Origin: Phanerodontia chrysosporium
Taxonomy: Eukaryota; Basidiomycota; Agaricomycetes; Polyporales; Phanerochaetaceae
Length of the DNA stretch: 64,000 nucleotides
NCBI GenBank assembly: GCA_001910725.1
Contig: MJGA01000006.1
Span: 1,054,001 to 1,118,000, forward strand
Direction of reading: 5' to 3'
Below, in pieces: positions 1-64,000 of this stretch. How positions within the stretch are numbered: position 1 is the first letter of the stretch; every line of letters starts with the position of its first letter. The notes below the pieces were generated by a model. The model was not told the DNA's origin and did not search any database. It saw only the letters and a program-made list of their open reading frames with translations. The translations under genes and the position numbers were made by a program.

Positions 1-403
1 AGTGCAATTCGCCCCGCACGCGCTCTCCCCCACTGAAGCACACGTCCGCCCGCAAGGAGCTGCTGTCATCACACGCACAAAGGATTGAGCTCCCGTCCAA
101 GGGCTGCAAACGTTGGAGCTGCCCGCACTGCACCTACGTCCAGAAGAACCACCGTCGCCCCGACCTCAAGCGCCACATTGCGGGACACTTCCCAGACAAC
201 AAATTCGTCTGCTGCGGCGTTCCAACGCGTCTTGCCGCCCACTATGGCGTCCCGCTTCGGCAGAGGTTTCCGAGTGGCAGGGTGAGGAGATGGTCGGAGG
301 ATGTTGGCTGGTGTTCAGCCGCCGGGACGCACTCATCCGCCATCTCAAGAACGAAAAGAAGGATTGTGTCAATAATGAGGTGCTCCCAGAGAAGGTGCTC
401 TAA
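1..403 (+). CDS. C2H2 zinc-finger protein, 3' end of gene (frame break)
   Basis: The 3' end of a zinc-finger gene whose start lies before the window. Reading in the frame with codons at 3, 6, 9..., a W-S-C-P-H-C start is followed by an H-x4-H pair (about 114-170), a C2H2 finger. It continues to a Cys-Cys-Gly-Val-Pro segment. After about position 251 the coding sense moves by -1 and gives a second finger-like piece ([13 protein letters not shown]) that ends at the stop 401-403. Adding one C to the CCC run at 251-253 would join the frames, so this is either a recent one-base deletion or a sequencing error. Paired fingers with a long Gly/Glu-rich linker are common in Agaricomycete C2H2 proteins, presumed nuclear DNA binders; the target is unknown. 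Confidence 0.6.
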
Positions 404-2380
404 CACCATCGTCTCTCCCGGTAAGTTCAGGGCTTCTCTGTTGCGAATTAAGCCTTATGCCTCTACCGCAGATGGCAAAACCAACAGACGACCCAGTCTG
501 CTCTCGCGCGACCTTTTTCCTTTACCTTTACTCTCCCCAACACGCTGAACTACTTGCGATACCTCATTTTCTTGCTATTTCCTTCTCATTGCTCATTGTT
601 GGATTCACCTCTCCTGCGTTTTGGATTGTTATCTGGGATTGCATCCTATCCACGTTCCGCGTGCTAGCACCATGATACCACACATTGTATTTTTGTTGTT
701 GTTGTATAATTCTCTCCGCGGTCTCATCTAACTGTATCGGACGCTTCACTATCTGGATTTCTTGTATGTTGGGCTGCTAAAATCGAATTGGCGAAATTCC
801 TCATATAGATTGTGAGCCTTTGAGTCACCGAACGTGTCTAGCTCGTGAGAACAAACGAATTCCCCGTGTGAACAACAATAGGGGCCGCTGAAATGAGCGT
901 GCGAAGAGGGGATTTAGCGTATTGGCATTGTCTGCTCTCATCGATAATCGCCACTGCTGGGACCAGGTCTTCGGCAGCGAGCACCCTATAAAGTTCAGAC
1001 GCTCATGATCCGCAACGCCGTCATCCTGCCCGTCGCTGCATATTGACAATGGGGTTTTCCGGCACCCGCACGCACCCTTCATGGCGGACTAGTCCATAAG
1101 GGGTCCATTCTAATCAACACCCTTGTCCCACATGTCAAGCGGCGCACTCACCTGCTGGCCGATACGCTAGCGAGAACAACGTGAAGGCGGTGGAAGGCAG
1201 CTACTGTTAATAAACTTAAGACTTACTTGTAGAGTAGCTAGTGGCTTGACAGACTTGGTGCGCAGGTATAAAAACTAGTCAGCGTCAAGGACGACGGCGA
1301 CGGAGTCCTCGGGCCTAGAGTTATGCTATACGAGCAGGAGGTGCGGGGCGACCAGCGACCACGGCAAAGAGTCTACCGGGTCCGCGGTGTCACGGGTCTG
1401 ACATCGCGCGTCGGCCTCACGCTCGCGCATCAACAGCTGCGACACAGATTAACGTCTCCACCGTCTTCGGCTTTCGGCCTCCGCGCCCTGTGAAGGAAGT
1501 TATCATTGTGTTCAGTGGACAATGGAGTGCGGCGGAGCTGATGGGTACCGCTCTGTGTGCTCACCTGAGGTCAAAGAGCCCCTTCAGTATCGTAGCAAGC
1601 TGTTTTGTTGCTCCAAAACCGCTCGTTTCCGTTCGCCGCCCCATATCGATTGCAGCTAATGCATCATGCATAGGGCACGGCTGGTGTACATGTACGGCGG
1701 AAACATCGTGCTTGCAACAGTCAGGTCGTCCCCAGAGACCTCGTGAGGCTGGCCGCCAGCTGTAGAATGGAGGCGAAGACCCTGTCCCGATGACATCCTG
1801 AAGACATGCTTGTTTCATGACAACAAAGAGCCCGTCGGAGTTCCCCTTCATGACCGTGAGTGAGGGTAGGCCCAAGTCCTCGCTATCGCCATGGACATCA
1901 GCGAACTAATAGCAACAGGGCCAGCAGAAATGAAGAACGCAGCTACAGACTATATGAAGCTTACCTGAATTGTATCGCAGACTGAGCTAGACTCGCAGAT
2001 ATTGTTAAGCTGCAGCAGCTAAGCTCTCTTATGCCGTCAGACAATAGCCCTCACTCGCCAGCGACCGGGGCGCAAGTCGCGTAACATTCGTTGCGGACCA
2101 GGTTAGTACTGCAACTACAACAGCGAACTTGCCCCTGTCCCTGGCTGATGGCGTCGTTGGCAGCAAAGGAGCCCCTGACAAAGTGTTTTGAGTTTTGGAG
2201 TCGAGGAGGCAGCTTTACATAACTCCCGTTCGAGTGACAGTCCGTGAAAGCGATTCGGGTTGCTATCTGAAGGAGATGTGGCAAACGGTTACGTATCAAG
2301 TAAGTTAATGATAAGAGCGATGCGAGACGCGGCGTATGTGAGAGATCAAGGGCTTTCCCTCTTCCCACCAACTGTCCGCT
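404..2380. other. Intergenic region without a recognised gene
   Basis: About 2 kb between the zinc-finger gene and the SNIP1 gene. Short open frames occur on both strands but none shows a domain, a convincing splice pattern or biased composition. A TATAAAA box lies at 1267-1273, with a 56-codon frame starting at the ATG at 1323 and ending at 1493; this could be a small gene, but nothing in its sequence is recognisable. The last few hundred bases probably hold the SNIP1 promoter. Confidence 0.4.
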
Positions 2381-3478
2381 ATGGTGCGAGACTATTCCCC
2401 TCGCCGCTCATACCACAACGAGGATCCTGACGGCCGTTCCAGAACTTCAAAAAGTTCTAGGAGAGACTATGACGACCCTCCCCGGCGAGACAGCCGATAC
2501 TCTGAGCGAGACCGTCGGAGGGATGACCGTGACCGCGACGAACCACGGCATAGCAGGGGGCGCGATGACTATGACAGAGATTATTCAAGTAGGAGAGACA
2601 GGGAAGGGCGAGACAGAGAAAGGGACAGAGACAGAGACCGAGATAGGGAAGACCGAGATATGAGGGGTCGTGACGGAGAGCGACGGAGAGACGCACCGCG
2701 GGATGGCCCTTCACGTCGCTCTGCGTCACCCCGGCGTCGTTCCGCATCGAGGTCGAAGTCGAGGATTTCCCGCTCAAAGTCACCAGAAGACAAAGCAAAA
2801 CCTAACTTCAACCCGAGTGGGCTGCTCGCCGCTGCCACCAAGACTGTGGAGCATAAGGATGGGACGAAGACGGTGCTCAAATACCACGAGCCCCCGGAAG
2901 CCCGGAAGCCTACTGTAGGATGGAGGCTGTATGTATTCAAGGGGCAAGAACAACTAGGTGAGATGCCCTTACTTGTGTCAAGATCATAGCTCTTACATTC
3001 AATAGACGTCTTGCACATCCAGCGGCAGAGTGCATACCTTATAGGCCGAGACCGACTGGTGGTGGATATCGCCGTCGACCACCCATCGTGCTCTAAACAG
3101 CACGCTGTCATCCAATGTAAGCTTTCGTTGCTGCAAGTGTTCTTTGACGTTCGTTGACGATGGGTAGTCCGGCAGGTTCATGAGAAGAACGAGTTTGGAG
3201 ACACGAAATCAGTCGTCAAGTGCGTGTCCATTTCTATTGCGGCTCGTCTCCTACTGATAATTTGATTCCATAAGACCTTTCGTAATTGACCTAGAGTCTA
3301 CAAACGGCACTGCCGTGAACGGCGAGATGATCCCCACGGCGAGATATTTCGAACTGAAGATGGGCGATGGTAAGCGGCTTCTATTCGATTCTGCATAGCC
3401 TCTGCTAATGTAAGGGCAGTCTTAAAGTTCGGAGAATCCCAAAGGGAATATGTATTACTGTCTGAAGATGCTGCATAG
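2381..3478 (+). CDS. SNIP1/Pml1-like FHA-domain protein (RES complex)
   Basis: Five exons: 2381-2957, 3006-3116, 3168-3219, 3275-3369, 3420-3478, with four GT-AG introns of 48-55 nt; the spliced frame gives 297 aa. Residues 1-140 are an Arg/Asp/Ser-rich RS/RD-type tail, typical of splicing factors. Residues about 185-297 form an FHA domain: a glycine-arginine-aspartate strand (Y-L-I-G-R-D), the H-P-S-C-S-K-Q-H-A motif, and I-D-L-E-S-T-N-G-T before the end. In the SNIP1/Pml1 family this domain anchors the pre-mRNA retention and splicing complex (with Bud13 and Snu17) to the activated spliceosome in the nucleus. Length and domain order fit SNIP1. The start is the ATG followed by V-R-D-Y-S-P. 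The function is known for the family and inferred here. Confidence 0.88.
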
Positions 3479-3580
3479 CTATAGTAAACTGTCTATATGC
3501 TGGAGCTCTGTGGGTGCCGCAGAGGCTGTCTTCCTGCATACAGGAGCTATCCAAGACTTAAACTGGCGTAGATGTCTACA

Positions 3581-5929
3581 CTACAGCTTGGGTTTTGCAG
3601 TATCCGACGCTTTCTCTGCCTGTTCCTTCGCCGCCTGCTCCATCATTTCCCTCGTCTCAGTCGCAGCCTCCGCAAGGTAGTGCTTCAGCTCCTTCGTGCG
3701 ACGCTTCAGGCTAGTGATGGTCCAGCGAATGTACTCATCGCCAATGGAATATGACAGGCCATAGCCGTCGGGAACAACTATGTAACTTATTAGTCATGAG
3801 ATATTTAGCATGGCAGTAGGGATCACACCTTCTCCATAACCCCAGCCGTCCAGGCACGGCGAGGACAAGTTCGACGTCGAGAGCTCCCAGTGATTCGTTT
3901 TCGAGAACGCTGGGTCAGAGTAGATCGCGGGAGTAGGCTCGCCGTCCTTGAGCATCTTCTTTAGACCGAACAGGTGACGGTCGACGCCCTGGCCATCCGC
4001 GGCCCACGCAGCGTATTGCAGATGGCGCGCAACAGCCTTGCGGAAAAGGTCTGCGCGCTGGGCGACGGTCGCCTGAGGGTTGAGCATCGCCTCGGCCCAG
4101 GCCTTGCTCTCGTTACTTGCAGCGCGGATGACCTCCGTCCGGCCGAGCTGATACTTGCGCGTCTGCGCACTCTCGTAGCATACGCCCGGGCGGCCAAACA
4201 TCTTGTGGAACGCGAGCTGCTTGACGAGCTGCGCCCAAGCGTCGGGAGATGCTTTGAACTTCTTGATGTACTCCTTGCCGTAGCCCTCATAGTGAAGCAC
4301 CTCCATGTCGTGTGCGCCGACAAGGGCGTCAAAGTGCTCCTCAGCGCGAGCGATAGCCTGTCGAGCCGAGTCGTCGAGTGCGAATTTGAGCTCCCGCGGC
4401 GGCTCGAGTGCACTTCCGGTCTCTGGGGAGGCCGGTGCACCAAGGTCGATCTTGCCCTGCGAAAGCGCGCCGATGACGAACTCGGTCATGCGCAGTGTCG
4501 GGGTACCGTCCATGCACGAGTGTTCGCCAAGGAAGCCAGACTTGCCGTTCTCGAAGACAATCACTGCAGGATGTCAGACTAGTGGCCAGAGGCGGAGAGA
4601 ACGGCACATACATTGATGTTTGTCATAGAAGCGATTCCTGCCGTCGCCAACCCAGCAGTTCCAGCTCGCGTCTTCGCGAGTCACAGGTTTAGTGTCGTCG
4701 AGACACACGACAATCATGGCAGACTCAATGGCTTCCAGAGCCGCAGCATTAGATGGCGAAACTTTGAGCAGGGCTTCTCGTGCCTACAATTCCGGTCAGC
4801 CTTGTCCAGGTAGGATTAGGACGACTTACATCGGCCCAGATATCTCGGTTTTCAGAGGTCAGAGCACCGATGGGTTCGCCCTTCGTTTCACCAGCCATAG
4901 AGATGACACGCTCAATCTGGGCTTCGAGCTCCGCCGCGGTGAGTTCGCGACCATCCTTGGTAGCGAGCGGTACCTGGAAGAACTTGTTCTTGCGGATAAA
5001 TACGACGTGATTATGCCTCGCAGGGTCGAACTTATGCGCGGTATCAGATGGCTTGACGGGGTATCGGCAGGCGTGGAAACTAGATTTCCGCGTCAGCATT
5101 GCTCTCCCAAAGACGAAGATGCGGTGCTTACAGCCACTTGTAAGAGTCCATTGCCAGAGGCATTCCCTTGACCTTCTCCGGTTCTAACTCTTTGCTGCAT
5201 GCGTCTTCAATAGAAGTCCGATGAGGCTGAAGTATATACATACCTCTCTACGAACGAACGGAACGCCAGAAGCCCCTTCAGGAGCTCCGCAGCACGCTTT
5301 GCCTGACCAGGCTTCCGCGGATCGTCCTTGTGCACATAGAAATAGCTCACATAGACGACCACGGGGTCGCGGTAGCCCATGTAAGCCGTTTCATTCCACC
5401 AGTCCGCTAACCAATTCTTGATGTTCGGGTCCGCAGCGCGTTGCTCAAGTCTTTTCTGCAACTCCTTGCCCTGTTCAGATTCGACGAAGCTTTTCACGAT
5501 GCTGGCGGTCTGGGAGTACTCCTCGGCAGTAAGGTGAGGCTTGACGGTCTCGAGGTACTTGGCCGCGGTGGAGGGTAGTGGAGGCACCGGAAGTCTCGGT
5601 AGTGAAGCTTCGAAGCGAAGCATCTTGCCTGCAGAGGGATCCACTGCATAACCAGCGGGGACCTCCTCCTTGCGGGGTGAGGAGGATTGGAAACCGCGAT
5701 GTTTCGACATGGTAGGTGTTGGACGATGCTGTAAACATCGTTAGCCATAGAAGCTCGTAGTTCCGAACGAAAGGCCTCCGGAGCCGCCTGTGCTTCGCGA
5801 CCAACGTAGCACGGTTTGCCCACAGTCCGGGTGCAGGGTCATCAAGCCGAAGAAGGAGAAGGCACTCACCGGAAGTCGCGAAGACACTCGGGACGCGGGA
5901 ATCCTGGAGCTGGAGGCCAACCTGAGCAT
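3581..5929 (-). CDS. Carnitine O-acetyltransferase, probably dual targeted
   Basis: Transfers acetyl groups between CoA and carnitine, allowing acetyl export between peroxisome, mitochondrion and cytosol. Exons on the minus strand: 5929-5870, 5728-5244, 5194-5132, 5079-4830, 4783-4612, 4563-3829, 3777-3581; all junctions keep frame and give about 653 aa. The catalytic His sits in the E-H-S-C-M-D-G-T-P segment, and the choline/carnitine acyltransferase landmarks N-x-Y-R-Y-P-like (A-C-R-Y-P), F-Y-D-K and G-W-G-Y-G-E-G are present. The first exon encodes a 20-residue Arg/Ser-rich, acid-free peptide that looks like a mitochondrial presequence. A second ATG (5710) in exon 2 starts M-S-K-H-R-G and would give a 627-residue form without it. 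The C-terminus is P-K-L, a weak peroxisomal PTS1 variant. It shares an upstream region with the divergent phosducin-like gene. Confidence 0.9.
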
Positions 5930-6526
5930 TACAGACGCAGTTGCGGAGCGACGTGCGAGGTGTGCGGGAGAGGTCTAGTGTCCTCTACCGTCCACAACCG
6001 TTGTGTAGAGTATTTAAAGGGCGATAGAGTGGGACCGGACCTGTGAGTGGAAACCTTGGTCGTTGAATTTGACGAGTGCAGTCAAAATCGAGTATAGCTC
6101 GATCACGCTGTGTCAGGACTGTGTCAGGAGGTCTAGGAGTCAGCTGAGGCGATCCGGGGAAAGCCAAGCGACAGTCTAATGTCTAGAGCGTCGACGAGCG
6201 GGGATGCGGGGCAGCGGATGCGGGGATGCGGGTGGTGGTCGACGGCCGAAATATATGTCGCGCAGAGCGTCCGGCGCCGGATGTACTCGACGATGCCCAT
6301 GTGATTCAGTCCCCACGCCCGACAGCGCGTACCAACTGCTCGGTAGTGCGCTCGGTAATTCAGAGGAGAAAAGCAGTCATAATGACTGCGCGGAGCCCTG
6401 CTGCACAGAGTGAAGAACCGTGATAGACGGTGTGGGACAGTACAGTGAGGAGGCGTGCGAATGTCACGTCGGTGATCTCGCGCAGTCTCGCTCACGTTTC
6501 TACCGGTTGCTCTCGCCCGCGTCATC
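5930..6526. promoter_or_regulatory. Shared divergent upstream region
   Basis: About 600 bp between the presequence ATG of the carnitine acetyltransferase gene (minus) and the ATG of the phosducin-like gene (plus). No coding frame with recognisable content and no clear TATA box were found. It must contain both promoters; individual sites cannot be assigned from sequence alone. Confidence 0.5.
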
Positions 6527-7739
6527 ATGCCCGACGTATTCGTACGTGCTGCCTCCTCTCCCTGACTCTCCTCGTTCATCTCACCGCTCTAGGACGGTAA
6601 CATTGAAGATCTTGTGCTCTCTGGCAAACTATTCCAGCCTGCATCTCGTTCATCGTCGCCCGTGAGGTCGCGCTCACCATCTCCCACCCCTGCGCCGTGG
6701 CCCAAGGAAGACGAAGACTATGACTACGACTCAGATGCAGAACGGCGCAGGGCAATCGAAGCCAGGATAGCCAGCCAGCAGCGCGAGGAGGACTCTATTG
6801 GCATGGGCCCCGGACGCACGGGTGTCAAGGGCGTGATCAGGGACAGAAAGGAGGCACAGTCTCTCGCCCGCACAAAGCGGGCACAGGAGATCGAGGCAAT
6901 GAACCGCGCCATGGAGAAGGCCAGCCTTGGCGGTCTGACATGGGCGGAGGAGGAGCAGCTTCGGCAGGCCGAGAAGGCACGCGAGGAAGGCCCGTCTTCC
7001 GCATCGACGCGCAACCCATTCAGCAAGGGAAGATTCGGCCACTTGCGAGAAGTCGGCGAACGTACCTTTGTGCAAGCGGTAGAAGCTGAGGATCCTCATG
7101 TCTGGGTGGTGATCCACATCTATGACCCTGTACGTGCAGGTGCATTCGTATGTACCACTTCTGCTCACTGTGCGCGCAGTCACTAGACCGTTGTGCTGTC
7201 CTGGATGAAACTCTTAGCAGGCTTGCTAGGATGTATCCCTCGACGAAGTTCCTAAGAGCGCGGGCTGGTGCGCTAGGCTTTGCCACTTCGAGACCGAAAA
7301 CGCAAGGGGGTAACTTCCTATCGGCGCGTCCACCATTCTCGCTGCGTCGCACTCCGTCTCGCAAAATACTAGTCCCCGGAGGATATCGATCTGACGACGA
7401 GGACGATGAAGAGGACAGCGAGGAAGAGCGCAGTGACGATGGCTGGGATGACGACGACGTGGACACCGACGTGTTGCCAACGCTTCTGGTATATCGTGGG
7501 GGCGAGCTCATTCACTCATGGATAAGGGTGGATTGGGAAGCCAATATGGGTGTCGAAGAACTGCTCAAAAAGTGCGTGTGTGCATTGCATGTTGCCCTGT
7601 ATGCCAACTAATGTCGCGGCCTTCAAGGCATCATATTCTCGCTGAAGGCGGGGGATCCAACGGAAACTGTGGGTTCCCGTCCGACGATGAGGACGATCAG
7701 GATGATGTCGTCTTTAGTGACGACGGCTACGATTTTTAG
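6527..7739 (+). CDS. Phosducin-like protein (thioredoxin-fold)
   Basis: Four exons: 6527-6535, 6593-7129, 7180-7571, 7628-7739, with introns of 50-57 nt; the spliced product is 349 aa. The first exon encodes only Met-Pro-Asp, and the intron 6536-6592 joins in frame to D-G-N-I-E-D-L. The N-terminal half is charged and helical, with R-F-G-H-L-R-E-V as in phosducins. Then comes a thioredoxin-like fold (V-W-V-V-I-H-I-Y-D-P, then L-P-T-L-L-V-Y-R-G-G-E-L), lacking a CxxC pair, as expected for phosducins. The C-terminus is very acidic. Phosducin-like proteins act as cytosolic co-chaperones for G-beta-gamma and CCT folding. An insertion of Asp/Glu-rich sequence at 7390-7460 interrupts the Trx region. 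Family assignment is good; the exact subgroup is unknown. Confidence 0.8.
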
Positions 7740-9049
7740 GTCATATACTCATATTCTAATGCGGATAAATACACTGTACGTTTAATTCAATCGGGATTAT
7801 TTGCTTTCAGGTTGCCCGCCGCAATGTGGTCGCCAGGTATTTGGTCCAGGCGATTCAAGGACTTTCCGACCTTTCAACGAATGTAGTCGTCAGGTCGTGT
7901 CTATGTTTGTTCAGGGCATACTCGCAACGAGGGATGCCGCAGCAAATCACGGTGCAGTACTGGCTCGACCAGGCTTCACACTATTGTGGGTATGGAACTC
8001 AATGTCGCGATGCGTATCGTCTACTGACCGAAGTGAAGAATTCCTGCCCCCATGTTCAAATGGTCTGGACTCCCGATAAACGACCTGGGTTGTGTGATCG
8101 TCTTTCGGATTACACTTTGCTGTCACATTCACTCGAGGATGATCCTGACAGGCTCCAGTCGGCTGCAAGGCTTGCTTGACAGTCTTCACTGTAATTCGCT
8201 GTCCGGACAGTGTTCATCCGTCCAACAAGGTTCACACAGAACTCCGCAATACCGCTACCGTATCAAGGGAACAGGTGCGTGCGGGTGCCTGACATTGTGA
8301 CGAGACGTCCATCCCCCAGTGGCCGGACGCCCGGGGACGAGCGTCGGCAGACGAGATGCCCTCCTCGGTGACCTGCGCGGTGCGCCTGACCTCCTCTCCT
8401 CGTCCCCTCTGCGTAGCTCACCATATTTGTAGGTGCTGTGAGGATGTGCCCCCGCTACCCGTGAACCTTCGCTCATGACGAAGATAGTCCGCGCCCGCGG
8501 AACACCGCTACATGTACCCTATCCCGCCCGCGCAAACTTTAGATGGAGATCTGAGTTCTGCATTTCCTAGGGGGCTATCAATGAACCTTGGCTGCAGGTG
8601 TGACGAACCTAACCTTGGAGCTACTCCGTGTAGGGCGTGTGCAGCGGCAGTAGCCGTGGCCCATTGAGGGCAGATTGCAGTGATTGCCCCTATGGCGCTG
8701 TCTTGCACCCTGGGCAGGCCCTGATGGGATCCCGGCCCAGCGGGAAGGTTCTCAGCCTTGTCGGCCGGAAAATTGAGATGGACGTCAGTAGACCTATGCT
8801 ACGAGACCCGAACGTGCCGACTTACGTCTGTAGGGTGATGCAGGCGTGGCACGTCCTATGATGGGCTGCATGGGTCGTGATGCATTAAATAACCTATGAC
8901 TAGCAGGAGAATGTAACGTATGGGGCGACAATAATAAATGTAGTCAAGCGAAGAAATGACAGTAGCCGTCTGGTGGCGGTGGTGAATATCCCACACCGCA
9001 GCAGACCATACATATCAAGCCTGAGAGTTGGTCCGCGAGCGGTCTAAAC
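7740..9049. other. Region without a recognised gene
   Basis: About 1.3 kb downstream of the phosducin-like gene. Several 60-115 codon frames exist on both strands (for example 7826-8179 on plus) but none has a recognisable motif or splice support. No repeat, tRNA-like or transposase signature was seen. Confidence 0.4.
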
Positions 9050-9754
9050 TCAAAGGTTGTCTGGTAAATAATGGCAACGGGGATTCTGAAGACTTTGTCC
9101 GTCGCTCAGACGAGCGCTGCGACCCAGGCTCGCTTTGCTTGGGCTAATCAGACGCGCGGGGGAAATAAATGTCAGCATCTTCTCGCGCTCGCGACGAACA
9201 GCCGAACAACATGCCTCATATTGATAGATGACAGGCATCGAGCCCTGGTGCTGTCCAGTCGAGGGACGACTTCCCGTGTGAGGCCTGCTGCCGCTGGAGC
9301 TGGTACGGGCGTGGGTCCGCCCCTTCGGCTGCTGAGACGCGGCATGCTGCTGAGGATGCAGCTGCAGATTGGGGTCCATCGCGGCGCGCTGCGCGTCGTG
9401 TCCAGTCGCCACAGCCTCTCCCCTTGGCGTGTATTGCCTGGGCGTGCCGTTAGTCGGCTCCCGGGGGCTTCGGAGAGGAGGTTCTGGCGTGGACAAGAAC
9501 TGGCGCGCCTGCTTCCTGAACAGGTCGTCGCACGACACGTTATGCGAAGGCGGATTCGTCGGGAATATCGCCATGAGGTCGTGCCCAGAGATGCGCGGGG
9601 GCATGTTCGCGGACGTCGATGGGTCGCGCGAGCGCGGCCCGCAGTCCGCAGCTGTGGGGACGTTGAACTGATGGCCACAGGGGGAAAAGAACAGTTGCGT
9701 ACGGGAGACAGAGAGGGGAACATCCTCTGGCTCACACTTCGTTTCGTGGCGCAT
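9050..9754 (-). CDS. Hypothetical low-complexity protein
   Basis: A 234-codon frame from the ATG at 9754 (M-R-H-E-T-K) to the stop at 9050. The open frame extends upstream, but an acceptor-like C-T-A-G lies just before this ATG, so an upstream exon is possible. The product is rich in Ser, Pro, Arg and Gln, with a Cys pair near the N-terminus and a hydrophobic stretch near M-A-I-F-P. The middle is probably disordered, with Gln/His-rich sequence. I do not recognise a family. It is taken as a gene because of its length and proline/serine bias typical of fungal disordered proteins, but no other support exists. Confidence 0.4.
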   Translation of the reverse strand: MRHETKCEPEDVPLSVSRTQLFFSPCGHQFNVPTAADCGPRSRDPSTSANMPPRISGHDLMAIFPTNPPSHNVSCDDLFRKQARQFLSTPEPPLRSPREPTNGTPRQYTPRGEAVATGHDAQRAAMDPNLQLHPQQHAASQQPKGRTHARTSSSGSRPHTGSRPSTGQHQGSMPVIYQYEACCSAVRREREKMLTFISPARLISPSKASLGRSARLSDGQSLQNPRCHYLPDNL

Positions 9755-11771
9755 AGTGGACACGGCTAGATCGCAAGGAGAACTGATCAGAAAAATATTT
9801 GTCCTTGGTGCAGCTGAGGGCACTCGCCTTGCATAACTGTGGAAACAGCAATTATATAACGAACGTAGGATAGCAGTTGGGTCGAAAGCGAAGGAACTTG
9901 AAGCTAGGGAGGCCTCTATTGAGCGAAAGGATGGGGGAAAGAGTCAAGCCAGGAGGGTGACAAACAGCATAGCATTTAGCTCACGCAGCCACCACGTCAT
10001 CAAAGCGGGCATAGGCAGCACGACGGCGATGGCCATCTTCAGTACAGCCAAAGGCCCAGGACCTGACGACCGGATTAGCTTCAAGTTCCGACTCTCCTCG
10101 ACATCAATATTCAGTGCTGATCCTCCACTTCCCACGATCCCTCACTGTGTGAACATGCTCTTTTGTTCACATCGGCGCGGCATAGGGGGCGTATTTGGAG
10201 AATGGCACCTGTAATTCCGGCTAGCGATGAGCCTGGTGGACGCGTTGGAGGTCTTTGACGCACACATTACCCCGAGCGTTCATTGTGCACTGCCCTACCG
10301 GCCCCTTGAGCGCGCAGTGCACCTCCGAGTTCTTCAGATCGGACCACAAGTGTTGTAATCCCACACATGCCCTCCGGCTCAACTTGAAAATTTCCTTCTT
10401 CCCTCTGGAATGTCAGATTTCCACACACGGGACAGCGCGCAGTCGGAGTCACAGAGTCCATCCTGGAAGGTGTCGTGAGGTCGCGAGGGCTGGTGGCCGC
10501 GGGCGCGATGCCGCGACAGGACCATTTGACTTTCACCGCCTCATCGCAGGTCGAGCGACTAGATCGTCTGCGCGGCGCCTACCCAAACTTAAGGTTTAGT
10601 TTGTACGGTCTGCATCGAGGATGAGGACGTCTATAAGCGCACTTTCTCCGGATTATCGCAGGCCGGCGCACTAGAGGCCAGCCGATGACGCAGCCAAATG
10701 GGTAACAAGGAGCGGAAGTCGCATCGGAGGTCGGCCAGGCCTCGCATGCGTTCCTGCTCTATGACAGAGTTGTGTCAGCTATGCACTGCTCTCCACATGC
10801 TAGGTGGGCGCAGAGTGCTGCGCGAGGTATGGAAGAGGGAGCATCGGCCCTAAGTTGAACGAACCTTTCCACAACGGTGGAGGCTCGGCTTGTCAGCTGA
10901 GTCGGTGGCAATACACCACTGTTCCGAGACTTCTGTACATGGGCTCGGACTTGTTTCCTTGGAGGCGGCACAGCGACGGATCCGACGAGTGCTTCCTCCT
11001 TCACTTCGAGATCTGCGTGAACACGTATGACTGCGAAGGCGTGGAAAGTACGAGAGTTAGAAAAGCTGCCTCCCATGAAAGATTCGAGAACCGGGGAAGA
11101 CACAGCTTCAGAGTAGCCAGAATTGCGTACCAATTGCATGTTCATATTGGAGTCATAGTCGCCAGTTCCCTAGAATAGAGGAGAAGAAGCTCGGTGAGCC
11201 GCGATCCTGGTAAATGCGTGGTGGTGAGCTACAGTACAGGCGAGAAGGCCGAGTGATATATACTTGCACGTATCACTGAAACGTCAGGGTACATCCTCGT
11301 GATATCCACAAGTAGACACGGCCAGACATGCCAGGACGATGCAGCTTTGGAAGGAGTGGTTGCGATTTACGAGGATGCAGGTTCAAAGACGAGGGATGGG
11401 CGGTCCGTGACCGATCCCCGGATATGGAACCCTAACCCTACGGCAGCGGTGGAAGACGACATCCTCTTCGAGTTCTGTCAGCCAAATACAAAATGAGAAG
11501 AGGCATCGTGATGCGTTTTAGAAACAAAATCTATGTAGCTATACCAGAAAGACACATTGCTAATATTTCATTCGCATCGTATTATACTGTCAGGATATGC
11601 CCTGAGTAGTAACCTGCTCCTGAGTCTGAGGGAAGCAGCACAAGTTCCTTAGTCACGCCGCCACAATTGCAGCGCCACATCGATCACCCTATGCATACAC
11701 TACAAGCTCTTGACTCCGGAACGCTGAGAAAGATGAAGCGGATCGTATGTAACGCGGTCGAAGCACATAGC
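9755..11771. other. Mostly unassigned; possible minus-strand gene at 10759-11463
   Basis: Two weak candidates were seen. On minus, 11463 to about 10759 has an ATG-led exon (M-S-S-S-T-A-A-V) with a possible donor, then a 128-codon frame rich in Ser and Val that could be a later exon; no domain is recognised. On minus at 10536-10267 a C-P-V-C pair suggests a zinc ribbon, but no partner Cys pair is visible. The rest shows nothing. A telomere-like CCCTAACCCTA lies near 11431. Confidence 0.25.
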
Positions 11772-13454
11772 TCATGGACCTTCACGAGTCTTCTTTCTTC
11801 TAAACACCTTCGTCAACGTTGCCTTTAGGCCATTCCGTGTCCTAGTAATAGGTGGAGGGTTTACTTGTGGAGAATTGGTCGCAGCACCTGCAGTGCGCGG
11901 TGCGCCGTTGGGGGTCAAGGTCATTGGGAGCCGGGAGCCCATGGCCACGCCCCATTCTGGGACGGCTGCTGCCGGACGCGGACGCACAGATGCGGGCGCG
12001 GGCGCGGTGTATGGCGGGGGCAAATACTCTGCACGCGCGCCGGATGCCTCTAAGGCGCGTCGCCGCTGATGATCGCTGGTAAGAACAACGAGTATTTCCC
12101 TCGGCTGCAGATCAATAGACTCGGTCCCCGATGGGGAGGTGACGATGACCTACGACAAGATGTTGAGTCTATGCTCCTGGCCAGAAGGGGGTACTGTACC
12201 TTGACTTTGATCCAGAAGCTGACGGCACCAAGCGCGCCTGTGACCGTTTCGCCGACGGACCAGCGCGACTGGCTCTTCGATGCTGGCCATGCGAGAGATA
12301 TTGTCTTCGTCCAGACGTCGGTCTCGCGATCGTGTGAGAATGCAGCTGACTGCGCGGCGGCGACTGTAGACGTCACTGTCTTCTCGCGACTAGCTCCTTC
12401 GCTGGACGTCGGCGGAGAAGGGTATGGAAACAGAGAAGGTATTGAGGGGGAAGGGCACCAGACAGCGCCATATGCGAATACATCGCGGTCGTCATCATCT
12501 GCTTCTGTACGCGGGGAAGCATCGACCTGAGACCGGTTGCCTGGTGGTGACGACGGACGGTCGACGTCGAACAGAACGAGACGTCTCTCGACCAGTAGCG
12601 ACGCGCTCCGCAACTTGACAGACGTATCAGCAGGGCGGATAAAGACCGATGTGAATAGCAGGTCTGACGGGCCGATGGCATGTGTCGGTGTCGAGATGTT
12701 GTAATGCAACACTGGTGCGCGTGGCTTGGTTGTTTGAAGCGGCAGCGCTGGATCAAGGTGTGGCCCCTGCGGCGGTGGGGCTGGAATGAGTGGGCATGGG
12801 ACGTCGTGTCGCGTGAGTAACAAGTCGATGTGCTTTGTTATGCCTGACTCCGACTTGCCCTTAGTCGCTTGCTCGAGAGCTGCAGTGTGACAACGAACAC
12901 ATTCGCGCAAACCGTGAGACGCACCAGAGCTATTATCAGTAGAGCAACTTCCTGGTGTGAGGCGGGTACATACTAGCTTCTACCCTCCAGTATGTCCGAT
13001 AATCTTGGTAGTTGGCCGTGCTGAAGCCCGTAACGTCCTTCGGTAGCGTGATCTTGAACGGGGACTGAAACTCGCCTAGCTCCGCATGCGGCTGATCTAA
13101 GGGTCTACTCCACAAGGTCTGGCTGTATTCGAGTGCCATGCGTGTCTGTGAATCCCCAATACGACGAGACTCGTATGCACGAACAGAAACTGTAAGACGT
13201 CTGGCGGGTACGGGCTTTTGATCTGCTTCTATAGTTACCTGTACCACGCCCTCTACGTGTACTGGTGTAAGACCCAAGTAGCCCTGAGACGGAAAGTGGC
13301 GAATCATTGCGTTGCCGCTAACGGTAGTGAGGCGTAGCTGGACCATGCCAAGTTGTGTGTTCGTGTGGACCGGCCCTCGAGCAGGACCCGTCCCGCGATA
13401 CGCACTCTTATAGCTCGCCTGCACAGCATATGCTGGCGTTGGATAGACAGCCAT
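11772..13454 (-). CDS. Alpha-arrestin-like protein with PPxY motif
   Basis: Three exons on minus: 13454-12974, 12879-12200, 12149-11772, with introns of 94 and 50 nt; spliced length 512 aa. The N-terminal half has the beta-sandwich features of the arrestin N domain (L-G-L-T-P-V-H-V-E-G-V-V-Q-V, then F-K-I-T-L-P in the middle). The second exon holds a C-like domain broken by Ser/Pro-rich loops. The last exon carries L-P-P-P-Y, a PPxY motif that in yeast alpha-arrestins (Rod1, Rog3, Art family) recruits the Rsp5/Nedd4 ubiquitin ligase, and ends in a basic K-V-F-R-R-K-K tail. The expected role is as adaptor for ubiquitin-driven endocytosis of plasma-membrane transporters. A 5' leader intron upstream of 13454 is possible because a GTGAGT lies near 13560. 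Confidence 0.72.
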
Positions 13455-13949
13455 CGACCGCTGATGGATGGCAGTGATTGACTCTGCGACCTTACGAATA
13501 CGGCTTCTAGTCAGGAAGCTCGAGAACCGGTGGGATGAAGGGGCTGTAAATGGCACTCACTGCGCATCACCATGAGGACTGGCTTCGGAGCACATGGTCA
13601 CTACCAAGTCCTTGACTGCGAGAGCTTAGGCATGAAGCTTGCATCCTTCACGTTGGTAGCTAGAGTACGACTGTCGGGGCAGTGCACTAAAACTCTCAGT
13701 CGGAAAATCTGGCCCGCCGTCATAGACGTTGCACAACGGACGTGAAGTATCATGCTCCCAGTATAGCTGGGAACCCACCAAATACCGGTTGAATTCGTGA
13801 GAATGCCCACAAGGGTGCCATTCTCGGAAGCTAAATGCACATTTGATGTGCGGCACTGACACCCCGGCTGCAAGGAGATAACCACGAACCTGCATCTGGA
13901 AAAATGGGGAAGTGTACATAGCTGTAGATAGGTCTTGTAGGTCATTTAG
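13455..13949. other. Arrestin upstream region with a weak minus-strand frame
   Basis: Contains a 108-codon minus-strand frame (13952-13626) with several Cys, His and Trp residues but no recognised family, overlapping the region where the arrestin promoter should be. It could be a decayed gene piece trapped next to the transposon end. Nothing else is visible. Confidence 0.25.
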
Positions 13950-14110
13950 CACCGTAGACTAGTCCCAAATATATAGGTATTTGTAGGCGGCCGAGTGGCA
14001 AATGTAGGCCAAAAGTAGGCACCATAGGCGAACAGCGAGATGTTATAGAGTATGTAGGTTCGTAGGTACATATACTACGTAGGCCAGATAGAGGGCATAG
14101 GCTATATAGT
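13950..14110. repeat. Left subterminal repeat array (GTAGG words)
   Basis: GTAGG or TGTAGGC-type words recur at short spacing (for example TGTAGGCGG, TGTAGGCC, GTAGGC, GTAGGTTCGTAGG, CGTAGGCC). The opposite end near 20660-20760 carries the inverted form. This is expected of transposase-binding subterminal repeats, but binding is inferred. Confidence 0.5.
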
Positions 14111-14252
14111 ATGAGAGCAGGGATAATAGCACTTAGGGCCTTGCCTCACCCACTTCTCATTGTATGACTTTGATACCATTTCGCACACAAGATACTAAGC
14201 TGCCGTACAGGTATGTCTTGTACGAAGAGCATGAGATACATTGGAACCTCGA

Positions 14253-16559
14253 TTAGCGACTGCCTAGCTCGTCATCATCTTGCTCAGCCCCACCCGCCTG
14301 CGCACGAGCAGCCCACTCCCGCTCACTTGCAGCCAGCGCATCGTCGTCAAGAATGGGTTTGTGCGGATTTTGTTCGTCTTTTGCTGCGCCCGCATGTTCA
14401 CTTTTCGTAGTTAGTCGACTACAACTACCCTGGGACGCTACGAAATGAACATACCGTGCCTTCCGGAGAAGTTCTTTCTGGATCGTGGCAAGGGCGCCGA
14501 AGCGCGCCGTCCGCTCATGGAAGCTCTTCAAGCCATCACGGTGAGCCTCGAAGCGAGCCTCATAGTCTTTCTGCTTGAAGTCTCGGGTGACGTGCTTACC
14601 AGTCTGCCATTCATCGAAGATATTTTCGGCCTATCGGAAGTGACCTATCAGCACGCAGTGACCTGAGAGAAGGGTTGAAAGACGTACCACCGTGGTAATG
14701 AGGGCAATAGTTGTGAGTGGAACACCTGGCGTGAAGTAATTAGCGCAGACGACGCCCTCGTCCTTGGCGTTTGCGAACCACATGGTGTTTATGGTCTTCT
14801 GTATGAACGGGTGTTCGTATGCGCCCCGTCGGCTGTCAGGGTCCTGATGCAGTCGCTGAGTGCTAGACCAACAAAGCGAACGCAAGAGGGGGGCACTTGC
14901 CTTGTAAATGTAGAGGGTGTGGTCTTTCAACTGCGTGACATACATCCGCAGTTGTACACGCTCCTCCCGTGTTGATGGCGCCTCAAGCTTGAAGAGTGTC
15001 TCGAGAATAGGGCGCATCTTAGTCTTGAGCTCGCCGCGCAATTGTGAGCCCCGTCGGGTAATCTAGAGAGGCGAATCAGTATGACGGTATGCTAAACGAG
15101 GGCTGACTGTACCAGAATAAGTGTCTCCTCCGTGAACTCGAGCTCTACACCCTTTTCGTCACATGCTCGACGCCAGCAGTCAAGGGCCATCTTCTGTTCA
15201 TCCAGTTCATCAGGCCACGGATTGAGGGTACTTAGCTGGCATCGATAGTGCCGAATTGCGATTTTGAGGACAGCGCGAGCGAGGCAGTCAAGGTCTCGTG
15301 CACATAGACGGCCTCGGCTTCCGCTTCCACCTTCATTCTTCCGATGACGCTTGGAAGTGCTCGGAGTGGGCGATTGACTGCGAGGCCGTGAATCGGATCG
15401 CGGATAGCCAGACCGCGGAGTATGTACTGGTGTCGTCTCTATGTTAGCAAAGGGCTCGGCGGCCTGAGTGGAGTATCGGGGCTCAGAGTCGTCCTCAGCT
15501 CCGTCCAAGCCCTCGGGCTCAGGACTGACAATACGCCGTGGTGCACGACCGTGGAATCTTGCGCGCCGATTGAGAGACGTACTGGGCAGGGGCTCCTCAT
15601 TGAGTTCGTCCCGCACATCGCCTCTGTACTCAGGTGGGCATCAAGTTAGAGCTAAAGCCCTCAAGCTCAGTGACTACGGACGTACCGGGTTTGCTCTGAG
15701 TCGGGGACGGGCTGACTGCGTTCCGAGGCAGGAGAAACAGAGCACCGTGCCGGAAGTTCCACCCCTGCAGAGAGTTCAGCACAGGGGCAGATGCCAATAT
15801 GACTTCACGTACCAATAGAATTCCGCATGATGACTGGTGGAGGAATGTAGCTGGAGCGGGCAATGAGTTGGTGGCGCGACGTCTGCTGTACTGAATATTA
15901 GCGGCATATCACCTACCACATGCCTACCCACGCACCTCGGCGCGTGAGCCAGAATTTGATAGTTCTCGCACGCGCTGCGTGTTCTGTTCATGATGCTCGG
16001 ACCGGGAGGTCTGCAGCCTTGGTGAGAGACGTTCGGTTTCACGGCGCCGGCTCGATGATACTGACTTCGTCTGTGAAGTGACAGTTTCTACAGAGAACTT
16101 ATGGAAATCTTCCGTAGTAACAGAATCAAGTTCGATGATCGGTCACTTACCAATGGCATGCCGTTGTGCACAGGGGCTGTGTATTCGAGGTCTTCCGATT
16201 CAGGATCAGATTCTGGTTAAGATGAGCACATGGCACAATGTCTATTGCGCTACATATGCAGACGTACCTGGCTGTCTACGGAAGTCGCGTGCCTCTTCCT
16301 CTGCCTGGAGTGCCCTAAGCTGCTGTTTCCTCCTGCGTTGCAACGCTTCCATTCGTTTGGCCTCCTCATCTTGCTCTACTCACCACGAGAAATTTGTCAA
16401 TCATGTTAGAACAGCTTGTTTGAAAGCAAACTTACGCCTGGCTTTTACTTTCTCGGTAGGCCTGGATACTCGGGTGCTTGTACGTCGGTGAGGAGAACTT
16501 GCGAAGGCCGAGCTTCGCGCGGATTTTGTGCGTGGACTACGTGTTGACGCCATAACCAT
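14253..16559 (-). CDS. DUF6532-domain protein
   Basis: A multi-exon minus-strand gene. Well-supported exons are 16559-16436, 16375-16268, 16212-16151 and the last exon 14400-14253 (preceded by an exon ending at 14455); six or more further exons lie between. The product starts M-V-M-A-S-T-R-S with a basic tail, then a Gln/Arg/Glu coiled coil, then a disordered Ser/Arg stretch. The C-terminal domain (15330-14455) contains A-R-D-L-D-x-L-A-R-A-V-L, R-G-E-L-K-T-K-x-R-P, P-F-I-Q-K-T-I-N-T-M-W-F and Y-F-T-P-G-V-P-L-T-T-I-A-L, the pattern I associate with DUF6532, a domain of unknown function expanded in Agaricomycetes. Its placement inside the transposon and head-to-head with the transposase suggests an element-encoded accessory protein. 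One exon junction near 15640 could not be resolved in frame. Confidence 0.7.
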
Positions 16560-17448
16560 GCAGCTGCAGAGATACAGAGAGCTCGTTTGACAAGTGTGGG
16601 ATGGCTCAGAAAAGATTGAGAAGGACAGATGACTGTTGTACGAAGGCTCTCGAAAACAGGTGCTTCCAAGAATGACATCATAGCCCTAACCCCACCCACT
16701 CGAGGGCCGAACACACGCGCTTTCCGTCCCTCTTGCTCTTCGCCGTTGTCGTCGTCGTACATGCTGCCTCCCTTCTCTCTTTGATTACAGACCCGCTATT
16801 ACATCGCTGTCATGTGTGCCTATACATGCACATTGACAATGCCCAGGTCGCCAGGCCCTCAACTACACCTGCTCCACAACTCTGTTCAGACTTCGGTCGT
16901 CACACTCTCCCTCATCTCGCACAACGTTGGCAAGCTCTTCTCGTACGTGCGTATCTGCGACAAACAGGGCATTACTGCCGTGGCTGCCTTTTGGCGCCAT
17001 GCTGCTAGGACCAGTGCACATTCATGAAAGTTGCATGGACGCCGCCCTGATAGTGGTAGCGGTGAGTTCAGTTCATCTCCTGTGTACGCTTAGTCACCTC
17101 CTGTGTATCTGTCATCAGATTCTTGGAAGGACGGTGGGATTATGTTTTGCGAGAGTGAGCAGAGGTCAACAGTGGAAGGGGTCATGGTGAGTTCGTGTGT
17201 ACGCTCCGAGAAATACATGCTAATCTCTCTCGTTGCTGTGGTAGTTAACCTGGAAGTTATGTCTATGTAGCCTTGTAATAGATGTCCTTTCAACACAGCT
17301 CTGCTGCTAGCAAGTGTGAACCTCACGAACTGCAAGATTGTGCGCACCTCGACGACGAAAATTCGAGAATATTACTCCACCACAGGTTCGGAGGGGGCTG
17401 GTAATCCAATACACTCACGCTGCGACTTCTCAGTTGCTAATCTGTCAG
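16560..17448. promoter_or_regulatory. Divergent region between DUF6532 and transposase genes
   Basis: 890 bp separating the two start codons of the putative transposon. No recognisable coding content. It presumably contains both promoters and perhaps an internal regulatory region; no distinct box was identified. Confidence 0.4.
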
Positions 17449-20400
17449 ATGCCCACCTGTACCAGCTGCGGCCAAACACTTCCGACTTCTGAAGGCCTGC
17501 GCAAACACACAAAGCAATCCCGCTGCTATGAAGCATGGAAGCGGCAATTTGGTGCTCTCGTAGCTCGATCAACCAGGCGCCGCAGTGCACCATCCCAAGA
17601 AGAGAGTCTTAGGGATGAGAGCGCAGGGATGCCTGGAGCGCAAGGACCTTCTGAAGATGTCGAGGTCGAGATCGCCCCACCTCCCTCTTCTGTCCCAATC
17701 AACAATTCCTCGGACGACGACCAACCTGAAGGCGTATCACATCGCTTCTTCCAGTCGGCGACAGCTACACGACATATTGAACCCTTTCCAATGCCTGCTG
17801 GCCTCGGACTAGGGCAGAAGAGCACGCCTTTCGAGAAGATTCATGAACGAGAACAGGTCCATAACGAGGATCCTTGGGCGCCATTCAAAGACGTAGACGA
17901 GTACGTTGTTGCGAGGTGGCTTAACAATAGTGTCGGCCAGAATGAGACGGATACATTCTTGAAGCTGCCACTGGTACGTAAGTCTAATTCGCTTCAAAGT
18001 ACTGTAGGCTTATGGATATACGTCTCCCAGATTCGCAAACGCGCACAGCTGTCGTACCTGAACAGGCGTGCCTACCTTCGCAAGATTGACGGTATACGGA
18101 CCCGTGGAGCACCGTGGATCGAACAGCGCATCACGATAGCAGGCGACGTTGTCAATGGCCAGTTACGCCGAGAAGTCGTCGAACTATGGCGACGTGATCC
18201 TGTTGAGTGTGTGCGCGAACTGCTGGGGAACCCGGCCTTTCGCGAACACCTTGCATATGCGCCGGAACGGGTTTATAGCGATTCGGGGGGCAAGAACCGT
18301 ATCTTCGACGAGATGTGGACTGGTGACACCTGGTGGAAACTTCAGGTGCGTAAGTCTGCCGTGGCCAGTGTCATATCGGACTAACGTGGTGCAATAGGAG
18401 CGGCTCCCCTCTGGCGCAACAGTTGCACCAGTGATTCTTGCGTCCGACAAAACGAAGCTCACCAACTTTCGAGGTGATGCCACGGCTTGGCCTGTCTACC
18501 TCACAATAGGCAACATTGAGTCCTCTGTCCGACTCAAACCGTCCGCCCGTGCCATGGTTCTTGTCGCCTACCTGCCAGTCCCGAAACTCGACTGCATCAC
18601 ATCAGACTCTGCACGGTCATCCGTGGCATACCAACTCTTTCACTATTGTATGCGGCTAGTTCTGGAACCCCTTGCCCGAGCAGGTCAAACAGGCATCGAC
18701 ATGGTCTGTGCCGATCGCTGGGTACGCCGGGTGTTTCCAATCTTGGCGGCATATGTGTGCGACCACCCGGAGCGATGCCTTGTTGCTTGCAGCAAGGAGA
18801 ATTGGTGTCCAATCTGCCGCGCCCCTCCTGACATCTCAGGTGACCTCATCCCAGACGATGACATAGAATACCGAGAACCACAGCGCACACTCAGAATCAT
18901 CGAACAGAAGACGTCCGGCCGGCGAGTCCGAGCATTCAAGGACGAGGGTCTCCGTGCTATTGCGCACCCATTTTGGAAGGATCTCCCTCATACAGATATC
19001 TTCCGGTGCTTCGCTCCTGACTTTCTTCATCAGCTGCACAAGGGGCTCTTCAAGGAGCACCTAGTCGACTGGTGCACCTCAATTGTCGGCGAGAACGAGA
19101 TCGACGAGCGCTTTCGCGCAATGTCACGCCACGCTGATCTGCGGCACTTCAAGAATGGGATCTCGGCCGTGTCACAATGGACAGGTACTGAGTGCAAGGA
19201 GATGGAGAAGGTCTGGATTGGTGTACTTGCAGGAGTCTCCGAACCAGAGGTTTTGCAGGCGGCACGTGCTCTGCTCGATTTCACGTACCTTGCTCAGATC
19301 CGCACCCAGACAACCGAGACACTACAAGCTTTGCAAGACGCTCTTGAGCGATTTCACCGACACAAGCAAGTTTTTGTTCAGCTCGGCATACGAGAAGACT
19401 TTAACTTTCCGAAGATCCATGCTATCCAGCACTACATCCAGTCCATTCAAGGTCTCGGAAGCGGCGGCAACTTCAACACAGAGCTTCCCGAACGCCTCCA
19501 TATTGACTACGCGAAGAACGCCTACCGAGCATCAAACCGCCGCGCATATGTCCGACAAATGACGGCATGGCTTGAACGGCAGGAGGCAATCCATCGCTTT
19601 GATGCCTACCTTGCCTGGCGAGGCATCGACGTTCCTGTCAAAGTACGAGAGCTGGGTGAGGACGTCCCCAAGGGGAGCGAGATGGACGACGAGATGGAGG
19701 AGTTAGTGAACATTCCCGAAGACGACGAAGAAGACAGTGGTTTGCCGCAGCGGCTCACAACCAGAATTCTCGTCCCGAAGACACCCAGCTGCACCGCAGT
19801 CTCAGTAGCTTCGATAGAAGCTAACTACGGTGCGTCACGCTTTCTGGAGTGCCTCTCTGAGTATCTACGCCAAAATTACCCTCCAGTATATCGTGGCACG
19901 GTCATGCTCCCTAATGCCAGCGATCTCTTCGAAGTATACAACCAAGTCCGTATAAGGCTTCCAAGCATGCCCGAAATCGAACACAGAGCTCGAATCGACC
20001 GGATCCGTGCCATCCCAGCAACTGCAAGTGCCCCGACATGGTCTGTGCGACGAGACGGTATCTTTGATACTGCCCTCTTTCTTGATGAAGAAGGCCTCGG
20101 TCGAGATAGCCGGGGCATGTTATATGGTGCGCCAGCTGACGACATACTTGTTTTCTCGGAGACTAATAAATGCTTCTCGCAGGACTTCGCGCAGCACAAG
20201 TGCGAATCATCTTTGAGCTGCCGGAATACCTCCGCATTCCTGGCAAACAAGGACGTCAAACGCTTGCCTACATCGAGTGGTTCACCCCATTTGATGCCTT
20301 TGATCACACTGTTGGCATGTATGAAGTGTCGCGGTCTTACTATCGTGGCCGAGGCGGACGACGGGAGGCGGCAGTCATTCCCATTGATCGGCTCGTGCGG

Positions 20401-20541
20401 GCATGCCACCTCCTCCCAAAATTTGGAGGAAAGGTAGGCAGCGGGTGGACTGCAGGAAATGTCCTTGACACTTGCAGGAAGTTCTACTTCAACTCATGGA
20501 TTGATCTTGTCATGTATTATACCGTTCAGATGAGTTGTTGA
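17449..20541 (+). CDS. Plavaka-type transposase
   Basis: Four exons: 17449-17973, 18031-18345, 18398-20126, 20183-20541, with introns of 57, 52 and 56 nt that all restore frame; about 975 aa, apparently intact. The start M-P-T-C-T-S-C-G opens a Cys/His zinc finger (C-x2-C...H...C within the first 30 residues). Next is the Plavaka signature P-F-K-D-V-D-E-Y-V-V-A-R-W-L and G-A-P-W-I-E-Q-R. In exon 3 the RNase H-like core has V-I-L-A-S-D-K-T-K-L-T, a D-x6-R-V-F-P-I-L-A stretch, a C-P-I-C zinc motif, and E-R-L-H-I-D-Y-A-K-N-A-Y-R. These match the DDE core of the family. The C-terminal exon ends in the conserved A-Y-I-E-W-F-T-P-F and K-F-Y-F-N-S-W-I-D segments. The absence of frame breaks suggests possible activity. 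Confidence 0.88.
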
Positions 20542-20659
20542 ACTTACTTGCCTTTTTGGGATGCAAGTGTTGGAGCGTGAGCCTGCTTGGCCAGTCTCGA
20601 AGGCGCGATACTCCCACAGGGACGGCACACGGTAGCTACGACACATGGTTATATCTGCA

Positions 20660-20760
20660 GTGTTTCTGTAGGTATAATAGCCCGCATATGCCTACAGTGC
20701 CTACCTATACCTACAAAGTCTTGACCCTACCTACGAAGCCTACTAGCCCTCTCACGCGGC
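20660..20760. repeat. Right subterminal repeat array (CCTAC words)
   Basis: Contains GCCTACAGTGCCTACC, ACCTACAAAG, CCTACCTACG and GCCTACT-type words, the inverse of the GTAGG words at 13950-14110. It follows the transposase stop by about 120 bp. Confidence 0.5.
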
Positions 20761-21044
20761 TGCCTGCCTATACTGCCAGACCCTATTTCCTGATGTGGTC
20801 GACAGAGCATATGCTGGAAGTCATAGCGGCTTGCATGGGGCCTTCAGAAGAAGCCCAGGCTCATGCCATATGCTTTGAATGAATCCCTATACATCCCTGA
20901 TCTGCTTCACATAGCGCGAATCAGATGGAAGACGAGATGACATCGCCACGACGGGTGCAGAATGGGGTTCCTGCGCTGTTAGCACAATGTGTACGGTTGT
21001 AAGTGAGTGAGTGATAGGTAGTAGGTAGCCTTACTGAGGAGCTG
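20761..21044. other. Spacer between transposon end and LINE
   Basis: No gene recognised. The last bases (21045-21054) are the left copy of the LINE target duplication. Confidence 0.4.
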
Positions 21045-21054
21045 AAGCTGGTCT

Positions 21055-21294
21055 AACCCGCCGAAGTGGCCCGCCAGGGATGTGCGTCGCGGGAACACGT
21101 ACAAAGGTTACAAGGGTGGGTCTACCTTGCATGTAGCGTCTACGCCGTTGCTGGCGGAAGAGGACGTCGACATGGAGTCAGGCACCACTGGCGGTGTATC
21201 TTTGACCGCTGAGGAGCACCCCAGCTCTCCTTCCTCCCCAACTCCGGGTGGGGGCGACAGTGTGTCGGGCAGTAGCTCGACGCCTTTGTCATAA
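21055..21294 (+). pseudogene. LINE ORF1, C-terminal remnant
   Basis: An open frame from the truncation point (N-P-P-K-W-P-A-R-D-V) to the stop at 21292-21294. It encodes only an acidic, Ser/Thr/Pro-rich tail, so the nucleic-acid-binding part of ORF1 is missing. The ORF2 start codon follows 11 bp later. Confidence 0.55.
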
Positions 21295-21305
21295 TCTGTT
21301 GTTGT

Positions 21306-24300
21306 ATGTCTAACTCACAAATTGATGATGTTCGTCGTATTGGTGCGGTGCCTCCTACAGGCCCTGTGAGTGAACCTGCACCGCCTACACCCCTGCGTGA
21401 CCAGCCGACTGCGGTACCCGGAGCTGAGCCTGCTTCGCGGGCAGGCTCACTGGTGTGCATTTCTTGTAATGTCCAGAAGTCATTCGAGAATGTTCATGTG
21501 CTCCTTGAGTGTAATCGCGATGCAGATATTATCTGTGTTCAGGAGATCCCCTGGGGAGTAGTCAAACATGTCCCTTCTTCGTCGTCACCCTTAGGTGACG
21601 CCTACGAAGGTACAGTCGCGCACCGCGACTTCCTCTGCCTCGGCGCATCTGCGCAGTCTCGGGTCTGTGTTTATGTTAACAAGCGGTGGCAGTCTGCGGC
21701 GCCGCAAACTCGCCCGTCGCTTGTGTCCCATCCGGACGCCCTCTGTGTTACTCTGCACCTGGACTCTGGGGACTTCACGTTCCTCAATGTTTACAACGAT
21801 TGTGAGTCACATGCTGCGGTGCGCTACCTCCTAGACCGCGTTGAACGCCTTCCACCGGTGGCGTTCATGGCCGGAGACTTTAACCTCCGCCATCCTATGT
21901 GGGATTGCCGTGAGTCGACATCCCGCAGCCGCACTCGCAGCGCTCGCCGAGAGGGCTGCGAGGAGCTCATCGAGCTGGCCACGATCCAGCTTGGCCTTTC
22001 ACTGCTCAATGACCCTATGGGGCCCCCGACGTGGATATCGAATAGCCCTCGAGCACGCCCCGGCGTGCTGGACCTAGTATGGGTTGATGGGTCCCTTGGT
22101 GACTTCTCCCCGTTACGCGTCCTCGTCGGCTCCCGCCACCGCGGGGATCATGAAGTGCTGCGATGGGAGATGCCGGTTAGCTTGGAACCTGACATCACCC
22201 CGCGGATTGGGCGGGTATCTGAGGCGGCCGATGCTTTCCAGGCGGATGTGGCGAAAGGTCTCGCCCAATTGCCGCTAGTGTTCTCCTCTGCTGCTGATGT
22301 GGAGGCTGCGGGGGAACAGATCCAATGCGTCCTCGATGCTGCGTGGCGAGCGCATGCGTCAGTACCCAGACGCACTGCAAATTCCAAGACGTGGTGGGAC
22401 GCGGATTGTGCCCAACGCGCCCGTTATCGTCGCCGCGTACGCGCTGAAGCTAAAACCCTCCGCGCGGAACGGCGTGAGTGCCAACGTCAGCTGTCCGCTG
22501 GGGAGCCGGTCCAAGAGCGTATCGACGCCTTGACAAAGCACATAGAATATCTCGACCGTGCGGCAGAAAGTGCGACACACAGCCTTCGTCGGAGTGTGCG
22601 CAAAGCTAAACGTGTGTTCTTCGACGATATCATCGCGCGCAGCCACCCGCAGCGCATCTGGGACTTGGTACAATGGACGAAGCCGCGCCGTATGCAGGCC
22701 TCTGCCGGACTACGCCATAGTGATGGGCGTGATGCTAGCACCGCCGACGAGCAACGGGAACTGCTCCAGCAACAATTCACTCCGCGTGAACCGCCCCAGT
22801 AGACCTGGAGTTCGTCCAAGGCCTCCCTCAGATACCGATCCGAGACTTCGCACCCATAAGCGAGCGCGAGGTGCTCGAGAACCTCCAGGACACCAGCAAT
22901 GTGTCTGCACCGGGTCCTGACCACTGCAACTGGATGTGGCTGAAGGGTATTCTGCGCCGGTCTCCTGATGCTCTGCGCTTTGTGCGAGCGTACTTCAACG
23001 CTTGTGTTGACTACGGACACTTTCCAACTGTCTTCAAGCGGTCCATTACGGTGGTCTTGCCTAAACCTAATAAAGCTGACTACACCTCGCCGAAGGCGTA
23101 TCGCCCAATTGTCCTCCTTAACTGCCTTGGCAAGTTGTTGGAGAAGGTCTTGGCGGCTCGCCTGCAGTTTGATGCACAGCGGTACGGCATCTTACACCCC
23201 TGCCAGTTTGGCGGTGCGCTTCAGCATAGTGCAACTGATGCTGGTGTACATTTGGTACACAACGTCCGGCAAGCGTGGCGTAATGGCCTGCAGTCTTCGG
23301 CACTCCTCATGGATGTGTCTCAATTTTACCCTTCAATCAATCACGAGGCCCTCCTCGGCGTATTGCGCCGCCAGGGCTTCTCCCCCAAGCTGTGCAGGTT
23401 CTTTGCGAGCTACCTGTCGGGGCGGCAGACTCAGTTCTTGTTTAACGGTCGCCTGCTAGACCCAACAGACTTCACTGTCGGTGTGGGCCAGGGCTCTTCC
23501 CTGTCGCCGATCCTCTCGGGCCTGTATATCGCTCCGGTGCTTCACAAGTGGGCGCCCATTCATGCCACTCAATTTGGAAACGCCACGATCCAATTCTTTG
23601 TGGATGACGGTCTCATCCATGTCGCTACGCCACGGTCCGCTGTACCAGAGGGCAGCACCATGTTGGCAGTCAACTCAGCCATCCTGGCGCGGATTTTCCA
23701 GGATCTAACCGGGGACCTCACCAGGATGGGTCTCAGCGTCGAACCGGACAAGCTTGAGCTCATGCATTTTGTACGGGACCGTACTCCGTGGCACAGCGAT
23801 CAGCCGCTGGGCCCTGATGTCGTGGTTACAGTGGGCGGACAGCTCGTCCGTGTTCGGCCGAAGGATAAGATGCGGTACCTCGGGTTCTGGCTCGATCCAA
23901 AGCTCACCTTCCGTGAACACGTGAGATTCTATGCCACGAAAGCCTGCAGCACCGTGCATGCGCTGCGGATGCTCGGGAACTCCATGCGGGGACTCTCTCC
24001 CATTCACAAACGTCGGTTGTATATCTCCAACGTACTCCCTGTCATGACGTACGGGGCTCAGTTGTGGTGGCATCCGAGGTGGAAAGGCCTCAAGTGGGCT
24101 GCCAACGAGCTACAGCGCGCGCAGAGCCTTGCCGCCCGCTGGATTACGGGTTGCTTCCGCACCACGCCGGTAGGAGCCATGGAGATGATGGCGGGGCTTA
24201 TACCAGTCCGCTTTCAGGTCAACAAGTTCATGGAGAAGGCAGCGCTCAGGGCACGCAAGCTCCATGAGGGCCACCCGTTACGGGCCTCTCTTCCCGACTA

Positions 24301-25734
24301 CTGGCGGGTCTCCGAACGCAACATCGTGCCACCGTTCCCCTTAAGGGCCTGGCCGCATCGGAACGCCACTACCCCACTCACTCATGTGGATCTCATCGGC
24401 CGGCAATGCTCGGAGGACTTTGACTCGCTCAACCCGGAGTGTCGGCCGGGCGATCGCCTTCTCGACGTGTACGGTGACCGTATCCATTTCTATCTCGACG
24501 CCCCCGCGAAGCGTTCCACTGACTTTGCCACATGGCAACGGGAAGTTTTCTTACCTCGCCTAAGTGCTGTCTGCGACAATCCACGGGCTCGCGCGGTCTT
24601 CACTGACGGTGCGCAGCGACGCGGAACCACCCCCCTGCGCTCCGGCGCGGCGTGGGTAGTCTCGGATCGGGGCTCCGTCGTAGCTTCTGGGAAGCTTGGC
24701 TGCGGGGCGGTCTCCCCTTCGATGCTGAGATGGTTGCTCTCACCATGGGCCTCCGTACGGCCCTGCGCGAGCTTCCGTCCTCTATTGACGAGCTCCACAT
24801 ATTCGTTGACAACCGTGCCGCGGCAGAGCGGATCCTTTCCGCGTCCATGGGCCCCTCTCAAATGGTCTCCATCTTGGCGTGCCGCGACGTACGCCGTTTC
24901 CTTGCACAGGACGGCGCGCACAGTGTGTTCGTGCATTGGTGCCCGGGACACCGGGGCGTCGCCCTCAATGAGGTTGTCGACCGTCTGGCCAAGGAAGCAG
25001 TAGCTCTTCCCCAACCGAGCTTCGTCTCGTTCTCGGTGGCTCGGCAGCGCATTGTTGCACGGGCGTATCGAGCGTGGCGACGGCAAATGGAGATCCCGGG
25101 CTACCGGGGTCGACAAAATCTTGTGCGTGCGGTGGATTTCCCTATGTGTGCCCACACCGCCAAACGTAACTACTTCTTACGCTCCTACGGAACGTCTAAC
25201 ACCCTCTTCGCACGCGTGGCTCGTTTTATCTCTGGCCACTTCCCCCATGGTGCCTTCCGAGCGCGGTTCAATCTCCCCGGCCCGCGAGCGTGCCACTGTG
25301 GGCACCCTCTCGAAACCCGCGACCACATCCTCTTCGACTGCCCGTTGTGGTTGCGCCCTCACACTCTGCGCCGACCACGGCAGCGCCACCCGTCGGATGC
25401 ATTGCGACTCGGGGACGAAGACCCCCTCGAGCTGGACGTTGGCTTACCCCTGGTCTGCCTCTTCCTGGAGCAGAACCCAATGGTCGGCACGTTCGAATGG
25501 GCCGACCTCCTGGAACGCGCTGCGGAGTTGCGGGCGAACGGGCAACATCTATCGTTCCCCTGCTTCCTCGTGGACGCCCACACTTCCCTGCGTAGGCTGG
25601 CCTACGAGAAGTTCCGTCTGCGGCCCGGCTCCCGCCCCAACCGCTTTTTCACTTGGTACAATGCCAACGAAGTTGCCCGCCGCCTGGTAGAGCGGACGGA
25701 AGCGCTACGCCTCGGCAACCCCTTGTCCCCGTAG
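21306..25734 (+). pseudogene. LINE ORF2: endonuclease, reverse transcriptase, RNase H (two frame breaks)
   Basis: Starts at ATG 21306. The APE-like endonuclease has I-S-C-N-V-Q-K-S near its start, I-C-V-Q-E-I-P (catalytic Glu), M-A-G-D-F-N-L-R and H-R-G-D-H. The frame shifts by -1 at a CCCC run (22794-22797). The second frame carries reverse transcriptase: Y-R-P-I-V-L-L-N, L-M-D-V-S-Q-F-Y-P-S-I, G-V-G-Q-G-S-S-L-S-P and the catalytic F-V-D-D (about 23600). A second -1 shift at about 24703-24711 lies in the RNase H domain (V-F-T-D-G-A before it; F-V-D-N-R-A-A-A and W-C-P-G-H after it). A C-x-C...H-x4-C motif follows at 25290-25345. Adding one base at each of two points would restore a single frame of about 1,475 codons; whether the losses are mutations or sequencing errors cannot be decided here. 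Confidence 0.82.
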
Positions 25735-25887
25735 GTGCCTGTGCCCTTCTGAGGCCGTGTTGCGGCCCGCGTTCACCCTCGAGGCTCCCTTCTCAGAGCC
25801 AGTGGCCCCGGGTGGGGCGTCCGTATTTTGCTTTGCCACTCCAACAACTGCCCATGTACCACCGTGTACGCAGTATAATCAATAGAA

Positions 25888-25890
<3 letters not shown>

Positions 25891-25923
<33 letters not shown>
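25891..25923 (+). repeat. LINE poly(A) tail
   Basis: A run of 33 A after AATAGAAAT, directly followed by the right copy of the target duplication. The uninterrupted A run suggests a young insertion. Confidence 0.9.
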
Positions 25924-25926
<3 letters not shown>

Positions 25927-26127
25927 GGTCTTGAGACGAGCAGTAGCGGTTGAACCTAACCCTAGGCGAAAGTTCAGGAAATTTCTTGCACGTGCCATAC
26001 GCGTCATTACACAGGCGCTTGCTTGCAGCCGTCGCGTCTGCCGATCGAAAGCGTCCCTACACATCTTGACCGCAGACCACCATCTCGAGCTCTAGCCACT
26101 CTACACACCTCGGACGTCCTAATAACC

Positions 26128-28582
26128 ATGGCGACTAAAGTGCAACTCTACGTTTACGACCTTAGCAATGGCCTTGCGAGACAACTCTCCCTGCCGCTGA
26201 CCGGGAAGCAGATAGATGGGATTTGGTGAGTTAGTATTCCCCACAACGTGACTCTCTCTGAGTATTCATTGAAGTGCAGGCACACCTCTGTCGTTGTATT
26301 TGGCAAGGAGATTTTCTATGGGCAAGGAATCTCAATCACTGCACCAGGGCAATCACATGTACGTCATCACTGCAGCTGCGGCGTCCAATATACTGACTGT
26401 AGGCGTTGTAGCACGGCAAGCCCCTGCATGTGATAGACATGGGCGAGACAGCCATAGATGAAGAGACGTTTGAAGAGTATCTAAATGAAATGAGAGATCA
26501 CTACACAGCCGATAAGGTGCGAATTATACTTCCACCTATCTGGCCGACTAGTAGTACTGACGTTGAGAACTTTCAACCGCAGTATCATCTACTAGGTATG
26601 CACTAGTACCCGGAAGCATGAATGGACGACTGATAAGTTTGAAGACTTCAATTGCAACTCGTTCACCAACGATTGTATTGGGTTCTTGACTGGGCAGTCG
26701 ATACCAGCATGGATCAAAGGTACGATATTAAACCGTGTCTTGTGCCCCGAGCTTTTGATACTGAGATAACATCGAACAAGATCTCCCGTCTGACTTTTTG
26801 TCAACGCCGTTCGGAGCAGCTCTGCGGCCGACCATCGATGCCATGTTTCGTCGCCCCGCACCGGGTACTCCCAACCCACCCATTCAGCCCACACCTCAGG
26901 CCGCCGCGGCCGCCGCGGCTGCATCGCCAAATCCCGCCCTCGCATCATCGCTTCTCCAAGCAGTCGCTGCTCAGGCACTGGCAGCCAATGGCGCTCCTTC
27001 AGCATCGTCCCTCGCTCAGTCAGTCCAGCGTGAGGTGGCATCGAGCTCGACCGCTACAGCTCCCGTGCATATATGCACAAATCCTGCCTCCTTCCACAAT
27101 ACGTTGAAGACACATAGGGCAGTGGTTGCGTTCTTCACATCTCAGACATGCCCGCCCTGCCGGATGATCGAACCTACGTTCGAGAGCCTAGCTCACGAGA
27201 AAACTCAAGCTGCTGGCGTGGGTGGCGGAGGCGGCGTGGCCTTCGTCAAGGTTGATATGGGCGCTGGTATGGGTCACGCTGTAGGCGCGGAGTACAGGGT
27301 CCGGGCTACCCCAACCTTCATCTTCTTCAAGGACGGTACTAAGGTAAGCTCTGCACTATATCCCGAGAACGAATTTCCATTCTGATGCTCCCCAATCTTG
27401 TAGACTCATCAGATGAGCGGAGCAGACGCTGCGGAACTGAAGACGCAGGTGGACCTCCTCCTCTGGGAGACCTATCCTCGTCAGTCGCAGTTGAAACAGC
27501 CTACTGCCATAATGTCCAACTGAGATACCCTTTGATGTAGCACACCCGCATACTCAGAAATCTATACCAACTTTAGATTCAATTTCGACGGACCCTATCC
27601 TATTCAAACAGGTTCCGGATCTAGACGTCGTTCTCAACAAATTGACTTCGTTCATAGACAACGCCGAACCACCCATACCCTCATCAGCGACCGTGAAAGC
27701 GACGCTTTCCGTGGGAGTTATACCCGCTCTGAAGGCGCGCTTTGCATCCAACGTCACTTCCAAGACCGTGCCGTCACCTGTCTTGGACAAATGGACAGAA
27801 GCGACGCGTTCGCTCGCCCTATCTATGCAGCCCTCCCAGCTCTTCCCCCTCGTTGACCTTTGGCGGCTTGCACTTCTCGATAGTGCAGTCGGCACATTCT
27901 GCGCTTCAGCCAGTGGCGGACCCGCCGACACTATCCAGATTCTACTCGTCAAGGCTCTTGCGATTCTTGGCGAAGCTCCTACCGGCGCCGCGCGGAACTA
28001 CTTCCTGACGCTCCTGCGTCTGCTGTCAAACGCGTTCTCGACACCGGCCTTGGCGCGGACTCTCTTGAGCGCCGCGGGCAAGCGCAAAGGCGTGACGGCC
28101 CTGCTCGTACACAGCCTACTGCACCCGGACGCGCCTGTGCGTACTGCCGCGGCAAGCCTCGCGTTCAACATCAGCGCGTACATCCAGAAGGAACGACTCG
28201 AACATGTGCGTATGCGTTACGGGCCGTTTGCCGCCTCCGAAGAGGACGGTGACTGGGAAGTGGAGGTGATCAGCGCTGTTCTTGAGGCTCTGCGGAACGA
28301 GACGCAGAATGAGGACATCGGTTCGTCGTTTCCAGACCTCATCAACCCGCGGGCTGCGCGACTGACGGTCGGTCCGATGCAGTGCACCGACTGACAGCGT
28401 GTCTCGCCTTCCTGGTGAGATTCTCGCCTGTATATGACACTCAGGTCGGCCCTCTGCTCGACGTGCTGCAGGCCAAGGACACGTTGAAAGCAAAGTTGGC
28501 GCCAGGTGGATGTGGCGCGGAGGGGGTCAAGTCTCCTAGTCTCAGCAAATTGATTACACAGGTCGCAGAGAACCTATGTTAG
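26128..28582 (+). CDS. PPPDE (DeSI-type) peptidase - thioredoxin - PUL fusion protein
   Basis: Nine exons: 26128-26225, 26280-26358, 26412-26517, 26583-26595, 26645-26719, 26781-27343, 27404-27479, 27541-28320, 28383-28582 (exon 3 end approximate). The 13-nt fourth exon is a microexon. The N-terminal PPPDE domain shows the catalytic His (G-I-W-H-T-S-V-V-V-F-G) and the catalytic Cys (D-F-N-C-N-S-F-T-N-D) of the deSUMOylating isopeptidase/DeSI family. After an Ala/Pro-rich linker comes a thioredoxin domain with active site C-P-P-C. The C-terminal third is a PUL domain (armadillo-like, as in Lub1/Ufd3, which binds Cdc48). The arrangement suggests ubiquitin- or SUMO-chain handling coupled to Cdc48 in the cytosol or nucleus; this is inferred from domains. 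The LINE tail ends about 200 bp upstream. Confidence 0.87.
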
Positions 28583-29125
28583 AGGTATTCATCTTGTATG
28601 CCGCACACTATAAGAGTGACATGAGACCAGTGACGCTTAGAAGGTTGACAATCGGTGCTAGGACTACGTATTAGGATGGCTATATGTACACTAGGACTGA
28701 CGGAATGATAGCGTTTAAGTAATACGATGAATATGTACCGCATATACCAAGATTCTGTCTGCCGCGAGGATAATTGGAGTGAAATAAAGGCACGGCAGAG
28801 CGGGTGCAATCACGTTTCCAGAGCTTGCACTCGAAGGTAGATGCGTAGGGTATTCACAGATCGTCGGGCGGGATGCTGTGACACACGCTACTCGGACGGA
28901 GATGGACGTGTCTTGAGACGCAGCCAGCCACGCTGAATCGTGGCATGTCAACCACGAAGTGTCGCTGCGGAGAAGAGACGGCGACGCGAGTGCGATGTCG
29001 ACGTTCGGGAAGAGGATACGTCGAGGCACGTGACTGACAACTTTGTGGGAAGCGCCGGCGGGGTGGGTTGGGTGGCTGAAAATCTTGAGGAGAAAACTGT
29101 AAAGCGACTGTACAGCTGCTCGACG
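28583..29125. other. Intergenic region
   Basis: No gene recognised. It should contain the 3' UTR of the fusion gene and the promoter of the H15-like gene. Confidence 0.4.
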
Positions 29126-31806
29126 ATGCTCGCAGCGAGCTCATACCCGTACCCTTTTCCGCCTCCACATCCACAGGCAGGATACCAGCCCAGTTCTAAT
29201 GCTATACCAATATCAGGTTGGCTTGCATACGTCCCGAATGCTACCCACACCATGTGCTCATCCACCTCAACCACATAGATGTCGACCGACAGCGTGACTT
29301 GCAGAGGAAGCGCACCTACTTGAGCCTCTTGCCACCGGCGCAGATCATAGAGATATGTCTCAACTTTGAGCAGTATGTACCACTGCATATCCGGCCCTCG
29401 GTCTGGCCAGCCGACCTCGACGCCGCCATCCAGGCATTGCAGAAAACTTCGCGACAGGCTGATCATGTGAAAGCCGATGATGCGTCCCTCCAACAGCAGC
29501 AGCAAGCTTTGTCGCGTCCAGCGGACACCTCTTCTGCAACGGTGTCTAGTGCTAATGTAGCGTCGCACCAAGTACACCCGCCAGGAGTCGTACCGCCTGT
29601 GCAGGCTGTCGAAGCTTCGTTTCCGACGCCCGTATCCTCTCCGGAGAAGCCTTCCACACCCCATCCTGTACCTCCTCCTGTCATCGCCCACGACCCCGAC
29701 CAACCTCAATCACCTGGTCTCAGCCTGCCGACGCCCAGTCAACCTCAGACTGAGCCTAGTGAGACGTCACCACAACCGGCGAATGCTGTGGAAACGTCGG
29801 CCATTGCGCCGACTACGGAAGGCACAACGACTGCTCCTGTGGCGAACGCGCACGCATCCCCTGCACCTCAGTCTCCAATAGCTGTACCGCAGGCAGATGC
29901 AGCAGCTGACGCGACGTCCTCTACTCAGGCGCATACACCCACCGCACAACCCTCGGCACAGGTCACAGCGCAAACACCCTCTGCTCCGGCTCGTAACCAG
30001 GTACCTGCGCCAGCTCCTCATGCGCCGTACCCGTATGCACCGTACGGATATCAACAGCCATATGCGCCACCACCCGGGACAGCGCCGCAATCTGCGTATC
30101 CGCATGCCCCATATTATCCTCCGCCAGGTGCACCATCAACAGGATACGCATCGCACTACCCAGGATATCCTCCTTATCCGCCGCCTGCGCCTTCGTACAC
30201 GCCGAATACGCACCAGCATCCACCACCGCCGCCACCTCCGCCACCTCAATCCCAGGGTGAAGATCTACCTAGCTACGAAGATATGATCGTAGAAGCCCTC
30301 TCGGAAATTGGCGATCCAGATGGCGCAGCGCCGAAAGACATCTTCACTTGGATAGGTGCACGATGGCCCCTGCAGATGAACTTCCGGCCAAGCGCTAGCC
30401 AAGCTCTACAGAAGGCATTCAAGAGGGGTAGACTCGAAAAACGTTCGGGTGGGCGATATAGATTGAATCCTGCGTGGGAAGGTGGTGCAGTGAGTACTAT
30501 GCCCTTCTTTAGTAGTGTGATATTCCTGATGTCCGCCTAGACTTCGAAGAGGACTACTCGCCGTCCGCAGACGCTTGCACAGACAACCTATGCTCTTCAC
30601 CATCCACCCGCGCAACAGAACGCTTCCCCATTCACACACGCACCCCTTCCTCACCGTGCTCACACCTCGCCACCTCCGCCGCCTCCTCCACAGCACCAGC
30701 CGTACCCAGGGTATGCCTACCCTTATGGCGGTTACGGTGGTTATACCGGGTACCCGCCATATCCTACCCATTCAGCAGCGAAGACCACGGCGTTCAAAAC
30801 AACCTTCCAGGCGAAGACCGCCAGCAAGACCGTGCCTTCCGAGAAGGAAAAGGACACCACATCGGACGAGGCGGGCGACGCCTGGGAGGCGGCGCAGCAT
30901 ATCCTGCAAGCCATCAACTTCGGGTCGCTGCAGAGCAATACTTCGCAGTCTACATCATCATCGAGTGGGACCCCGGGTAGCGCACCTCCGCCACCCCCTG
31001 TGATGGCGAGCCTGGAATTCACTATGGACTTGGGCGCGTCGACGACGACGACGACCGCCGCCTCGCAGCCTCTCGCACTAGGCGAAGATGGGCTTGGACG
31101 CGCGACACTTACTGACGAGGAGCGTGCTTCGTTGCAGGCTCAGCTGGCATTACTTGCGGCTCAGTTGAGCGAGCTCGCGCATGAAGATGAGTTTGCTCCC
31201 GCTCAATCAACCGCGACGCCAACACCCGTTCCGGTGGAGCACGCCAACGTCCAGCCTCAGTTGCAACGACAAGATCACCAACAGCCGCAACAGCAGCAGC
31301 AGATGCCGCAGTCTCACCCTCAACCGAACCTAGCGCAGGCGCCACAATCCCAGCCACCACCACCACCACCTCCCCCTCCTCAGCCTGCGCCCACACACCA
31401 AGCGCAGCAACCGCCACATCCGCCACCCATCATCGCCCAATCGTCATCAATGCACGCCGTTCTCATGGACGTCAATCAGTTCCCGGACAGTTCGCCCACG
31501 TTCGCCAGCATCCTCCAGGCACACGCATCGTCACAACCAACGACACCCAAGCCACACACGCCCGCGCATCAGCCCAGTACACCGGCTCCGCCGCCATCGC
31601 CGCCGCCGCCGCCTGCTTCCGACCCAGTGTCCACACCGTCTGCCCAAGCATCGCAGCCTCCGCCTGAAGGGCCTGCGCCACAGTCGTCGGAAGACACAGA
31701 GGCTCACGAAGGCCCGTCCACACTCCCCGACGACGAGTCGGATGAGGACGACGACATGGAGATGGTCGACGTCGATAGCTACATGCAGAGCCATTTGCAG
31801 GCATGA
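29126..31806 (+). CDS. Proline/glutamine-rich protein with H15-like winged helix
   Basis: Three exons: 29126-29216, 29279-30489, 30541-31806, with introns of 62 and 51 nt; about 855 aa. After a short N-terminal helical region (L-P-P-A-Q-I-I-E-I-C-L-N-F-E) come some 250 residues of Pro, Ala, Ser and Tyr with Y-P-Y-A-P-Y-G-Y type runs. Residues about 375-435 read as a linker-histone H1/H5-like (H15) winged helix: S-Y-E-D-M-I-V-E-A-L, then F-T-W-I-G-A-R-W-P-L and L-E-K-R-S-G-G-R-Y-R-L. The C-terminal half is Gln/Pro-rich with an acidic tail. The expected role is nuclear chromatin or DNA binding; partners are unknown. Poly-Pro and poly-Gln runs make its length unstable between strains. Confidence 0.7.
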
Positions 31807-32815
31807 GCTCGCTGGATTTTGTCGCTGTTATAAGTGCGCTGTGTAACTTATCGTTTATTGTGATCTATGCCTGGACTATGTCACCTGTTATTTCCACTCC
31901 TTTTGCCCCGACACAGCGTGCATCGTGGTGCATGAACGTGAATACCCGAGGCGCTGTCCTCCTCGAATAGTGGGGCAAGAATATGTATCCGCAGCGTTGC
32001 AGATCTTTTGTTTGAGGCAGCAACACAGCATGTATCTGGTCAATTCTGTGTGTAATGCAGTGTCCGAGCTTGCGGGAAAGAGACGTAAGCAGAATCGTCA
32101 TGCAAGCAGATTAGCATCTCTCTCCATCGCGTAGCACAGTGAATGGAGCGCAGCTCCTCCAAAACCTCCACGTTCTAGGATAGGATACAGTGTCGCTATT
32201 TCCAGGGATAGAGCACATGCGAGGGGAAGAAAATCAAAGTTTGAGAGACGTCTAAAGCACGGAACAAGCGAGCACCGAGTGTCCCTGGACCTGCGCACGC
32301 TGTAGCGAAACACCCAACCCAGAGGGGGGAAAACAGGCCCACGGACCGAGCAGACCCCAGTGGAAACAACTCTAAGCGGAACGGACACGAGCGCGAATAC
32401 AAGAACGGCGACGACATGGTACATACGAGGCCAGTCCGGGGAGGGCGCGTGCAGGAAGTGCGGGAGTCGGCATGAAGAAAGAGCCGAACGATGCAGCAAA
32501 AAAGGGGCGAGCTGTGGAAGATCATGGATACATGTGATACATTGCGGAAATGCAAGGCCCTCTCGCCCGCCCCCGCGGACAAAGGCCAGGCGGCGCGAAA
32601 GGTAAATGTGGGCAGGAGCATGGTCAAATACAGTGTTGAGATAGTGTTCCCCAGAAGGTCACTGGGCCAAGTGCGAAGCGTGTGGAGGTCATGCAGTGCG
32701 GAAACAGTTTCGTGCGAGTCGTTGCGGGAGTACGTGCGGAGCGGCGGCGAGGGGCGTCGGGAACAGACAGATAGACCAGACGAAGAGCGATCTGCCGGAA
32801 GGAAGACTATTGTCG
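31807..32815. other. Convergent 3' region without a recognised gene
   Basis: About 1 kb between the stop of the H15-like gene and the stop of the AMPK beta gene, which face each other. Long frames on minus (32196-32861) have no recognisable content and overlap the 3' end of the AMPK beta gene. Confidence 0.4.
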
Positions 32816-35063
32816 TTATGTCGGCTTGTAATAGATCGTCGTGATATACTGGGAAAACCACTAAGTTAGCAAGCGCAGATCATAACACCGAATACCCCGC
32901 GTACCTTCTTCCGGTATCTCGTCGTGTTGGCCACGGCCAGCACGCCGTTCCGGATCGCGCTTGTGCTGAGGTGGTGCAGCACGACGTGGCTGGGCACGGG
33001 CAGGACGCTTGCATCGTCCGCGAGGCCTGGGGTCTCCAGCTTCGCGGTGTTCGCAACCCGCTTCGACGGGGTGTGCCCTTGAAGCTGTGCCCCTCCTTCG
33101 GGGCCGGGCGTCGGCGGCGGACTCGACGGCGCGAGTGCCGAGACGTCGGTGCCGGATGCCGTGACCACTGGCAGCACACCGCTGGGGTCACCGCCGTCCG
33201 CAGTCGTCGACGTCATGCCGAGGCTCGATGGCGCGTGCGCCCGCGCCCGACCCTCGCGCTCCCTCTCGCGCTCTCTTCGCCGCCGCTCCCGCTCCCGCTC
33301 CTTTTCTCTCCGTCGGTCGCGCTCGCTCGGTGATCCGGGGGCGCCAGAGATCTGGGGGCGTGCATTGAGAATGAGTTTGTCGAGGTGTCGTGGGAGCGCA
33401 GGTGCCGGAGGAACATTGGGCGCTGGAACGCTGCTTGACGTCGTCGGCGAGTCCTGCGAAGCAAGGTAATTTTCCTCTTCTGCAGCCGCGTTGATAAGCT
33501 CTTGCGGAATCTCAGTGGTCCAACCTCCGTCTTCCCGATGTGTCCCGTTCTCCCGTGCTGTCGACGAGGCGTCGCTCCAGAAAGAGGCGAACTGTTGTAT
33601 CTGGTTGGGATGAGGTGTAGGTTGGGGTGATGAGGAAGAAGGGGAGACACTAGAAGGTGATGTTGCGTTGACGTAGTTTGCGAGCGAACCGTCAATGTCG
33701 TCGACGGCTGTCGGGTAGTCGTCAGCAATGCGCCATTGGTCATCAACGATGAACTTGAAGTGGTGGGTGCCCGGTAGCACGTGTATTTGCGTGGACCATA
33801 TTTTCGTGTCAGGGCTACAGAGATTGAAACATGTCAGCGAATCCAGACGAAGCAAAGGCGATGTGAAGTGGAGGATACAAATGGAGAAACGAAATCTCCT
33901 AATCAGCTCCAAATCGGAAATCCTCATGAACGTTGCGGAAAGTCAAGCGCATACACCCAACAGTACACACGCTCGCGTGTAGTACTTGATCACATGAACC
34001 CTGCGGGATAGAGTAATCAAGTAGCCGGACAGCTGAGCGACTTGACATACTCGCTGAGTGGAAGATGAGAGGCACGCGTGAGGCCAAGGCCCTACAGCTG
34101 ACAAGACAAAGATGACCCCGCAATGTCGGAAAGGGTGCGTGACCCAAGTTGGGGAACAAGTGAGGACGTATGAGACTCGGTGTACGAGGCGGCAGCCAGG
34201 GTTCAAGATAGAACCCATCATGGGGCACGCGTAGACCACGAGTATCACCAGCCAGTGGCAATGGGCGAACCATGAAATCGTCCAATGGCAGAGGGTCCGA
34301 TTTCACGTCGACCGTAGCTGCTCGGGGTTGCAGGGGTGCATACAGAGCGTAGACCACGACTATGAAAGGCGAGAAAGAACGGATGGACGACTCACTCGTA
34401 TTCCATGGGCTGCCGACCCTTCCAATAGTCGTCCCCTGCGCGCGCAAGCACAACCGATTTGCCTCCGCCTCTCCACTTGATAGTAACGGTGAGATGCTCG
34501 GGCTTCTGCGCGTCGCCCTCGGCCTTGGGCAGCGCGAGCGGGATCGTGCTGTGGACGACCTCAGGGACGAACTCATGCAGGTGCGGCTCCTGGCGGGGCG
34601 GCGAGCCCTGCTCCTGATCGCCCGATGCGAGCGAGTGCGTGGAAGGGTACGCGCTGCTGAGGTAGGACTTGTACCGCGAGCCCCGGCCGTTCTGCTGGAG
34701 AGCTAGCTGCGCGGCGGAGGCGAAGTTGTTCTGCACACGGAACGACCCATTGGTCTGTGCCTTGGGCGAGATCGGTATAGGAATGGGCGACGAGGCCCGC
34801 GGGCGGCGGTAGCCGGCATGAGGAGACACGCCAGGCGAGTTGGAGGCAGGGGTGAGGGCGAGGGACGCCAGGTCGGGCAGCTCGAGGGATTTCTTCTTAT
34901 GTCGGAGAGACTTGTGCACCCGGTTGGACGAGGGCACTGGGCTGCCGCCTCTGCCTGTGGGGGACTGGGTACGCCTGGTGGGGGAGTCGTAGCGGCGGGA
35001 CGAGGGGTGGAGATGGTTGTTGTGGTTGTTTGGGTTAGCAGCGTTAGAGGTGGAGTTGCCCAT
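32816..35063 (-). CDS. SNF1/AMPK beta subunit
   Basis: Exons on minus: 35063-34396, 33814-32905, 32848-32816; spliced length 536 aa. It begins M-G-N-S-T-S, an N-myristoylation signal typical of AMPK beta subunits. Residues about 195-275 form the glycogen-binding CBM48/AMPK1 domain: V-T-I-K-W-R-G-G-G-K-S-V, split by the first intron, then H-H-F-K-F-I-V-D-D-Q-W-R. The C-terminal ASC domain (P-x-L-P-R-H-L-D-K-L, then L-H-H-L-S-T-S-A-I-R-N-G-V-L and Y-I-T-T-I-Y-Y-K-P-T) binds the kinase and gamma subunits. A long disordered Ser/Arg/Glu insert lies between. The subunit scaffolds the glucose-sensing SNF1 kinase in cytosol and nucleus. The first intron (34395-33815, 581 nt) is about ten times the local norm. 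Confidence 0.9.
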
Positions 35064-36506
35064 ACTCTACACAGGTAGGAGAGGACCCGAGGCGCGAATG
35101 ATACGGAGCCGTACGGGCTCTTTGTTCGGAGAAGTGCCGCAGGAGAAACCTCGAGAGAAAGAATGGCTCTGGATGGTGCGAGTGATGTGCCGCGAGCTGC
35201 CCGAGCCAGGGAACGTTTTTTCAGGCGCAACTGAGCCCGACGAGCGTGGGTGAGGCCCGCGTTAGCAGTCGCAGAGGAATCGGACGAGGGCGAGAAGGAG
35301 GATGTTGTGGATCGAGGAGGACTGCGAGCAGCGCAGGTGGCACCGACTCGAGCATTGTTTGGCGTTGTGTGCCCCCATGATCAATCAGAGACCCCTATCC
35401 TCGTTCTACTCCATCCGCTGCGATGCCTCCGACGACCAGAGTCTCCTCGATTGAAAACACACAGAAATATTCTACAGCTTCGTACAATACGGGTTAGGCA
35501 CTGTCGAAAGCCTATCTCGGGGGCAGACATCAGCTCCGTAGATCTGCACATGCCAGATCGCCCCCGTCTCCTACCGCCCACGTACTGCCCTACGTAAGGA
35601 AATCGTCGAGTGCCCCTGCCCGCTCACGAGGGCGTCGCAGCTGGCTCCAGCGGAGGCTCTTACCCCGCAGTGCACATGGGGTCGATCAGAATGACGGCAG
35701 GTCCCAGGTGTCCGCGTCCGTGACAACGCCTTGTCGCGTCCCGCCTGTGAAAAGTTACCGCTGCAGGGGCTCGTGCGCGCTCATTTCTACGCCGCGAAAG
35801 GACAAGTGGACATCGGCACTGATGCTGGGCGTCGTGATAGGAAGGACAAGCGCGCCTTCCAAAAGCTGAGAGCAATGCAGCCCAGCCGGAGTCAATCGTA
35901 TGGTGGATCCCTTGACCAGGTTGACTTTCGGCACGGTGCAGTGCGTGACGGGTGACTGATGGGTGACAGGGCCATCGAGACAGTGACTTTGTAACGTAGA
36001 GCCCCCGTGCACCACTGTGAACTTTGCTTCTGAGTGCACCAATATATACTTCATGAGTGCCTATTGCAGTATACTACCATCATGGCATTGGATAATGTTG
36101 TTGCGCCGATGTGAGGCCGACGCGCAACATGGGTGGGCAGGTGTGTGGGCGCCTATAAGACCCCTGACACCACGGACCCTATGCACCCCTCGCCGTGTAG
36201 CCTGGCTGCCCCGCACCTCCTGCATCGGTGTTCTACTGCCACACTGGTATGCGAGCTGGAAATAACAGTACTTTAGTTTGGCGCACGCTCATGGATATTG
36301 CATGAATTTCACGGTCACGCTGTGACTTATATGTTTCCCCCGAAATCACAGGTATTTCCTTTTTCGGGCAGGCCCCGGAGCGTGCCCTGCATGCTCCCTC
36401 CCAGTGCACATCCATGGCCGTTGTGTACTGCAGCCTCTTGACTATCTGCGTCGTCGTTTGACGGCTTCTCGCCTGCGAATCACGCATGCGGAAGACTTGT
36501 ATGGGA
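35064..36506. other. Region upstream of the AMPK beta gene, no recognised gene
   Basis: About 1.4 kb with the AMPK beta promoter at its left side and the insertion point of element 1 (target duplication GCGGG at 36507-36511) at its right. Short frames only; nothing recognised. Confidence 0.4.
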
Positions 36507-36511
36507 GCGGG

Positions 36512-37111
36512 TATCACAAAAATGTGCTGCCCTAGCGCCTATACACCAAACCAACCAGCAATACTCACTGGCAAAGGTTTACTTGGACTACAAAGGGTGT
36601 AGCCAAGCTTGAAGACGAGGTATAGAGACTAGAGAGGTGAGATGCGATGAGATTGAAGCTGGGGAGGCACCCCCAGCCCTCAGGGTTTATATACATGTGC
36701 ACCAGGTCCCCAGGGACCGGTGTTCAGGGTCCTAGCTATCTAATACCTACTACGCTATTGGCTAGTGCCCTACAGGCATTCCTACATTCTCCTACACGTT
36801 CCTAAATGTTCCTACGATGTCCCAGAAACCTCCAGAACGTTCCAGCACTGTCCGGACCTGTCCAGAGACCTCCAGGGCTTTCTAGTCCATTCCGGAGTGT
36901 CTCGGCGCTTCCAGACCCTTGCCTGCTTCTAGACCTTCGACCATGTGACCCTGGGATACCGCACGTGTGCGCATCACGTGACCGCCGTATCACGTGACCA
37001 GCCCCGAGCCTAGGGCTGTCACTCCAGCGCTTCTGCATGTCACAGTTCGGAGTAATCGCTTCTGTCACCTGCTGCCCCTAACCCTAAGGGTTAAGACGAA
37101 AAACTGTGACA
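36512..37111 (-). repeat. Element 1, 3' LTR (600 bp)
   Basis: Complete LTR copy. On the minus strand a TATATAAA box lies at 36693-36686. Upstream in U3 are three CACGTG boxes (36962-36967, 36975-36980, 36991-36996) and a telomere-like CCCTAACCCTAAGGGTTAA at 37076-37094. Between U3 and TATA (36770-36880) there is a degenerate array of TTCCTA and TCCAG words. Confidence 0.93.
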
Positions 37112-37146
37112 TTACCCCCAATTCTAGCTGAACCTCCTGGTGAAGC

Positions 37147-40100
37147 CTAAATACCAGTGGAGCCAAAACCATCGCTGCTGCGAATGGTTGAGTCGAGGCG
37201 AGAAACCGAAGTTGGTTCGGCGTAGGAGATTCTTTCGAGCACGAGTTGAGCGACACGATCACCCTTGTGGAAAGTAAAGGTGTCGGGCGAGTTGTTGATG
37301 AGTAGAATTTTGAGCTCCCCTCGATAATCTCGGTCAATAACGCCTGCTCCTATGTCGATGCCTCTGAGGCTGAGGCCACTCCGTGGTGCGACTCGAGCGT
37401 AGGTACCTGGTGGAGTACACATTCGAAGGCCCGTTGACGCTAGCTTGCGATCATGGGGTTTGAGCGTAAGGTCTTCCGTGATGAAAAGATCCAACCCTGC
37501 ACTTTCTGGCGAGCCACGTGAGGGGAGTTTTGCGTCCTTGTTCATGAGCTCGACCTCGAACTGGTCGTCTGCTCCCCAAGATTGGAGTAGCGCGAGTTCG
37601 CGCACGAAAAACTCATCCTCCTCGTCGTGGTGGCGTTGCAGAAGGGAAATTGCCTTCGGCGCATCTGGGTATTTCCTGTGGAATTGTTTGACCTTCGCCA
37701 TAGCGTGCTTGAGATTGGGCAAGTATTCCCATGTGTCGCTATGCTCATCGTAGCCTCTCCACCGTACTCGGTACATAACACGGCCTTTAGAGTCTGGCTG
37801 TGCATCTACGATCTGCTCGACCTCGTACTCCTCGTCATCACCCACACGAATGGGTGGTAGGGGTTTGCGCGTGCGATTGGCAACCTCATCCTCGACGTGC
37901 TTCGTGAGCTTGCTTGCGTGGAAGACCGGGTGAATCTTCACATGGGCTGGTAACTTCAGCTTGAAGGTGACCGGTCCCAGCTGCTCTACGATCTCGTAAG
38001 GGCCTACTCGCTTTGGTGCCAGTTTCTTGGAGGGAACCCGAAGGTTCAGATCCTTTGCGTCAAGCCAAACACGGTCTCCGACCTTGAACAAGGGTTCTGA
38101 TTTACCCTGGTCGTAGTACCACTTCATTCGCTCTGCAGCCAGCATGAGCGCGGCTTTCGCCTGATCTTGGGCCTCCTGTCTAAGCTTCGTCCAGTCGTCC
38201 AGTTCTGACAACCTTGTAACACGGTCCTGCTCTGGGAACATGCGTGGATGACGGCCATATTCGACGAAGAATGGCGAGTTCTTGGTGCTTTCATGCGCCT
38301 GGTTGTTGTACGCAAACTCGGCAGAGGGCAAAAGGTACGCCCAGTCGTCCTGCCTGAAGCTTGTGTAGCAGCGCAGATACTGCTCCAATGACTGATTAAC
38401 TCGCTCAGTCTGACCGTCTGCCTGAGGGTGAAACGCTGTAGTCATTGCTGACTTGATCCCCAGGAGTCTGCACCATTCCTGGAAGAGTTTCGCTGCGAAC
38501 TGCGTTCCTCTATCTGAAATGATCTGTCTGGGTAGGCCGTGCAAAGGCCAAACACGCTCATAGAGCAAATTTCCCAGATCCTTGGCTGAAAACTCCTTGG
38601 TGATGGGGAGGAAATGTGCTCGCTTGGTTAAGCGGCAAACGACTACGAAGATAGCGTTGTAACCGTCCGACTCAGGCAAGTCCGTGATCATATCGCATGA
38701 GATTATCTCCCAGGGTTCCGACGGAACCTCGTTCGGTTGTAGCAGGCCAGCAGGCTTCTGGTTGACGTTTTTATGCGACTGGCAGACTTCGCAGCCTGCG
38801 ACGTACTTCTTGACGTAAACCGACATTCCTGGCCACCAGTAGTTGCGCGACAGCAACTCCAACGTCTTCCATCGTCCAGGGTGTCCAGCCCCAGGGAAGT
38901 CGTGGTGTAACTTGAGTAGATCCGCCCTAATCTCGTCGTCCTTGGGCACATACACCTTGCCTCGGTGCAGTAGTAGCCCGTCCTCGAGGTGCCATTCCGC
39001 TAAGTCCTTCCCGAACTCTCTTGGTCCTTTCAACATCAGGTCTTTGTACGACTTGGTGACTTCGTCGTCCAGCAGGGCTTTTCTGATCCTTTCTAGCAGT
39101 TTGCTATCGTCCACTATCGATGAATGGGTTGGTTGCATGGCTCGAATCGCGAAATATTCTGGCTTCAAAAGGACTTTTTCACGATTGTCGCAATCCACCC
39201 CCAATTCATGATCTGGCCTCCTGGACATTGGATCAGCCCGCTTCATCGTCTTTCCAGGCTTGTGCTCCAACTTGAAGTGGAAACGTGTGAGGAAAAGACT
39301 CCAACGTGCTTGGCGTCGCGTCAAGTCTTGCGCCTTGCGGAAATAGGTCAAATTCTGGTGATCTGACCATATGTCGAATGGTAGAGGGTGTCCCTCCAAG
39401 TGGTGGCGCCATTCCTTCAATGCGCGGATGATGGCTAGCATCTCCTTGTCGTATATCTCGTAGTTGCGCTCATGTACGCCTAGCGCCTTGGAGTAAAACG
39501 CGACAGGGTGCCAAAGGCCATCCTCGCCCAGTTGCTCAAGTACAGCCCCCGTAGCAAAGTCTGACGAATCGCATTCGAGCCTAAAAGGGTGCTCGTCGTC
39601 TGGAATCTTGAGAATAGGCGCAGTAGTGAACGCTCTTTTGAGTGTATCGAAGGCATCCTGCTGCTCAGGCCCCCATTCCCACTCTTTGCCTTTGCGGGTA
39701 AGCTCTGACAATGGGCGAACAATCTTGCCAAAGTCTCGAATAAACCGTCGGTAGAAGTTAGCAAAACCCAGGAAAGCCTGGACATCTTTGACCCTTTTGG
39801 GTATGGGCCAAGATAAAACGCCATCTACCTTCGATGGATCCATCTGAACCGACCCCTTGCTGATGATCATTCCGAGGTATTCAATGCTATCCGTCTCGAA
39901 GAAGCATTTTTCTGGCTTAGCGAACAGGTCATTGTCGCGTAGCCGCTGCAATACCTCGCGAACTAATCGCCGATGGTGGTCCAAGTCATTCGTGAAGATG
40001 AGAATGTCGTCTAGGTAGACCATGACATGCCCTTCTCGAATCAGATCGTCGAGAATATGGTTCATCATGCGCTGAAAGGTTGCTGGTGCATTGCTGAGGC

Positions 40101-41279
40101 CGAAGAACATCACTGTAGGTTCGTATAAACCGAAAGGTGTGATGAAGGCCAGCTTCCACTCGTCTCCTTCCTTGATTCTGACGTTGTTATACCCCCATCT
40201 AAGGTCAATCTTGGTGTATATACTAGCCTTAGATAGTCGATCTATAAGGTCTGAGATCTTGGGTATAGGGAAGCGGTCTTTCTTAACGACTTCGTTCAGC
40301 TTTCTGTAGTCCTGCACCAAGCGCAATGAACCGTCCTTCTTCTTCACGAAAAAGACTGGTGCTGCCAGCGGGGATTTACTTGGTCTGATGTATCCCTTGG
40401 CGAGATTCTCCTGAATCCACTCGTCCAGAGAATTCCTCTCTTCTGGCGACAGCGAGTAATTACGAGCTGGTCGAGGTAGGGTAGCTCCGTCGATAAACTC
40501 GACAGCGTGGTCGTAAGGCTTTCGTACGGGTAACCGTTCGCTTGCACGCTTCGAAAACACGTCCCCATAGTCTTGATACTGTGCAGGGACAAGCTGCTCC
40601 CAGCCCTCGATTCCCTCCAGCGAACGAATACTGCACATCGCTGCGATCTTCCGGCAAGTTAATGCCAAAACGCGGCCATCTGGGGTGGAAGGGTCGACCC
40701 ACTGGAGCCAAGGCTCCTCTTCTTCCTCCTCGAAGTCCTCATCCATAGGTTCTTCGAGCTCTGCTTGCGCTACTTGAGCCTTGTGGCTGGTAAAGCGACA
40801 AGAATCTGGGCATCTGGAGTACTTCCACTCGCCCTTATCCCAATCTATCTCGGGATTATGCTTCTTCAAGTAGCTAAAGCCGAGGAACATGTCCTTTCCA
40901 CCCAGATCTGTAATGAGGCATGCTTGTCTGGAGACATGGTCCCCTACGGCTACGTCGAGCCAAGCGTACTCCTCAATACTGCCACACTTGTTCCTGGAGC
41001 CATCTGCGTTGTAAACGCGTATCTCCCTGGCCAGCTGGTTCGTCTTCAGCTTATGCTTCTTGACGAAGCGATGGCTAATGAACACAGCATAGGCCCCTGA
41101 ATCAACCAGCGCGGTAGTCTGCACTCTGATTTCCTTACCCTGACTCAAAGTTACTGGAACGATAAAGCTCGATTTAGAGGGTAAACTAGAGACTTTTCTC
41201 GATTCCAAAACTGATCTAATACATTCTACTGAGTCGGGAGGGTAAAGGAAATCTAAAAACGGACCAGATGTCGCAGACT
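37147..41279 (-). CDS. Element 1 pol: protease, RT, RNase H, integrase, chromodomain, dUTPase
   Basis: An uninterrupted frame of at least 1,353 codons in the -1 frame relative to gag, open through the end of gag, so expression by -1 frameshifting is likely. Numbering from the codon at 41208: protease A-L-V-D-S-G at about 33-38; reverse transcriptase with catalytic Y-L-D-D at 398-401; RNase H (L-E-C-D-S-S-D) near 545; integrase with an H-H-C-C zinc motif (H-H-D...C-E-V-C) near 800-850 and D-D-E residues after it; chromodomain (Y-E-V-E-Q-I-V-D, Y-R-V-R-W-R-G-Y) near 1155-1210. The last ~125 residues are a complete dUTPase: motif 1 S-A-G-L-D-L-F, motif 2 P-R-S-G-L-S-L, motif 3 G-V-I-D-R-D-Y-R-G, motif 4 K-G-D-R-V-A-Q-L and motif 5 G-F-G-S-T-G. 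No frame break was seen. Confidence 0.93.
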
Positions 41280-42860
41280 CTACATCGGTCCCTGCAGAAA
41301 ATCCTCATCGTCTGAGAATACCACGCGGTTAATCTTCTGCGCCTTCTCCTTCGAAGACGACTTCTTCTTTTGCTTGGTCTTGGGGGTATCTTCTTCTTCT
41401 GAGCTATCTGAGCTCGATTCCTCGTCAGAGGCTACCTCCTGGAATCTCTCCGAGTCGCTGGCGTACACCTCGCGCACGCTGTTCTTCGTGTGGCGAGAGC
41501 CCTTATCCTTCTCCTTTCCCTTTGAAGGCGAAGCCTTTGACGAACTGGCCACCGGTGCATTGGTGGTTTTACTCGACGACGTCGAAGAACCTGAGTTGTT
41601 CTTCTTCGATGGACACTCCTTGGCGATGTGGCCTTTGCCTCCACACTGAGCGCAGCAGCCTTTCTTCTTCGCCTCCTCGAACGACATGGCAACCTTCTGA
41701 ACTTTGGCTGTCTTGCCTTTACCCTGGGCTGAGCCCTTCTTCAAGGCGTCGACATCCATAGCGTCAGGGTCTTTCGACGACTGAGGCTGTCCAGAGAGTA
41801 CGGTGCCCGTCAAGAGACGTTGATCCTGCAGAATCTCCTGAACATCCTTCAACCAACCATCCCAGGTCGTAGCCCACTGAGCACGACCACGGGCTGCCAG
41901 TACATCGGCGGCGGCACGAGGGGTATGGGCATAGGCTTTGACCAACAGTTCCTCGTTGGAGAAGCCAGTTTGGCGAGCCAGCGAACGGAAACGAGCAGCA
42001 AACTCATTGAAAGTCTTCTCGTTCGTTCCTTTCTTGCTGACAAGCTGCTCAAACTCTGCCCTTGCCCTGTCCTTCTTGTCGGTCTGTTGGAATCCTTTCT
42101 GGAGTTCGTTCACAAAGTTGGTCCAAGTACCAAGGGGCTTTGAGTCTGCCACCTTGTCGAAGTACTCTTGCATGACCTTCTTTGCTGAACCTCGCAGGTA
42201 AGTCATCGCCGTCTCTATCTTCTTTTCGTCGTCCATTACGCCACGGTGGCGCAACCAGAGTGCCATCGACTCGAGCCAGTCATCCAGCTTACTAGCCTTA
42301 TCACCATTAAAGGTGTCAGGCTCCTTCATGGTAGGGAACAAAGACTGAGACAACCCAACGTTGCCTCCACTAGTGCCTTGCTGAACCAACACTTTCAAGC
42401 TCTCGTTCTCCTGCTTCAGCACCTGCATAGCGTTCTGCAAAACGCGATTTTGGTTCTGAGCCTCTGCTATCTGCGCAGACAAGTGCTGTCTAGTCTGCTC
42501 AAGAGTGTCTATCTGCTCCTGAAGTGTCTTAGCCTCGGTTTTGCGTTTGCGAAGGGCTTCCTTCAAGCGAAGGACTTCTGAACCCATTTCCGACCTTACT
42601 TGAGCTATCTCAGCCTTTACCCAATTACCCAGGCTGTCAACGAGGGCCTTGAAGTCGCCAGGAGTCAGTCCTTCCTGAGCGGCTTGTACCCATGACTGGC
42701 TGTACTCTTCGTAAGAGGTCGAAAGCGGCGCAGCGGCCAAAACTGGGGTAGGGCCTCCCTCAGCCATAGAGCCGAGTTCTAACGCTCCCCAAGGGTCCAT
42801 ACCACTTGAACTCGCAGCAGAACGCAAACCAAAGTCAACAGGATTTGAATTGAGCGACAT
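41280..42860 (-). CDS. Element 1 gag
   Basis: 526 codons from a real ATG (M-S-L-N-S-N-P) to the stop at 41280-41282. A coiled coil with Leu/Gln/Glu repeats (about residues 90-165) precedes the capsid-like region (F-P-T-M-K-E-P-D-T-F-N-G-D-K then L-R-H-R-G-V-M, M-T-Y-L-R-G-S-A). A CCHC knuckle C-C-A-Q-C-G-G-K-G-H-I-A-K-E-C lies near residue 410, followed by a Ser/Lys/acidic tail. It forms the virus-like particle in the cytoplasm. Confidence 0.92.
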   Translation of the reverse strand: MSLNSNPVDFGLRSAASSSGMDPWGALELGSMAEGGPTPVLAAAPLSTSYEEYSQSWVQAAQEGLTPGDFKALVDSLGNWVKAEIAQVRSEMGSEVLRLKEALRKRKTEAKTLQEQIDTLEQTRQHLSAQIAEAQNQNRVLQNAMQVLKQENESLKVLVQQGTSGGNVGLSQSLFPTMKEPDTFNGDKASKLDDWLESMALWLRHRGVMDDEKKIETAMTYLRGSAKKVMQEYFDKVADSKPLGTWTNFVNELQKGFQQTDKKDRARAEFEQLVSKKGTNEKTFNEFAARFRSLARQTGFSNEELLVKAYAHTPRAAADVLAARGRAQWATTWDGWLKDVQEILQDQRLLTGTVLSGQPQSSKDPDAMDVDALKKGSAQGKGKTAKVQKVAMSFEEAKKKGCCAQCGGKGHIAKECPSKKNNSGSSTSSSKTTNAPVASSSKASPSKGKEKDKGSRHTKNSVREVYASDSERFQEVASDEESSSDSSEEEDTPKTKQKKKSSSKEKAQKINRVVFSDDEDFLQGPM

Positions 42861-42889
42861 CTTGATTCAAAAACGCGCAGATACAAAAA

Positions 42890-43701
42890 CTAATCGAGGT
42901 TCTTCTCCAAAAACAACCAATCTTCACCCAACTCCTGAATCAGCTCCCTGCAATGCTCAGCGAAGCGTGGCTTAAGCTCAGCGAAGCTATGTGCGCCTGC
43001 CTTCTTCAAATCCCTCGAAATCTTCTTCCACTCCCTCGTGGTGTACTCCTTCGTCTCGACGATGGTCTGAAGGTGTTTGCGAATGTTGTCGAACCTCTCC
43101 TTGAACAAGCCCAAGGTGTAGAGCTCGTGTTCAGTCAACCCAACTCGAAAACGCTGCTCGTCTAGCTTCTGAAAGAACGGACCCAAGTGGTTAAGGGCGC
43201 CGTTGAACTTTCGTCCGTAGTCGCGCAGCTGATGGACCTGAGTGTTGGTGTGAAAGCGAAGGTCTTTGGAATGGGTTTGACTTCGATAGGGGGAGTAGGG
43301 GGAGGTTCAATACGTTCGATGAGGGGTAGAGGGGGAGGGGCGTTCGCGATGCGATCGAGTAGGCGGCGCTTGCGCTGTTCGTTGCGATAGTCTTCGAGCT
43401 GAAGCTGGTGCTTGAAGTCGTTCAAGTCTGCTTCACGAGCAAGCCTTTCACGACGACCAGGGACAGGGGTGTAGGGTGTAGTGCGAGGTTTGTACGCAGG
43501 GCGCGGCTTCCCAACGTCTTTGAAGCGGTGAAGGTTCGAGATCTTGATGCGCTCAAGCAAGGGTTTGCCAGAGCTCTCGTCCTTAGCAAGGACAAAACGG
43601 TTCCTAGCAGCTTTAGGCACTAGTAAACACGGGTCAGCCTGTGTACACAAGCCAGAAAACTTCTCCACACAGGCAAAGCGCAAGGCTTTCCTGCCAGCCA
43701 A
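42890..43701 (-). other. Element 1 pre-gag open frames without any Met codon (ORF0)
   Basis: A frame from 43701 to about 43265 encodes a charged, Pro-rich region ending P-I-P-K; the coding sense then moves by -1 and continues (D-L-R-F-H-T-N-T) to the stop at 42890, with amphipathic Leu/Glu/Arg-rich sequence ending K-N-L-D. Neither part contains an ATG, and the entire leader 42861-44010 contains none on this strand in any frame. A similar pre-gag frame occurs in element 2. If translated it needs a non-AUG start or a frameshift from elsewhere; it could also act only as RNA. Function unknown. Confidence 0.45.
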
Positions 43702-43997
43702 CCCTCAACGAAGAGAAAGGGGTATTACTGCGGGTTTCCACGCCACGCAGCTAAAACTGGTTGGACAGGGTATTACACCCTTAGTCCAGCACTACAACAG
43801 GGGTTACTCGTCCGCAGGCAAAGCCCTCTGAGGTGGGTTACACCACGTTCCCCTGTCTGTACCTAAAAAGGTACTATAGTGCCCACTTACGCCTGTGGAT
43901 CGGCAGAAAACTGAACAAAGCGCAAAAGCACTTGTTCAAACAAGCCCCCAGAACCCAAAGCAATAACCTAGGCCACCAAAGGTGGAGTAGGTTGGCT

Positions 43998-44008
43998 AGC
44001 TTCAATCT
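43998..44008 (-). promoter_or_regulatory. Element 1 self-primer binding site
   Basis: On minus, AGATTGAAGCT begins 2 nt after the 5' LTR (LTR border 44011). The predicted RNA 5' end, AGCTTCAATCT (minus strand of 44149-44159), lies about 34 nt downstream of the TATATAAA box (44192-44185) and is its exact 11-nt complement. This is the arrangement of the Tf1 self-priming mechanism; no tRNA-type TGG site is present. Confidence 0.75.
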
Positions 44009-44010
44009 TC

Positions 44011-44409
44011 TATCACAAAAATGTGCTGCCCTAGCGCCTATACACCAAACCAACCAGCAATACTCACTGGCAAAGGTTTACTTGGACTACAAAGGGTGTA
44101 GCCAAGCTTGAAGACGAGGTATAGAGACTAGAGAGGTGAGATGCGATGAGATTGAAGCTGGGGAGGCACCCCCAGCCCTCAGGGTTTATATACATGTGCA
44201 CCAGGTCCCCAGGGACCGGTGTTCAGGGTCCTAGCTATCTAATACCTACTACGCTATTGGCTAGTGCCCTACAGGCATTCCTACATTCTCCTACACGTTC
44301 CTAAATGTTCCTACGATGTCCAGAAACCTCCAGAACGTTCCAGCACTGTCCGGACCTGTCCAGAGACCTCCAGGGCTTTCTAGTCCATTCCGGAGTGTCT
44401 CGGCGCTTC
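44011..44409 (-). repeat. Element 1, 5' LTR, R-U5 and proximal U3 part
   Basis: First part of the split 5' LTR. It includes the TATA box (44185-44192) and the transcription start region, and ends in GCTTC (44405-44409), the left copy of the element 2 target duplication. Confidence 0.93.
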
Positions 44410-45103
44410 TGTCACGGATGTGACGGTGCTGCCCTATTTTTCGCCGATTTTTGGCTATTTTCCTCGATTAATCCAACGGGCGAGCAGCCCTCGCGCCGTC
44501 TGGAGTCCTAGCCGCCCACACTCAGCGCCTGGCCATGCAGCGCCAGCGCCCTGATGGCGCATCACCCCTAGACGCCAGCGCATCCCGCTGCGCGCTCAGA
44601 CGCTGCCCGGATCACCGGTCTGCCCTGCAACCGGTTCCCCGGATCGCCGAGGAGGCACTGTCATCCCTGATGACTCCCCTCGCCGAGACACGCCGAGCTG
44701 ATCAGCCTGATGACACAGCCTCGGCCCGACGCAGCCTCGAGATACTGCCAGCTGACACAGCCTCGTGACATAGCCCCAGCACAGCCTCGCCGCGCAGCCC
44801 GCGTCGCAGCCTCGCTGGCTATGCTGAGCGCTGCCCATCAGCTTATGTAATCGTATAGCCTGCCCTGAACTCTTGTAGTATATATAGGTAGCACCTCTCG
44901 CTCCTGTCCGTCATCTCGACCTCTTGGTCAATACGGACAGGTAAGCCCCCGCTTGTATTGTAATTACAAACACTAATGATATCTTGGTCAATACGGACAG
45001 TTGAACAAACCGTTCGTCGCTGCGTGATTCGCTCCGCCGCGCCATCTCGTCGACCTCCCCACTTGTGCTCCCTCGTGAAGCGTTGAGCCCCTGCTCCGCG
45101 ACA
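44410..45103 (+). repeat. Element 2, 5' LTR
   Basis: 694 bp. TATATATA at 44879-44886; predicted RNA start ATCTCGACCT at 44913-44922. A 17-nt direct repeat TTGGTCAATACGGACAG occurs at 44924-44940 and 44984-45000, flanking a GTAAG...CTAAT...ACAG segment. Confidence 0.95.
44941..45000 (+). other. Intron-like segment in element 2 LTR leader
   Basis: Begins GTAAGC, has a CACTAATG branch-point-like site and ends GGACAG, 60 nt in all, the normal intron size here. Identical 17-nt repeats end at each splice border. The sole ATG (44976-44978) between the predicted RNA start and the gag ATG 1.4 kb later lies inside it. The same segment is in the 3' LTR (51941-52000). Confidence 0.5.
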
Positions 45104-45105
45104 TT

Positions 45106-45115
45106 AGGTCGAGAT
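45106..45115 (+). promoter_or_regulatory. Element 2 self-primer binding site
   Basis: AGGTCGAGAT, 2 nt after the LTR end, is the exact complement of ATCTCGACCT at the predicted RNA 5' end (44913-44922), which begins 34 nt after the start of the TATA box. Confidence 0.75.
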
Positions 45116-45233
45116 CTTTTGGGTGCCCTAGGCATTTTTCCCTACCGCTCCCCCAAACCCCGTTTAAAAAAGTTTATTCCCTCCGTTTAAAGCGAGTACG
45201 TCGTAGTCGAGCAGCCTGCTCACTCCGTACACG

Positions 45234-45943
45234 TTGCTGAAGTCCTTGCTTGCAGTGCCGAAAGACGTCCGGCTCAAGGACCACATCCCCCAGCGCATCT
45301 TCGACCGCCTCCAACGTCGTCGCGAGGCCGGTAACCCCGTCAAGTGGACAGACCGCAAAGTCAAGGCGGTCGTCAAGTACGTCTCCACGCTCCCCCAGCC
45401 TCCACCCTCCGTCCCCTCCATCAACTGGACTGCCGTTCGCGAGGCTCGTGAAGCCGAACAGCGTGTAGGCAACCACATCCGCGAGCAGCGCCAACGCGAG
45501 GCGCAAGAAGCCCAGGCCGCCGTAGCCGCCTCCTCCTCTAAGCTCAGTTTGGCAGAGCGCCTCAGCGCCGCCCCGACGTACGAGCCCATCACCCGCAAGC
45601 CCGTCGGCATCGACATCCCGAAGTACTCCCCACCGACCTCGTCGGCATCTTTACGCCCAAGCTCGACGCAACCATCAAGCGTCTCAAGGCCGTCGAAGAA
45701 GTCGACCTCTTCCACCTCGTTAACAGCGACCGCGCGCACGGCGTCTGCCAGCTGCTCGAACGCCTTCGGCAGATTCGCAACGAGCTCAGCCGCCTCGCTC
45801 CTACCACTACGTTTAAGGAGTGGCATCAGTACGAGCTTGGACTAGCTCAGATTGGTGACATTCCGTTCGTCGGCTTAAGGCGCAATTTCCGCCGCATCGT
45901 AGGAGAGCTGGACATAGTGTACCGGGCCGGGTATTTCGATTAG
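45234..45943 (+). other. Element 2 pre-gag open frames without any Met codon (ORF0)
   Basis: The first frame (from a TTG at 45234) encodes a basic region, then a Glu/Ala/Gln coiled coil, up to I-D-I-P-K; the coding sense then shifts by -1 near 45623 and continues V-L-P-T-D-L-V-G-I-F to the stop at 45941-45943 (ending G-Y-F-D). Leu/Glu/Arg spacing suggests helices. No ATG occurs anywhere in 45104-46371. The gag frame itself is open back to about 45859, overlapping the end of ORF0 in the -1 frame, so an ORF0-gag fusion by frameshifting is possible. Confidence 0.45.
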
Positions 45944-46371
45944 TTTACAAATACATTTCTGTCGCTCTGGATTTCGATTGCTCGAATTGTCCGCACTTCT
46001 TCGGGCGAACCACAGAGAACGGCGTCACTCTTCCTGCTGATCTCCACGTCGAGGAAAACAACGGGTCTCGAGAAGCCAGGGAGTGCAGTCAGCAGCCCTG
46101 CCCTTATCGAGAGACTGCCCCTCCGCTACTCCCGGTTCCGCCTAGCGACCGAGAGACACAGTTCGAGCGCCCTCATTTCGCGCAACGGCTAGAATTCGCC
46201 CGCGCCTCTGCCACCACTCCGAATACTCCTGATCACAGTCCCCCGGACAGCAGCCACCACTCGTCTCCCGAGACATCGCTCGGCTCCGTCCTCTCCGAAC
46301 ACGAACCCGCTCCCTCTCCGTTTAACCTCTCCCGCGCTCAATCAGGAGCCAACACTCCCCGTCCCCCCAAC

Positions 46372-47633
46372 ATGTCGAGCACTCCCGGTGGAGCGCCTCC
46401 CGGCCCGGCTCCCCCCGACCCCATCTCCGCTGCCCTCCTGCAAATGGCCCAGGCGATGACGCAGCTTACAAATACGGTTAACACTCTGGCCCAGACTATT
46501 GGCGCCAATCGGACAACGGTCAACGCAACGGTCAATGCCAACAAGGAGCTCCCTTCGTCGAGAAGCCCATGCCATTCAAAGGAAAGGGTTCAGACACGGC
46601 CCGACTCTTCCGCGCCGCCTATCGCATCTACGCCGACGGACAGCCGGAGAAATTCGGCAAGCGCGACGTCAACGGTAACCTCGAGCGGGACGCAAACACC
46701 GGCAAGATCTTGGTAGACGGCCAGAAGTGGATCGTCGGCGCTCTCTCCTTCATGCAGGATGAAGCGGCGGAATGGGCACGACAGTACATCGAGCAAGCGG
46801 CAGACGGCACACAGATATTCGACGGCTCTCGCGCCACGTTCTGGGAAGCTTTTAAGAACCGGTTCGAGCCTATGGACGAGAAGGCCGAGGCCCTCAGCAA
46901 GCTACAGGCGTGTACACAAGGCAACCGTCGGTTCGCGGAGTTCTTTGCGGAGTTCCAAGCCCTCGCCGGACGCACGAAGCTCACTCCGGAAGACCTGGCG
47001 GCCCGGCTACGGACGAAGTTCAACAAGGACTACCTCGAACGGATTTCGTACATGGTCAACCCCAGCACCGGCAAAGGCCCCGAGACGTACGACGAGCTCA
47101 AGAACGCTGGCTTTGCCGTCGATCGGTCGAAGGATAAGCTTTCGCAGGACCTCCTGGCGCAGCAGGGCAAGACGTCCTCGTCTCCGGCTAGCTCGTCGGC
47201 GCGCGCCTTCCGCGACCCGAACGCGATGGACATCGACGCCGCGAACATTGACGAGCTGTTTAAGGGTCTCACTGGCACGGATCTCAAGCGCCAGTTCGAT
47301 GCCGTCATGAAGGATCGCTGCAAGGTCTGCGGCTCGAAATCCCACAAGTCCACGGACCCCGTGCACCGCGACTCGGTTTGCAACCACTGCGGCAAGAAGG
47401 GACACTGGTCCCGCGTCTGTCGTGCCCGCCTCGAGGGCAAGCCGAGAACCGCCCCCGCTACTGCCGCCGTCCGCGCTTCGTCTTCGGATACCTCGTCACA
47501 GGACTCCTCGTCTCCGGCCTCCTCGTCTTCTGGCAGCTCGTCTGACGACCAAGCCGCCGCGCTCGCCGCCCTCCGTGATCAGCTGGCCCTGATACAAAAG
47601 CAGCTCGGGGTTTTGCTTAAGGGGCCGGAGTGA
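46372..47633 (+). pseudogene. Element 2 gag (one frame break)
   Basis: Starts at the first ATG after the LTR (M-S-S-T-P-G-G). The first 60 codons lead into a -1 shift at a CCC run (46551-46553). After it, P-M-P-F-K-G-K-G-S-D and A-Y-R-I-Y-A-D-G start the capsid-like part, and a CCHC knuckle C-N-H-C-G-K-K-G-H-W-S-R-V-C lies near the end, before a Ser-rich tail. With one C restored the protein would be about 420 aa. Confidence 0.85.
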
Positions 47634-50600
47634 CGCCGCATCGTCGGTCCCCGTTTCATCAAGCCCGGATTCAACTCCGGCACCGTCGTTAGAACCACAG
47701 GACCTCTCAGATACCATCCGCTCGTGTACAATATCAGTGTTAGATCCTTTTTCCAATCACTATCGTGTACCTGTAAAGCTCACCGGACTCAATAAAACTA
47801 TTCGCACGCCTGCAATGATTGACTCCGGTGCGACTTCGCTATTCATCCACGAGGATTTCTGTAAACAACACAAGATCCTCACGGTACCACTCAAGAAGGA
47901 AATCACACTATACAACATCGACGGAACTAAGAATGAAGCAGGATCTATCACACGCCGTGCCAGACTCCAGCTCACTGTGGGTTCTTATACGTTTAAAGAA
48001 GAGTTTCTTGTCACGAACATCGGTCCGGAGGACGTCATCCTCGGACTTCCGTGGCTCAAGAAATGGAATCCGAACATCGACTGGGAAACGGGAGATGTCC
48101 AGTTTCAGCTCCGCGGCGGAGCTGAGGACACCCCGGTTTTCGGTATCCATCAGATTGACGCCAACCGCTCCGAACGCCGTGAATGGCTTCGAGCAGGCAT
48201 TGTTGAGGACGCCAAGGACGAAGTCTGGATTCTCGCCGGCTACACTTACTCGCAAGCGATCGCTGTCGAAGCCAATCGCGAGAAGTACGCCAAGACGTTC
48301 GAAGAGCTGGTTCCCAAAGAGTACCACCGACACAAGAAGGTGTTCTCTGAAGAGGAATCACACCGTCTTCCGAAGCATCAGCCCTGGGACCACGCGATAG
48401 ATCTCGTCCCGGACGCCCCGGCATCGATCAAATCGAAGGTCTACCCCATGTCCCCAATCGAGAATGAGGAACTACAGCGGTTCATCGACGACGCACTCGC
48501 CAAGGGCTACATCGTCCCCAGCAAGTCTCCGATCGCTTCCCCTGTCTTCTTTATCAAGAAAAAGGACGGCAAGCTCCGGTTCATCCAGGATTACCGCAAG
48601 CTCAACGACATCACTGTGAAGAATCGCTACCCCCTTCCCCTCGCCTCCGACATCATCGGGAAGCTCCAGGGCGCTAAGATCTTCACCAAGTTCGACGTCC
48701 GTTGGGGCTACAACAACGTCCGGATTAAGGAAGGTGACGAATGGAAAGCCGCCTTCGTCACTAACCGCGGTCTCTTCGAGCCCCGAGTCATGTACTTCGG
48801 TCTGTGCAACAGCCCCGCCACGTTCCAGGCCCTCATGAATCATATCTTCGCCGACCTCATCGCTGAGAGCAAGGTCGCAGTTTACCTCGACGACATCCTC
48901 ATCTGGTCGAACGATCTCGCTTCGCATCGGAAGATTGTTCACGAGGTCCTGGCACGCCTCGCCAAGTACGATCTGTATCTTCGGCCCGAGAAGTGCGAGT
49001 TCGAGCGCTCAGAGATCGAGTACCTTGGGCTCCTCATCAGCGAGGGACAGGTCGGCATGGACCCGGCAAGGTTAAGGCAGTAGCCGAGTGGCCGACCCCG
49101 AAGAACCTCAAAGATGTACGAGGCTTTGTCGGGTTCGCCAACTTCTATCGCCGTTTCATCAAGGACTTCTCAAAGATCTGCCGCCCGCTGCACGATCTGA
49201 CGAAGAAGGATACTCCGTTTAATTGGGGTCCCGCACAGGCGGAAGCCTTCGAGACGCTCAAGCGCGCTTTCACGACTCAGCCCGTGCTCGCCATGTGGAG
49301 CATTGATCGGCCAACTCGCGTCGAGACCGATGCTTCTGGCTACGCCACCGGAGGAGTCATAGCCCAACGCAACCCCGAAGATGGTCTCTGGCATCCAATC
49401 GCGTATCGCTCGCAGACCATGAGCCCCGCCGAGCGGAACTACGAGATCTGGGACCGCGAGATGCTTGCAATCATCGAAGCTCTCAAGGACTGGCGCCAAT
49501 TCCTCGAAGGTCTCCCGGAGCCTTTTGAGATCTGGACTGATCATCAGAATCTTCAGTACTGGAAGACTGCGCAGAATCTCACGCGGCGACAAGCCCGCTG
49601 GGCCTCCTACCTCGCCGAGTACGATTTCCGCATCATCCATCGCCCCGGCAAGACGCATCTCCTCGCCGACCCGCTCTCCCGGCCTTCCTCGCTGCATGTC
49701 TCTGACGAAGAGGACAACCGCTCACAGATAGTATTGAAGCCAGAGCTGTTTAAGATAGCCGCCACGGTGGCTCTCGCAAACCCCTCCCCCCTCGAGAAGC
49801 GCATTCGCGACTGCTCCGAAAAGGAAAAGGAAGTCGCAGACGCTCTGCAGGTTCTCCGGACCAAGGGGCCCCGCAAGCTGCGCAACGGCGTTCTCGAATG
49901 GGAAGAAGACAACGGCCTTCTGTACTACCATGGAAAAGTCTATGTGCCGAACAGTGCCGCGCTGCGCAACGACGTCATCAAGTCTTGCCACGACGCGCCA
50001 ACGGCTGGACACCCTGGGAAGCACACCACCCTCGAGTTGGTCTCTCGGTACTATTGGTGGCCGCGCATCTCCGCCGACGTTAGCCGCTACGTGCTCGGCT
50101 GTGACCAATGCCAACGGTACAAGTCCGCCCCGCATCCGAAAGCCACCCTACAGCCCCACGACGTCCCTTCAGGGCCTTGGGAACACGTCGGCGTGGATCT
50201 CATCACGCAGCTCCCACGCGACGCCAAGACCAAGAAGGACTCGATTGCGGTCTACGTGGACCACTATTCGGATCAGTGCCACCTTGTGCCGGTCGACTCG
50301 ACGATCACCGCTGCCGGCATGGGCGACGTCCACTACACGGACATCTTCCGCCTCCACGGCCTCCCACGCAAGATCTTCTCTGATCGCGGACCCCAGTTTG
50401 CAGCCCAGTACATGCGAGCGCTGTACAAGCGCCTCGGCATCGCTACTGGTCTTACCACGGCATATCACCCAGAAGGCAACGGCAAGGTCGAGCGCAAGAA
50501 CCAGGAAGTCGAGAAATTCCTGCGTCTCTTCGTCTCCCAGCGCCAAGACGACTGGGTCGATTGGCTTCCGATGGCCGAGTTCACTCTGAACTCACACGTG

Positions 50601-51371
50601 TCCAGTGCTACCGAGCGCACGCCCTTCGAGATTGTTTACGGCTACACACCGGACTTCACGATCCCGGCCGGCAAACACACCAACGTTCCCGCCCTCGACG
50701 AGCGTCTAGACCGCATGGCTCACGTCCGCAAAGAGGCCGAAGCTGCCCTGCGCCTAACCAAAGCCCGCATGAAAGAAGAGTACGAGGCCGCGAAGAAACG
50801 CGCCCACTCCTTCAAAGTCGGCGATCAGGTTTGGCTCAGCACGAAGGACCTCAGCATCGATCAGCCTTCGCCCAAGCTCGGCCCCCGCCAGCTGGGTCCG
50901 TTTAAGGTTCTAGAAAAGATCGGCGATCTGGACTATCGGCTCGAGCTCCCGAGCTGGCTGAAAATCCACCCGGTTTTCCATGTCAACCGCCTCAGCCCGT
51001 GGCACGATCAGGGCGTCGAGAAGCCTCTGCCTCCCAAACCTGTCAAGGTTGCCGGCGAAGAAGAATACGTCGTCGAGAAGGTCCTCGACAGCCGTATATA
51101 TCGCCGCCAACTGCAGTACAAAGTCCGCTGGAAAGGCTACGGTCAAGCCGGCGACACGTGGGAAAAGGCAGACAACCTCAAGCACGCCAAGGCCCTGGTC
51201 AACAAGTTCCATCGCGAAAATCCGGAAGCGCCCCGCAAGCTCGCTGCCACTGCCTTCGAAGCCCTTGCCGCCTCTTTTCGCCCGTTCGTCACCGAAGTCG
51301 ACGTCTCTCTCCTTCCTGCCTCCGATCGCGCTAAGGCTGATCTCGATTGGGAGGAGGGGCGCCACATCTGA
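47634..51371 (+). pseudogene. Element 2 pol (one frame break)
   Basis: The pol frame is open from within the gag end, +1 relative to gag. Protease A-M-I-D-S-G-A-T at about 47815; reverse transcriptase V-Y-L-D-D-I-L-I-W at about 48880; a -1 shift at CAAGG (49067-49071) between RT and RNase H; then V-E-T-D-A-S-G-Y, W-T-D-H-Q-N-L, the integrase zinc finger (H-D-A-P-T-A-G-H, C-D-Q-C) and the D-D-E core (S-D-R-G-P-Q-F), and a C-terminal chromodomain (Y-V-V-E-K-V-L-D, Y-K-V-R-W-K-G-Y). No dUTPase follows the chromodomain, unlike element 1. Confidence 0.9.
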
Positions 51372-51409
51372 CGACCTCGCGAGGACGCTCGGTTTTAGGA
51401 GGGGGGTAA

Positions 51410-52103
51410 TGTCACGGATGTGACGGTGCTGCCCTATTTTTCGCCGATTTTTGGCTATTTTCCTCGATTAATCCAACGGGCGAGCAGCCCTCGCGCCGTC
51501 TGGAGTCCTAGCCGCCCACACTCAGCGCCTGGCCATGCAGCGCCAGCGCCCTGATGGCGCATCACCCCTAGACGCCAGCGCATCCCGCTGCGCGCTCAGA
51601 CGCTGCCCGGATCACCGGTCTGCCCTGCAACCGGTTCCCCGGATCGCCGAGGAGGCACTGTCATCCCTGATGACTCCCCTCGCCGAGACACGCCGAGCTG
51701 ATCAGCCTGATGACACAGCCTCGGCCCGACGCAGCCTCGAGATACTGCCAGCTGACACAGCCTCGTGACATAGCCCCAGCACAGCCTCGCCGCGCAGCCC
51801 GCGTCGCAGCCTCGCTGGCTATGCTGAGCGCTGCCCATCAGCTTATGTAATCGTATAGCCTGCCCTGAACTCTTGTAGTATATATAGGTAGCACCTCTCG
51901 CTCCTGTCCGTCATCTCGACCTCTTGGTCAATACGGACAGGTAAGCCCCCGCTTGTATTGTAATTACAAACACTAATGATATCTTGGTCAATACGGACAG
52001 TTGAACAAACCGTTCGTCGCTGCGTGATTCGCTCCGCCGCGCCATCTCGTCGACCTCCCCACTTGTGCTCCCTCGTGAAGCGTTGAGCCCCTGCTCCGCG
52101 ACA
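51410..52103 (+). repeat. Element 2, 3' LTR
   Basis: 694 bp, reads identical to the 5' LTR. It is followed by GCTTC at 52104-52108, the right target duplication. Confidence 0.95.
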
Positions 52104-52108
52104 GCTTC

Positions 52109-52308
52109 CAGACCCTTGCCTGCTTCTAGACCTTCGACCATGTGACCCTGGGATACCGCACGTGTGCGCATCACGTGACCGCCGTATCACGTGACCAGCC
52201 CCGAGCCTAGGGCTGTCACTCCAGCGCTTCTGCATGTCACAGTTCGGAGTAATCGCTTCTGTCACCTGCTGCCCCTAACCCTAAGGGTTAAGACGAAAAA
52301 CTGTGACA
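52109..52308 (-). repeat. Element 1, 5' LTR, distal U3 part
   Basis: The remaining 200 bp of the split LTR, with the three CACGTG boxes (52159-52164, 52172-52177, 52188-52193) and the telomere-like palindrome. It is now separated from its own TATA box by 7.7 kb. Confidence 0.93.
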
Positions 52309-52313
52309 GCGGG

Positions 52314-53455
52314 CGCTGCTCCCGCCGCAGGGTTTTCCGGTGCTGACTAAGCATGCTGCACCGCCCTTGCATGACGCAGCTCAGTTCTGCCCCCTTAAGT
52401 GCACCGCAGGCAGCTGAAAATTACACTCTAAGGCTCTCGCACATGGAAAGTATACTGCTTATTTTTTAGGATTTTTTAACATGCTCGTGGCCCCGCAGTG
52501 AGCCAAAAAAGTGGCACGAGAACGCACACTACTTGATCTGTGGCTCTGGAGTGCAGCAGGCGCTGAAAAAAACCATGAGAACATCGCCAAGGCCCTCACT
52601 TGGTGCCCACTGAGCTAAGGACACAGAGGGCTGGTGTGCAGCGTGCACTGCCTCACAGCATCATTTGCTCCTCTGGCTGCTCCCCGAACGAGGTGCCAGC
52701 GGTCTCCCAAAACACTCAAGGGACCATTATAGAGGGAGTTCTTGGCTAGGGGTCGACGAAAGGTGGACTGGGGCTTCTGGGAGAGTGGTAAAGATGCAGG
52801 CTGCATTTACTTGTTCCTGTAACTATAGACTAGTCAATCCTAACTCAATACTCGAAGACTCACACTCTGTTTCGCACTTGTCACGAAACGTAACTCGGTA
52901 TACTCGGAGGAAAGGCTCAGACCCGGAGGGGGGCAGGGCAAACCTTAAGCATGTTAGGGGGGAAGGAATCTGAAATATTCGACGATGCGCTCAGATATAA
53001 GACTACACGCATTCCTCTCCCGCTACCGTTCTCTCGGTCAGGAGGACCTCAATCGATGTGGAGCGATGGACAGTCATGATATCTGGAGAGCTAGGGGAGC
53101 GTTCCATGACAAGCCAAATGATAAGAAGGATGAAGGATTATGTGCGAGACTGTTCATATATGGTGAAAGGCAAACACTGACAATATTCAGGGGAGGCTTC
53201 TGCAACAGGCACCTGCTTTGTGCCCTTGACATCGTTGGAGCTGACTATTTACCTGCGCGTTCCCGCCACCCTCGGGTCATGGTCTGTCTCCGTCGACAGA
53301 GGTCACCTACGTTCTGTGATTGAAGGTCCCATCCTGTCATCTATGCATACATGCAAAGAAGGAAAAGAGTAACATAAGGTTGGTCAATGTGCAGACAATC
53401 TGCAAGGGAGGGGAATGAAGGGAAACGAGGGGAGACGAAGAGAACCATTGCGGAA
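52314..53455. other. Region between elements 1 and 3, no recognised gene
   Basis: About 1.1 kb with short frames only. No coding signal, LTR or transposase relic was recognised. It may contain upstream LTR sequence of element 3 if that LTR is longer than proposed. Confidence 0.35.
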
Positions 53456-53626
53456 TGTAACCCTGGTCGAGGGTTACGACGTGACGTGACAAAGTGTGAC
53501 CGAGTCTCCTAGTTCCGCTTTCCCCTTCGTCGTCTCTCCTTAGCTCACGCTATCGTACAACGACGAAGGTATGCATTCTTACTTGTATATTAGTACCTGA
53601 GCTCACGCTATCGTACAACGACGAAG
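53456..53626 (+). repeat. Element 3, probable 5' LTR and primer site
   Basis: CTTCGTCGT (53525-53533) is complementary to ACGACGAAG at 53560-53568 and 53618-53626, suggesting self-priming as in the other elements, though no TATA box was found. A 27-nt unit (53542-53568) recurs at 53600-53626; between and including the second copy lies a 58-nt GTATGC...GAAG intron-like segment (53569-53626). LTR length is uncertain. Confidence 0.4.
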
Positions 53627-53833
53627 TTTGTTCCCCTCATTCCACAGAGTAGTGTTTCCGACACATAGTCGGTTTCCACTTTTTTTTTGAGGACGGACAC
53701 TCTTGCCCCGCAAGCCGCGGGCCGGGAAAACATCCCTTCATCGAATCGCCAACGTCTCGGACGTTGGTAGCCGGACGGAACGCTCATCACGGAAGCAAAG
53801 CTGGGTCGGCGGCAACCCTCCATTCCGCACCCT

Positions 53834-54958
53834 TTGATTACCCGCGGACAAGCCAGGCTGGCACCGACACGCGTCGAAGAGCAAGACACACGTTCCCTCT
53901 CCCCCCTCACGCCCATCGACGAAACGTCGACTGAGCTAAGCGACCTCTCGTCGATATCCTCCCTAGACGACGTCGCGTTCGACTCAGAACTCGCTGACGA
54001 GAAACTAGCGCCCGTCGACGAACGACCGTCGACACCGCCGACTTCTACCAGCTCCCTTCCCCCCGCCTTCTCGACACCTCGAGGACCACACGGAGGGTCA
54101 CCCACAGCATCGCCGAACGTTTACTCAACTCCTCGCACTCGCAATTTCACGCATATACCCATCATGCCTGTCACCACCGCCACTGTCACTCACGAAAACG
54201 TCGGCAAACCACCGATTGTCAACACCGGTGACATTACACCTGAAACGTTACGCACTTGGCGCACGTACTGCAACGATTACTTCCGCATTAAGAAGATCGC
54301 GGACGAAGATCGCGTCGCGCACGTCGCCTCCGGTTTCCGCGACCCGCGTGTCCGGGATTGGTATGGCGCTGACCAGGATCGTCTTACCGAACTCACCTAC
54401 GAAGAATTCTACGCCGAGGTCGCAGACCGCTGGCTGGACGACGACTGGGTCGAGGAGACATACGAGGCCATAGACAACATGAAGCAGAAAGACTCGGATT
54501 CCTTCAAGGACTGGATTGTAGCGCTCGAGACCCAGAACACCCTCCTGCGTGGCACTCACCGTCACCTCTCCGAGAAGGACATCCGTGACCACGCGGAGAC
54601 ACACGTCTGCAAGGCGCTCCGAGACGCCTGCAAGGAGGACCGTACTCGAGACATCCTCGAATATAAGAAATGGCAATCCCGGGTCACTCAGCTTGACAAG
54701 AAACGCCTTCGTCAACGCCAGGAGATTGCTGACGCCATTGCCGAAGTACAGCGCACCGCGGCGAAGGTCTCCAAGCAACCTGCAACGTCGAAGACTACAT
54801 CCGCTACCTCCTCCGGGTTCGGACAGACGAGCAACCGAGCTCCTCGTGCAGCACGCCTCACCGACGAAGAAAAGAACCTCCTCGCGAAACACAGAGGATG
54901 TTTCAAGTGTCGCCGCTTCTACGTTGGACATACTCGGGACTCGTGCCCCAACGACTGA
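53834..54958 (+). CDS. Element 3 gag
   Basis: A 374-codon frame; its first ATG is at 54164 (M-P-V-T-T-A), and 110 codons before it are open but lack Met. The capsid-like part contains L-R-T-W-R-T-Y-C-N-D-Y-F and D-S-D-S-F-K-D-W. A zinc-knuckle-like C-F-K-C-R-R-F-Y-V-G-H-T-R-D-S-C ends the protein. The UGA stop (54956-54958) is in the same frame as pol. Confidence 0.8.
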   Translation: MITRGQARLAPTRVEEQDTRSLSPLTPIDETSTELSDLSSISSLDDVAFDSELADEKLAPVDERPSTPPTSTSSLPPAFSTPRGPHGGSPTASPNVYSTPRTRNFTHIPIMPVTTATVTHENVGKPPIVNTGDITPETLRTWRTYCNDYFRIKKIADEDRVAHVASGFRDPRVRDWYGADQDRLTELTYEEFYAEVADRWLDDDWVEETYEAIDNMKQKDSDSFKDWIVALETQNTLLRGTHRHLSEKDIRDHAETHVCKALRDACKEDRTRDILEYKKWQSRVTQLDKKRLRQRQEIADAIAEVQRTAAKVSKQPATSKTTSATSSGFGQTSNRAPRAARLTDEEKNLLAKHRGCFKCRRFYVGHTRDSCPND

Positions 54959-56660
54959 CCGCCCGCATCTTTCGGTACGCTCACCGAAGCGATGGCTGAC
55001 GCGGCCAAGGCCAAGTACGACGCCGGAAAGTCCTCGAATGGCAAACGGGCCGTCTCTGCCATCACCGTTGAGACGGTCGATGAACCTATTGACATAGCGG
55101 CTGTCCGCACGGAATCACCGGCGGCGGTTCTCACTGGCGTCCTGTCCTACGGATCGGACAGCCCGGATTCAGAGTGCGTGGCAGATTTCTTTCATCCCCA
55201 CCTTCTTTGGTCCGCCGTTATACGGAGCTGCAACGGACCCGCCTTCTCTGCGACCATTCCCATGATGATTGACACGGGATCCCCCACAGTGCTGATTAGA
55301 GGCGACCTCGTCGACCTCTACGGCCTCCGTCGTCGTCGGCTGCACAAGCCCGTTCCCTTGGGGAGCGCATGGAGTGATGGTTGCAGAGAGGCGACAGAAT
55401 GGTGTAAATTGCGGCTTTCTTCTTCGGACTTGCAATGGACTTCAAAGACTCTTCGTGCCGTAATTGTTCCTGAACTTTGTTCTCCTGTAATTCTTGGTCA
55501 ACCCTTTGTTGTTTCGAATGGATTAATCATTGACTCCGGTGCCCAAACGGTTATTGAGAAACGTTCAGGTCTAGATATTATGCATTTGCCTCCCCTTTCG
55601 CCTCCCTCCTCTCCTTTATCATCCAAAGACCGTCGGATAGATGACCTCTCTCGTTCCCGCGCACTGAAGAATGCGCTTCAACGTTGCCATATTCATATCA
55701 AAGAACTTTTCCACTTCTTCCCTGACATACTTGATCCTTCCTTAGATACCTTCCAAGCTCCTACGTCGCTGAATACCGTCATTACAAACGGCGACGTAGC
55801 GACACCCACAAAACCGCACCTGTCACCGCACGATAGCACGACGACAGGGGACAGGGCGGTCGTGGAGGCGAACACCGTTATAAAGAACGCCTCCACGGGT
55901 GACGATCCGAACACCGTTATAAAGAACGGATCGTCATCGACCTTCTTTCGTTTCACCGATGTTTTTGGATTCCATTCTTATTCACGTTCTCGAGCACCCC
56001 GTAGTTTACAAATTTCTGCGCGAATTCGCGCCATGGACGATATGGACGAACCAGCTATCAGTCCGGAAAGGGCAAGGGATTTAGCATACCAACAAGAGCA
56101 GGAGGGAAGGGAGACGGCGAGGAGAGTAGTAGCAGCGGTGCGGGAGGCGGTTGAAGAGTTGGCGATGAAGACTACGTTTGCCGAAGAAGATCACAAGATG
56201 CGCATCAAGTACCGAGACGTTTTCCCTGACGATATTCCCCACGTAGATCGACTCCCGACAAACATCCTGCACCACTTCAAGCTCAAAGACCCCGACCTCG
56301 TCATCTCCCGCCGACAATACGACTGCCCGAAGAAATACCGCGAAGTATGGCGACAACTCCTGGACGAACACCTCCAAGCCGGCCGACTACGCCCATCTGC
56401 GTCGCCGTACGCCTCACCAGCTTTCCTAATCCCGAAGTCTGATCCTACTGCCAAACTCCGATGGGTCAACGACTACCGCATTCTGAACGACAACACTATT
56501 CCCGATCGGCATCCGCTACCGTCGGTGAACGAGATCCTCGGAGACGTCGCGAAAGGTAAAATCTTCGCCAAGCTGGACATGACGAATTCCTTCTTTCAGA
56601 CCCGTGTTCACCCTGACGACATTCCGCTGACCGCCATTACGACGCCCTTTGGGTTGTACG
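54959..56660 (+). pseudogene. Element 3 pol, 5' half (interrupted)
   Basis: In the same frame as gag after a single UGA followed by CCG, so readthrough would give a Gag-Pol protein. Aspartic protease M-M-I-D-T-G-S-P-T at about 55260; a second I-I-D-S-G stretch near 55530; then a long linker that contains three hairpins (55761-55938). Reverse transcriptase begins P-A-F-L-I-P-K-S-D and K-L-R-W-V-N-D-Y-R-I-L-N; the sequence stops at T-T-P-F-G-L-Y, where element 4 begins. The rest of RT, RNase H and integrase are outside the window. Confidence 0.82.
55761..55938 (+). repeat. Three hairpins with constant loop and covarying stems
   Basis: Hairpin 1: arms 55761-55771 and 55789-55799, loop 55772-55788. 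Hairpin 2: arms 55861-55870 and 55888-55897, loop 55871-55887. Hairpin 3: arms 55901-55909 and 55927-55935 (extendable to 55898/55938), loop 55910-55926. Loops 2 and 3 are identical (AACACCGTTATAAAGAA); loop 1 differs at 5 of 17 positions. The stems are unrelated in sequence but fully paired (one G-U in stem 1). The loops encode N-T-V-I-(T/K)-N in frame. Confidence 0.7.
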
Positions 56661-57192
56661 TGTCAAGGTGCGAGACGGAGATGGGCCGGAGAACGAAGGA
56701 CGGAGCGGAGAAAGGGTCGGAGAAGGGCGGAGGTCGGAGGTCGGATGGCAGTCGGCTTCAGCCTTAAAGGGCTGCGCCCTCGGCGGTCTGCGTTGCCTGG
56801 ATTTCGGAGTCGGAGATACGGAGAAGTGGCGGGGTTCGGGCCCACACAGAGATTGTGAGAAAGGATTAAGCAGAGTCGAGAAGGTACAAGGGGGACCTAA
56901 GTCGATATCCGAACTGAGGATACAAGTGCTAGCGCGGGAGCTTATATACTACTGAGTCCGGAGTTCGTGGAGATGGTCGGAGATGTACAAAACATATCAT
57001 ACTTCCAATCTGGGATTTGTCTCAGGAACGAAGGGGTAAAGGTTTGCGAGATGATGAAGGCATGTGGTGAAGATAAGACCTTAGCAACCGACCGGAGTCG
57101 CAAACTCCGAATGTCCGTGCTACTCCGTAGCTTCCCTCGAACTCCGGCGTTCTCCATGACCGGAGTTGGCTCGGGATTTCAGCGCCATGACA
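56661..57192 (-). repeat. Element 4, 3' LTR (532 bp)
   Basis: Minus-strand TATATAA at 56948-56942; predicted RNA start AGTTCGGATAT (minus strand of 56915-56905). I counted 17 CGGAG/CTCCG words by eye in this LTR; about 1.4 are expected by chance. Confidence 0.9.
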
Positions 57193-57398
57193 GTACCTCC
57201 CTCTTAGGCCGAGACCTTCGAGGCCAAGCGAATTCGCGACATCGTACGACTTTCGTATTTTTCGTGCCCCAACGGAATGCGGCGCTCCCCAGCGGATGAA
57301 AATTGATCGGGTATCCGGGGTTGCGGAAGGGGTGCCCGGGGTACGGATTTCGGGTATTTTAGGCTCGCGGATTCTGGCTGGGGTTCCTCAGAACCACC

Positions 57399-58546
57399 AT
57401 GTCTTCCGAAGACGAACGACTCGAGCAGGGTAAGTACCCCGGAGTTTCGTCTTCCGGAGTTCGAGACTAACGGAGTTTGCAGAAATCCGGAAGGCCGAGG
57501 AGGAGGCCAAGAAAGCCCTCGAGGAGGCGGCGCGCAGACGGCGCGAGATCGAGCAGCGGCGCGAGGAGGCGAAGCGGAAGGCGGAGGAGGAGAGGCGGAA
57601 GGCGGCGGAGGCGGAGAAGCGGAAACGGGCGGCGGAGCTGCGGAAGCAGCGGGAGGAGAAGGAGGCGAGCGGGTCCGCGTCGGCCGCGAAGAGAAAGCGG
57701 CCGGAGGTGGCGGAGGGGTCCGCGGAGGCGGGAGCCCGGAGGCACGCGGAGGCGGAGGCCGCCAAGCAGGCCCCTTGCGACTCTTGTCGCAAGTTGGGCC
57801 TGGAGTGCGAGTGGCGGGTTGGGGGGCGGGCGAAGGCCTGCCAGCCGTGTGCGGTCGCCAAGCGGCCGTGCACGAAGGGTGGCGTCTCCGTGAGCGGAGC
57901 CGCGCCGCGGAAGAAGGCCGCGGAGAAGGGGAAGGGCAAGGCCCCGGTGACGGCGGAGGAGGTCGCGGACTCCGAGGCCGGAGCGGAGTCGGAGGTGGCG
58001 ACGGCCGCGGGGGCGATCGCGGAGGCCCTGGGCCTCCTGACGGAGGCGGTGGACGACCTCACGGCGGAGGTCAAGCGCCAGGGCGACGAGACCCGGCGCG
58101 AGTTCGCCAAGTTCGCCTACACCATGGGGGTGTTGGCGGACACGCTGTACGCCGGTCTCGCCGACCCGGACTTCGACGACGCCCTCGTCCGGATGCAGGG
58201 TCTGGGTCCGGCGCCGGGGCCGGAGGTGGAGGTGCCGGCGGAGCAGGTGGAGGCGGTGCGGAGGGAGCTGGACCTGATCAAGGCGGATCAGGCGCGGTGG
58301 CCCCGTGAGGTCAAGAAGTGGGCCGTCCGCGTGGGGTCGATGAAGGCGGAGTTGGAGCGGGCGGAGGCGGAGCAGAGCGGAGAAGAAGACGGAGAAGGAG
58401 ACGAAGAAGAAGAAGAAGAAGGGGGCCCTTTGGCGGAGGCGCAGGAGACGGAGGGTGAGGAGGAGAGCTCGGAGGAGAGCTCGGAGTCATCGGAGGAGGA
58501 GGAGGCGGAGAAAAGTCCGGCGCGGAAGAAGGCGAGGAAGGAGTAG
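57399..58546 (+). CDS. Zn2Cys6 coiled-coil protein encoded antisense inside element 4
   Basis: Two exons, 57399-57429 and 57483-58546, with a 53-nt GTAAGT...TTGCAG intron; the joined frame gives 364 aa. The ATG has a strong context (CCACC before it). Residues 1-70 form a Glu/Lys/Arg-rich coiled coil, K-R-K-R-P near residue 80 is a likely nuclear signal, and Cys 109, 112, 119, 130, 133 and 140 follow C-x2-C-x6-C-x10-C-x2-C-x6-C, the pattern of the Gal4-type zinc cluster, a fungal DNA-binding domain. The C-terminal third is a helical region ending in a highly acidic tail with Ser-Glu repeats, as in activation domains. It lies between the 3' LTR and the end of pol, on the strand opposite to gag-pol. 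Function is unknown; a DNA-binding regulator is inferred. Confidence 0.75.
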
Positions 58547-58798
58547 GGGTTTTTGTTTTTTGTTTATGTTATGTTTTTCTTTTTTTAATACTATGTGATG
58601 TTTTTCGGGGGATTCCTTGTGTGAGAGTGAGAGTGAGAGTGAACGGATACGGGAGACCGGAATTAGGGACGGAGTTCGGAGACGGAGAAATCGGAGAAAT
58701 CGGAGAAATCGGAGAGAGACTTTGTTTGGGTTTTTTTTTTTTTTGATGTTGGTTCAGGGCGTGAGAGAGAAAAATGGAGAGAGAGAAACGGAAGGGTA

Positions 58799-61700
58799 TC
58801 ATCGGGGTACGGAGTCCGAGAGTGGACCGGGTTTTTCGGGGTACCGGAGATGGAAGTCCGCAATGTGTTCCTGAGCATGCTCTAGCTCGCTTGCCGGAAT
58901 CCATTCGAACTCTTCGTCGGTGTTTTCATATCCTAACCAGCGGACCTTGTAGAGGAGGGGGCATCTCCGACGTTTGTCGATCTTGGAGTCTACGATCTCG
59001 GAGATCTCGTATTCGAGGTCTCCGTCGATTTCGACCGGAGGTGGCGGAGATGTAGTCCGACCTGGAATAGAACTAGAAAGGTGAGGTTCTAACATGGATA
59101 TGTGGTACACGGGGTGTACGGTGCGGAATTCGCGGGGTAGCTGCAGTGTATAGGACTGCGGGCCAACCTTTGCTATGACCTTGTAAGGGCCAAGCATTTT
59201 CTCCGCAAGCTTCGGAGATGGACGGGTAGTCCGGAAGTGCTTAGCCTTGACGAAGACCATGTCTCCGACCTGGAGGTCAGGCGGAGGTGATCTCCGGGCA
59301 TCGGCAGGTCCTTGGTAGCGCTTCTGCGCTTCCGCGATCTGTGTCCGGAGCTCCGACTGGAGCTCGTGGAGATCGACAGCGAAGTCGCGAGCGCGGGCGG
59401 ACGCGATGTCACGCTCGGGGTGCACTGTGAGATTCGGGTGATAACCCTTGTTAGCGAAGAACGGAGAAATGCCCGTTGTTGCGCTCGGGGCATTGTTGTA
59501 CGCAAACTCCGCGAGCGGAAGTAACTCCGACCAGTTGTCCTGCTGGTAATTGCAGTACATCCGGAGATACTGCTCGAGAGTCTGGTTAGTACACTCTGTC
59601 TGCCCATCTGCCTCGGGATGATACCCGGAGGTGTAGTGGAGCTCGATGTCCAGAGCCAGTGCCAGAGAGCGGAAAAACTGAGAGACAAATTCGGAACCTC
59701 GGTCGGAGGTGACGTGCGAGGGAACTCCGTGCTTGGAGAAAACATGGAGGATGAACAACTTAGCTAGTCCCGGAGCATCAATCTCGTCGTGGGTGGGGAT
59801 GAAGATTGCCTGCTTTGTGAGACGATCCACCACCACAAGGATAGCGGAGAATCCGAAGGACTTCGGAAGGTGCTCGATGAAGTCCATGGAGATGGAGTTC
59901 CATGGCTTCTCCGGGATCGGAAGTTGTTGCAGAGTTCCGTATGGCTTGTGCCGGGGCGCCTTGGATCTCCTGCAAGTCGTGCAAGACTGGCAGTAGTCCT
60001 TGACAAACCCACGGACACCGGGCCACGTATACTCGCGTCGGAGGAGCTCGAGAGTCTTGTTAAAGCCGTAGTGACCCGCGAGGGGGTGGTCGTGCTTGTA
60101 ACGGAGAACTCGGAGCCGGAGTTCGGGAATGTCGGGGACGTAGATGCGATTGTCGAGAAGAAGTAAACCTGTATTATCAGCGGACCAGCGCGGAGGAAGC
60201 GGAGATTGGGAAAGGATAGAAGAAGCAAGGGAATCCGTAGCCAAAGCCTTACGAATATCGTCGTGCAGTGTTTCCACGTCCATAGTGACCACAGCCCGGA
60301 GAACCGGAGCTGCGAGGATGGTCGCTCGGAGGGATGCAGCGAGATGCTCGGAGGTGAAGATCGGCTTATAGTTGTGCGGATTGACGTTGGCGTAGCCGTT
60401 ACCTCCCTCTTTAAGGTAGACGTCCCATCGTCGAGTGAGCGCGTCGGGCTTGGTGCCCAGACGGCCGGGACGGAAGCGGATGACCATGTTGAAGGAGTTC
60501 AGAAACTCCGACCACCGGGCTTGTCTCCGGGTCAGGAGTTTCGTCGTGGAGAAATACTCCAGGTTCTTGTGGTCGGTGATGACGTCTATGGGGGTAGAGG
60601 AGCCTTCGAGGTAGTGCCGCCAGATGCGGAATGCCTCGAAGATGGCTAGCAACTCCTTGTCGTGAACGTCGTAGTTCAACTCCGTAGCGGAGAACGTCCG
60701 GGAGTGGAACGCAAGCGGATGAACGCCGTCGTCCGTGACCATGGATAGGATGGCCGCTAGTGCATAGTCGGACGCATCGGTCTCCACAATCAACGGAGCT
60801 CCGGGCTTCCACTGCGCCAGTGTCGGAGCGGACGTGAAAGCCTTTTTCAAGGTATCGAACGCCTCCTGACACTGCGGAGTCCACTTCCACGGAGTATTCT
60901 TCCGGGTGAGACGGGTTAGCGGAACAACGATATCGGAATAGAAAGGAATGAAGCGACGATAGAAATTTGCAAACCCTAGGAAGGACTGTATGTCCTTGAC
61001 CTTCCGCGGAGTAGGCCAGTCAAGAATAATCTTGACCTTGTCCTCGGACATCGAAAGTCCGGAGGGGGACAAGATGTATCCGAGGTACTCCACCGAGTCA
61101 GTGTGGAACTGACACTTTGGAGCCTTGGCGTAGAGGCCATGCTCGCGGAGTCTGCGGAGAACTTCGCGGACGTGTTTCCGGTGCTCCTCCGGAGAATCGG
61201 AGTAGATGAGGATATCGTCGAGGTAGACGATAACACATTCATCGAGCAGGTCGCGGAAAACGTCGTTCATGAATCTCTGGAAAGCAGCAGGAGCATTAGT
61301 AAGACCCTCAGGAATAACCAACCACTCGAAAGAGCCGTAGCGCGTGCGGAACGTGGTTTTCCACTCGTCGCCCTCCGCGATGCGGACCAGATGGTACGCA
61401 TGGCGGAGATCTATCTTGGTGTAGATACGGGCTTTCCCCGGAGCATTCAGGAGATCGGAGATGAGCGGGAGGGGGTAGTGGTCTTTCTTGGTGATGCGAT
61501 TCAGTGCGCGGAAATCCACACAGAGGCGTAAACTCCCGTCCTTCTTCTTGACGAAGAGGATCGGAGCTCCGTGCGGTGAGGCGGACTGGCGGATGAATCC
61601 TGCGGAGAGATTCTTATCGATGAACTCGCGGAGAGCCTGGAGTTCAGCCGGAGATAGGGAGTAGAGACGCCCCGGAGTTAGGGGTTTTTCATCTTCCAAC

Positions 61701-62480
61701 TCGATTTTGAGGTCGTAAGGTCGGTGAGGAGGTAGAGTGTAGGCACGTTCCTCGCTGAAGACGTCGACGAAGTCGTGATACTCTGGGGGAACATTGGATA
61801 GGTCGAGCGGGGGTGTCGGAGCGGGAGTAGCGGAGTCGGAGACGGCGCGCAGACGGAAGTGGAATACTTCGGAGCCGGGCAACTGCGAGGCTCGCGCGAA
61901 TGCGGCTGCTCCGATAAGGGAAACGAGAGGAGCGGAGCGGAGTTCAGGAGGAGTGGGATCGGAAGACTCGTCGGAAGTGGGGGTTTTCTCCGGAGATGTG
62001 GCCTTATCAGCCGGAGACGGGGGTACGGGAGAGACTGCAGGCGGAAAGGTGATGGTACGGGCTGCCCAGTCAATCGACGGATTGAAGGCGGATAGCCAGT
62101 TGAGACCTAAGACTGCAGTCGACGGAGAGTCGAGTTTAGTAACGTAGAAAGACAAATCCAGGGTGTTCCCGGTCGGAAAAGTGACCGGAAGATCAACGGA
62201 GAAGGAGATGGTCCCTGCAAGAGATCCATCGAAAAGACGGAGCGGAAGCGGAGGAACGGACTTGAGCCGGAGATGGTGCCGTTTGGCAAAATCGAAATCA
62301 ATGAAACAATGTGAGGAGCCACTGTCTAGCAGCGCAAGAAGAGAAAGATCGGGGGGTGCGGTTAGCGGAACATAGAAGGAATGCGACGGAGAAAGAGCGG
62401 ACGCGTTGAGACGGAGCTCCTCGGATGCACGGGAAGATTCAACGCAACTCTCGGCCCGTGCGGAGCCACGAGAGTTGCTC
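58799..62480 (-). CDS. Element 4 pol: protease, RT, RNase H, integrase, chromodomain
   Basis: A continuous frame in the -1 phase relative to gag and open through the gag end. Protease L-L-D-S-G-S-S-H at about 62325; RT with V-Y-L-D-D-I-L-I-Y at about 61220; RNase H V-E-T-D-A-S-D-Y at about 60775; integrase zinc motif (H-D-H-P-L-A-G-H, C-T-T-C) and core (T-S-D-R-G-S-E-F); the L-G-P-Y-K-V segment; a chromodomain (Y-E-I-S-E-I-V-D, Y-K-V-R-W-L-G-Y) at about 59010-58920. No frame break was seen. The first in-frame start of pol alone is not an ATG, consistent with frameshifted expression. Confidence 0.92.
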
Positions 62481-63873
62481 AGGCTTTTGACTCCGAGCTC
62501 TGCGGAGTAGCGGAGCTCGTGGTCGTAGCCGAGCGGGCCTTAGCCTGAGAGGCCGTAGAGGCGGGGTTGGTACAGTCCCGGGCCTTGTGGCCGGGCTTTG
62601 CGCAGAACATGCACAAGTTGTTTTCGAAACGGCGTTTACGCTCCTCTGGCGTTAGCTTACCGTTCTTGTCCAAACCCATTGCCTTTGCCCTGTCAGCGGT
62701 GGAGTTGTTGCCGCCGCTGTTGTTTCCGGGCCGCGGCGCGGAGTTCGCCCTCGGGTTCGGAGTATCATTCCTGCCCCCGGAGTTCGAACCCTTTGCCTGG
62801 TTGTTGTTGCCGCTGGACTTAGCAGCCTGGTTGCCGTTGCCGCTGCTCGACGCATTGTTAGAACTGCCTCCGGAGTTGTTACTCCGAGAGCCGGAGTTCT
62901 GCGACGAGCTGGCTTTCGGTTGAGACCCCCGTTCACGGCGGATCTCTTCCTGGCGCTCCCAATATCGCCGGTCGTAGAGCTGGATCATCCTCCGCATTCC
63001 GGCCAGCGTTTTAGGCTTGCCGGACGGGGACTCGGAGATCTTGTCCTTGAGCCGGGCTGGGAGGCCCTTGTAGAGCAAGAAGCACAAGGCCGGCTCGCTC
63101 CACTGAACTCGGGATGCTAACCTGTTGAATTCAGCAAGATATTTTGCGCACGGCTTATCGTCGCGCATGGTTAGCGTCTGGAGTTTGGACTCCGCGTCGC
63201 CCTCCGGGTCAAAGACTCCGAAGTTTGACTGGAGTTCCTCCACGAAGATGTCCCAGTCGTCAATCCATTCCGGATCTTCGCCCCTCATGATGGCTGGTTC
63301 AAACCAGTCCAACGCAGTACCCTTGAGGTACGAGAGAGCGAAGCTGACCTTGTCCTGACCCCGGGAGAAACTCCGGGTATCAGTCCGGAAGGCCAGTTGA
63401 CACTGGAGCAGGAAGGTGTTGAGCTTCTGTGGGTCGGAGCCATCGAACGGGTCGGGCTTCCGGACCTTCACAGAGCGGGGCGGAGGAGAGGAGGACGTCT
63501 TACGAGTTAATCGTTCCAGTACCTCCGCTAACCGGACTATGTCCGATGGCGGAGCTTCCTCGTTCCGTGGCTCCGAACGTCGTGAGCCGGAACGGGACTG
63601 GGAGCCCTCTCTACTCCGGTTGGAATCCTGGAACGGGTTGTTCGGGGATTCGCGAGGCATGTGGAATTCCGGGACCGGAGGTTCCTCAGAGGCCCGGTTT
63701 TCCGGTTGCGGCTCTGCAGCCTGGGGTTCCTCGTCTGGACCTAGTTCTTCGAACCGGTCCTCGTCCGGAGTCGTGTGTCGTCGCGACACGGGTCGTTGCG
63801 ACGTGGATCGTTGCGACGTGGATCGTCGCGGCCGGACGTTGATGTGTCCGTACGCCTGCTGGAAGGCGCTCAT
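62481..63873 (-). CDS. Element 4 gag
   Basis: 464 codons from ATG 63873 (M-S-A-F-Q-Q-A) to a stop at 62481-62479. A Ser/Arg/Glu N-terminus is followed by the capsid-like region (V-R-K-P-D-P-F-D-G-S-D-P, then L-S-Y-L-K-G-T-A-L-D-W-F), an Asn/Ser/Gly-rich stretch and a CCHC knuckle C-M-F-C-A-K-P-G-H-K-A-R-D-C. The leader between the LTR and this ATG is only 28 nt, unlike the long leaders of elements 1 to 3. Confidence 0.92.
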
Positions 63874-63888
63874 GCAGTGCCGAGTGTG

Positions 63889-63899
63889 AGTTCGGATAT
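63889..63899 (-). promoter_or_regulatory. Element 4 self-primer binding site
   Basis: On minus, ATATCCGAACT begins 2 nt after the LTR border (63902). It is the exact complement of the predicted RNA 5' end (AGTTCGGATAT, minus strand of 56915-56905), which starts about 34 nt after the TATA box. The 11-nt length and 2-nt gap equal those of element 1. Confidence 0.75.
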
Positions 63900-63901
63900 A
63901 C

Positions 63902-64000
63902 TGTCAAGGTGCGAGACGGAGATGGGCCGGAGAACGAAGGACGGAGCGGAGAAAGGGTCGGAGAAGGGCGGAGGTCGGAGGTCGGATGGCAGTCGGCTTC
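63902..64000 (-). repeat. Element 4, 5' LTR, partial
   Basis: Begins TGTCAAGG and reads identical to 56661-56759 over the 99 bases available. The window ends inside it. Confidence 0.9.

Follow-up and report, generated by a model that had tools for sequence, protein, structure and literature searches.

Introduction

Several plant LTR retrotransposons carry antisense ORFs between pol and the 3' LTR, among them Grande gene23, RIRE2, the Retand TRP28 ORF and PvRetro13 (PMC7264820, PMC11963269). We describe here a gene on a fungal retrotransposon, element 4, that resembles these ORFs in position, in orientation, in its presence in most copies, in its proposed nuclear or DNA-binding role and, as reported for gene23, in a presumed promoter of its own upstream (PMC7264820, PMC11963269). 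The excerpts of these reports ascribe to the plant products no similarity to other proteins, save for domains such as TRP28 and SMC; what sets the plant ORFs apart from the gene of element 4 is that the same excerpts mention neither a Zn2Cys6 domain nor a conserved intron nor a motif that runs through the element, and that their hosts are plants (PMC7264820, PMC11963269). Boty-like Gypsy elements of the fungus Botrytis cinerea also possess an extra antisense gene, brtn (Zhao et al. 2011; cited in PMC8365987, PMC4227169) and, compared by description alone, share with element 4 the combination of a fungal chromodomain Gypsy element and such a gene (PMC8365987, PMC4227169). A Monilinia transcript filed as chromo-domain containing resembles truncated Pol and BRTN, a similarity that, in the portion of that report concerned, does not point to Zn2Cys6 (PMC5987419). 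An earlier, sequence-only reading of this locus had pointed to antisense extra genes in some plant Gypsy elements; the plant cases bear this out, and brtn, as described in the citing papers, indicates that such genes are found in fungi too.

The VANC proteins of Arabidopsis VANDAL elements provide sequence-specific anti-silencing, with a short motif concentrated in their own element and rare in other TEs, and the motifs of VANC21 are described, in the excerpt of that work, as 9 bp long and lying mainly in non-coding tandem repeats (PMC5735166). Element 4 is likewise dense in a short motif, CGGAG, which occurs at 22.5 per kb (about one per 44 bp) and is sparser in three other element regions (0.8, 3.4 and 5.0 per kb) and in positions 1-36000 of the window (2.6 per kb), by which we mean the whole 64,000-nucleotide stretch of DNA analysed here. 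VANDALs are DNA transposons of plants, whereas element 4 is an LTR retrotransposon of a fungus, and its word is 5 bp long, dispersed, and written into the codons of gag and pol. Captured genes are also known from fungal DNA transposons, some of which carry TET/JBP dioxygenases proposed to counter silencing by methylation (PMC12730594). These share with element 4 the fact that a fungal mobile element carries the gene, but they encode an enzyme acting on 5mC and travel on DNA transposons, whereas the gene of element 4 encodes a predicted DNA-binding protein and travels on an LTR retrotransposon. Neither a Gypsy element with a Zn2Cys6 gene nor an element-wide motif of this kind was found among the best-ranked matches in the open-licence literature on extra genes of LTR elements, which is weak evidence of absence.

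The CGGAG saturation of element 4 is new here. That an element packed with CGGAG has a zinc-cluster gene of its own suggests that the element makes this protein to mark its own copies, and the gene and the word together form a concrete protein-motif pair.

Results

The window is C102:1054001-1118000 of a 39.0-Mb assembly in 145 contigs. Element 4, a young fungal retrotransposon, is a chromodomain Ty3/Gypsy element on the minus strand. Its LTRs have TG...CA termini and are identical at 532/532 positions, and a 5-bp target duplication, GTACG, flanks it on both sides. The domain order is gag, then RT-RNase H-integrase-chromodomain, with Retrotrans_gag, RVT_1, RT_RNaseH, Integrase_H2C2, rve and Chromo above their Pfam cut-offs; zf-CCHC fell under its cut-off (17.3 vs 20.8), and no protease family is listed by Pfam for the element. 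Its parts are as follows.

56661..57192, minus strand: 3' LTR, 532 bp, TG...CA, with 17 CGGAG/CTCCG sites (from its identity to the 5' LTR)
57196..57205, minus strand: polypurine tract, CCTCCCTCTT on the plus strand (read directly beside the LTR end)
58799..62155, minus strand: pol, comprising RT, RNase H, integrase and chromodomain, with 71 CGGAG/CTCCG sites (Pfam)
62479..63873, minus strand: gag, with 24 CGGAG/CTCCG sites (Pfam)
63902..64433 in window numbering, minus strand: 5' LTR, of which 63902..64000 is inside the window and the rest in L009 (LTR identity)
56661..63901, unstranded: CGGAG/CTCCG saturation, 163 sites over one LTR and the internal part, 7,241 bp (word counts)

We note that the insertion point of element 4 (56656-56661) falls within an RT-like frame that belongs to another Gypsy element; the ORF in question (54992-56767) runs into the LTR. 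Nesting can also be read from other repeats of the window: one element (first repeat 36512-37111) has its second LTR split into 44011-44409 and 52104-52308 by a further Gypsy element (44410-52103) whose LTRs begin at 44410 and at 51410, the second ending near 52103, and there is an overlap of 5 bp, 36907-36911, such as a target duplication should leave.

Between the 3' LTR with its purine tract and the end of pol, on the plus strand and thus opposite to gag-pol, there is a two-exon gene, as the sequence-only reading had stated and as can be read directly. After predicted splicing its product has 364 amino acids.

57193..57398, plus strand: presumed promoter or 5' UTR of the antisense gene, without CGGAG (0 sites)
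57399..57429, plus strand: exon 1, 31 nt, CCACC-ATG start context (CCACCATG in 11/11 copies)
57430..57482, plus strand: predicted intron, 53 nt, GTAAGT...CTAAC...GCAG (splice signals in 11/11 copies)
57483..58546, plus strand: exon 2, with coiled coil, Zn cluster, central helices, acidic tail and KKARKE (open in 10/11 copies)
57776..57871, plus strand: Zn2Cys6-like cluster, Cys109 to Cys140 (Cys spacing; Foldseek matches)
58013..58372, plus strand: central helical domain, common to family members in other repeats (sequence comparison)

The strong start context, coiled coil, Cys cluster and acidic tail that had been claimed for this gene are all seen in the sequence. Along with CCACCATG, the GTRAGTA donor, the CTAAC and the GCAG acceptor are kept in 11/11 copies, in which introns of 52 and of 53 nt both restore the frame. 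Because the exon-2 frame has no ATG ahead of the first Cys in 9/11 copies, splicing is predicted to supply the start codon, and an unspliced start within exon 2 was ruled out on the same ground; in each of the other two copies that frame has one ATG, lying 104 nt ahead of the start proposed here. The predicted N-terminal helix has a pLDDT of about 84-94.

Matches to the antisense gene number 35 in the 39-Mb genome, 11 of them full-length, and the gene is stop-free in 10 of these 11, the exception (L020) having one TAG. Of the 131 places listed as matching the pol 3' end, 11 match along the full 300 residues at no less than 97%, and each of the 11 copies whose pol is complete at its 3' end has the gene next to pol in antisense orientation. 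LTR pairs are about 7.2 kb apart in at least 9 of the 11 copies; among the matches listed, the pair on C94 is 15.8 kb apart and the copy on C19, a short contig, has one LTR. A twelfth pol match (C2, 93%) covers residues 1-199 only, on a contig with no gene match, and because it is truncated it is not a clean gene-less copy. The sequence-only reading had anticipated a gene conserved between LTR and pol in other copies and with dN/dS below 1, and so it proved; among the copies with a complete 3' end of pol, neither copies without the gene nor a majority of decayed frames came to light.

Synonymous differences, which make a pair computable, are present in 53 of the 55 gene pairs, and dN/dS is below 1 in all 53 (range 0.13-0.79; 0.13-0.45 among pairs with dS of at least 0.03). 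When the same substitutions were placed at random, for 8 pairs chosen from the 55, the mean dN/dS was 0.81-0.98 and the observed value was reached in 0/500 replicates for each of the 8. The copies fall into two gene lineages, nine copies on the one hand and L019 with L020 on the other, separated by a dS of about 0.2, so that the gene has been kept over many rounds of transposition. The antisense gene is a genuine accessory gene of a chromodomain Ty3/Gypsy family and is under purifying selection; a chance ORF is ruled out by the 11 copies and their dN/dS. An older relative at 86 kb of C85 has a pol end with 87% identity over 91 residues, and fragments of the gene, in different frames, with 52-61% identity. 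We also note that at C67:207862-208756 and 223165-224059 element-4 LTRs stand beside extra inverted LTR pieces, in a mirror-image arrangement.

Zn2Cys6 domains have the spacing C-x2-C-x6-C-x(5-12)-C-x2-C-x(6-8)-C, usually with a basic residue as the fourth of those that separate the second Cys from the third, and in fungi their targets are of the CGG type, the Pho7 motif being an instance. The element protein has Cys at 109, 112, 119, 130, 133 and 140, that is C-x2-C-x6-C-x10-C-x2-C-x6-C, and fits this spacing in all 11 copies. It resembles the fungal domains (Gal4, Ppr1, Leu3, Pho7) in the spacing of the six Cys and perhaps in fold, the predicted structure giving Foldseek matches solely to zinc-cluster DNA-binding domains, with weak E-values; a profile comparison of 5 clusters of the family with 8 canonical domains of the genome gave a probability of 70.8% (E 3.8e-5). 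It differs from them in having a coiled coil N-terminal of the cluster, in having Gly at the usually basic place (C-RKLGLE-C, an interval that reads C-VRRKLT-C in the Paxillus relative P0005), and in matching neither Zn_clus nor any other Pfam domain: exon 2 hit no family at E<=1, Zn_clus (PF00172) and the fungal-specific transcription-factor domain included, and none of the 29 places in the genome that match Zn_clus (0 in 14 control genomes) is the antisense gene. A canonical Gal4 factor is thus ruled out by the lack of a Pfam match. The Gal4-type Zn2Cys6 factor first proposed for this locus stands as regards spacing, may stand, on weak scores, as regards predicted zinc-cluster fold, and falls as regards Pfam membership and the basic residue. 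Searching solved structures with the family profile gave 123 matches up to E 10, the best 60 of which were hemagglutinins, spike proteins and other chains, none named zinc-cluster; we read the best of them, a hemagglutinin (E 0.0025), as a coil resemblance.

CGGAG/CTCCG occurs 163 times in element 4, compared with 39-50 times for CGGAA, AGGAG and CGGAC and 10-29 times for the other 12 single-base neighbours. Under an order-1 model it ranks first among 5-mers in the LTR, in pol and in the gap between gag and pol, and second in gag and in the antisense gene. Codon shuffles that keep both protein and codon usage gave 26.0 sites in pol (observed 71), 8.8 in gag (observed 24) and 18.1 in exon 2 (observed 35), the observed count being reached in 0/500 shuffles each time, whereas in two neighbouring elements the counts for four coding pieces are as expected (8 vs 6.0, 7 vs 8.6, 6 vs 6.4 and 5 vs 5.0). 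When the window is divided into 22 bins, four of them overlap element 4, and in these alone is CGGAG among the top three words. Within the element, all 200-bp bins hold two sites or more, the short last bin excepted. The largest gap (279 bp) falls over the promoter region; a gap of such size somewhere is not unusual in itself, and 57193..57398 has 0 sites where about 4.6 would be expected at element density (Poisson P 0.01). Genome-wide, three CGGAG within 65 bp were found at 951 places and the reversed control word at 1,564, so the cluster total proves nothing; among the matches listed, at least 47 clusters, overlapping, lie in the 7.8-kb copy on C13, as against 33 on the 2.64-Mb contig C1.

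Discussion

We put the probability at roughly 0.5 that this genuine accessory gene encodes a spliced, nuclear protein of the Zn2Cys6 type that binds CGGAG on copies of its own family and keeps them transcribable. Transcription of the gene would start at a promoter of its own, next to the 3' LTR, and run against gag-pol, and the transcript would be spliced, the intron surviving retrotransposition because the genomic RNA comes from the other strand, without splice signals. The product is predicted to be nuclear and to combine a coiled coil with a DNA-binding domain of the Zn2Cys6 type. It would recognise CGGAG (a CGG half-site plus AG), which has accumulated through the LTR, gag, pol and the gene itself, and would thus coat own-family copies and little else. 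As with VANC, its likely use would be anti-silencing or activation directed at a specific sequence. We infer transcription, splicing, nuclear entry, CGGAG binding and the sign of the effect. Self-recognition is pointed to by the pairing of a CGG-reading protein class with a CGGAG-saturated element whose neighbours are unsaturated, and anti-silencing is favoured because VANDAL elements show it and fungal transposons have been proposed to carry anti-methylation genes. That the element might regulate itself had been suggested from the sequence before, and the saturation gives this suggestion a concrete target. More tentatively, and with the balance somewhat against it in our view, the whole element, synonymous codons of gag and pol included, might be a binding-site array for its own antisense zinc-cluster protein, a self-recognition code by which every copy of the family is de-silenced and an independent fungal counterpart of VANC. 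If our reading is true, transposon self-recognition has evolved again, in another kingdom and another class of element, codon choice in a mobile element has been bent to a DNA-level signal, and we have a suggestion as to what antisense accessory genes are for.

The same protein and the same target could also act with the opposite sign, as a self-limiting repressor that controls copy number by recruiting silencing or condensing chromatin, or could steer integration to other elements. The acidic and basic tails and the coiled coil suit recruitment or bridging as well as they suit activation, and element 4 does sit in the RT-like frame of another Gypsy element; self-repression, on the other hand, would benefit the element less than anti-silencing would, and we consider this reading rather unlikely.

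We think it slightly less likely again that mutation, conversion or slippage produced the saturation as a by-product, with no selection for binding sites. Site-level conservation over the 11 copies is not raised (37/79, against 37.1 for random CpG words), pairwise retention of CGGAG being modestly higher in 6 pairs, and short arrays are present (CGGAGAAAT x3.7 and GCGGAG-type units). Yet CGGAG in element 4 is not mainly tandem: Tandem Repeats Finder returned 8 partly overlapping rows, with a clear CGGAG array of 33 bp, so that arrays cover a small part, and the sites are spread over the whole 7.2 kb and over codon phases. CGGAG is, moreover, 3 to 16 times commoner than each single-base neighbour (163 vs 10-50), and the neighbouring Gypsy elements in the window show nothing similar. 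Out of 44 LTR matches we compared 20. Of the 12 with at least 92% identity, 11 have 13-18 sites and one (L050) has 9, with both gains and losses, and of the 8 with 83-89% identity 7 have 2-9 sites, the other (L057, beside the C85 relative of the gene) having 12. Since single sites are not better conserved, LTRs gain as well as lose them and the strand bias spares gag, it seems either that number and density are kept or that the process is mutational.

Strand bias bears on a further reading, in which CUCCG in the genomic RNA saturates the element as a dispersed packaging or Gag-binding word that has nothing to do with the Zn2Cys6 protein. The bias is present in the LTR, the gene, the 3' part and pol, as this would have it, but gag has none (13:11) and CGG is the core expected of the encoded domain, and we regard an RNA-level word as improbable. 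It is very improbable that the element took the gene from its host and carries it as a passenger, or that the antisense transcript alone matters: relatives do exist outside the element, in another multi-copy repeat of this genome and in Paxillus, but purifying selection has acted on the protein in two lineages or more (dS about 0.2), and the splice signals are preserved.

Relatives of the gene outside element 4

A different multi-copy repeat, represented by L040 and L041 and without a match to element-4 gag or pol, contains several members of the gene family on one strand, some with the Cys cluster and some without. The repeat (L040 at C63:417001-427000; L041 and L042 at C85:55001-70000) is at least 10 kb long and combines coiled-coil Zn2Cys6-family genes with conserved ORFs of about 400 amino acids that are paralogues of one another (28% identity), and no Pfam family was above cut-off in the ORFs scanned. 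Some of its copies lie at contig ends, and it is possibly an undescribed large mobile or end-of-chromosome element. The telomere repeat TTAGGG x3 (TTAGGGTTAGGGTTAGGG) has no exact match in the 39 Mb, so the gene arrays at contig ends are not demonstrably subtelomeric; the contig ends may be without telomeres, or the telomere repeat may differ.

CGGAG is raised in 3/6 family genes of the L040/L041-type repeat (at most 6/500 shuffles), two of the six having been assigned to the family by eye, and in 4/13 of its non-coding stretches (at most 4/500), and at the 1% level in 0/6 of its other ORFs; for the gag-like frame of a neighbouring element the figure is 19/500.

Three protein searches scored about 8,000 candidates each. 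Exon 2 alone gave one match, from Paxillus (E 9.2e-4), residues 88-292 gave nothing at E<=0.01, and alignment A1 gave 12 matches of the same build, 11 from Paxillus (2 species) and one unnamed, with scores that are not independent of the first Paxillus match because A1 held a piece of it. UniRef labels two of these 12 database relatives Zn(2)-C6. On sequence comparison, the element gene was probably captured from, or is shared with, a family of the L040/L041-Paxillus type, in either direction. We note, lastly, a 347-amino-acid member of the family (L042:608-1666) with the central helical domain and a KRARTKE tail and without the Cys cluster; its product shares 46% identity with residues 161-287 of the element protein, and the helices, rather than the Cys cluster, may be the core of the family.
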